DNA of 64,000 nt, from contig NC_092637.1 in NCBI RefSeq assembly GCF_039555335.1, forward strand, positions 3,250,472-3,314,471. The letters are read 5' to 3'. Both the position numbers and the translations under genes were made by a program. This document shows, one piece after another, positions 1 to 64,000 of the stretch; positions within the stretch are counted from its first letter, which is position 1, and every line of letters starts with the position of its first letter. The notes beneath the pieces are model-generated. The model was not told the DNA's origin. It worked only from the letters and a program-made list of their open reading frames with translations, and did no database searches. Source of the stretch: Amphiura filiformis. Lineage: Eukaryota; Echinodermata; Ophiuroidea; Amphilepidida; Amphiuridae.

Positions 1-279
1 GGTATGCATAATTTTCTGGACTAGCCCATTTCTTAGGAGTGTTTCAAGATATACCTGAACGTCAAGAGTTTGGCTACAGCTTTAATGATTCCTGATTTAA
101 CCTGGATGCACACATGCACTTACTTACCCAATATCATCAATTACATACGGAGATTTTGAATCATCCAGTATGTATATGATAATAGTAATTTATAATGTTG
201 TGTGTATAAACATCTGTTTTCATTTCTTTTATCAAAACTTTATACCTTGGGTCAAACGGAAATTGTATATTCTTCCAGA

Positions 280-365
280 CAGTGGAGTAGCCAGGGGGAA
301 GGGTGCAGGTTGCCCCCAGAAATTGTTCAGGGATAAAATGGGGGACGGCAAAGAGTAAAGTGTCC
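280..365. repeat. dispersed repeat copy 1 (GGGACGGCAAAGAGTAAAGTGTC family)
   Basis: It begins with CAGTGGAGTAGCCAGGGGG, which resembles hAT-type MITE ends. It then carries the block GGGATAAAATGGGG followed by GACGGCAAAGAGTAAAGTGTC. The same block recurs near 10,770-10,805 and 22,490-22,523, so it is an interspersed repeat rather than unique sequence. Nothing else was recognised in positions 1-279. Confidence 0.6.
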
Positions 366-492
366 TTAAAATGGCTAAAAAGTGGACAAAAAATCACACC
401 GAAATCCTGGCTGCTGCTTCCAGATTGTTTAGCATTTTATAACAGATTTTTTTTTCCGGTAACATTGCCGCTGGAAAAGTACGTAAAATTAA

Positions 493-805
493 GGTGGTAC
501 TACACCCCTTGATAAATTTGTGACTATTTTGCAACAAAGGTTATGTATATTATAGACGAATCCAACGAGCCGAGTCATGGTCAGGATTTGGTCAGACAGT
601 TTAAATTTCACATTTTAGGTGAGATGGAGCCGACGGGGACCCTGCTATGGCTGCCATTGAGGTGTATGAATGTGTTAAATTGGATTCGTCTAGAAGCAAT
701 GAATCTAGTTACTATACACTGGAATTTCAGTGACTCAAGACAAGCGGTACGTTATTTATGATAAGAAAAGAGGTACCGCTAGAATGTACCTCATTTCTTA
801 ACATA
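493..805. mobile_element. foldback MITE with TTAA flank, left part (interrupted by LINE)
   Basis: It starts right after TTAA with GGTGGTACTACACCCCTTG and can be followed through a palindromic centre (GATAAGAAAAGAGGTACC...TCATTTCTTAACATA). The intact relative at 43,823-44,178 has the same sequence, and the remainder resumes at about 4,945. The TTAA flank suggests piggyBac-type insertion. No coding capacity is visible. Confidence 0.75.
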
Positions 806-3800
806 CATCTCTCTCTGTGTCAGGTGGCGCTGTGTAGCGCTGCTGTGGTCTTCACAAGAGTACGCCATCTCACTCGATCCGATGCCAAGTGTGTTGCACC
901 TTGCATTCCATGGTTAGAAACCAGCTTCACGTCATTAGTCCAAGATGTTGGTGGACGTCCTCTTCCTCGTTTGCCTTCCATGGCCCCTTGCAAAATCTGT
1001 TTTTCTACACCTCCATGTTTCCTGACAATATGGCCAAAGTACTTCAGCTTTCTCTCCATTATGCCGCTTCTGATGGTTAGACTTGTACCAATCTTGTCAA
1101 GGATCCAGGAATTTGTTCTCCTGTCTTTCCATGTCACTCGTAGAAGCCTCCTGTAACACCACATCTCAAAAGCATCTACTCTTTTCCTATCATTCTTGGT
1201 CATAGCCCAAGACTCGCATCCATAAGTGGCAATGGAAAACACAGTTGCACGAAGTAGGCGTACCTTGAGGTCAATGGATAGGCCTCTGCTTTTCCATATG
1301 CTTGACATGCCCTGCACAGTTGTCCTTGCAATAGCCAGTCTTCTCTTAATTTCAGTTGTGCTGTCACCACTGTTGTTAATCATTGAACCCAGATATTCAA
1401 ATTGCTTCACCTCCTCAATCTGTTGTCCATCTATCACAAACTCATCACTTTTTCTCTCTCTCTGTCTACAACCATTATTTTTGTCTTCTTTGTGTTCAGG
1501 AGAAGGTGTTTTTCTTCACTGGCCTCTTTGATGCGCTTCAAAAGATCAATCAGCTCTACTCTGCTGCTACAAATAAGAGTGGTATCATCGGCGTACCTCA
1601 GGTTAGTAATTCTTGTACCGCCAAACTTCACTCCACCTTCAAACCCCTCCAAAGCTGTTCTCATTATGTCTTCAGAGTAGATGTTAAATAGGTTTGGTGA
1701 TAGCACACAGCCCTGTCGTAAGCCTCTTCCAATCTTGAACCAATCTGTGTCTCCACTACTTGTTCTGACTGCCGATTCTTGGTCTTCATATAAGCAGCTG
1801 ATCAGATCCACAAGATGACTTGGAAAACCCATCTTTTCATAGTTTCCCACATCTGAGGGTGGCTAACACAGTCAAAAGCTTTACTGTAATCTATGAAGCA
1901 CATGTAAAGAGGAAGTCTATGCTCTCTGCATTTCTCAATCACATTCCTGATATTGACAATTTGGTCCCTAGTACCCCTTCCTTCACGAAATCCTGCCTGC
2001 TCATCAGATATTTCCTGCTCCATTTTGTTCTTCATTCTCTTGATGATGATCTTCAGAAGCACTTTACTTGCATGACAAATCAGGCTGATGGTCCGGTGAT
2101 TGGCACACTCTTTCAAATTTCCTTCTTTGGCAGTGGAATAAATACTGCCCTGCACCAGTCTCTCGGCCATTTCTTCTTTTTCCAGATGATACCACATAGA
2201 CGCCACATTAGGTCTATCCCTTCTTTCCCAGTTGCCTTCCACAACTCAGAAGCTACATTATCAATGCCAGGTGACTTAGCATTTTTCATTTGTTCCATGG
2301 CAAGCTCAACTTCAGATCTCAATGGTGGAGGTTCTTCCTCACTCGTTTCACACTGTACATACACCTTGTCATCTTGTGCCTCAAACAGCTGGGAACTATA
2401 CTGAACCCATCGCCTTTTGATGTCTACACTTTCGGTAAGAGTGTTACCTTTCTCATCATTTATAACATCCATCCTGGGGGTCCACTTCTTTGTAAGTTCT
2501 TTGGCAATACCAAAAGCTATTTTTGAGTCACCCTTACATCTTTCCATTTCCACACACTTCCTTTCGATGTAGTTTCTTTTGTCCTCCTTAACACTTTTGG
2601 AGACCTCTTTGTTTAAGCGTGCCCATTCTTCCTTTCCTCCATCTGCCTTTGCTCTCTTCCTGTCATCAGCTAGGTTTAAGGTCTGCTGAGAGATCCACGG
2701 CTGTTTCCGTTTCATCTTTCTAGGGATGTACTTCTTTGCTGTGCTCTGGACTGCTTCTTTCATGTCTTCCCACAATTCATTTGGGGTCTGCTCCTCTTCA
2801 TTAACTTTCAGTAACTCATCAAACCTGTTCTTCACATCTACTGAATATTGAGTGGGAATGTTGTCAACATCATACCTGGTAGGTGGTGCATTGTCTCTCT
2901 TAGCTCTCAGTTTTAGTTTTACTTTGGCTACAAGTAGCTGATGGTCACTACCACAGTCAGCGCCTGGTCGTGTCCTGACATTTTGGAGTGATGTTCTCCA
3001 CCTCTTCCTGACCATGATGTAATCGATCTGGTTTCTTGTTCTATCTCCTGGGCTCATCCAAGTCCACAGTCTCCGTGGATGATGCTGAAATAACGTGTTC
3101 CCAATGACTAGGTTATTAGCTTCACAAAATTCCTCCAGTCTGTCTCCACGTTCATTTCTGATCCCAAGTCCATATTGGCCTATACACCCAGTTTTCTCCT
3201 TCATTTTGCCAATCTTAGCATTCCAATCCCCAGTACGATGAGTAAGTCTCTTCTAGGTATACTATCCATAACTCCTTGTACCATCTCATAGAAGTCTGTC
3301 ATCTCACTCTCTGATGCATCTGATGTTGGTGCATACACTTGTATGATAGATATATTTAAAGGATGTCCTTGCAGTCTTACAGTCATCACTCTTTCATTTA
3401 TTGGATTATATCCCAAAACGCACTTGGCTGTGGTTCTTTCTATTATGAAACCCACACCTCCACGTTTCCTTCCAGTATCTTTTCCAGAATAGATAAACAT
3501 ACTTCCATCATCTGTAGTGAACCTCCCTTGTCCAAGCCACCACAACTCTGTTACTCCTAGGATCTTAATATTGTTTGCAACCATCTCCTTCTCCACAACT
3601 TCAATCTTTCCTCCTGACATACTGCGTACATTCCATGTAGCAATATTTATTGGCTTCCTTAAAGGGGTGCTGTTCCTTTCCTTCCTGGGACCGTCAAGAA
3701 CAGGACTTCCTGTAGCAGGCTTTAATCCTGATCTGTCATCACCAACAGGTGTACTCTGAGCAGCATCTCTCTCTTCCCCAGTAGCCATTGACGTATCTTC

Positions 3801-4944
3801 CGGCCTGCGGGTCGCACCTTCCGATACCATCGTTTTCTTTTGACTTTGTACTCTCATGCTTACATTCAAGGCCAAATAGTACGGTGGGTGGCCAGGTCCT
3901 TCCGTACCAACAGTAGAGGGCCATTCCTGAGTTCTTACAGTACTAGCCTCCTCTTGACACAAACCATCTCCCTGGATGCCAGATGTGAGCTTTGTGTAAT
4001 TGTGTTTTGTCGTTGACTATACGGTTGATTCCTCCGGCGCAACACATACATCAATGCTGTTGACCATTGACGACTATTTAAACCATAGCTAGTATTCGCT
4101 ATTTACCCATAGCTGGGTTAAAGAAGGTTCACCCTACGAAAGTGTCCCTTCCTTCTGCCTACTCATACCACACTGGCGAGATAACATGGTAGAGGCTGGA
4201 TGAGCTCCGAGTTGGAAGAGAGGAGTTCTTGAAGTCAGCTCTTGCTGTTATACTGACAGGGGGTCTCAGCGCCCCCTGAGAATCCACATCCTACACAAAA
4301 CACTATGATTGGGACAGCAAGAAAGAAAGATGAAGAGAAGAAGTAAAAGTAAAAGTCACAACACAAGCTGGCACCCACACTAGCTTTTACCCGACAAAAG
4401 GAAATGGATGATGTTGTCCGTCTGTGGACAACCTTTTAGTCCACAGTCCGGATTTAATTTGACAGTATCGCCCATTTCCTGATGCCCGTGTGGGGTTACG
4501 CTGTCACCTTCACACTGGGGATCTGTGTCCTGTACCGCCAGTGTGATATGATTTATGTACCCATCAGTACTGGAATTCAGCGCCTTTACCCTAGTATGTG
4601 GAATAAGAACTCCCATCCTCTACGATACTTAGGACGAAAGCTCCAATACAAAAACAACACCAGACAAAAAACAAACTACCAAGCCAACTAACTTGGCTCA
4701 CCTTTCCTAACCAGCTGTGTTGCGAAAGGAAGTTTTAAGGTAGAGAAGGTAGACAGATAGAAGGATGAAAAAATAGAAAAGGATGAAATATAGAGTAGTG
4801 TAGGTAGGAGCATCCAAAATGGGACAAGGTGTAAGTACCCAATTGGAAAAAATCCAGCATAGATGGAAAGAGTTGGCACAAGTGCCAAAATGCTGGCAAA
4901 AGGTAGTTTTAAGCTCCTCGACACTGGGATAAGGTGTCTCCCTT
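806..4944 (-). mobile_element. RTE-type non-LTR retrotransposon (LINE), near full length
   Basis: The element is on the minus strand. Its edges are set by the MITE it interrupts: MITE sequence stops at 805 and resumes at about 4,945. Positions 3,963-4,944 are the 5' untranslated part and show no long frame. The ORF2-like region encodes an endonuclease of the apurinic type followed by a reverse transcriptase, and ends about 14 bases before the element's 3' end. A short 3' UTR ending in an AGAGAG-rich stretch fits RTE elements. Domain order and the endonuclease style (NIATWNVRSM; similar to the BovB-derived protein called craniofacial development protein 2) point to the RTE clade; the clade call is inference. 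Four frameshifts mean this copy is dead. Confidence 0.85.
820..3962 (-). pseudogene. RTE ORF2: endonuclease-reverse transcriptase, four frameshifts
   Basis: Read on the minus strand in five blocks: 3,962-3,201, 3,204-2,113, 2,242-1,802, 1,850-1,434 and 1,437-820. The first carries the endonuclease start (IATWNVRSM, then TELWW). The second completes it (QIDYIMV, then GSDHQL) and begins the RT thumb/finger region. The third has the FIDYSKAFD block, and the fourth has RQGCVLSP and the catalytic YADD at 1,584-1,595. The fifth is the C-terminal region (YGCESW, FGHIVR). Frame breaks fall near 3,229 (one G lost within the GDWN motif), 2,118, 1,828 and 1,460 (in an AGAGAG run). Only frameshifts were seen to break the frame, which suggests fairly recent death. 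It encodes a polyprotein that would nick target DNA and prime reverse transcription from it. Confidence 0.88.
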
Positions 4945-5005
4945 TAATGAACCACTTATCTTGAATCAACGAAATTTCATTGAAGTAATTGGATTCCTTG
5001 CCCCC
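4945..5005. mobile_element. foldback MITE, right part after the LINE
   Basis: The stretch from AATGAACCACTTATCTTGAA to GGATTCCTTGCCCC matches the arm of the intact MITE at 43,823-44,178 and continues the copy that starts at 493. After about 5,005 the similarity stops, so the far end is lost or replaced. Confidence 0.65.
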
Positions 5006-6300
5006 CCCCCCCACTCCAATATATTGACATACGTCATGTGCCCATGAAAAGCCTGACCCCGGTTTTTTGGCAAATCCTACACCCAATGACCGCGTTTTTT
5101 CAGCAGCCTACACTGAATGATCCCCTTTTTTGAACAATTAGTCCTCAAATTTGAAATTTCAACGCACTACGCTCGCATTTTCAGCAAAATGAACACGTTT
5201 TGTCTATTTACTGTAAAATTGAGTAAAAAGCTATTTTTGATTGTCAATGATGTGAAATTTTGGGTGCTCACATACAAAATCACCTCATTTTTACGTTGCC
5301 AACCCGAATGATCCCTTTTTTCAGAGAGAGAGAGAGAAATAAATAGACACTTCATATAACGTAACACGGATTTTTATTTGACTCTTCAAATTACGTAACA
5401 TGGATTTTTGTTTGATAATCAAACCATCGGTCAAAGGTCCCGACCAACACTAGATTAACTTATTTGACATTATACTGTATTACATGCATTAAAACATGTT
5501 ATTAAGGTATATGGTTTTCAGTTTGGTGTTCCATTATTCCGAAAAAACGGTGAGTGCCATAATGTCAACCGGTTTTCTGTAGCCGTAAAAATAAGGATAA
5601 TAATTGTGGTCAAGATGGTACATTAGAATTAAAATTCACCTTTCATATAAACGTTTGACGGCTCTCATGTGTTGATACTTGTGTGCAAATTTAGGCAAGC
5701 AATACACGCTTTGCTGTGAGAGCTAGAGGTTGTGATGCTATTATTTCCAATCATTAAGCAAACAAATTGAGTTCTGCAATCTAAAATTTGACCCCTATTG
5801 ACCACTAGACACACTGATTGAATTGTTTAAGCTTATCGTTTGCTGATCTAGAAACGTTGATTAGAAGTATATTTCCGAGTGTTCACGTTAGGCCTTCCTT
5901 CCAACTAAACTAGGAAGTCTGCATGTTATTACCTAAACATGCACTGAACACATATTTTCGATACAGATCTTAAATGAAAATTACAATTGCAGGTCGATTT
6001 AAATAGCAGTGCATTAGGTTTACCGTGGTCCTTGATAAGTAGAATAAGATCAACAATTTCTTTTCTTGTACGAGGACTTGCATATAAATTGGTTTTGAAT
6101 AAGTAATTTGTATTTCTGTTTTATTCAATTATTCAGGAAATCGCGCACTGTAATTTGTCTAAATGCGGCACGAGAGGATATAATAACCTGGATTATATTA
6201 CCTCCAATCCATTATTTAAAACCACGCATTGTGATTTGTCCAAACGGGTTCATTAATCTTAAGTAACCTGATTGCAACTAAAGTTTGTTTCGGCTTATAT
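5006..6300. other. non-coding, no gene recognised
   Basis: There is no convincing coding region. Positions 5,060-5,325 contain three loose repeats of a GAATGATCCCTTTTTTCAG-like phrase. Positions 5,361-5,416 hold two close copies of a CGTAACAyGGATTTTTrTTTGA phrase. The rest is AT-rich and unremarkable. Confidence 0.5.
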
Positions 6301-6724
6301 TACAGTGTACTTACAGGTTATATTTATAAATTGCGCTTTTATAAATACGCACGTGACCCATCGGTACGACATACCAAGACCAATAAACGTGACCAAATCC
6401 TCATGCATTGACCACTATACACAAAAGGATAGGAACTCTGTAAATAAATATCATCAAATTTAAGTATTAATTGAATAGCAAAATTATTACACACATTGCA
6501 ATTCCGAATTTGTAATATGTTATCAAAAACAACATTTTGAAAGTATTTGACGACGGAAAAAGGTGAACAAAATATAATTTTTTCCGCCTTTTCATTCAAA
6601 TGTATAGGAAGTATGTAGAAGGTCACTTCGAGATTTACTGTCTATAAGTTGTTATGGCAGCGCGGAGGAAGTCACGTGCGTATTCATAAACGCGCATTTA
6701 TAAATATAACCGAAGTACACTGTA
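6301..6724. mobile_element. MITE with about 55-bp inverted ends
   Basis: The left end starts TACAGTGTACTTACAGG and runs through TTTATAAATACGCACGTGA. Its inverse ends at 6,724 in CGAAGTACACTGTA. The arms lie about 310 bases apart and are easily aligned by eye. The flanking TAT/TTA fits a TA target. The interior codes for nothing recognisable. Confidence 0.7.
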
Positions 6725-7362
6725 TTAGGTGGACAAAATAAGACTCATGACATCTGTGTATTGATATAGATTCCATGCACGCAGTTGAGCGAAGCACTTA
6801 CGCTACACAGGGTGTCCCTGAAAGAACTGTATCGTCGGAAACGTAATTGTTTGGGTATTTTAATGCCACAACTAAAAATTGTTACGCTGTCTCTACTGTC
6901 TCTCAGAGTAGGGGCTACAATGAAATATTTTCAGAGGTGAAATATGGACTGTTTGAATGAAAATATTCTTTGCATTTAACAGAGAATCTGTTAAGGCTAA
7001 GACGACGAAAAAAAACCTGTTCTACTTGCAAATGACGCCAAAAATCACCAAAATCAGTAAATATTTTGCAATTTGGGGAAACTGTGGATAATGTATATTG
7101 TTAGTGAAACAAATATTACAGTTTGCACCAAAATGCATCCCCTTTATTTTCTTTTATATTAAGTATAAGGCGCCTCGTACAGTTTGGTCCCATGTGCTAT
7201 TGTTGTCCCGATGGGTACCGATGGCTCATTGTCATACCATGCAGATGTAAAAGAACTTAAGAAACGATATCACGTAATTTTCAGGGTATGATAGGAAGAG
7301 CTATATGATTAAACTTGACGTGGGGTGGCGTATTTATTCTATGGAACATATTTATTGGTAAA
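6725..7362. other. non-coding, nothing recognised
   Basis: AT-rich spacer between two MITEs. No coding region, RNA gene or clear repeat was seen. Confidence 0.5.
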
Positions 7363-7606
7363 TACCGCAAAATTCCGTCTACAAGCATATAAATGCCTCT
7401 AAACGAGTTTTTTTTTGACACAAGAGCCAAGAGGCAGACACTCTCAAAAACAAATATATTACTGATAAAGGCGGCTGTACAAACATGTATATTTGTAAGA
7501 CCAATCTATTGCAATGTTTTTGAGAAGGGTATTGACCTTTCATATCTTTCGTTAAAAAAAACCCTCGTTTAGAGGCATATATGCTTCTAGACGGAATTCT
7601 ACGGTA
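7363..7606. mobile_element. MITE with about 50-bp inverted ends
   Basis: The left arm begins TACCGCAAAATTCCGTCTAC and continues through GCCTCTAAACGAG plus a T-run. The right arm is its inverse, ending GACGGAATTCTACGGTA. The loop is about 140 bases. It has no coding capacity. Confidence 0.75.
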
Positions 7607-7737
7607 TGATGTTTTGAATAGAACTGTGGTAGGAATAATAAAAGGTGTGTGTACAGTTATATTACAGGTTTGCAGTTGTGATCAGGTTATTAATATGGAA
7701 GAAGTCTTGGGAATCGAAACAGGTACAATATTTCCTT

Positions 7738-8064
7738 AATTGGGCTATTTTAGAAATTAATGGCACCCCTTAATGAAGACATGTAAGTTTGGGAATTCCC
7801 AGACCAAAATTTCCATTTTGACAATAAAATGATTAAATAATTGGGAATTCCCAGTGTCCCTACAGAAGACAGGCAAATTTGTGCCAAAATGTTTGGGAAT
7901 TCCCAAACCTAAAATGTAAAGGTGTCTTTTTTTTTTGGAATTCCCATGTCTTCTTTAGGGTTGACCATTTTTTGGGGAATTCCCAGAGCAAAAAATGGTG
8001 TAAAATGTTAGGAATCCCGTGTCTTCTTTAGGGGGGTGCCTTTAATTTCTTGAATAGCCCAATT
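7738..8064. mobile_element. MITE carrying repeated GGGAATTCCC boxes
   Basis: The ends are AATTGGGCTATTTTAGAAAT and its inverse ...TTTCTTGAATAGCCCAATT, with a second shared subterminal block (GGCACCCCTTAATGAAGACA versus TGTCTTCTTTAGGGGGGTGCC). Inside, the palindrome GGGAATTCCC or a close variant occurs at 7,791, 7,843, 7,895, 7,936, 7,975 and about 8,011. This decamer fits the NF-kappaB consensus GGGRNNYYCC. The regulatory meaning is inference. Confidence 0.75.
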
Positions 8065-9519
8065 GAGGGGCTCAAGATACGACTTCAATTATCATGGTAG
8101 TTTTATAAAAAAATTAGAGATGGTGTTTTAAATGAGAAAACGTTGGTGTTTTAATGTACATGTAATATGGTATAAACATAGTCTATGGTATAAATTTGGT
8201 CAAGTAAACTCTGTTGGAGTTTTGATGGATTTTAAAAGAGCCGTTAAAACATCTATAACTTCCCGTGCACATTTGATAATATTTGCAAAGAAAAGCTTTT
8301 GAGCTCCTATCAATACCGGGTGGTCTAAATAGACCCTGGTGTAAGAACATAAGAACTATTGGCGCTGGTTAATAAAATCGTGACAAGCTGTATAGGCTCG
8401 TGTGGTACTTTAAAAGATTTAGAAAAGTGCACGTTAGGCAACCAGTAATATTAGATATGCAGGTTGTGGTCGTCAACGTAATTTAATAAGCTACATTACT
8501 ACTTGAACTTTGCTTCAATAAAATCGGTCGGTGATCTCCAAGTGAAGATATGTCCAATTGCGTCAAGTAGTTCTAAAATACAGCTTGGGTCACTTACGTG
8601 TCTTTGTCTAACAAAAGTGACTGAATTGAGTTGAATTACGAACCATCTAATCGGCGCAGGTGCTCTTATAATATCCAATTTAAAAAAAGTGAAAGACAGA
8701 CTTGAAAAACCTTAATATTGTTCTGAAATATTTGACGATAAGCGTGATACGCGGTACAAACTTGATACGTGCCTGCGGTGCAAACAAGGTCTGTGGGCAA
8801 AAAGTGACCCAACTCAGGGAAACAAGTACAATCAGACATAGCATTTGAACCTGAACTAGGAAAAGAACCAAGTAAAGTTTTTCTGTTAGCCAAGATGTTA
8901 CCTATTCTACTGCATATCACAATCACGCCATGGCTTCTTTTATTTTTGTCTAAAAAGCAAAAATTCAATTGCTAATCATGAAAGTCAATTTGACGCGATG
9001 CAAGCTTGATATGCTCGAAAATGTCAAAAGTGGCCCAACTAGATTTCTGGACGATTTAGTTAATTAAGCATAGTGTTTGTGCCTGAACTAGTAAAGAAAC
9101 CAAATAAGGTTTTTCTTGTAGCCACGATATTACCGATTCAAATTGTTGCCATGCTCTCTTAAATTTTATTTATCTAAAAAGCGAAATTGCAATTGTATAA
9201 TTTTTATTTTTAGATATAATCATAGAGTAAGTTTACTTTGTGTGTGTATAGACCTTATACAATAAATCAACCGGAACAATTTAATTGACCTTTTCGGTAA
9301 ATCTGCGTCGATGCGCACATCGTTTATATTGCACATCGTTACTGCATATGCAAGTCGGCGTGATGTCAAATGACGAGTTATCAGGTATACTCGCAAAGGC
9401 TTATGGGATTCACCGAAAAGGTGAATTAATATAGCAGACATGTTGGAAGACAGTTCTAAAATAGCTGGACAGGTTTCAATCTTTAAATTTATTCCATACT
9501 TACCACCTGTTTTATTGTA
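8065..9519. other. non-coding, nothing recognised
   Basis: No coding region could be supported. Two loosely related passages near 8,840-8,960 and 9,060-9,190 share the phrases CTGAACTAG..AA.AAACCAA and TTTTTCT.GTAGCCA.GAT, suggesting an old duplication of about 120 bases. Confidence 0.45.
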
Positions 9520-9715
9520 TAAGGTAAAGGTAAAGGAGTCGAACTAGAATTTTACAGGACGGACTATCTTTCTTTCGTCGGCGATTAGGCTAGACTCCAC
9601 CGTGAAATGTTGCTTGGGGGATCGCCACACCTCCTCCACTGCGAGTATGTTATCTTCCAGCATTTAAGAATGCCGGTACCCATTTATGTACACCTGGGTA
9701 TAATGTATTATCATG
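9520..9715. repeat. possible SINE-like repeat
   Basis: A GC-richer island starts with GGTAAAGGTAAAGGAGTCG and ends with GGTACCCATTTATGTACACC. It looks like a short interspersed repeat rather than a gene, but no second copy was found in the window. A family name cannot be given. Confidence 0.3.
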
Positions 9716-10190
9716 AAAAATTCCCCTCTAGAGGCTTTCCAGAGGTCATAATTTTATTTAAATAAAGGTGGCAATAAGCCATTATCTCAACGATTACGAA
9801 GATTCCAATGCGGAATGCATTTCCCCCTCAAGTTTTCACTAATAATCACACAATTCTTACAACATTTTATGATATTTTTTGGTATTTTTGTAAAAACAAT
9901 GTTAACAAAATAACGTTGCCAGCATTGGGCCAGTGTATCGAGGCAAAACGTTGCCCCATCACTGTATGGCCCATCACTGGTCATGCGTGATATTCAAATT
10001 TGACAACTTCATGTGTTTGAGAATCTACCTGTCTTTTGTCTTTTTCGGATTGTTTTGTGTTTCCCATATTTAAACGCATCCAAACATACCAAAAGCTGGG
10101 TTTTGTTGATTTGTATTATGGTTCAACAAATCAGTGATTGCTGCTTTACCATGATAATCTATCACCAACACTACACCAACAAACAATTCC

Positions 10191-10333
10191 ACTGCTCAGT
10201 GCCAGAAGTGGGTAAGTGCAATAAACAGCTCTGTGAATATTTGGTAATTTACACACAATATATTATTCTCATCTAGACATGATGGGTACATATGTCAGCC
10301 ATTGCACTTACTCACATCTGGCACTGAGCAATC
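10191..10333. repeat. 33-bp inverted repeat upstream of SULT exon 1
   Basis: The arm at 10,191-10,223 (ACTGCTCAGTGCCAGAAGTG...) is matched in reverse complement at 10,301-10,333 (...ATCTGGCACTGAGCAAT), with four mismatches by eye and a 77-base loop. It ends about 60 bases before the SULT start codon. It could be a small MITE or a hairpin in the 5' leader. Confidence 0.7.
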
Positions 10334-10394
10334 GAATTATTCGAATTGCTTCGAGCTAATTTGCCTATATTATAATGATATCATTTTAGTCAAA

Positions 10395-22375
<11,981 letters not shown>

Positions 22376-22429
22376 TTGGGCGCACGAAATAGTGACTTAA
22401 GGATACTAGTGCACTGGATGGAATCAGGG

Positions 22430-22523
22430 TCATAGCCAGGAGGAGCTGGAGTTGGAGCGCATTGCTCCCCAACTCACGAAATTTTCTCAGGGATAAAATA
22501 GGGACGCCAAAGAGTAAAGTGTC
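22430..22523. repeat. dispersed repeat copy 3
   Basis: CATAGCCAGGAGGAGCTGG, then TCAGGGATAAAATAGGGACG and CCAAAGAGTAAAGTGTC match the copies at 280-365 and 10,690-10,810. It starts about 55 bases after the SULT stop codon and may lie in the 3' UTR. Confidence 0.6.
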
Positions 22524-22755
22524 AAGGCGCTTTTGAAAACATGAAATTCTATCAAATTCCAGCGCTTTATCAACTGAGCTAAAGGAATTGAGACACAGAT
22601 TTGCAGGTTTACTTGTTCGTAAATAACTATGTGTATCGATGATTAGCTCAAAACCCTTTACACTTTTGTGGATGGGGCTCTTCATTATATTTGCATGTTT
22701 TAAAAGCGCTCGATAGTAAGCACATATGCTAATTATCGAGTTTTTACGGTATAAG
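22524..22755 (-). repeat. tRNA-headed SINE-like repeat, copy 1
   Basis: On the minus strand TTAGCTCAGTTGATAAAGCG looks like a tRNA A-box region. The unit from CGCTTTTGAAAACATGAAAT through TGTGTATCGATGATT recurs at 44,404-44,550. Confidence 0.6.
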
Positions 22756-22875
22756 GATAATTATGGGTGTAACAATATCATGGCCGGAACTGGAGGCGTG
22801 AGTGTCGGCTGAAATTCGGGATGGCGCTGTTCAGGGGATCGTATCTCTAAAGTTTGTCTCAAAAAATATAATTTA

Positions 22876-22881
22876 AATAAA
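22876..22881 (+). terminator. possible polyadenylation signal AATAAA for SULT
   Basis: The first AATAAA seen in a T-rich context downstream of the SULT stop; another lies about 50 bases further on. Given the AT-rich sequence this is weak evidence. Confidence 0.25.
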
Positions 22882-23089
22882 AATATAATCTTTATTTAAG
22901 ACATTGGTTTGATAAATATTAAAAATAAAACTTATTTTCTTGTATTTTCACGTGTATTTCAGTGGGGGCGATTATTTAGTGGTGTGCGCCTCTGAAAATG
23001 TATTTCAAATGCCGATAAATGCAGCTCGCTTTCCACATGGAATGTTAAAATTCAAAATAAATTTACATCCATTACGTAAATATAGATCG

Positions 23090-23335
23090 ATGTAAAAATC
23101 ATCAAAATCAGATTTTTGTGCCTTTGTCATAGCCTGCTAGTGGTTCAGCCGAAAGCCGTATATTTAAGACAAAATAAGGCATTTACATGAATGTAATTTA
23201 TATACTGATAGTATATAAATTAGCGACATGTATTTGAATGGAGGCTTCAACTTCGGCAATACTGCTGTTTTCTTGGGTTTTTTTTGCCAACTCTTTCATT
23301 TAAAAAAACCAAATGACAATTTGAATGACTTATCC
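23090..23335. repeat. third copy of the intron 5 inverted-repeat arm
   Basis: AAAATCATCAAAATCAG, GGTTCAGCCGAAAGCCGTAT, TATATACTGATAGTATATAA and GGAGGCTTCAACTTCGGCA match the left arm of the large repeat (reverse complement of about 16,640-16,820), including the segment missing from the right arm. Confidence 0.75.
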
Positions 23336-24065
23336 TTCACTTTTAAGCAATTTATAAACAATTTGATTTGTGTACGCCATGGGCGGGTTAACTCTGAATT
23401 GACACTTAATTTAGGTGTACTTTGTCTTGCATCCATTCTCTACCATGGAAAGTTTGCTATATCTTTATAAATATAATGATTGTTTGTTCTAGATTTGGGT
23501 TTTAGCATTTCATATTTGAAATAACTAATGTTTAATTGCAATATTTCGAAACCACAAACCCAAACTGGGTGCTATGATGTACGAGATTGGGCTACAAGTA
23601 TGCATTTTACCAAGTTGGCAATATGAATTTACTTATTTTGCATATGCATGACTTTCTTTATTATACTCAAAAACGGATTTTATTATACGAAAGTTATCTA
23701 GTACACATAGACTCCTTCACAGCCGAATTCTGTCGTGTCTTTTTGCGACTGAGCCACATGCAGACTGGGGCTTGGGCAAAGTATCTGTTTTTTACTATAA
23801 CATATGAGGAAGGTCATACAATGTTTTTGTCCAGACAGTCCTAGACACCCTGCCGGATTACCGATAACAGTGTATGACTAATCATAGATAGACTAATTGA
23901 ATTTGATCACCAAACGATTATTTTGTAAACAGATAATACTGTGTGATTATTTACGAATGAAAATTAAGAAAAAAATGCTAGAAATGAAATAATTAATATA
24001 TTAAACATACATTTTGTTTTCCTGTTGAAAACCCTGTGTTAGCATGATTAAAAATGGTATCATCC
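23336..24065. other. non-coding, nothing recognised
   Basis: AT-rich spacer between the SULT 3' region and a LINE. No coding region could be supported. Confidence 0.5.
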
Positions 24066-27000
24066 CCTTAAACATCTGTACAACCACAGATCTGTGCTAC
24101 TTCATCTTAGAGATTCTTTTCACAAGGCAGGCATTTTACAGAGGCACAGCATGAGTCCTCATGGGACTGTTACCATATCTATTGGTCCTGTACCTTGGGA
24201 CATGGTAAGTGCTGGATCTTCTAAGACACATACCATGGGAACTCTTGTTGAAAGGGAACAGGTGAGTATATTTCTCAGAGGTGGTACAATTCTTTGCAAA
24301 TTGACAGCAAAGGTGATGACGCCTTTCTTCAAGCGATTGGAGACCCGTGAGGGACAATGCATCTGTGTACGAGGTATATGTTGAACCAAGAATGATGCGG
24401 CAGGCCCTTTTTTGGATTCTTTCAATCCGTTGAGTTTGCTGGATGGTGATACTGCCGTGCCATACAGGCGTAGCATACTCAACAGTGGGACGAACATATC
24501 CCACGTACACAGAAACAAGGTCCTCCACGGGTACTCCAAAACGCTTCAGTCTGCTCAGCATGTAAATTCTGCGACTGCTTTTAGAAATCATACTGTTGAC
24601 TTGTAAGTCCCAGCATAGGTCTGACTGAACAGTAAGGCCTAGAATCTTGGTTTCATTCACCAACTCAAGCTTTTTTCCAGCAATAACAAGATCAGGTGGG
24701 TTGGGCGGCTGCCTTTTGAAGCAGATTTGCATAACCTTACATTTGGAGGGAGTAAGCTTGAGGTGGTTCATGTTGGCCCAATCATCCAGGTTCTGGACAT
24801 CCAAATCTATCTGAGAAGGCTGGTTGGCAGGACGGACTTCCGCAAGGCTCAGGTCGTCGACATACTTGAAGCTGCAAGCTTTGGCATTTTCAGAAGCATC
24901 ATTGATAAGAGCAATAAAAATAATGGGACCCAGTAAGGTGCCTTGTGGCACGCCACATGAAAGAGTCTCCCACTCAGATAGTGCAGATTGATATTGCACT
25001 CTATGACGCCGGGATGTGAGGAAATTGGCAATCCATGGGATGAGCTCACTTCTAACACCAAGGTTATACAGCTTCTGAATGGCCAGGGTGTGGTCGACGC
25101 AGTCGAAAGCCTTGGATAAGTCCGTATCCACCAACGTACCGACTGTTTTGTTTTTATCAGTACCCTTGTAGAGCACATCGAGAAGTTCTATCATACAGTG
25201 AGTAGTTGAGGATCGTTTAATGCTCCCATACTGATAACGATCAATTGAGCTGGAAATATCCTCAACTATCTATCTGGATACAAAACTTTCACTGACCTTA
25301 GCCAGAAGAGCAGTTAGGGAGATAAGCCTGAGCTTAGCACTTGTTGCACTTGTTGCTGGCATTTCTTTAGGGATAGGCACAATAGTGGCATCCTTCCATA
25401 TTTGGGGAACATATCTCTCAGCAAAGGATGCATTAAGTATGTCAGCATCGGGGGTACTAAACTCACATGCAAACTCCTTTAAAAGTTTACCTGGCAGTCC
25501 ATCAGGACCGGCTCATTTCTTAGCATTCAATTTTCTCAATTCTCTATACATCTCCCAGACATGAATTTGAGGTGGTGGTTTGGAAGGCAAGAAAGCAGGT
25601 AAGTCGCCATGATTGACAGGGGGCCTGCTTTGCAAAACAGAAGCAAAGTTCAGGTTAATTGCTTCAGCAATTGCTTTCTCGTCATTCTGGGGAATGCCAG
25701 AGCAGAGATAATAGGGCGCTGTCTGTTCTTGTTGCAGATCATTTGGATGCCCTTGTGCCATCCTGATGGATCACTGTTTTTGAGGTTCTGGAGACGGTCT
25801 CTATAATAGCACTTTTTGGCTTGGCTAATGGTACGAATCACTTTGTTGCGAAGAAAACGCCATCAGTAAGTTTTGCCCTCTGTAAAAGCAGCTTGACGTT
25901 TTTTTAATGAGGTTTTTGATCTCAGGAGTGATCCATGGTTTATCACTAGAGTGAAGTTTGACCACTTTAGATGGAAAATGGGTATCAATGGCTGAACTAA
26001 CAGTGGAGTAAAAGCACCAGTCTTGTCCTGAGTGCTTTTAGCATTAAGAACCTCCTTCCAGGTGTGATCAGTGATCCATCTCCCAAATACATGCATACGA
26101 GATTTGAGCAAAGGTCTAACATTTCCTTTTTGCACTCTACCACCTATCACTCTACTATTTCTAGGAGACCAGTAGATGGTGTTATGGTCACTAAGACCTA
26201 CAGGAGAACTTACAGAAGGGATATTGTACAAGTTCTTAACATTGGTAATTATCAAGTCTAAGATTGCATTCTTACGAGTTGGTTTGTTTACAACCTGACT
26301 CAGAGAGTGGGCTCGACAAATGGGGTTAATGTCAGTCCTATTGAAGTCTCCTAGGAGGGCAATGCCCATGTCAGGATGCTTAATTTTGAGTTCATCTAGA
26401 GTTGTAATTATGTGGTCGACCAACATATCACGATGTTCTGATTCAGGGGGGACGTAGACTGCGCAAACCGCTATTCCAGATACTTGACATGGTAATCGAT
26501 AAGGGCGAACCCACAACCAGATACACTCTAGCTCATCAGGAACTTTGATATCAGTTAAAACAGTTACTGGGATATTGTCTCTTGTGTAAACTGCGACTCC
26601 ACCTCCACGTTTAACAGCTCTAGTTCTGGTGAAGAGATTAAAACCATCCAGTGCTAGGAATTCATCTAGGATCATGCCAGACTGCCAGGTTTCTGTTAAC
26701 ACAGCAATGTCAATTTGGTCGAAGATCTGTCTGATGGAGAAGAATATCCAGTTCATCTCTTTTATTCAATGCTGATCGGGTGTTGGTAAGGAAGAATCCA
26801 GGTAGGGTAGAATAATCATACGTTTCTGAGTTAGTAATGGATTTGTCAGTTCTGGACGAACTGGGGTCAGCACAGAAGGGGGGCGTGGCACATGAAGAGT
26901 TTTAGAGGGTCTGTGTCCCTCAATGATAGTGATTTGGTTCTGGCGAAAGCGTCCTCCACGACAACCACGTTTAGTTCTTTTCAGATATTTCTGGATGTCA

Positions 27001-27089
27001 TCACATTGTTCTTGGATATCGGGGCTTGGTATTAGACTGGAACTGTTCAGGCTTTTCAGGAAACTGGGTGTATATGATAACCTGACCAT
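24066..27089 (-). mobile_element. CR1/L2/jockey-like LINE, minus strand, degraded
   Basis: Read on the minus strand: an N-terminal segment (27,089-26,766), an AP-type endonuclease (26,756-25,863, with TETW, LLGDFN and LSDHN), a linker (25,841-25,513) and the reverse transcriptase (about 25,510-24,136). The RT shows LSKAFDCVDH, GVPQGTLLGP and the catalytic YVDD at 24,853-24,864. There are frame changes near 25,863-25,905, an in-frame stop at about 25,513 and another near 25,270. The 5' limit is uncertain. The related 3' fragment at 13,010-13,858 has a similar C-terminus but is not a close copy. Confidence 0.88.
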
Positions 27090-28449
27090 ATTAAGTCATG
27101 TATTGAAAGTACGTATACACTGCACAGGGCTGACATTATGTCCACTTATATGTACGTGGATTCCAATTTATAGATACGGAAATAGTAATGTCACCCTTAT
27201 GTTAAATAATACGCTACAACACAGTCAGATATGTGTACACGGTAAAGCTTACGAGTTCTGTAGTAGTCAGAGCGGCACGATTATTAGCAAAATTACACAA
27301 TTGATGCAGTTCTATAGTTACTATGACGGTGCAGATGAGGCACAAACACATAAAAACAGCAGCCACAACACGATGAATAGAAAACAATGGTGTAAAATGA
27401 TGTAAAATAACTCAATAATGCAGGAACCAAATTTCCTACGTCTTGTCAGCTGATTGTAGCGCCCTCTACAAAATGTTATAATGCATATGTGAAGGATTTT
27501 AATACACTTAGTCTTTGAACTGCTATGGATGCTATTATCGATAAAGGGGCGACTAAAGTATCAGAAGCATTGCGGTCTTGGTAAAGAAACCTTTTTAGGT
27601 GATCCAAGTATTTTACATGCTGAAATCAACACAATCATGAGTGTTGTATTGGGCTAGCTAATGTGCTTACAGTCCATTTCATTCAAAGAAAGGAACTTGC
27701 AAACCAGAAATATTTTATGTAGTCAATGCACTACTGCCTGCCAGTGTTGTCGGAGGAGATCTAGTTTACGTCAAAGGACGTACCTCTTCCAAGAAAGGAA
27801 ATTATGTTCTTCTGTCGACTTGCTGAAGTCTGGTTTATGAAACAACACATCTGTCAATATAAGTGAGGACAACCACCCGATACAGACAATAGTACACATT
27901 GACCAATATGTACTACATACAAATAGTAACCATTAGGCAATGTGCAAAATTATATGTCCATATACTGCCGTGTATGCAGTACCCATTTCCCAATGTTACT
28001 AACATGTACTACAGCGTACTTACTAGCCAGCGTGGACGAGTTGGTCACCGCCCAAGCCGATTGCAGCCTTGCAAACCAAATTTTGCCCAACCCTATATTG
28101 TAGTGGCCGATATTATGGGCGCATTACACCAAATCACTGCGCGAAAGGTGCAATTGTGATGAGTTTGTTTGTTTGTTTTAAATGATCTTCCCGTAGGAAC
28201 TCGACAACAACCCATAATAGGAGAGGGTTACGGCCCGCACTACCCCACCCTCGGTCTACGCCAAGCTGGCCCAACTAGGCCAATTTCTACAAACTTTTAC
28301 GTCTTTCAGGAAATGCCATTTTGTAAGACTTGCATCTTGACAATCCATTTTGGACGGTACAATATTTGCTCTAGCCTTTTGGGTAACGAGAAAGGACTAA
28401 CTGATTCCAGTCTCTAACAAGTTCCAGTTAAAAGTATATGGCTACTGGA
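27090..28449. other. no gene recognised; may include LINE 5' sequence
   Basis: The first part may be 5' untranslated LINE sequence. From about 27,470 no coding or repeat structure was recognised. Confidence 0.4.
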
Positions 28450-28842
28450 GATGATGTCATGCGCGTATTTGGGTGGGGCTTTGGGGGCGCCAGCCTCCCG
28501 GTGTAAAAGCAGGGGGCGGCTAAAACTAAGGGGCGGTGGAAGAAGGGGTGGCAAAAAGTGGGGCGGCGAAAGAAGAAGCGACGGCAAATAGTATTAGAAG
28601 AAGAAAGGGCGGAAAAAATTTGAAAAAGTATACAAATTTGTGACTATAGCCTACATTTATTGCTTTTAGGGCGCTAGCGCCTATAATCCTTATTTTTTTC
28701 AATTTTTTTTTCTCTATTCACTTTTTCAAACAACCTTAAAAAAATTGGGTCAACCTTTTCGGGCTGTTGACTAGGGGCGGAAAATTTTCTTCAGCCCCCG
28801 GGATCCGGGCCCGGATAGGAGCAGCCATGGTACGCCACTGGA
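28450..28842. repeat. GC-rich repeat with hAT-like end
   Basis: G/C-rich, with GGGGCGGC-type runs, ending in ATGGTACGCCACTGG, which resembles the inverse of the CAGTGGCGTA end of the MITE at 58,640. The left end is unclear. Confidence 0.4.
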
Positions 28843-28988
28843 TGTGGCATCCTTAGGGACCATGTTCTTCGTGAGGTTGGCATGTTCTGATTTAAATGAA
28901 AGATGCTAACCTATTAATGACTAAAATAGATATGATTTTATACCAATCGATTTCACAAGAAAAGTAGGCCCTGTCCAAATTACTGCTA

Positions 28989-29478
28989 AGGGGTGGTGCA
29001 ATAATTATGTGTACCCCCGGGGGGAGAATTCTCAAAATGGTCTGCCAAAAATCGCTTGCCCCCCCTTTGGCCGTGCCAAAAACCTTTGCCCCCCCCTTTC
29101 GACGTGCCAAAAACCTTTGCCCCCCTTTGACGTGCCAAAAATCTTTGCCCCCCTTGCACATTCAAGATTTTGGGGAAACCACATTTAAAACCTTAAAGTG
29201 TCTAAACATATAATGCGAGCGCAGCGAGCAGGAAATTTTGCATATTTGAACGTGTTCGTAACGTTTTCCTACGCCATTTTAGGGCGTAATATAGAAACAG
29301 TGCCCAAAATATCTGTGCCAAAAATTGCTTGCCCCCCCCCCTTTCGACCTGCCAAAATCACTTGACCCCCCCTTTCGACCTGCCAAAAATGCTTGCCCCC
29401 ACCCTTTTGGCCTGCCAAAAATCTTTGCCCCCCTATAATTCACCCCCTGGGGGTACACATAATTATTGCACCACCCCT
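28989..29478. mobile_element. foldback element with GCCAAAAATCGCTTGCCCCCC units, copy 1
   Basis: The ends AGGGGTGGTGCAATAATTAT...GTACCCCC and its inverse are about 35 bases long. Inside, TGCCAAAAAyC(T/G)yTTGCCCCCC-type units repeat at roughly 27-30 base spacing on both flanks of a core with GCGAGCGCAGCGAGCAGG. Copies 30,030-30,452, 29,837-30,025 and 35,089-35,240 are related. Confidence 0.8.
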
Positions 29479-29836
29479 AACGGAACAAGTTTTAATACTA
29501 GTTTTGGCGTTGAAATAGCGGCGTCGCTTTTCAACATTTTTTTATAAAAAACTGAATCTGTAAAGTTCCCAAAATCGAAGCTTAACCTTAATTAATACAG
29601 GGATGACGTTAAAAAGTGTAAAATATTGTCACGCCTGGTAGAAAACGCCGCTTAAAAAAAAAAGTTGATTTTTACGTGCTTTTCAAAGGGGAAGTTATTT
29701 GGTGGTCTGCGCCCTTATAGTACTTATTTTACCCAGAATGCAACTCGTTGGCATACTATATTCCCAGTAATGACGATACTTTTCAATATTCATGATAATG
29801 ACGTCACAAATATGCCAGATTCCAAAATCTTATAGT
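29479..29836. other. spacer, nothing recognised
   Basis: Non-coding AT-rich sequence between two foldback elements. Confidence 0.5.
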
Positions 29837-30025
29837 AGGGCTGAGCAATAATTAGCAAGCTGGGGGGGGGGGCGTAAATGTCCAAATACGGTGATTGGCC
29901 CACCCTCCTGTTCTTGGCCTGCCAAAAATCCCCATGCACATTGCAAATTTTTGTAGTTGCGGCCGCTTTGCCCCCCACCCCCCCGGGCTGGACAAAAACT
30001 GTCATTATTAGGATTGCATCCAGTG
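29837..30025. mobile_element. foldback element, partial copy
   Basis: Begins AGGGCTGAGCAATAATTAG and carries TTGGCCTGCCAAAAATCCCC, matching one end of the family. The other end is missing where the next copy begins. Confidence 0.55.
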
Positions 30026-30029
30026 GCTT

Positions 30030-30452
30030 AGGGCTGTGCAATAATTATGAGCCCCCAGGGAGGGTAAAATTTCCAAATGGTTCGCCAAAAATTGCTTGCC
30101 GCCTCTCAGACCGCCAAAAATCGCTTGCTCCCCCCCTCAGGCACGGCCCATCAAAATTCTTTGCCCCACCCCTTGCGCATGGGATCCCAATTTACAAACC
30201 TTAAATGGTGCAGATGCATGTTGCGAGCGGAGCGAGCAGGAAAATTTGCGTATATAAGCGTGATCCGTACTGTTTTCCTAAGCCTTTTTAGAGCGTATTG
30301 TTTAAAAGGCGCAACATGAATGTGTGCCAAAAATCGCTTGCCCCCCTCTCGTCTTGACAAAATTGCTTGCCCCCCCTTTCGGCTCACCAAAATGTCTTTC
30401 TCCCCCCCCAATTTGACCCTCCCACAGGGCTCATAATTATTGCACAGCCCCT
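30030..30452. mobile_element. foldback element, copy 2
   Basis: AGGGCTGTGCAATAATTATG with AGCCC at the left and the inverse GGGCTCATAATTATTGCAC...CCCCT at the right. Internal units include CGCCAAAAATTGCTTGCC and CAAAAATCGCTTGCCCCCC, plus a GCGAGCGGAGCGAGCAGG core. Same family as 28,989-29,478. Confidence 0.8.
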
Positions 30453-30457
30453 TAGCT

Positions 30458-30777
30458 ATCGGGCTTAGCTAGGGGTTGTGGCGCCCAGGGCTACGGATAC
30501 GGATACATAATGGCACCCCCAAATACAATCCTTGAAACAATTGCGAACAGATGCGTGCCAAAATTTGATAAATATGGCCAACCACAATTAATTTTGGTTT
30601 AATGAAGGTGAATATCGGTCTTAATGATCTTTCAAATGATTTTGCGTTGAAATGCACGCGAAGCGTGCAAAAATTTTGACTTTAATCGCTTGGAGGGGCG
30701 CAGAAGCGATGTCGAATCGGACAATTCAGCGCTCCCGCGCCCCCTTGGAACCCCGACGCCATGCTACTGGGCATCTT
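30458..30777. mobile_element. degraded relative of the hAT-like MITE at 58,640
   Basis: Its interior (TGAATATCGGTCTTAATGAT, GAAATGCACGCGAAGCGTGC and CGCTTGGAGGGGCGCAG) is the inverse of the interior of 58,640-58,955. The ends are decayed. Confidence 0.6.
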
Positions 30778-31060
30778 GTGGAAAGGGGGGGCAGGAACAT
30801 CAGTATTGTCTAGTTTTAAGTTTTGGTTTGTAGTTTTTTTATCGTCTAGCTTTCTCTTACAGTCCTTCTCCTTCTCCTTCTTTTTCTCTTTCTCCCCATT
30901 CTTCGTCCCCATTTTTTCCACTTCTCCATCCCCCATTTTTAGGTGTCCAGGCAGGGCAGTATGTCCCCTGCCCCCCCCCCCCCCCTTTGCTGGCTACGCT
31001 TTATGGTGTCATGCGATTTTGGCAGTTCATTTTGAGAACTGGCCACCTGGGGGCAGGTAC

Positions 31061-31066
31061 GGATAT

Positions 31067-31159
<93 letters not shown>

Positions 31160-31376
31160 TTTTTATTTTTTTTTTTTATTTTTTATTTTTTATCTATTTA
31201 TCTATTTATTTATTTATTTATTTATCTATTTATCTATTTATTTATTTATTTATCTATTTATCTATTTATCTATTTATCTATTTATCTATTTATCTATTTA
31301 TTTATTTATTTATTTATCTATTTATCTATTTATTTATTTATTTATCTATTATCTATTTATCTATTTATTTATCTAT

Positions 31377-31419
<43 letters not shown>

Positions 31420-31610
31420 TCTATTTATTTATATATTTATTTTAATATTTATTTAGTTATTTAGTATGTAGTTATTTATTTAGTCATTTAGTTATTTAGT
31501 TTGTTTGTTTGTTTGTTTGTTTGTTTGTTTGTTTGTTTGTTAGTTAGTTAGTTAGTTTTTATTTTTGTATTTATTTCTTATTTGTTTGTTTGTTTGTTTT
31601 TTCGTGCAGT
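31061..31610. repeat. long (ATTT)n array with ATCT and GTTT variants
   Basis: About 550 bases of tetranucleotide repeat: pure ATTT first, then ATCTATTT mixes, then GTTT and AGTT blocks. Long frames here encode only YLFI repeats and are not genes. Confidence 0.97.
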
Positions 31611-32158
31611 CCTAAATATAAGCAATGTCAAACGGTTGTTGCAACGTGATGACGTCAACAATTAATATTAATGAGGTCAACGTGTACCTGACGTGTATGG
31701 ACAGAAGCAGGTCAAAGATCATCCTACGTTGCAGTCAGTAAGATCTTGTCCAAGTCTCCAAAATATTTATCTGTGATCGAATACGGAAGGAAGCGCAAGA
31801 TTCAGGGTACTCCAGCGAGATTCATGCTATTGCTAGACACTGTCATTTATTTACGATTGGACATATTTTTATACTATGTCCCGGGATAGTTGTACACTTG
31901 ACGTTGTGATTTTCTTGCGTAGAAAATAGAGTAGGGGGTCCTACTTAATGTCATCGAGTACATGAGTAAGTATGGGAATTATTAATCACATAATATCACA
32001 AATGAAATAATCATGATAAAGAAGAGCTGCTAGCTGTGGTGCTGTGTGTATTGTGTGTGAACATGTGTACTAAAACAACACATTATCATGGCTATGCCTA
32101 TGCAATCAATACATGTACCGATAACCCTACAGGGCCACACAGGGTGATGAGTACAGTA
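31611..32158. other. non-coding, nothing recognised
   Basis: No coding region or repeat was recognised between the ATTT array and the foldback element. Confidence 0.5.
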
Positions 32159-32167
32159 CAGAAGCAG

Positions 32168-32859
32168 GGGTACAGGGCGTTAGTCCGACACGCCGCTTGT
32201 CCGACACTCCGCTAGTCCGAAACGCCGCTAGTCCGAATCTGAAATGCACTGCACCAGTCCGACACGCCGCTAGTCCGAATCTAACATACACTCTGCCAGT
32301 CCGACACGCCGCTAGTCCGAAAATGAATACCACTACGCTAGTCCGAAATTGAAAACCACTGCGCTAGTCCGAATCTGGAAAACACTCCTTCAGTCTGACA
32401 CTGCGCTAGTCCGAATCTAAAAAACACTGCGCTAGTCCGAAACTAAAAACCATTGCGCTAGTCCGAATTTGAAAAACACTGCGCTAGTCCGAATTTGAAT
32501 TGGGGGAAACACTGCGCTAGTCAGATATTCGGACCAGCGCAGTGTTTTTCAGATTCGGACTAGCGCTGTAGTTTTCAGTTTCAGACTAGCGCCATGTTTT
32601 CAGTTTCGGACTAGCGCAGTGTCGTACTGAAAAAGTGTTTTCCAAATTCGGACTAGCGCAATGTATTTCGGATTCGGACTAGCGGCGTGTCGGACGGAAA
32701 ACTGTGTTTTCAGATTCGGACTAGCGGCGTGTCGGACTGTTGCAGTGGTTTTCATTTTCGGACTAGCGCCGTGCTTTTCATTTTCGGACTGACGCACCTC
32801 TAAGTATAGGGAATTTGTTTTGTCGGACTAGCGGCGTGTCGGACTGAGCGGTGCACCCC
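32168..32859. mobile_element. foldback element whose arms are tandem arrays (CTAGTCCGA units)
   Basis: The left arm (32,168 to about 32,520) contains about 16 units built on CTAGTCCGA, such as GCGCTAGTCCGAATCTG and CGCCGCTAGTCCGA. The right arm (about 32,528-32,859) contains about 14 units of the inverse (TCGGACTAGCG). The outer ends GGGTACAGGGCG and GCGGTGCACCCC are rough inverses. CAGAAGCAG flanks both sides (32,159-32,167 and 32,860-32,868), a 9-bp target-site duplication. There is no coding capacity. Sea-urchin TU elements and Drosophila FB elements have similar tandem-repeat arms. Confidence 0.9.
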
Positions 32860-33168
32860 CAGAAGCAGAAGCATGTGCACATAAATAATACAGACGACGG
32901 TGGCCGACATTATTCATGTGGCAACAGCCAATAGCGTATTAAAACAAAACAGACAATATGACGGCAACACTGCCTGGACATTCATGATGTTGGACGCCCC
33001 GTGCCGAGCCCGAGCCTGCCGAGGTGCGTTTTAGCTCTATTGGCCCTGTTAGTGCGTTACAGAAAAAAAAGCATAAAATATATTTCTCAGTGCAATGTAT
33101 ACATTTTCACATGAAAATAAATATTTTTGGATTCAAAATGAATGTGAAGAAAAAAAATTATTATAGCC

Positions 33169-33241
33169 AGGCCCAGGAGTGGGAATCGATCTCGGGACCC
33201 TCTGCGTGGGAGGCGAAGACCTTACCGCTAGACCATGCAAA
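33169..33241 (-). repeat. tRNA-Gly(CCC)-like sequence, probable SINE head or relic
   Basis: On the minus strand: GCATGGTCTAGCGGTAAGG (A box), an anticodon loop CTCCCAC flanked by TTCGC and GCAGA, and a T-arm with GATCGATTCCC. The anticodon would be CCC. The acceptor ends do not pair, so it is not called a tRNA gene. Confidence 0.5.
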
Positions 33242-35088
33242 CAAAGATACACGATGGGAGAAATTTTTAGTATGTGTCATAAACATATCGTTTGTTATTC
33301 ATACAAAACATTAAAAAACATGAGGTTCACTGTCGAACCTCAATGGATTTAGACTAATAGTAATAAAATAGTGCTTAATATTACATGCATACACTTCCAC
33401 TTTTGGAATTATTGGAGACATTTTAGTGTTTACGTGTAAAACCAATGACAACATCAAAATTCAGTCAATCTTGCCCCCCCCCCTGATAATGTACATTGTG
33501 TAGGCCTACATGTATGATCTCCATAGTCAATGGTAGTAGTTCGGCAAGAAAAGTGGCTTATGGAATTCAATCCTAGCAATTTTTGGCACATGTGTCGAGA
33601 GGTGGGACAATTAAATTTTTTGCACACATCCGACCATGTAGCCCGAGGTAGGCCTACTCACACCTCCGTCACTACGATTTCCACTTTTCAATGCAAAGGT
33701 CTGAGATGTCTACCTTAAACCTTTCCAGGGACATAAAATACCACTTTTTCTAATTAATAAATACCACTTCATACCATTCCTCATGTGAAGATGAGTCTTA
33801 AACAAAACATATTTGGTGCATGTTAGTAAATTTTGAGCACATTTGAGGATGTGAAAGACCAGACTTGTATCGTCGCCGTGTTTTGAATTCTTCCTATAAA
33901 TAGATGCTGTCAGCGTGACGTCATCACCGCGACATCAGTTCAGGGTGCCCGACTTTTTAACATGGTACCGCGTTCATGGCCCTATGGTGAGGAAGGAACA
34001 ACTAGGGCCATGATGTTTCGGGCTACCGACCATGGGGCATGGCGGGGGTGGTTCTAGTACTAGTTCTGGCCACGCGTTTTGAACTCGCCACCCAAAAATG
34101 GTGGTTATTTTGTTGCGCTTTTCCAAATCGAGACTTGTTCAAATTGTTATAGCTCTGATAAACAAAAGGTATTATAGTGTGTTTGGTGTCAGTTTGTAGC
34201 TAAATGAGTGCCCTAACAGACCTCCAAAGGAGAATTGTTTATCAGCTACATGTAAGATAGTGGAGTTAGAGTTGTTTGAGTTCAGAATGACTGAGGTGGT
34301 TGATGAGGTGGTGGCGGATGAGGCGGTGGCGGTATGAACAAAGTCTATGGGAAATAAAGATTTTCTGCTAATTGTTTTTAATCATTTTGAACTCTTTATG
34401 ATTGGTTTAGTCTATAAAATACAAACTTTTACGTTTCGGTACAAAACTACCCGTTTTCATATTAAACACTGTAGTAAGCAATGCGGATGTCTTCAAAATT
34501 TAAAAGTTGCTGTAAATTTTTAATTACGGTACTTACCCTATCATAGTCAAAGTAAACATTTTCTGAGAGGAAATTTGATGAGGAATCTAAATATGGACTT
34601 ACTTTTTCTGTATGGGTTAGGGGTAAAATGTTTCAGTTCAAAACATGTTGAATTGTAAAAAAATTTGAACATATTTTGGGACACCCTGTATTCCGAGATT
34701 ACCAAACAGCTGTGATTTTTTTTCTTCCAAAGTCAGTAGGCTCCCCCTAACCTCTAACCAAATCAATGTTGTTTACTTTCAGTTTATCTGCAAGTTAGTA
34801 ATGTAAGCAATGACCCATTTTATATATATTTGGAATTTTTTTATTCCACCCTGTATAACTTCAAGGTCACCCTGTACAATGAGTTGAAATGTGTATATTT
34901 AAATTGCTTTTGGACTTCAGCTTTCCAAAAATGTATACTTTTGCTAGTTTATAGGGTTGATAGTTATGGAGATATTCTAATTTGAAACTTGATTGGTGTA
35001 AAAACTCATAATATTTGTGATGCAACGCTAAGGGTGGCGAGTTCAAAACCGTGGCCTTCTACTAGATTTATTGGTAGACAACTAAGTT
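33242..35088. other. non-coding, nothing recognised
   Basis: About 1.8 kb of mostly AT-rich sequence. Only incidental short frames occur. Confidence 0.45.
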
Positions 35089-35240
35089 AGGGGCTATGCA
35101 ATAATTATGAGCCCTGTGGAGGGTAAAATTGAGGGGACAAGAAATTTTTGGCGAGCCGAAAGGGGGAGGAGCGGGTGAAAGCAATTTTTGACAAATCTGA
35201 GAGGGGGGCAAGTGATTTTTGGCATACATTCGTGGGGTGC
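35089..35240. mobile_element. foldback element, single-end copy
   Basis: AGGGGCTATGCAATAATTATG with AGCCC, then TTTTTGGCGAGCCGAAAGGG and CAAGTGATTTTTGGCA, matches one arm of the 30,030-30,452 element. Confidence 0.65.
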
Positions 35241-35248
35241 CTTTTAGT

Positions 35249-35653
35249 GCTTGCGGTTAAATTGGATTGATAAACAAGCATGATTGACAGTGTGTTTTAG
35301 AGACCAAAGTCCCGGGTAAAGTTCTGCTTAAGATCCAATGTACATAGTCGGATTTTTACTCGTGCTTCAGCGATCAATAAACTGGTTGATTCCAATTCCA
35401 AAATCAGAATGGTTTAGTATTGAAGTGAGCCATTATAATTATGCAAGATATGTTGTATTCGATAACTTTTATTTTCACTAATCATCTAATTATGATATTT
35501 CTTATCTCTTTATGACCATTTTACTATTGAACACTTTAATTTTAACATGTTTTAAAATAAACATCAATATAATTTTGAGTTCAACGGAATGCTTTCATCA
35601 TGATTAAATTATAATAACATATTTTTATCAAAATTCGACTATGGCTTAGTCTC
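35249..35653. mobile_element. TAGACTA-end element, truncated copy
   Basis: Matches the right half of 37,405-38,137 from GCGGTTAAATTGGAT through GATAAACAAGCATGATTGAC to a palindromic end, GACTATGGCTTAGTC. The left half is missing. Confidence 0.75.
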
Positions 35654-36299
35654 GCACCGCTTACGTTGTATGTCTTGTCCTCCTCTTTTCGAATAGCTCT
35701 GATGACACTTTAACATGCACAGGGATGAATCCTCCTGAACACGGGACAAACGGCTTTATGTGACTTCCGAATCACGGACGTTGCACATACACTACCTATA
35801 TCTGCACATGATGCTAAGCAGTGTATGGGGGCGAGAAGAAATTCTCAGGGGTGTGATTTTTCCGGATTTCCGGAATTTTGGGATTTAAAAAAAAATCCGG
35901 ATTTTCAAAAAAAAAAAAAATTTTTTTGTTGGTTTTGGAGTGGCCCTGGACCAAGAGCTAAATGCTTAACAGAGATGTCACATTTCCGGAATTTTCAGTT
36001 TCCAGATATGAGAAAATCTCCAATTTTAAAATGAAAATTCCTTAGATTAGAACCCTGACTGGATGATTTATAGACACACTGTACTTTGCAAAAATGGTGA
36101 TGCAATTTCTCATGTGTATGTTAATGATATGATACTGGAAGTATGTATTCACAGATAATAAATGTTTTTATACTATAAAGTGAAGTATTTTAACAGTTTC
36201 TCATTTTTGCATTTTACCCCATGAAATTGCATCTCCAGTGGTGCTCAAGTGTGTAAAACCCCTCTGGCTTCGGAGGGGCTTCGCCCCCTCTACCCCCAC
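35654..36299. other. non-coding, nothing firm
   Basis: Includes a passage with TTTCCGGATTTCCGGAATTTT at 35,859-35,880 and a poly-A/poly-T run at 35,908-35,927. No gene was recognised. Confidence 0.45.
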
Positions 36300-36575
36300 A
36301 AACTTTCCGTTAACACTTGAAGCCTCCGAAACAAAAGAAGTCTCCGAAACAAATTTCATTGCCTTAGGGTTTTTTTTCAAAAAGCACCAATCACACCCAT
36401 ATATCAACACTTGTTTAAATTTATGACATTCTACACATATCAAGTAACAATTTAATACATTGCAGATATCAGTATGAAACGCTCCCAATTTAGATGCGCA
36501 AAGATGATAATTAATCTTATTGTTGTTTCGGAGACTTCTTTTGTTTCGGAGGCTTCAAGTGTTAACGGAAAGTTT
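36300..36575. repeat. 53-bp perfect inverted repeat (GCCTCCGAAAC motif)
   Basis: Arms 36,300-36,352 and 36,523-36,575 are exact inverses by eye, containing TTAACACTTGAAGCCTCCG and AAGTCTCCGAAACAA. Further single pieces of the motif occur at 36,716-36,750 and near 36,914, so the element may extend to about 36,940. Confidence 0.88.
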
Positions 36576-37395
36576 GTATTAGGTCCCATTTTCATACGGT
36601 GATGTATATCTCTAATGTTTTAAAGACAAGTGACTTGAGGATATAAATGCTACATTTTGATAAATAGATTGGATGATCTCTTTTATTTATATTTGCACAG
36701 CTCGCTGAACAGTTTGTTTCGGAGGCTTCAAAAGAGTTAACGGAAAATCAACTCTATGAGTCAAGATTTTATAAAAAAATTTCAAAGCTTGCAAATCAGC
36801 TAATTTTTGTTACCCCTTTCAAGTTAAGTCATCAACTGTTATGAATCAAGAAGAAAATGAAGCAATAACAAAGAATTATGAATCAAAGCTATACCCACAA
36901 AGTTCGGAAAATGAAGCCTCCGAAACGACAAATATCGAAGTCTGGGGTCGAAGAAAACTTTATTAGTCATGCGAAATATACACAATATATGAAGAGCTTT
37001 GTTGCAAAACCCTTACATCCACTTGAGCAATTTTGAGAAAACATCAATAAATCATCAAAAATGATAATTTTCAACAAAAGCAGTTTTGGGCGGGATGCTT
37101 GGGTAGGATGAGCATGAAAGTCCAGAACATTTTTTTTTAAATCAACAAATTTTTGGATTGATGGGCAATAAGAAGATATATTTTTCAAAATAGGCACGTT
37201 ATTTTACTCAAAAACATTACTGGGATAGTCATTTTTGCCAAATGATTTGAGAGGTGCAAGTATTGATGAAGCCGTTGATCATGGCGAAAGTTTGAGACAG
37301 AATATACCCCCAAAATGTTGCATTTTTTAATTAATGGGTCTTGCAGTGCATTATTTTTCTGCCTATCTTGAAGTTTAAACTTCAATGCAGAGCCA
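36576..37395. other. partial repeat pieces, otherwise nothing
   Basis: Holds the two extra GTTTCGGAGGCTTC pieces noted for the preceding repeat. The rest is AT-rich non-coding sequence. Confidence 0.4.
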
Positions 37396-37404
37396 GGTTG
37401 TTAT

Positions 37405-38137
37405 TAGACTACTCCGTAGTCCACTTGCCCATTGTGCATACGCTGGATATTGCATTTAAGTGTAAAACTCTGATTTAATTAATTTGTGCACAATTGATAG
37501 ATTTTCACAATTGATCATCTGACTTTGGATTGCGGTTTACATGCTTAACACGGCTGTCTATGAGCTTCTATGGATGAGATTGTCGGATTCCTGGCTTCTA
37601 AAATTGGCCATGATGTAATGCATCTTTAAATGGATCTGGCTTGTGATTGCTCGCACAGATCTCGTTATGGTTTAAATACTCCGGGCACCTGCCATTACCA
37701 TTAATAACTACATGGTACAGAACTATGCGGCCTTTGTGTCGGCGGGAACATGAGCGCGTCTTGTACCATGCTTGTATTTCCAGGCTATGTGCGTGCGGTT
37801 AAATTGGATGATAAACAAGTATGATTGACAGTGTTTGTTTAAAATTCAATGTCCATAGTCTATCCTAATATGCGATTAATAAACTGGTAGATTCTAAAAT
37901 CAGAATTGTTCAGTATTCAGACTGAAGTGCTTATATAATGACATTATGATTTTGCATTTAATAATATAAGCCTACATATACTTTACTTTTACTGTCACTA
38001 ATATAATATAAACTTTTTCATAACAATTTTATACTAGTATTTTGATGTAATAAATATCAGTATAATTTCGAGTTCTACTCTTTCATCATGATTAATAACA
38101 TGTTTTATTTGTCAAAAATCGACTATGGCATAGTCTA
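37405..38137. mobile_element. TAGACTA-end non-autonomous transposon with 9-bp TSD
   Basis: It starts TAGACTACTCCGTAGTC and ends GACTATGGCATAGTCTA. Both termini are small palindromes, and together they form inverted ends. GGTTGTTAT flanks it on both sides (37,396-37,404 and 38,138-38,146). A second copy in opposite orientation is at 50,504-51,275, and a truncated one is at 35,249-35,653. The 9-bp duplication would fit a Mutator-like transposase acting in trans; that is inference. Confidence 0.92.
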
Positions 38138-38743
38138 GGTTGTTATGAGTTATTATTTATTCTATCATTTCATCCGAAATATCCAGGTTCGGCTGTTTTC
38201 TATCTCTGTTAGTCTTTTTGTTCATAGGTCTATAAAAAGATACCATGCACGTATTAAAATAGGCTTACAAGAGCATAGAGTGTAAGTTATATTCACAACT
38301 TGCATCTCATCGATCCAGAACACAAAAGGTATAGAAATCGTTGACATTAGAGTACAATGTTGCCAACACTGCGGTTAAAGCGCCAAATTGTTCTAGTTCA
38401 GTTTATAACATAACATAGTCTCTTGGATTGGATTAATTATAAACACTATTAAATCAAACACAAAGGAACCACCAGACTAATGCACATACAAACTGATTTA
38501 CATATACATAGAGTTGCATTTGCTATTTTAAGATGAAATTCATAGTTCTAGACTTCTAGTCCAATAAAACAGCATTTACTGTGGATGTTTCAAAGTCTGA
38601 AGATTTTCAAACATGTGAGTTGGATTGTATTGCCCCTCGTCTCTGCTCATGGCAATGCCTTGCTGCCTGATTTTCACAGTTTCCAATGTGGTATATATGT
38701 CTGCCGCTCTGCCTCTATGATGTGGTCTTTTTCTAGAACATCG

Positions 38744-39142
38744 ATCAATATTTAAAAATCAAAGAAATTGGGCAGATTTTGTGAAAAAAATTGTGTCAGG
38801 TGTTAAATGTAGGCTTGATTCCAAGCATCTAGCCAAGATTGAGAAAGATTCTGTGTTTTTGTCCAGATTTTTAATGTATTTCTCAAGCCGCCACTTTCTA
38901 GGTATAATCACAAGTGTCACTATTCTGAAAATGAAAAAACTTGATAGTCTTCACGGTCCACCAGTAGTTAGAAAATTCAATAGTCACCAATATATTGTTT
39001 TTTGTTTGTTTACTTTCTTGTTTGTTTGTCTTTCAGGAAAATATTGCTTCGAAAACTTGAGTCACTTCATAAGGTAGCAAGAGCCATTTGAACAGAGGCC
39101 ATTTTGTACACAAAGTATAGGGAAATTTATAGTATTGTGCAC
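38744..39142. repeat. direct duplication, copy 1
   Basis: About 399 bases that recur in the same orientation at 40,172-40,523. Shared text includes GGCTTGATTCCAAGCATCT, AAACTTGATAGTCTTCACGG and the exon-like stretch TCTTTCAGGAAAATAT...CTTCATAAGGTAGC. Confidence 0.85.
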
Positions 39143-40171
39143 CATGAAGGGAGTGTATGTGTGTGAGCCTATACGAAGGATGTTTTGATCGAGCAAGTTG
39201 TGCCAAACAGGTTTTGATTAGCAGTTGCATATTGATTGAGGTGTTTTTGATCTTAATTCATATAATTTATAGCTAAAATCACAGAAAAAAAGCAACATAT
39301 ACTAGTTTACCAGTGCTAAGGTGAGTTATAGCCCGAAATGGGAGACCGGAGAAACATCAGTATGGTGGCACTCAGTGTTGGTCAATACCTGGACAGCTTA
39401 CCTTTTGTGAGTGGGGGTGTGTTGGGGGGGGGGGGGGTGTGGGCTAGTGTAGGCTAAGCTTAATTATGACAGGCAGCCAAGTTGGAGATAGAGAAAACAT
39501 CGATACAGTTTCACTGTTATAAAACTGTCTGGATGGGGTATGATGGTGTGAGTGTGGGGGTGGTGGATAGGCTAAAATTATGACAGACATACAGCAAGAA
39601 AGACACACAGATATGAAAAACATGACCACAAATGCAATGCATGAATTATAGGCCTATTTATTGTTAAATTACATCCGTCTTTGGTCATGTTGGTGAAATC
39701 ATAGCCTACCCACCCACCCACCCCCCCACACAAAGGTAAGTTTACCTGATCCAGGGGCCCATGACATAGGCTCCAGTAGCCTTTGTGTTTGTTTGTTTCC
39801 ATGCATTACCAAATTAATTTGATGCCTCAAACATTATACAGATGGGGATCAACATTTTCAAAATAAATTGATTTTAATTTGATCCATTCCAGTGCCTCCA
39901 TGACCTTTTAAATGTGAGCTATCTACAGTAGATAGCACATTAATAGAATTTGGTGCCAATTTGAATTTGGCCCCAAAAATGTCAACTTGAGATCGGTCCT
40001 CATAGTGAAGTTATATATAATGTTAATTAGTATTAAAACCCTTAGAAAATTATAAAATCAGACATCTTGAGGTCCCTGAAGATTTCCCATCACCAAATAA
40101 TGTCTCTAAAGGCCTTCCATCCCCGATATGCAGCGTTTAAATTACATTTCGGTAAAAGTTAAACAACTATA
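39143..40171. other. spacer between duplicated blocks
   Basis: Contains GT-rich low-complexity stretches near 39,405-39,445 and a poly-C tract near 39,720. Nothing coding was recognised. Confidence 0.45.
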
Positions 40172-40523
40172 AATCAATATTAAAAATCAAAGAAATTTGG
40201 CAGATTTTGTGAACAATTTGTGTCAGGTATTAAATGTAGGCTTGATTCCAAGCATCTGGCCTAGGTTGAGAAAGATTCTTTGTTTTTATCCAAATTTATT
40301 CTGAAAATGGGATGAAAAAACTTGATAGTCTTCACGGTCCAGTAGTTCGAAAATTCAATGGTCACCAATATATTTCTTTTTGTTTGTTTACTTGCTTGTT
40401 TGTTTGTCTTTCAGGAAAATATATTGCTTCGAAAAATTGAGTCGCTTCATAAGGTAGCTAGAGCCATTTGAATAGAAGCCATTTTGTACACAAAGTATAG
40501 GGAAATTTATTAGTATTGTGCAC
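40172..40523. repeat. direct duplication, copy 2
   Basis: Matches 38,744-39,142 but lacks about 45 bases in the middle. The two copies are about 1.4 kb apart just upstream of the KDZ locus. Confidence 0.85.
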
Positions 40524-40599
40524 CCTTCAAAGCTATAGTGCTGGTGACTGGAGGTAGAGTATAGTTTTGTTTCATCTTTCTTATTTGTCTTCTGCATAG

Positions 40600-40731
40600 G
40601 GGTGTGCATCTGCTGTGGACCTTTTTCAATACAATACAGCCGCTGTTACTAAGAACTTTCTTGATGGTGCCTTCTTCATCTTTCTTGACTTGATTTTCTG
40701 TTTTATGAACTTATTTTTCCTGCCCATGAGG
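40600..40731 (+). pseudogene. candidate upstream exon of the KDZ locus
   Basis: 132 bases between TTCTGCATAG and GTATGT, open in one frame (44 codons). It contains NTAAVTKNFLDGAFFIFLD, loosely like the helical AFT..LLDW block ahead of the KDZ core. The match is weak and could be chance. Confidence 0.3.
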
Positions 40732-41447
40732 GTATGTATTGCTCCCAATTTCTGATATAAGTTCATGTAATGGATGGTGCGAACTGAAAATCAGATATTA
40801 GTTGGTGTGGGTTGCTTTATGGTACACCAATAATTTCATTGTGTCATCTTCACGCTGAACTACAATGTATCAAAGTGTCTATATGAATTGTATGTTTCAT
40901 CATTTTCCTGCTATGTAAATTTGAGATGTTCTGTGTGCAGAGGTACTGTGTCCTTATTGTCAACCTCAAGCATTATTTATAAAACATGCTATTTGTCTAC
41001 AAAACTTTAATACTGGATTTGACGAAAGAGCACCAGATATTTTTTTTTTGACTTGGTACATGGAGTCAGTGTTTCAAATAAAGTGGGCCCAAGGGCCCAC
41101 AGCTAATAAAAATCAGTCTGGGCCCACTGCATAAAAAAGCTACAGTACAGGTCTGATTGGCCCATGATTAGATTGTGTAATATTCATTGTTCTGATCGTT
41201 CTTCATAATTATTCATATTTCAACTTTTTGGGCAGTTACACGGGCCCTGAAAATTTCAAATCCAAGAGCCCAAATGGCCCAATGATTTTACTGCATAAAT
41301 ACTTACGAGTAAACATTGGATGAGGGTGGACTTGGTAAAAGTTTTGTGTGTGTGTGTGCGCACAAAGGGTAATGCTACAATGTACATAATTTCTTAAGCA
41401 TGCTTCTGTGGTTTATCCTTAGCATAAGAGAGCACAAAATACTAATA

Positions 41448-41520
41448 GGATTAGAGTTAGGGTTAGGATTTAGGGTTAAGGTAAGGGTTAGGGTAGGATT
41501 AGGGTTAGGATAAGGCTTGG
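41448..41520. repeat. degenerate telomere-like tract (TTAGGG)n
   Basis: GTTAGGGTTAGGATTTAGGG and variants over about 70 bases, in the opposite orientation to the tract at 21,554-21,663. Confidence 0.8.
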
Positions 41521-41598
41521 GATTTGATTGGTGTTCTTTTACATGAAGGATACACTGCTTTCGTGAATGTCTCTTCGACACAATGGCCTTTGGGTGTA

Positions 41599-41705
41599 TT
41601 GGCACAAAAGATGTCAGCATATTAGAGGTCATCTACAGGTCACATGATGGATTGGCGCATAAAAGATGTCAGCATATTAGAGGTCATCTACAGGTCACAT
41701 GATGG
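41599..41705. repeat. tandem duplication, two units of about 53 bp
   Basis: ATTGGCACAAAAGATGTC...CACATGATGG is followed directly by a second nearly identical unit. The near identity suggests it is recent. Confidence 0.9.
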
Positions 41706-41983
41706 ATGTCATTTGATAAGATCATTGCTAAATAGGGCACAAAAGCTAAATATCTGGCCATTGTTAGATCCACAGTGATGCATGTTCTTTGGAGCAGTGT
41801 TTATTGTTTATTAATTTTATTATTAATAATTGAATTCAGACTAACTTTATAGAAAATGCTAGATATGCCATCAGTCATAGATGTAATGTTACTTCACTGT
41901 AACATGTGTGCCAGTGTACTGCAAGGAAAGGTGTTGCTAGTTGTTTAATATTTTACTCTCTATTTTGTTATGTCTATAAATAG

Positions 41984-42287
41984 TTAGCAGACAACAAGTG
42001 TGGGGATACCGTGTGGAAGGCTGCAGGGGCTCAGAACACTACCAAAGCTAAACAGGATGAGACAGGCTTGGCTGTTGCAGGATGTCGCCATACATTGACC
42101 CGAAACATGTTTAGCGGTGAAATGTATGGTTACCCTCATTTTCTCCACACCAGCTTCATGCTGCAAGAAGGGGTGCAGTTATGTGGTAGGATGTGATATG
42201 CAAATATTGGCTGTGGGCAAAAAAAACAGCAAAATAAACCAGATTATATGCCAGGGGTACAACAGCAATGAAGCCTGGGACCGTCAG
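41984..42287 (+). pseudogene. KDZ core exon (first and second catalytic blocks)
   Basis: After TATAAATAG the frame reads LADNKCGDTVWKAAG, then DETGLAVAGCRHTLTRNMF and SGEMYGYPHFLH. Near 42,185 the frame must change for DVICKYWLWAKK, then a TAA follows at about 42,233, and the frame reads on to AMKPGTV before a donor GTGAGT at 42,288. The order of blocks matches the KDZ domain. Confidence 0.8.
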
Positions 42288-42743
42288 GTGAGTTAACTTA
42301 CTCCACGTGGTGACAATGTCTGACACTATAATTGAAATGTGCAGTATATCGCCAGGTCTTATTTTGGGTAAGACCATAAGAGGTGGATGTATTTGTATTA
42401 TTTTTTTCTTTACATACCCCACCAACAAGTACTTATTACTTGGTAGTTATTGAAATACATGAATACAGATAGTTGAGATAAACAAATGAGAGCATCATCA
42501 AGGAGTACATAGATCAGTAGGTCATCCTCTTGTTGATGGGTTATTACCCAGTGAGTTCAGTGTTTTGCTTGAGACAAAGTAAATGCATCATAAAAACTTG
42601 ATAATTAGCATATGGTCTCATGTCATAATTTTGGTATGCAAAAAGGATGGAGGGATTACACTTTTCTGAAAATTGTGATACAAATTTGATTGGCTTTCCA
42701 TAACCCCACATCCTACTGCAGTGGTTGATACCTCATTTTTTTT

Positions 42744-42766
42744 CCTTCCTTCCTTCCTTCCTTCCA
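42744..42766. repeat. (CCTT)n microsatellite
   Basis: Five to six copies of CCTT after a T-run, in the KDZ intron. Confidence 0.9.
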
Positions 42767-42896
42767 ATACTGTGCAGCTCTCATTTGGTTCAGAATAAAT
42801 GCACAATGTGTTGTGGGCATGCGTCGCGTAAGACGACAAGAAAATTGAAAAACAGGTGCGAATATAAACATGTGCAAGTAAAAAGTCTGGTGGCGC

Positions 42897-43595
42897 CTAC
42901 TTCAGAAGAACATCCCTCAGAGCAGTCTTGAAGCAGTTGAGAGATGGGTATGCAGCAGGGTCTACTGGTAGACGGTTCCACTCCGGGATGGTGCGAGGGA
43001 AGAACGCGCTGGCATACGTTGAAGAGTGGGTGCGTGGAATAAAGAACCTAGAGCTGTGGCCTCTGGTGGTTGATGTACATGTAAGCTGAGATATGTAGTG
43101 GACTAGTGGTTCCACGGGATGTCGACCAGGTTGAACATCGATGTGCAGTCTGCTATTGCGGCGGCGTTCCTGAAGTGAAATCCAGCTAAGATGTTTCAGC
43201 ATGGCGGTGACACTACTGTACTTGCTGTAATCACCCATGACATACCGAGCTGAGCTACGTTGGACTTGCTCCAGTTTGCTTGTATTCCTCTGTGTGTGGG
43301 GTCCCATGAGGTGGCAGCATATTTGACTGTTGGGCGGATGAAGGTAGTGTACACAGCTTCTTTAACCTTGTGTCTGCTGTGACTCAGGTTTCTGGAAAAA
43401 GAAGGCTCTGTTAGCTTTTGTGGGGTTGTGTCTACATGGGTATTGAAGCTCAACCGAGAATCTAGACTGACTCCAAGCTACTTGGCCATGGATGGTGTAA
43501 TATTGGCTGGGATTAGTCTACGCTTATTGGTGATCTGTACAACCTGACACTTGGACACTTTTAAGCCTAATTTGATTCTCTTTCAGTCTACTGAA
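42897..43595 (-). mobile_element. 5'-truncated non-LTR element fragment (RT C-terminal region)
   Basis: On the minus strand 43,307-42,897 encodes LEQVQRSSARYVMGDY, SVTAMLKHLSWISLQERRR and FFPRTIPEWNRLPVD, the usual C-terminal region after the RT domain. Upstream, 43,595-43,196 encodes VKEAVYTTFIRPTVKYA in another frame, with a stop near 43,480. It sits in a KDZ intron, antisense. Confidence 0.88.
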
Positions 43596-43822
43596 GCATA
43601 TATAATTATGCATTACTCAGTAAAAAAATCACATCAGTTGAAATGAAAAATGCCAGGGGTGGAGGAGCAGGCGGATGCGGGAGTGTGCAATAGGGCCTAT
43701 ATGTGAAAATTCACGTGTCAGCATGTCAAAACTACTGGTTACTTTTTCAAATCTAGTTAGGGTATGATGTATTGACAGCTTTGAATGTTGAATTTGTACT
43801 AAAACAATTACTGAATACTTAA

Positions 43823-44178
43823 GGTGGTACTACACCCCCTGATAAATTTTGTGACTAATTATTCATTTTTCTCAAAAAGTAACTACACACTGGTAACAAA
43901 AGTTTAGTATATTATAGGGGCAAGGAATCCATTTACTTCGCTGAAATTTCAGTGATTCAAGACAAGGGGTTCATTATATATGTTAAGAAATGAGGTGCTT
44001 TAGTGGTACCTCTTTTCTTATCATAAAATAATGTACTGCTTATCTTGAGTCACTAAAATTCCAGTAGTAACTGGATTTCTTACCCCTATAATATACATAC
44101 ATAACACATCAGTGTGTTATTATTTATTGAGAAAAATGCAAAAATGGTCACAAATTTATCAAGGGGTGAAGTACCACC
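43823..44178. mobile_element. foldback MITE with TTAA flanks, intact copy
   Basis: TTAA at 43,819-43,822 and 44,179-44,182 frame a 356-bp palindromic unit starting GGTGGTACTACACCCCCTG and ending CAAGGGGTGAAGTACCACC. The inverse arms run nearly to the centre at about 44,000. TTAA duplication is the piggyBac signature. The same family is split by a LINE at 493-5,005. Confidence 0.92.
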
Positions 44179-44403
44179 TTAAAAAGGTTATATGTTCCAT
44201 TTTTAAATTTTAATGAAATCCTAGTTGAATTTCAGTATTTTTCATGCTAATCATGCTAATGTACATTTCTCTTCTTGATATTCTTTTCCTTAATAATAGA
44301 ATAACCATCTCGCTATTAAATTACTCGTAAAAAAATATCAAGAAATACATTTTTGTCATTTTGACCATACGACATGCGACTATATTATGTATGTGCTTAC
44401 TAT

Positions 44404-44550
44404 CAAGCGCTTTTGAAAACATGAAATTGTACCAAAGTCTGGCGCTTTACCAACTGAGCTAATGGGGTTGAGACACAAATTTGCAGGGTTACTTGTTCGT
44501 ATATAGCTATAATGTGTATCGATGATTTGATAGCTATCAAGTTTTTACGG
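44404..44550 (-). repeat. tRNA-headed SINE-like repeat, copy 2
   Basis: Minus strand TTAGCTCAGTTGGTAAAGCG with CCAGACTTTGG is a good tRNA A-box and D-arm region. The unit matches 22,524-22,755 closely in its first 125 bases. Confidence 0.65.
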
Positions 44551-44738
44551 TAACAGGCACCCATATGACGATACACAATTTTATTTTCAAAATCAAATAG
44601 AAATGTTACAAATCATTGTGATGTTTAAGTGATAAATTTACATGATGTACATCACATTAAACACTTCTTAAATTTATTAAATATCTAAATTTTGCCTTTG
44701 AAGGACACTTACCAATTTATGTTTTTGATACCTAACAG

Positions 44739-44856
44739 GTCAAATGGGGCGGCCGATACCAAGAAGATGCAGGCATGGGCAGAGGTGAAGAAATGGAACA
44801 GATATTCAGCTACTTATCAAGGTTGAATTCTATGACAAAGAATGTGTCTGCTGCAA
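44739..44856 (+). pseudogene. KDZ exon with GEE catalytic block
   Basis: 118 bases between CCTAACAG and GTAAGT. Reads VKWGGRYQEDAGMGRGEE, then MEQIFSYLSRLNSMTKNVSA. This is the best preserved KDZ signature in the window (GxGxGEExEQ...SYLSR). Confidence 0.88.
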
Positions 44857-45199
44857 GTAAGTGAATACTGTTAATAATGATCAACCTACTGCATAATTCT
44901 CTGAGCCTTGTATACATATATTTCATGTTTATTATATGGACGTGAAAATTTCCCACTCAAAAAATAGTAAGTCCAGTTGACTAGATTATAGTTCAAATTT
45001 CATTATTGTTTACTACCTGGATGAATGATAATCTTCACAAACATGAAAAACTCCACATATTGGTGCTTTTGTATTTTGAATATGTTTGAGAAGGGCTGTA
45101 TTAAAAAGAATTGTGATTTCACATTTTGGACACAACCCACGGGTCTAAAAGTATTGCTGCTGTAGGTAGCTGATCAGGATATTTTTATGGGACAGGCAA

Positions 45200-45396
45200 G
45201 TGTAGCCAACAATCGGGGTTATTATCCTGATCGGAACCGATTGTAACAAGGTCTTTCATCATGGATCTTCTGCCTGGCCTTTATCAGATGAGTCACATAG
45301 AGAACGGATAAGGTTTTTTTGTCCTGCAGGGAATTGAACCAAAGACTGCTTGCACCAAAGGTAAAGACCTGAACCAGTATGTCACACAACTCCCCT
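45200..45396 (-). repeat. tRNA-derived SINE-like repeat
   Basis: Minus strand: an A-box-like GTGTGACATACTGGTTCAGG and a box B, GGTTCAATTCC, are 35-40 bases apart, followed by a body of about 120 bases. No second copy was found here. Confidence 0.5.
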
Positions 45397-46099
45397 ATAC
45401 ATACTATTGGTTGTGCTACCACCAATAGTATTATCATATATATTATTTCAAGATATTAGTGCTGACATGGGAAGAAATTAATACTCACATTTGGACAATC
45501 CTAACATATCCATTTAAAACATTGTTAAACAATTGACACAATAACAAAATTGCCTATCAATTAACTACACATAATTATGCATTATGTATTTTCCATCACC
45601 ATGCAAAATACAAGAGCAAAGGGGTTAGAAGGAATGAAAAAAACGCAGATTGTGCGATATTATATTACTTTACATCTGCACTGCTGCATGCTCAATTATC
45701 CAAATGGTATGCTTTTAAAGGTGGCACATACTCTATGTGAAAGAACAAGATATGCCTATAGCAGTATCATTTTTGTAAGTAAAATGTAGATAAATGGCAA
45801 ACAATGTTTTTATGGACACATACTTTAAGTGCACGGAGGAGATTTTATCTTTGCAGTTTCAATGCCCATTATTTCACTATGAAACTTGGACAGAGTTTGT
45901 CACTTACCCTCTGGTAGCAGAAATTGATAACTCCATTTTTCAGGATTGTGTGACTTAAGCCCATTCTATATTTATTGTTTTCAATTAATTGTACACAAAT
46001 TTGGTGCTGTTGTTGTTAGTAGACAGATGTGTTTATAACACCATCTGTTATGCTATGAAAAGTTCTAGGTGCACCAACGGGTGTCTTGTTGTTCTTGAT

Positions 46100-46590
46100 T
46101 TTGTGACTACCTGTAATGATGGAAGTCATGTACAGAAAGGAATTACACGTACCAAATATCAATGGGATCAAACCCCATTGTTGTTTTATTGCTATGTAGA
46201 TGACACCCAATGCAAAGTGAAGAATTTTCATCAATCTGAAGTATTTACTGATCATCTGGATCAGGACATTTAGTTTACCAGAAAAGGAAAAAAACTGTTT
46301 GTTTTCTTAATGCCATATATTGTAATATTATAATATTTCCATAAGAAATAGATTGTATTGTATTATATTGTAAATTGTATTTTTTTTGTCCATAAAATGT
46401 TATTTTTCACTGTCAGATATAAACTCACATCCAAAACCCCAGTTTATAATTACCAGTTTTTTATTTGTTTCCTTTTTATTTTTATTTTTTTTTACTACAC
46501 AGACAGAGTCGATACCATAACAGAACATGTATTTTTCTGGAATACAAGAAAGATCGTACCAATGTCAGCACATCAGTGAATAGATTCATC
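46100..46590 (+). mobile_element. decayed Penelope-like RT fragment
   Basis: The frame contains FYCYVDDTQCKVKNF and SEVFTDHLDQDI, with YVDD at 46,193-46,204, then stops. This resembles the Penelope RT palm (YVDD followed by F..H.N..D). It lies directly upstream of a longer element of the same class. Confidence 0.5.
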
Positions 46591-46607
46591 AGGTTTGTAA
46601 AACATAT

Positions 46608-48558
46608 CAATTAGCAATTTTCGCTTGACAAAACCAGTAAGTTTTTACTTACTCTAATATTTCGTCCTACACATCGGAGGACTTCATCAGATGTGACCAT
46701 CTGATGCACTTTCCCAAGAAATGTGACTTTTGGTTGTGATTGGTCTGGTCTCCAGTCTTTAAAGAGACTGAAGAGTAGGTTCATGAAATGCTGAAAGACG
46801 AAAGAACTTAAAAAAATTGAAGACTGACCCCACCCCAAAGTACAAGCGAGAGTTAACTACCATCCTCGCTAGACTTAAGAAAGAGAACAAAATTGATGGT
46901 AAACAATATAAGCTTTTGTACCCTACAAGAGCAAATACACTACGACTTTATTGCACTGCAAAATTCACAAGCAAGGCAACCCTATATGATCAATCTTCGA
47001 TTATACAGATTCCCTCGGCTATGAGACATCAAAAGCCCATGTCGATTTGCTCAATCCTTTGGTCGGTACCAAGGAACACCACGATAAAAATTCAAAAGAA
47101 TTAGAGGAGGACCTAAGTGGAGTGTGTATTGAGGAAAATGAAATATTTAACTCTCACGACGTGGTATCCTTGTTTACCAACACCCCAATAAAGGAGGCCT
47201 TAGATGTGGTTAAACCAAGACTGGTGGATGACAAAGATCTTAAAATGCGCACCAAACTTGAAGTTGATGACATTATCGAACTCCTTGATACTCACCACCA
47301 CATATTTTGAATTCAGAGGTGCCATATATAGGCAAAGGTTTGGTGCAGCGATGGGCAGCCCAGTCAGCCCCATCATAGCGAATTTCTTTATGGAATTCCT
47401 GGAACAGCAAGCAATCGTGACTGCCCCGATTGATTGTAAGCCAGTACGGCATTGGCGTCATTATGTGGATGACGTGCTCGAAATCATAAAAACAGATGAA
47501 GTTCAAAATTTAACTGATCATCTAAACCAAGTTGACAAAAACAGACAGTGTAAAATTCACGTACGAGGAAGAGAAAGAAGGGCAAATACCATTTCTCGAC
47601 ACGCTTATTGTTCGGAAACATGGCGGTTCGGTAAAGCTCCTGGTATACAGGAAACCAACCCATACTGATCAATACCTCGGTTTTAATTCAGAACACCCGT
47701 CCTTCAGCAAATGGGTGTAGTCTGAACTCTATTTGACCGTATGTACAGCGTGGTCACGGAAGAAGCGGATAGAATGAATGAAGAAAAACAGGTGTGTGGA
47801 GCCCTTAAAAACTGTGGCTATCCTAAATGGGCAGTGGATCAAGTCAAAGCTAAAATGCAACAAAAATCTAAAGCGGCTGTGAAACCTAGCGCAAAGAAAG
47901 ATCAAAAGAATGAGGACAAAAGCAAGGGGATGGTAGTGCTCCCTTATGGAATTTCTGAACGAGCACATAGTAGACACTGCAATGAAGCCCCATCAAACCC
48001 TCAAAAGATACTGGTCCACCCAAAGGACAAAAGAGACAGGCTATAAAGACAGGCAATTGTATTTATGAGATCGGCTGCCAAAATTGCGATCTTAGTTATG
48101 TTGGTGAGACCTCTCGTTTGTTCAGGATTAGGCTTGCTGAACATCAAGCGGAGGTTAAGAAAGTGAATGAGAAAAAGTTCACTCGGTCAGAACGAAGGGC
48201 ATCAGAACAACAATAAACAAAGTCATGAGCCATATCTGATTACGTCGCGAGGGCAAATCATGTTGTCAACTGGGAGGACTCCAAGATACTTGGCAAAGTG
48301 CATGTCAGAAGATCCAGAGAAGTACGAGAAGCGATGGAGATCAGAAAGAGGAAACAAAGACCATTAATAGAGAGGAAGGCAATTATCACGTATATGACCC
48401 ACTTTTAAAGACTGGAGACAAGACCAATCACAGCCGGAAGTCATTTTCCGGGGAAAGTGGATCAGATGATCACATCTGATGAAGTCCTCCGACATGTAGG
48501 ACAAAATATTAGAGAAAGTAAAAACTTACTGGTTTTGTCAAGCAAAAATTGCTAATTG
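46608..48558 (+). mobile_element. Penelope-like element with RT and GIY-YIG parts and inverted ends
   Basis: Inverted ends of about 150 bases: TCAATTAGCAATTTTCGCTT at the left mirrors GTCAAGCAAAAATTGCTAAT at the right, and both hold ACATCTGATGAAGTCCTCCG-type sequence. Between them, RT blocks appear in several frames: IFNSHDVVSLFTNTPI, RFGAAMGSPVSPIIANFFMEFLE (split by frame), RHYVDDVLEI with YVDD at 47,462-47,473, and QIPFLDTLIVRK. A C-terminal block at 48,052-48,230 (CIYEIGCQNC, SYVGETSRLF) is GIY-YIG-like. At least four frame changes mean it is inactive. It lies in an intron of the KDZ locus. Confidence 0.88.
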
Positions 48559-49990
48559 GAATGTCAGCACAGTTGTGCAAAGGGTACATAGATGTAAGTG
48601 TTGATATTGATAATGATAATATATGTTTTATTTAATTAGATGTCATTCAAGATTTTTTTTTTCTACTCATTGACAGGTGGTTTCAATTGCAAATTTGACA
48701 GTGCACAGTTGTAAAACTTGCTCCCAATAATTATTAGGAATACTTTTTTTCTGGAGGATGAAGGAATTAAATGAGCACTCCTGCAAACATAACATTGCAT
48801 TATGCCTTTATATGTTAGAAAATAATTTATCAAGCACGAATTACGTGGTTTTATTTGAACAAACTCATATTGACCACAAAAATGAATTAATACACCCGTC
48901 TCTCAACACACAATATTTAAAATTTCCAGGCTGAGAAATTGTCCAGTGCAATGACGTCCCAGTAATATAATGAAGACTGACAACAATTGAGCACAGATAT
49001 AACCATGACACTAGAACATTCTGATGGGGGAATTTTGAATATTACGTGTTGAGAACTGGTTGTTTCATTTTTATGGTCAATATGAGTTTGTTTTAAATAA
49101 AACCATGCGATCTGTGCTTGATAAGTATTTTTCTAACATGTAAGGGATAATGTTGTGATTGCCGCAGACATATCCTTTAATACATATCACCTAAATAAAC
49201 AAAGAATTAAGTAGAATTTAGGGAAGAAACCCCCAACTACTTGGGATTTTATTATTATTATTTGCAGCCAGATTAGCCTGGCCTGGTCCAGTGGATTTTA
49301 TCCCAAGAATATCTTGGTTGTTAATTGTGTTGTCTGAACGAATATTCATGGAGACAATTGCTCCCATTTCTTTATGATGCAACTTGTACACACATGTCCA
49401 TGAGTAAAGTACGAGATATAGGCAAGTTATGTTTGAGTTCAATTTCAAGTAATGTTTGAGAAATTTGTACCAAAAATGGTTAGAAATGCTCAGTTTTGCC
49501 AAAAGAACCATAAAAAGTAAGATTTTCACCTAAATTTCAAATAGAAGTTGAAAATTTAAAAAAAATATTCAAAATTGAAAAAAATAAATTTTACTCAAGA
49601 ATTATTTGTTACGGTGACTGAAGAAATTTGGGCGAAAAAAAAACTTTTCGGGATTTTCTCCAAAAATGAGCAAGTTAGTTGAGTACCTTATTCTTTAAAA
49701 AGTCTTGCATTTAATTAATGAAAGCGGTGTATGGATTTTTTTTGGCAGGATACCTCAAATTTCAGCATTGCTGAAAATTGGATGTGACTCTATATGTAAA
49801 AGCAAAAAAATGATTGATCCAACTAATAAAAATATGTCGTTATGTCTTATTTAAGGCATTGGTAAAATTCATATAAACTTTATCATAGAAGACTTTTTAA
49901 ACTATTGTATAATGTGCTGTTAACTAATTAGTCATGTTGGTAAGGTGTTAATGTGCAAAATTTGTTTTTGTTGTTATTGTTTTAACTCAG
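48559..49990. other. KDZ intron sequence, nothing recognised
   Basis: Two inverse phrases, at about 48,800-48,880 (GAATTACGTGGTTTTATTTG) and 49,075-49,130 (AAATAAAACCATGCGATC), mark an inverted repeat of about 330 bases, probably a MITE. The missing KDZ exon was not found here. Confidence 0.45.
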
Positions 49991-50111
49991 GTGGAAAAGG
50001 GAATGGATAAAGCTGAGCAGCAGTGGGAGGAATTTTGGGCTGCCAATGGAAACAGATACAGCAGGATAGATATTGAAAGATGGCATGCTGATATTGCCAA
50101 TATAGCTGAAG
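49991..50111 (+). pseudogene. KDZ exon, coiled-coil region
   Basis: 121 bases between TTTAACTCAG and GTAAGT. Reads VEKGMDKAEQQWEEFWAANG and then RYSRIDIERWHADIANIAE. Its phase does not fit the previous visible exon, so at least one exon is missing between them. It joins the next exon in matching phase. Confidence 0.75.
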
Positions 50112-50494
50112 GTAAGTATTGATATGACAGCGTTCAAGATCTTGGCACCATGGAAGCCAAAATGGTATGAACATAAGTTACTAATATTATGGTCAAATGA
50201 ACTTTTTCTAGGGTGAAATTTTATGCAGATTATGAATATGTAATCAGAAATGCAAAATCTGTGTTGCTTTATTTTTTTAATCAAATACATTACCATTCAG
50301 TCAAAATTGAAGATAAACTTGTTATAAGCAACTATTTTGGACACAACAAGTTTGCATTTTTATCTCAAAAGCTTGTTTGGTTTTTGAGTTTTGATGAAAC
50401 TAGTTAATTTAAATTTAATACCAGCATATTAACTTATTACATTGTACAAAATAAGGGCAAAGTCATTCTTCTACATTTTCCAATCAAATTTTAT
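50112..50494. other. KDZ intron sequence, nothing recognised
   Basis: AT-rich, no repeat seen up to the flank of the next transposon. Confidence 0.5.
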
Positions 50495-50503
50495 GTCAGA
50501 ACC

Positions 50504-51275
50504 TAGACTATGCCATAGTCTATTTGTGATGTTAATCATGATGAAAGCATTCAGTTGAACTCAAAATTATACTGATATTAATTACATCAAAATACTAGTA
50601 TAAAATTGAAAAAGTTTATATAATTATATTAGTGACAGTAAAAGTAAAGTGTTTACTAAAGGGCTTATATTATTAAATGCAACATATCATAATGTCATAA
50701 TTGTATTGTATTAATCGCGAAATTCCAGGTTAAAAATAGACTATGGACTTTCAATTTTAAACAGGATTTTGAACGGGCAAAGTCCCTAACACTCACACTG
50801 TCAATCATACTTGTTTAGAATTTAACCACAAGCAAATACAAGACGCGTTCATGCACTTAACTGACGCGTTCATGCAATTACACAACACAAAGGCGGGGTA
50901 GGCCACATACTTGTGTACCATGTAGTTATTAATGGTAATGACAGGTACTTGGAGGATTTAAACCATAACGAGATCGGGCGACCAATCACAAGCCAGATCC
51001 ATTTAAAGATGCATTACATCATGGCCAATTTTAGTAGGCCAGATTTCCGACAATCTCATCCATAGAAGCTCATAGACAGCCGTGTTAAGCATCTCTGACC
51101 GCAATCCAAAGTCAGTAGTCCACTTGCGAAGCTAACAAACAGAGGGAGTAGGGTGACTGAAAAGAACAGATGTGAAAATCTATCAATTGTGCACACATTA
51201 ATTAAATCAGAGTTTTAAGCTTAAATACAATATCCAGAGTATGTACAATGGGCAAGTGGACTACGGGATAGTCTA
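50504..51275. mobile_element. TAGACTA-end non-autonomous transposon, copy 2 (inverted)
   Basis: Starts TAGACTATGCCATAGTC and ends GGACTACGGGATAGTCTA, flanked on both sides by the perfect 9-bp duplication GTCAGAACC (50,495-50,503 and 51,276-51,284). The sequence is the reverse complement of 37,405-38,137. It is non-coding. Confidence 0.95.
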
Positions 51276-51660
51276 GTCAGAACCTGGAATTTTACTATAA
51301 GTGGCCAATTTTCGGGAATCATTTGTCACTGGGACTGCAAATTTTGGGTAAACATTGCGAAAATATTTATCAAGTTATACTTAAAGTGATTTTTTTAATG
51401 GAATAAACCTATTATTGTCTGAAAAATTAAATCATAAAATAAACAATGTTTAAAGGTTTAATAGGTGCAATCACATATTTGAAATCTACTGGGGGAAAAT
51501 TGTCAACAAATAAATCCCCATTTTTGGCCAAAAATGCATCTACACATTTTAGCCTAAATATGATATATAAATACAAATTTATCACTGTTTCCATACCTAA
51601 ATACTTTTTGCACACCTTTGGCCCCAACTGGTGCCAAGATCTTTAATGCTGACATATAAG

Positions 51661-51910
51661 CATACATACATACATACATACAAGATTTATATAGCGCCTT
51701 TTACAAATAGATCAAGGCGCATAACAGTGAATGACAAGAACATACATAATAGTAAACAAAGCATAAAATTAATAAACATAATAATAAGATTTTAAGAGTT
51801 TCTTGAAACTTGTGATTGAGCGTGCCTCCCTGATGTTACGTGGGAGGCAGTTCCACAGTGCCGGTGCAGCAGCTTGGAATGCTCTGTCGCCAATTTGAAT
51901 TCTGCCAACA
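51661..51910 (-). mobile_element. 3' end of a non-LTR element with (TATG)n tail
   Basis: On the minus strand 51,905-51,780 encodes QIGDRAFQAAAPALWNCLP and NIREARSITSFKKLLKS, the extreme C-terminus common in CR1/L2-like ORF2 proteins. A short 3' UTR (AAGGCGCTATATAAAT) and a TATG repeat follow. Confidence 0.85.
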
Positions 51911-52514
51911 TGAGGAAAGAGAAAAGTGACACTCTGGCAAACAAATGAAAGAGAAAATCAGAAAGGCAAAGGAAAAGAAAGGGGCAAGGAGCCTGTTTCT
52001 CACCACAATTTACCCAAAGCATGGGCCAAATAGTATAAAACCAAATTTTGGCTTGCTACAAGTGCACATTGTCCAAATGAAATTCTTATTTGAAAGCTCA
52101 AAGACTTAACATGTGCAGTCTCTTTAAGGAACATCATATAAATATTTAACTGACAGATATTACCGGATGAGGATGATGCTACCAGGGTTTTTCCCCAATA
52201 TTTTTATTTTCCTCCCTTGACCAAGAATGCAGGCTATGCCCCTGATGACATTATGCAACTATAGCAATGATATGAGCACTCTCAAATTGAGGAGCAATTC
52301 AAAAATGCTGTAACATTGGCAAGATTTGACTGATAGATTCACAGTGATAAAAATATTGTTAAGTACAAGTGATTTTTTCAGTCACCAAGTATAATCATGG
52401 TTGATCTGACCTGTGTGTTTCATCAATTTCTATACAACAATATAACTTTGCAAAAACCAGTTTAAATAGCTTGCAAATAAAGTAGCCGTTGAAATTTATA
52501 TTTTCTTATTCTAG
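51911..52514. other. KDZ intron sequence, nothing recognised
   Basis: No repeat recognised. It ends in TTTTCTTATTCTAG, a good acceptor. Confidence 0.5.
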
Positions 52515-52888
52515 ATAATTCCGATCTCTCAGATGAAACTGACACTGGCAGTGCCGCTGAGTTTTTCTTTGTATCACAGAGGTTGAAAGAAAATAAATCA
52601 CTCGGCACATACACAACATCGTCAAGTGACAGGTTATCTCACTTGACAGGAACACACCTGCATTTCTCGGAAGCAAGAAAGCATACTGCAGATAAGCAAA
52701 TGCTGCTTCAGAGGAAAGAAGACATGTTGAAAATCCTGCAAGACAGTGTTCCATTTCTTTCTGAGGAGGAGTTTTTGAAGAAGGCCAGAAGCAGGCTGCA
52801 GACCAGAAATAGCGTACCCTCCAACAGGAGATTGAGGTTACCTGCTATGGCATAGAGAAGAGAAAGGTAGCACGGAGCAAAGAAGCTG
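52515..52888 (+). pseudogene. KDZ C-terminal coiled-coil exon with frameshift
   Basis: Enters in phase 1 from 50,111 (GAT). Reads DNSDLSDETDTGSAAEFFF onward to about 52,811. The original frame runs into TAG at 52,853-52,855. The +1 frame carries RTLQQEIEVTCYGIEKRK and ends at a donor GTGAGG, joining the next exon in phase. A one-base indel near 52,815 therefore separates the two parts. Confidence 0.7.
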
Positions 52889-53734
52889 GTGAGGAAACTG
52901 TACTTATTTTTAGGTTGTCAGAAGGAAGATTCCTTATGGCATCGCAGGTTGTGAGTATGGGTGTCAGTCAGTGTCACTCAGTGTGTGTGTTTCACTATGG
53001 GATCTTTCATGTATCAGTGGTGGGCAGGTTATATACAGAGGTCAAGGGTCATTTGAGGTCAACTTATAAAATAACATTATGTAAGATTTTGAGTTAAAAT
53101 TTTGTCTCAAATGAACAGTTTAAATCATATTTCAACCAGTTTAATTCATATTTCATAGCTGCATTATGGGTATTGTTGATATGCAAGGTCACACACGGAT
53201 GTCAACAGTCATTTGAGGTGAACTTATAAATGGGCTGAAAATTATAAAGCTGGTCTCACATGAACAGTTCAGATCCAATTGCAACCATTATTATGTGTAA
53301 ATATAGGCTCATTTGATCCAATTTTATACATGTAACTTGAACTGTACATTGTAGCTGAACAATGTATTCTTCTCATGTGCATTACACTTTATGAGTTAAA
53401 CCTTTTTAGGCAGATTATCTGAAACCTGCACATTAAACGAATATTATATATTTTAGATAAATATTGCTCAGGATAGGGAGGGGCAGTAAGTCATCCTCAA
53501 ATACTAGAAATACCAATTTAACACAACCAGGGGAGTGACATTGGAAAATTTACATAGCAGACTGACCTAGTACCTCTCCAATTATATATGATCATTTGCG
53601 TATGGCAAGTTACTCTTGAGGGCTTACTTAGTGACAGCACATTTGTTATATCTCCCAGGTAGAGTCCAACACCACAAAGTACTAGAAATGTGTGTCATAA
53701 TTCTGCATATAGCATTTAAAAAAAAGTGCAGTGA
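52889..53734. other. KDZ intron sequence with a local duplication
   Basis: Two similar passages (about 53,032-53,160 and 53,185-53,290) share GTCA..GGTCATTTGAGGT.AACTTATAAA and ATGAACAGTT, indicating an old tandem duplication. Nothing else was recognised. Confidence 0.45.
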
Positions 53735-54080
53735 TTTATAGTGCGCTACGCACAGGCACAACGCCTGGACATTGATCCACAAGCCTCAGCACACTTTACA
53801 GGTCGTCGCTGACCACTATGGCCCCACACCATTCCATAAACCATTAAACAACAATTCAGGGACTTGCTGCTTCAAGAGCGCACACCCTAGACATACCACA
53901 AATAACCATCGCAACCAGGATCAGCTCCCTGAGTTTCGTACGGGTTACAACAAGACAAATTAGCAGTGACTTCCTTGTCCAGGGAAATTTCAAGCTAACT
54001 CAATTTTTCCACAAGAGCATACTAGGCACCACCAGGGTTTTAACCAGCAACCTCTTGCACCATAGTTGAACGCCTTATGA
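53735..54080. repeat. SINE-like repeat, unclassified
   Basis: GC-richer block beginning ATAGTGCGCTACGCACAGGC and running through CCTGAGTTTCGTACGGGTTA to a minus-strand tRNA-like phrase around 54,030-54,090. It looks like an interspersed repeat, not an exon. No second copy was seen. Confidence 0.35.
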
Positions 54081-54333
54081 AATTGGTACTGGCCCACCAT
54101 CTGCACTGGAAACATTTTCTGTATCCAACTTTCTCTTTAAGAACTTTGTGAAAGTATTTTTAGCCCCAGTGTCCAGCATTGTGGTGCAAGAACAGTTCTA
54201 TATCCTCCGAATACATCTTATCAGTGGGATTTGCACACTTCACTTGCTGTATTTTTCCTGTTTGTACTGGGGAAAGTCTGGATAACTATATTTTGACATG
54301 TTCTTTTAAAAAACATCAACTTTTATTCTATAG

Positions 54334-54448
54334 ATCCCAAATATGAGGGTGCACCTGCAGAATTGAAGAAGAAAGCTGTTGATTTGCACATGCTAAGGAA
54401 AAGGATCGCAGAAGAAAATGACCTTGTGATATTACATGGACATATGTG
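54334..54448 (+). pseudogene. KDZ C-terminal exon
   Basis: After TTCTATAG it reads DPKYEGAPAELKKKAVDLHM and LRKRIAEENDLVIL, in phase with the previous exon's donor. A TGA follows at about 54,448, so the 3' border is uncertain. Confidence 0.6.
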
Positions 54449-54449
54449 A

Positions 54450-54912
54450 TAATCTGGAATGTTAAATTGCCGCAAGTATGTGATCCTTTGGTAGTTATTA
54501 ATTAACTATAGTGGTATTAATGCTGGCTGAGTAAATGGAAGCGATCACTCATTTCTGTTATCATAATCCCGTACCCGTAACCATACTTGCTACATAACCC
54601 CATGTACCTGTGACCCGTCCATCTACCTTCTTGTCCCCTTTCATTTTTTTTCCATATTATCATGTCCACTAGTCACTGGGACGTAAGTATATGGCTTTTG
54701 CGCCGTTCATGTGCATGCATTATGCACGCGGCGTCTGGACAGACGTACACTCAGAATTAGTATTATGATGTCCTAATAATGTAAAAACGTATAAGGAAAT
54801 ATGCAGCAGTTTAAATGCCTAAAAATATAATAGTTAATAAAATATGATTGAGTCTATGTCAATGTTACCTTCATACATGGCATAATCAGAAAAAGTGCAT
54901 CTGCATTTGGAT
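54450..54912. other. KDZ intron sequence, nothing recognised
   Basis: Non-coding; no repeat recognised. Confidence 0.45.
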
Positions 54913-55056
54913 GTCCCAGTTCCAAGTGTCTGCCTGCCAGCAAATATAACCATGGAGTGTTAGACACCCATATTCTAACCATGTGTCCAGTTCTGAGTCT
55001 CTTCCTGCCAGCAAATATAAACATGGCGTTTCAGGCACCCATATATATTCTAACCA
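54913..55056. repeat. tandem duplication, two units of about 72 bp
   Basis: Both units contain GTCCAGTTC-like starts, CTGCCAGCAAATATAA, CATGG and CACCCATAT...TCTAACCAT. They are moderately diverged. Confidence 0.8.
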
Positions 55057-55485
55057 TGGAGTTTCACACACTCACGTCCGTACATAACCAACTTACTGTC
55101 AAGGTCTGCTTATTACAAAATGGGAGGCGTTATACCCTATATGGGTCAAAGACACTGTTTATGAAACTTAATCAACTATGGAGCTCCATGGTTGCAATCA
55201 GACTCTACACTGGTATGTGAATAACATGCAAACCTGCACAATTTGAATACAGATATAAATGCACTCATTCATTCCCATTAGATTTGAGAAGCCTACTTTT
55301 GTCAGGCAGTCTGGTGTCTGGCAAAAGTGTCCGTTGGTTGTAATGCTCTTTAATTAATTAGGTGCATCTATGTGAAGTCCCTTGATGATGGTTTGTAAGA
55401 ATTATTAATTATTAATCTTATTATTATTATTATTACATGTATTATACTAAATTACTGTCTTATCTTTTTGCATTATATTTTGCAG

Positions 55486-55746
55486 CCATGCATGACCGGT
55501 GAGCTGGAAGTCAAGAAGAAAGGGCTTGCATTTGTAAAAGGTGCAATTGACAAAGGTAGCTCCATGTTAAAGAAAGCTCTTGCACATGAATGGGATAATG
55601 ATGAAGACTTCAACCAGGACTTGCGCATGCTGCTAGAGACACTGCACAAAGGCAAGGAAGTTGGCATTGATGGGGAAGACGAGGAAGATGACGAGTCTGA
55701 AGATGACGAGTCTGAAGAGGACGACATAGAGAATGACGACATTTAG
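55486..55746 (+). pseudogene. last KDZ exon, acidic tail and stop
   Basis: Begins after TATTTTGCAG with PCMTGELEVKKKGLAFVKGA and ends GEDEEDDESEDDESEED... at a TAG (55,744-55,746). The frame is open over 87 codons. The acidic tail is unusual for a random open frame, so this exon is probably real or recently was. Confidence 0.65.
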
Positions 55747-55799
55747 GGTTTTGTTAAGTAGCCAATACATAAAATCTAACATGAACAGGATAGGGTCCC

Positions 55800-56058
55800 A
55801 TTTGTGACACGATCTGGTCCATGGGGACCAAAGGCAGCAAATTTGAAACTGAGATAAAGGTAAAAATATGGAGTAAAAAAACAATAAAATACATAAGAAA
55901 ATAGACATCAAAAAACGTCATTACTTTAGAACCAAGTATGCTAGACCTTGGTGTTTGCAGTAAATGATAGCCTATTGTATGTTTAATGTAATAATTACAG
56001 TAACTCAACTTTCAAAAATGCCTCCTTTGGCCCCCCATGGACCAGATCGTGTCACATT
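55800..56058. mobile_element. MITE about 50 bp after the KDZ stop
   Basis: Left arm GTCCCATTTGTGACACGATC then TGGTCCATGGGGACCAAAGG; the inverse arm ends at about 56,058 (GACCAGATCGTGTCACATTTG). The arms are about 50 bases and the interior about 160. An AATAAA at 55,883-55,888 lies inside and could serve as a polyadenylation signal. Confidence 0.8.
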
Positions 56059-57519
56059 TGTTAATCACAACACCCTTTTTCAAATGCATGTATTTCTGTT
56101 ATATGTTAAGTATTCAAATTTCTCGCATCACATGCATTCAACTAATATACTAGTTATCTCATAATGTGATAATCTCCAATTATCTACATGGTGTCCCATA
56201 ATGGTATGTACCGTGTTTGGAAAAATGATTAGAAATAACAAATCAACAACCTACAAAAAATCAATTTATGCAATAATAGACTGGCTCTTAATAATTTTGG
56301 AAAAATGGTGTTCTTTGCGGCAAGTTTGCATAAGAGTTGGTAACCAGCTTCTTTTTTTTTTTTTTTTTTTGGGTATGCTGAACTCGAATCTTTTTTCTGC
56401 CAAGCAATATTTTGAGACCGTAACCCTCAAAAAGATCCTCAAAATGATTCCATAGGATTGTGAGGGAAAAAAATAATTTTATTCCAATAACACTTTCAAA
56501 CATGTCAAATTATGCCTCTGGTCCCACGGATCCCAGAAATGTAATTTTTTAGCGTACAACCTACCATTAAGAGGTTATGGGCCACAGAAGGTCACAGGTC
56601 GATTTGCTTGTTGTGTATGGATCAAAAGTTGCTCCAATTTTCGTAAAAACTGAAGCAAATTGTTTGCCTAGCTTAGAGGTTTCAGAAAAAGAATAGTTTA
56701 CGATGTCTAGTTAGCATGTTACACCGTAAAGCATCAAAAGATATGTAGAATTCCATAGGATTCAATGGAATTTGTATTTATTTATCATCTATTTTCTGAA
56801 CTTGACATCGTAGATAAAAAACCTATTCTTTTCCTGAATCCCTTGAACTTGAGAAACAGTTTGCATCCATTGACAGAACAATTTAAATTTTTCAGCCCTT
56901 TATAACATGCGAATTAACCTTGGACCTGTTGAGCCTCACAACTTTATAACTTTTATGTCCTACATGCAAATATGTTTCATTTTTGTGGTCCTTAGACCCA
57001 AACGAATAAATTGACATGTTTTTAGTGAATTTGGTTCAAAAATAGCTTGAAATATTATTTTAAATTCAGCATACCCGAATTAACCAAGCTAATTTCCAAA
57101 ATAGAACCAAAATAGAACCAGTCTATAAATTGATGGACATGCCTTCTACTCATTCTGTTAATTTCATTACAATATCTTAATCAATGGAAATTGGTTTTGT
57201 TTTATTTACAATGCAGAAGACTTATAATGCATAGGGGCCACTGTTCACTGACCAGAGGGTATCATACGTGACCAAACATACAAATGGTTTGTCATGACTA
57301 GGCACTGTATGTAAAAAAGGAAGGTTTTATTTCAAACTCTAATGGTGACCTGCAGGTCAAATTGCTAGAATTGTACATTAAACACACCTAAACAGACACA
57401 ATGCAATTTGCAGGCAGCAGCTTTTAATCAGCGCCAATATTGCAACATTGAAACAAACAACTATACAAACATCCAATGCAACCCAACCCCATCCCCCAGT
57501 AGGCAATGAGGATAAAGTT
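56059..57519. other. non-coding, nothing recognised
   Basis: Contains a T-run at 56,352-56,370. No coding region could be supported. Confidence 0.5.
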
Positions 57520-57593
57520 GACACGAGCGGGGCTCGAACTCGCAACCTATGGATTATGAGTCGGGCGCCTTATCCACTCGGCCACACATGCTC
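57520..57593 (-). repeat. tRNA-Met(CAT)-like sequence, probable SINE head or tRNA relic
   Basis: Minus strand: TGGCCGAGTGGATAAGGCGC (perfect A-box form), loop CTCATAA with anticodon CAT, and GCGAGTTCGAGCCCCGC as T-arm. The anticodon stem has only two good pairs, so a working tRNA is unlikely. It is the most tRNA-like sequence in the window. Confidence 0.6.
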
Positions 57594-57641
57594 CACATGG
57601 ATAATATCAAAAGCGATGCACTTGTGCTACATGTGTCTCAT

Positions 57642-57810
57642 TTGACTTAATGGCTGGGAATAAGTACCGGATACGTCTGGAATGCAGGTCTGTTCAAATC
57701 ATCCCCAAATTATATGGTTTCAGGCATGTTCTCTTTTTCCTGAACCATGTGACTTGGGGATGATTTGATGACCTTCACTTGAGATGGGTCTGGTATTTAT
57801 TCCTAGCTAT
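57642..57810. repeat. inverted repeat, about 70-bp arms
   Basis: TCTCATTTGACTT...GGTCTGTTCAAATCATCCCC and its inverse GGGGATGATTTGATGACC...AAGTGAGATG, with a short AT-rich loop holding GGTTTCAGG and CCTGAACC. It follows the tRNA-like sequence and may be part of one element. Confidence 0.65.
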
Positions 57811-57829
57811 TATCCACTATTATAAAAAA

Positions 57830-57940
57830 GTATCTAAAACAAGGACAAAGGGCATAGATCACACAAGTGCATCCATATGGATAATTATCGTGAAAACAGT
57901 ATCTAAAACAAGGAAAAAGGGCATAGATCATATGTAATAA
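57830..57940. repeat. direct duplication of about 40 bp
   Basis: AGTATCTAAAACAAGGACAA with AGGGCATAGATCA occurs twice, about 68 bases apart. Confidence 0.85.
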
Positions 57941-58083
57941 ACCAACCGGGCAGCCATGTTGGAGGACAGTTCTAAGATATCCTAGAGGGACAACAGGTCT
58001 CTTGATCGATTCCACAACCATTCATACATATTGCCTATTTTATTGTATTATTATAGGACAGAATTTTATTTAAACGACCTTTC

Positions 58084-58240
58084 TGACCCTGTCATGAATG
58101 TTTATTACATACTTAATACCTGCACAATAAATCAGTGTTTTGAGAGCTTAAGGCAATATGACTCTGTCATGAGTGATGTTGTATTGCATACTCTCAATAC
58201 CTGGCACAATAAATCAGTGTTTTGGGTTCTTTGAGGCAAA
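58084..58240. repeat. tandem duplication, two units of about 78 bp
   Basis: Both units carry CTGTCATGA.TG, a CAATACCTG-like phrase and CACAATAAATCAGTGTTTTG. They are clearly related, with small indels. Confidence 0.85.
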
Positions 58241-58244
58241 TTAC

Positions 58245-58630
58245 CATTTGTTATGACAGGTTTTAGGGTTTTCAGACATTGCAAATACTTGTTTATTGTG
58301 CTTTTTGAGACTTTTTGGTCACGCATGATACCCCCTGATCCCCAATGACCAGTACTGATCCATCTGGGCTTTATCACTATCTTTCAATCACTGCTACCGC
58401 CATATGGTGTAGTTCATTAGAAAAACACCAAATTTGGCACATATGTAGTGCGTGATAAGGCAAATAATGTTTGGGACCTATATGTACATAATATATTATG
58501 ATGTTGGATATTTTGCATTTTCTTGGGATTTTTACCATCAATTTTTACTCAAAAATGTCCATATTAATGATATTTCAATGCCTTTAACCTGCTCAAGGAA
58601 TTACTGCAAAAAGTATCTTCTCTTTCAAGT
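58245..58630. other. non-coding, nothing recognised
   Basis: No gene or repeat recognised. Confidence 0.5.
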
Positions 58631-58639
58631 AGCTGCTGG

Positions 58640-58955
58640 CAGTGGCGTAACTAGGGGGGCAACATGCCCCAGGCGCCACCCTTAGGGGGCGCCAAATTGA
58701 TCAATTCAGCATCAATCCTGCGCCCCTCCAAGCGATGCTTTGCACGCATTTCAGCACAATATCAATTGAAAGAACATTTTAAGACTGATATTCAACTTCT
58801 AGTAACCAAAATTAATTAGTGGTAGGCCTTATTAATTGTTTCAAGAATTGGGGGGGCATTATGTATCCCGAGTCTAAGATATTCTCGGGGGAGGGGGGTA
58901 GGGGCGCCAATTTTGTTTCTTGCCCCGGGCGCTACCAACCCTAGTTACGCCACTA
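58640..58955. mobile_element. hAT-like MITE with 8-bp TSD
   Basis: Starts CAGTGGCGTAACTAGGGG and ends CCCTAGTTACGCCACTA, flanked by GCTGCTGG on both sides (58,632-58,639 and 58,956-58,963). The 8-bp duplication and CAGTGGCGTA ends are typical of hAT elements. It is 316 bp and non-coding. A degraded relative is at 30,458-30,777. Confidence 0.9.
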
Positions 58956-58963
58956 GCTGCTGG

Positions 58964-61258
58964 TTTATTAATATGCATTGTACATAAGCATGCGCTGTGG
59001 CAAAGCCACTTTTGCATTTCACATGATAAACCCTACACTACAATGATTTGATTAAAAATTACTGCCAAAGGACAGATACCATATTCCATACAAGGATTAC
59101 TTCATAAGTTAGTAACAATCGACGTTTAGTGGATGTAAAAACTGGACACAACACAAATACACACACATAACCTTTTAAAATAACTTAATGCTGAACATGG
59201 TCAATGATTTTACATACTTTAGATCATTTTGGCTGAACTTGGAATCCACCATTTTCAAGTTATACATAGATAAAAGAAACAAATTGCCTGGCACAGATCA
59301 TTCAGGGGACACCTTATGTAATATTTTACTAAAAATAGTTGTTAAATGATTGTCATTGCGATTAAACATTGACAGCATTGTTCAATTCCAAAGATCAACT
59401 TGTCATATTGAAGCTGATCAAATTGTTATGAATTTGGCAGAGTGACGAATAGAACATTTTGAGCAAATTTTGTTATTGTATGCTTGTGATTATGTTTCAG
59501 GCGATCTTTCATTTCCACCAAATATTGATAATAAATTTTACTTCCTGACGTAGATGTTAAAATTGTGAGTGGGACGAATCGTGCCTAAGTGGGATTAATA
59601 AATTTCACCAAAAGACGAATCGTATTCTTAGTTGTACAAATCAGGTTGATCTATTGTATACTATAGCTGAAACTCTGAATTTTCTATATTACATGTCCTA
59701 TACTATTATATTTGATACCAATAAGTAGCTGTAGTTATCTTCTATCCATTTATACCAAAAACTTTCCACACACGATATCACTCTGGCGTAATTATGTGAG
59801 GGCGCCATCGCAAAATTGGGAAATCACAGAATATTACACACAAAATATAGGTCATTGTTGTTATTTCTACTCTAAAATCCTTGAATTCAACTGGAGTTTT
59901 CACTAAATAGTATGTGGACTATAGCTTATATACCAAGTATAGAATCTAAAGCCATAGGACAAGCAGTAATTTTTACATAAAATCCCCAAACCAAAAATGA
60001 GTGCTATAGTTAACACATAATTGAATGCAGATTTGTCCCCACATACAACTCTTTGCGAAGCAGTGGACACTGTTTGAATTTAGCATGAAGCTTGATAGCT
60101 ATAAATACCTGTTTTGAGGGATATATTAATTGTTTGAAAACATGCAAGTATTGCAAATAATTGGTATATACATTCGCTTCTACAATATACATTTTAAATG
60201 AGTGCTCACGAATGTTCTCAATCTTTAGAATAACCAATAATGGTAACAAGATTTTCGAATGCCGTTTACTCAGAACAGCAATTTTGCGTATTCGTCACTC
60301 TGCCGTGTTCATAATGATATGTTCTTTCAGGAAATCATATTTTGTAATAAGCTTATTATTTTATTGGGTTCAAAATAGGCTGTGGAAATGAGATAAGAAA
60401 GTGTTTAATGTTTCATGAAAATATTCAATCTTTAATAATAGAATAGAATTGCTTGTAGCAAATTTGGATGTCATAACATGTGCTTCATTTTACTCTTTGC
60501 AATGTAGATAATATCTGGAAGTCATAAATAAGTTCACTTCAGTTGTAGGACCCACAATGTTAATGTGCCAGCACTTATAAACTGTCCTACAAACAAATAA
60601 ATGTTTGAAACAATTTGTGACTGACCTCTGAAATAGCTTGCCAACTAAACAAGCCCATTGCATGGTTCTGCCAAATACAATGAGAGCTTCAGACAAAAGA
60701 CATGAAAGGAAGAATGATGCAACTTTACACAATTCAATTCAATCAAATTCAATTCAATTAATCAATCTTTATGATTCAAAACACAACAATACAATAACAG
60801 CAAAAACATACACATTTGAATGAGGAGATGCTCAGAAGGCCACAAAGGTTTGAACAAACACCCCATTAACCCTTAAAGTTTCCTAATTTATCTTATAAAC
60901 TGAATGTGCAGAATACACAGTCACCCTACTCCAGATGAGGCATGGCAGGAATGTTTTTGTTCGAAATGCATTGGAATGTGCCAGTTAGTAATGTGCCAAT
61001 TAGTAAAATGCGTGCTTAATGGTGTTGTTGATGGAGACAATCTTGAATCAGAACAAACTGATGAACTAGCTATAATTTATGTATGATGATAAAATGTAAA
61101 TTCTAAATTGTAAAGGAACATGATAAGGTTTCTAGTAAATGTAGGCTACAAAATCTAACTGCATATAAGCAATAAATGTTTTGCCTGTTAAATTTACATG
61201 TTTGCTGCATGCCAGGATTTATTTTGTGAGCTGCAGGGTGCAAAAAAGTCAATGTGAT
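58964..61258. other. non-coding, nothing recognised
   Basis: About 2.3 kb of AT-rich sequence. One short low-complexity block (AATTCAATTCAATC, about 60,731-60,762) was noted. Confidence 0.5.
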
Positions 61259-61483
61259 GTGATCAAGCAAAATCTGTCGGAAGTCAGAAATAATGATTTT
61301 GAGATATAGACAAACAAAGGAAGTATTTCCTTTTGTTTCCTATTGTTTTGGAAACTCTTTAACTGTTCATAAATTTTGAACTTGTTGTCCGAATTCAACG
61401 GATTTCTGCAATATTCTGTTTATAATCCTATAAGAAATTGAAAGTTGATTAAATTCGACTTCAGACTGATTTTGCTTGATCAC
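61259..61483. mobile_element. MITE copy B, GTGATCAAGC ends
   Basis: Ends GTGATCAAGCAAAATCTGTC and GACTGATTTTGCTTGATCAC; the interior aligns with copy A at 11,389-11,610. About 225 bp, non-coding. Confidence 0.85.
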
Positions 61484-63295
61484 ACCAAATATGTGAATTT
61501 TCCTTCAGAAATGGCTCATTTTCAGGGGTTTTTTTTACAGAAAAACTACAGACATTTTTTCAGATAGGCATGGGAGGTTGTGTTGCATCCTCACACTCCC
61601 CCTGGCTACAGCTGTGGTTATAGTATACATACTGTTTTGTTTTTGTTTTTGTTTTCAAAAATGGTGGCCTTTTTCGATAGGAATAAGAAATTTATGATGA
61701 TGATACTTTGTCAGTTTTGCCATGATTGCTGCTCCTGTGGCCATGTTGGTTTCAAAGGGACAGGTCTCACAAACAGGAGGTCCTGGGTGGGATCACTTTC
61801 CTGTTTCTTCTTTAAATAATTGTTCAGTTTTTGACAAGAATGTAGTGAGTATAAAAACCTGTTGACATTGTAATGATTCGCCATGGTCACACACCGGCAA
61901 GTACATTTATTTAATCAATGCTTTAAAATTTATGTGAGATTTGTTTTAACTCCAAGACCCAATTTGATACCAGGGGATGAGAAAAGCTTGTATGTATATT
62001 TCAGGGAACATACAAATGCGTGTTAAAGGAGTATTATGTGATTCTATACCATCCTCTTTTAATGGCATGTTTGAGTAGATGTCCACAAAAAGTTTATTCC
62101 CAAATTTTCTGTCGATTCCAATTTTGCATCTGTGACTTATGCATGATTATTGTGTATTACACTGCTCCATGCTACTGTACTGTAATTACATTCTGTTAAC
62201 AGAACATATATAAATTTCACAATGTTTTTGCTAATCGAATAAATCTGCAGAAATGTGTTTTGCACGTATTATAGTAGCCAGAGGTTTCCAGCGGTATACA
62301 AATTTCAACTTTTTTGTGAAAACTGGGGGATGAGGCTATGGATCACGAAATGCTCCATTAATACTCTTTTTAGACTATTTATAGTTGTACCAGCGAGATT
62401 TGTAGGCAACAGAATCAAATTGCCAAGTTGATTAAAACAGGGTTTTTCATGTAAGTTTTAAATTTTAATAGTCCAGTCATGTGGATGTTCAAGTATTTAT
62501 ACCTGTTGTATTTTCTATGGGATTGACTTGTTAGGTGTAATTGGTAAGTATATATTTATAAATTTTATTGTTTTTGTTTGTTGCCTAAAACCAAACAGGT
62601 GCTTGTGAAAGTGCAATATCTAGAATTGGGGTAAAATCATTTAAGATGTATCATTTATTAGATTTTGTGTTAATTAAGATTTTTCATTCTCAGCAAAACT
62701 AAAAATTGTGATCTGATGAAAATTGGTGGTGCCCATTCCCAATGGTCCTTTAAATCATTATGATAGGTGGTAAGTTGCTAAATGAGCAGTTTGTAATTAT
62801 TCTTTAGTACATGTTGTAGCAATTAAATGTGTGTGGTATAGACAGTCACAAAACATGATGTAGATGAATACAGGTGTTGAGATTTTGTATAAAACACCGG
62901 AACCGGTGTTTAATTAATGATGGAAATATTAGTTGAACGTGTACACAATACAGCACATACATGGTAGGTGGGACGATCGTACACATCAAAGGAGTGTACC
63001 GTAGCACGGCCAATGGAGTGACATGCATTGGCCACATCGGCGCTGGTAGTAAATTCCAATTTCTTTGCTTTACCTCATATTGTTTCATTTTATGGCAAAG
63101 AAATACTAATCTTTTGTATAGAAATGTTACAACATGTGTAGATAGGAACCAATCTGACGGTTATAGCTAATTATTACTTCATCATTTTTTTGTTAAAAAT
63201 AACAGGATTTAATTTAGAGGAATTCAAACATGGCATTAATTTTTGTTATCTGACATTTTTGTAATGTTTGCTTTATATCAATGTATAATTTTATA
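61484..63295. other. non-coding, nothing recognised
   Basis: AT-rich; no coding region could be supported. A short palindrome, CACCGGAACCGGTG, lies at about 62,896-62,909. Confidence 0.5.
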
Positions 63296-63612
63296 AGGGC
63301 TGTTGTCGAGTAGAATTTTCATTGTCGGCAATCGTCAAGATCCGATGTTGGCACGTTGTCGACAAAGTAATACATTCATAAAGTCCAAATAGAGACCTTG
63401 TTGCACATTGTTTATGTACATCATATCAGAAGCTTACCATTTAATTAATTATTAATCCCCCTATCATTGTCATCTTGTGGTCAATTATTACTTGGTAAAT
63501 GGTAAATAATTGGGATCTTAAGCTTATCTCTAGTATTTTTAATGACTAGTCTTTGTCGACAGTGATACATGCTTGTCGACAATCAGGAAAATTGCTTATG
63601 GACAACAGCCCT
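63296..63612. mobile_element. MITE with AGGGCTGTTGTC ends and GTCGACA motifs
   Basis: AGGGCTGTTGTCGA at the left and GACAACAGCCCT at the right are inverses. The interior has TTGTCGACAA-type motifs near both ends. About 317 bp, non-coding. Confidence 0.8.
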
Positions 63613-64000
63613 AAATTTTATCGACTTTAATTACAGACAATAAAAACTATGTTCAAATGTTTCAGAATTGGGTATTTTTTACCATGATCATGTGATCATT
63701 TATGAAGAGTTACATTGTATATGCTAATAACAAGAAAATCTGACATTAAATATGGAATTTTTTTTCACAAAGTGCCAAGACTAGTCTGAAAATGGTCAGC
63801 ATAAACCACTAAATATTACCTGGGGTGTATCGGGACGAGGTGTCAAATAATTGTTTGATAGAACATTGTATTTTCTATGACTTCACATTATCACGCTATG
63901 GTGCTCATAATATAATGAATTTTCCTGAATAGTGAATTTAAACGGGGTACATTTCTGCATTTGGGAAATATTGTTCTGTAATTATTGGGATTCAATGTAA
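63613..64000. other. non-coding, nothing recognised
   Basis: AT-rich end of the window with no recognised feature. Confidence 0.5.

Follow-up and report, generated by a model that had tools for sequence, protein, structure and literature searches.

A 64-kb stretch of contig NC_092637.1 of Amphiura filiformis, in the following called the window, contains a palindrome of about 693 bp whose arms are built from short tandem units. The locus raises the question whether this palindrome is a transposable element and, if so, to which superfamily it belongs and how its composite arms arose. The original prediction had described it as a foldback element. A foldback transposon is supported by what this single copy shows: a palindrome with composite arms, a duplication at its flanks and the lack of a long reading frame. 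Three features of the foldback class were found: arms that fold back, short tandem units within these arms and a flanking duplication of 8 or 9 bp. We regard the locus, with a probability of roughly 0.6, as a single copy of a foldback DNA transposon that is non-autonomous and of the cut-and-paste type, most likely a Mutator element (MULE/Phantom), whose repeats would be bound by transposase.

Architecture of the two arms

As placed from the palindrome, the predicted fold and the core positions, the whole element extends from 32167 to 32859 (32168–32859 if the duplication is 9 bp long). The left arm (32167–32526, + strand) starts with the terminal sequence GGGGTACAGGGCGT, followed by 15 units and, at the centre, by a degenerate core. 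The right arm (32527–32859, − strand), when read on the − strand, starts with the terminal sequence GGGGTGCACCGCT, followed by 13 units and, again at the centre, by a core. The two arms abut with almost no middle. The longest stop-free run in the element comprises 75 codons.

The window contains 18 exact copies of the 8-bp core TAGTCCGA, all of them located within 32181–32830: 11 on the + strand in the left arm and 7 on the − strand in the right arm. In shuffled windows the mean was 0.67 copies and the maximum 4 (100 shuffles). When allowing up to 2 mismatches, the element contained 18 matches in + and 15 in − orientation. After removal of off-phase matches (+ at 32526 and 32820, − at 32675) the left arm retains 16 cores and the right arm 14, the numbers of units that had been predicted. 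Tandem Repeats Finder likewise bore out the tandem arrays and reported periods of 16, 26, 42 (A+B), 68 and 94 at the element. The spacings of the units fall into two sharp classes: A units of 16 bp (10 units) and B units of 26 bp (15 units). Only three units have other lengths: one of 33 bp beside the hairpin tip and two, of 25 and 39 bp, in the right arm. The 39-bp unit is located at 32792–32830 (− strand), and one 26-bp unit of the right arm is made up of a 6-bp and a 20-bp piece divided by an off-phase match. The units had originally been described as variable; the variation is better put as two discrete kinds with three exceptions. Taking the commonest letter in each column gives CAGTCCGACACGCCGC and TAGTCCGAATCTGAAAAACACTGCGC for the two unit kinds, and by inspection the B unit is an A unit with an insertion of about 10 bp behind the core. 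The two spacings differ by about one helical turn, which is arithmetic and not evidence of function.

Within the fifteen 26-bp units the consensus is strongest at positions 1–9, which comprise the core and one following base, with a mean of 0.99 versus 0.78 for positions 10–26 (Mann-Whitney over columns, p = 4e-5), a figure that is flattered because the core served as the anchor for cutting the units, whose boundaries were placed by hand from the core positions. Core conservation of this kind is as expected of a protein-binding site; it could alternatively stem from homogenisation of the array and not from selection.

When the left arm was aligned to the reverse-complemented right arm, 261 of 299 ungapped columns were equal (87%), with 95 gap columns besides, and a repeat finder detected inverted arm pairs of up to 93 nt. 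Folded as single-stranded DNA, the element with its flanks reaches −273 kcal/mol versus a mean of −101 kcal/mol for 20 shuffles (z = −38). The great majority of the predicted pairs (260 of 274) join the left arm to the right arm. The predicted mirror-image arms made of tandem arrays are confirmed. The centre had been placed near 32,524. This agrees with the switch of unit orientation at about 32526, but the predicted tip of the hairpin is located at about 32504–32515. The innermost left segment (32485–32526, + strand) consists of the 33-bp variant unit and the degenerate core. At its start it pairs with the innermost core of the right arm (32485 with 32536), and the remainder forms the predicted hairpin tip.

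A palindrome of such stability is also compatible with a long hairpin RNA locus, i.e. a palindrome that is transcribed and whose hairpin is diced to small RNAs, whatever its origin. Long MULE ends have been linked to siRNAs in the available text of PMC6446971. However, the flanking duplication and the ends would still require a transposon origin and small RNAs would be a consequence and not the design. We therefore consider this explanation highly improbable.

Unit order in the left and the right arm

Read from the centre outwards, the order of units is XBBBABBBABABAAA in the left arm and BBBABBABABBXA in the right arm, with X denoting a unit of outlier length. A unit-by-unit alignment of the two arms scored 7.067, a value that 8 of 5000 random permutations of the right-arm units attained. 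When shuffling was restricted to units of the same kind, 32 of 5000 orders reached the observed register score; the best shuffled scores, 7.368 and 7.457, lie above it. The result was similar across five gap costs: the observed score was reached by 4, 15, 5, 5 and 1 of 5000 any-order shuffles and by 41, 41, 38, 34 and 34 of 5000 within-kind shuffles. Reversing the unit order lowered the score at all five gap costs.

Units at matched positions resemble each other more closely than other cross-arm pairs. For A units the mean alignment score per base was 0.875 at matched positions (4 pairs) versus 0.694 for the other cross-arm pairs (20), and for B units 0.637 (7 pairs) versus 0.527 (57). The matched pairs were chosen by the alignment itself, a choice that only the shuffles allow for, and the value of the matched B units is barely above that of same-arm neighbours (0.601, 8 pairs) and of all left-arm pairs (0.592, 28 pairs). 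Local differences between the arms were also found: two left units remain unpaired, two outer pairs are mismatched (0.04 and −0.33) and the 39-bp unit is present on the right only, with no good match in the left arm.

The variation among units had initially been attributed to unequal exchange within the arms. This proposal is not supported, as both arms have their unit kinds in agreeing order and units at matched positions outscore the shuffles. In view of the shuffle tests we reject the idea that the pattern arose mainly by unequal exchange acting in each arm independently. Since the two arms share a similar A/B order in register, this order probably predates the mirroring of the arms, or the arms exchange sequence by conversion, with some later local change. 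Most likely the array would have grown first as a minisatellite of 16- and 26-bp units in one arm. It would then have been copied to the other arm by inverted duplication, or the arms would have been evened by conversion. The register between the arms is a small, testable point on the making of composite arms.

Flanking duplication, superfamily and comparable elements

The element is flanked by a direct repeat, located exactly at the ends of the palindrome, that can be read as CAGAAGCAG (9 bp) or as CAGAAGCA (8 bp). The left copy is at 32159–32167 (32159–32166 in the 8-bp reading) and the right copy at 32860–32868. With a 9-bp duplication the ends of the element are GGGTACA and GGGGTGCA, one base out of step; with an 8-bp duplication both ends read GGGGTRCA and are equal at 7 of 8 positions in the arm alignment. 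The left copy could end one base earlier, with its last G being part of the element; the duplication would then be 8 bp long and the ends symmetric. From the sequence of the ends we slightly prefer this reading. The 9-bp reading is possible as well, since Tm1 has asymmetric ends inside 9-bp duplications according to the available portion of its description (PMC3169594).

We placed random junction pairs within the 64-kb window (spacing 691 ± 150, ± 3 bp slack at each end) and found a direct repeat of at least 8 bp in 24 of 20,000 placements, 8 of these 24 with at least 9 bp. The right copy is located within a short CAGAAG repeat (CAGAAGCAGAAGCA, 32860–32873), which contains an additional 8-bp match one repeat further, at 32866. 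The evidence for a duplication is somewhat weakened, because such a flank makes a chance match easier than at an average site, and the duplication could be partly fortuitous. Of the 9-bp target duplication originally proposed, the presence of CAGAAGCAG on both sides stands, but the duplication can also be read as 8 bp long and the right flank is repetitive.

The repetitive flank is relevant for a further explanation, according to which the locus is not a transposon but a local minisatellite with an inverted duplication, caused for example by replication template switching, and the flanking CAGAAGCAG is a coincidence in the CAGAAG repeat. Only one copy is present in the window, and a simple inverted duplication would also yield arms in register. 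However, such an event leaves no outer direct repeat, and repeats of at least 8 bp were as rare in random placements as given above. Furthermore, the outermost non-repeat bases GGGGTRCA also match in inverted orientation, the exact core is confined to the element and no other part of the 64 kb matches the element significantly. We consider a purely local origin unlikely.

For the foldback transposon, the length of the duplication together with the G-rich ends make Mutator the most consistent superfamily. In the available text of PMC6446971 the duplications of MULEs are given as 8–11 bp, a range that includes both readings. The first three bases of arthropod MULE ends are G or C in most cases (PMC13359780, available portion); here they are GGG on both sides, which is a Mutator tendency and not a definition. 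As judged from these sequence features, membership in Mutator is probable.

An 8-bp duplication also fits hAT- or P-type elements, the latter with a THAP-domain transposase. A foldback transposon of another superfamily, with the same anatomy and mechanism and a P/Galileo-like or hAT-like transposase, is therefore a possibility, though a rather doubtful one. In its favour, the locus can be read with an 8-bp duplication and symmetric GGGGTRCA ends, and Galileo of Drosophila, a member of the P superfamily, is an example of foldback arms that arose outside Mutator (PMC3573991, PMC3688188, available text); structure alone is thus no proof of Mutator. Against it, Galileo duplications are 7 bp long (PMC3573991), whereas the present element has 8 or 9 bp. 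We also inspected the left end by eye for a hAT terminus. The motif CAGGG, typical of hAT-type left ends, is present at 32165, and no matching right end or duplication was seen, so that this candidate was rejected.

The locus had been put forward as a candidate for an undescribed element family. A foldback design with repeat-built arms has already been described in Tm1, Tetris and Galileo, and the present element is a new example of it. Nearest in design is Tm1 of Meloidogyne (root-knot nematodes), a Mutator/foldback element with a putative Phantom-type transposase and MITE-like copies, as far as described in the available part of PMC3169594. Its arms contain 1–9 tandem units, mostly of 14 bp, and short terminal motifs, and duplications of 8–10 bp, mostly 9, were found in 45 of 53 complete elements (PMC3169594). 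The present element shares with Tm1 the arms of short tandem units, the better conservation of the units at their 5’ ends, the terminal motifs, similar duplications and copies without transposase. It differs in the sequence of the units (by eye), in their two lengths of 16 and 26 bp, in their numbers (13 and 15) and in the abutting arms. Tm1 also carries a histone hairpin and a GA-rich Motif D (PMC3169594).

According to the accessible text of PMC4079207, Tetris of Drosophila virilis is likewise a non-autonomous foldback element with tandem units in inverted arms and duplications of 8–10 bp. It has no known transposase and was put in Mutator by the length of its duplications and by analogy; the problem of filing an element in a superfamily without a transposase is thus the same for both. 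In contrast to the present element, Tetris has units of about 220 bp, arms of up to 1,735 bp and separate flanking and middle domains (PMC4079207). Rehavkus, in the excerpt available from PMC6446971, shows a 9-bp duplication, a minisatellite near one end and inverted ends of 26–400 bp, and has a PHD-finger transposase. Its minisatellite precedes the 3’ inverted repeat, whereas here both arms are minisatellite. Galileo resembles the present element in its foldback-like arms with tandem repeats and in its two-arm copies without transposase, and differs in the length of its duplications (7 bp) and of its repeat units (about 210 bp in one subfamily) and in its P-type transposase (PMC3573991, PMC3688188, available text).

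The Galileo arms are of interest for a possible function of the units. Their tandem repeats were shown to hold extra transposase-binding sites, and the authors call this point untested for Foldback and Phantom (PMC3688188, available portion). Because of this precedent we read AGTCCGA as the putative site of a transposase supplied in trans, and by analogy the repeats are probably transposase-binding sites, as candidates only. A transposase made elsewhere would bind the repeated AGTCCGA cores in both arms, pair the two ends and cut at the G-rich termini. Insertion into a target would then duplicate 8 or 9 bp; it is the flanking duplication that points to a cut-and-paste event with a staggered insertion of this length. 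Many cores might raise affinity or specificity, as proposed for Galileo. Given two spacings about one helical turn apart and their similar order in both arms, it is conceivable, though very unlikely, that the arms constitute a coded ladder of transposase sites whose register is kept by arm-to-arm conversion and sets the winding of a multimer at each end, i.e. a synapsis code and not a copy-number effect.

Sea-urchin TU and Drosophila FB elements, to which the locus had been likened, have inverted arms of short tandem units and short flanking duplications. The likeness to them is one of design. PMC4079207 lists D. melanogaster and the sea urchin among the hosts of foldback elements, and the term “TU elements” is absent from its available text.

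Search for copies and other repeats in the window

Comparison of the element with the remainder of the 64-kb window (BLASTN, word size 7) returned 13 matches of 12–18 bases with a best E value of 0.13, and there is therefore no recognisable second copy in the window. If other copies exist, they would form a compact animal foldback family whose arms consist almost wholly of candidate transposase sites. Such a family would be useful for asking why foldback arms gain tandem repeats and how arms seed satellites. As a single copy the element is mainly one more well-formed example. The element has an observed/expected CpG ratio of 1.38, compared with 0.61 for the window as a whole. Across 620 overlapping stretches outside the element the median was 0.58, the 95% point 1.06 and the maximum 1.76, so that the composition is unusual here, but not unique.

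We scanned 20 of the 53 ORFs of at least 100 aa in the window against Pfam, with an E-value threshold of 0.001 for ten of them and of 0.01 for the other ten, and none of these 20 matched a transposase family. Reverse transcriptase was found in three of them (one below the curated cut-off), an endonuclease and a sulfotransferase in one each, and a sub-threshold CobT match in one acidic ORF; 14 were without any match. The retroelements together with the sulfotransferase fragment suggest an animal genome. Rfam at gathering scores gave no matches.

A literature text search with unit strings of 9–13 bases did not find AGTCCGACACGCC among the matches listed, and no paper there had a transposon in its title. 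In prokaryote contigs (257 Gb) a 14-base pattern, too short for a collection of that size, occurred in at least 120 stretches, and none of 120 had more than 2 exact cores in 700 bp. In viral contigs the three-core array pattern was present in 35 and a stricter pattern in 3, all among the 35, while the A unit matched 16 contigs once each. Inspection by eye of the 35 viral core clusters (excerpts of at most 200 bases) revealed other repeats and no 16/26-bp units. No relative came up in these two collections, in which one could hardly be expected. As a separate observation, 14 IMG/VR contigs contain short arrays of TCGGACTA with ATTCGTTCACCTGTCC in mixed orientation; this repeat is palindrome-rich and by eye unlike the units in the window beyond the 8 bases searched.

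Several other repeats were noticed in the window. A second, smaller foldback-like element is located at 36298–36577. Its inverted ends of about 55 bp each contain two 18-bp units (GAAGCCTCCGAAACAAAA, GAAGTCTCCGAAACAA); a similar stray unit is found near 36715, and no clear flanking duplication was seen by eye. Two related short elements at 28990–29477 and 30031–30451 have the inverted ends GGGGTGGTGCAATAATTATG / GGGCTGTGCAATAATTATG. Their flanks are TAA/TAA and TTA/TTA, which corresponds to the TWA of PIF/Harbinger elements. Internally they contain TGCCAAAAATCGCTTGCCCCCC-like units that run in the same direction in both halves. The region 17261–18069 harbours an inverted repeat with 193-nt arms that are 90% complementary and 423 nt apart, with ends GGGATCTRRAATGAGCGTTT, possibly a short DNA element. 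About 300 bp to the right of the foldback element, 33165–33235 (− strand) resembles by eye the A and B boxes of a tRNA-derived SINE; ARAGORN with bacterial settings called no tRNA there and no gene overall. Finally, degenerate TAGGGT/TAGGAT repeats at 41446–41524 are telomere-like.
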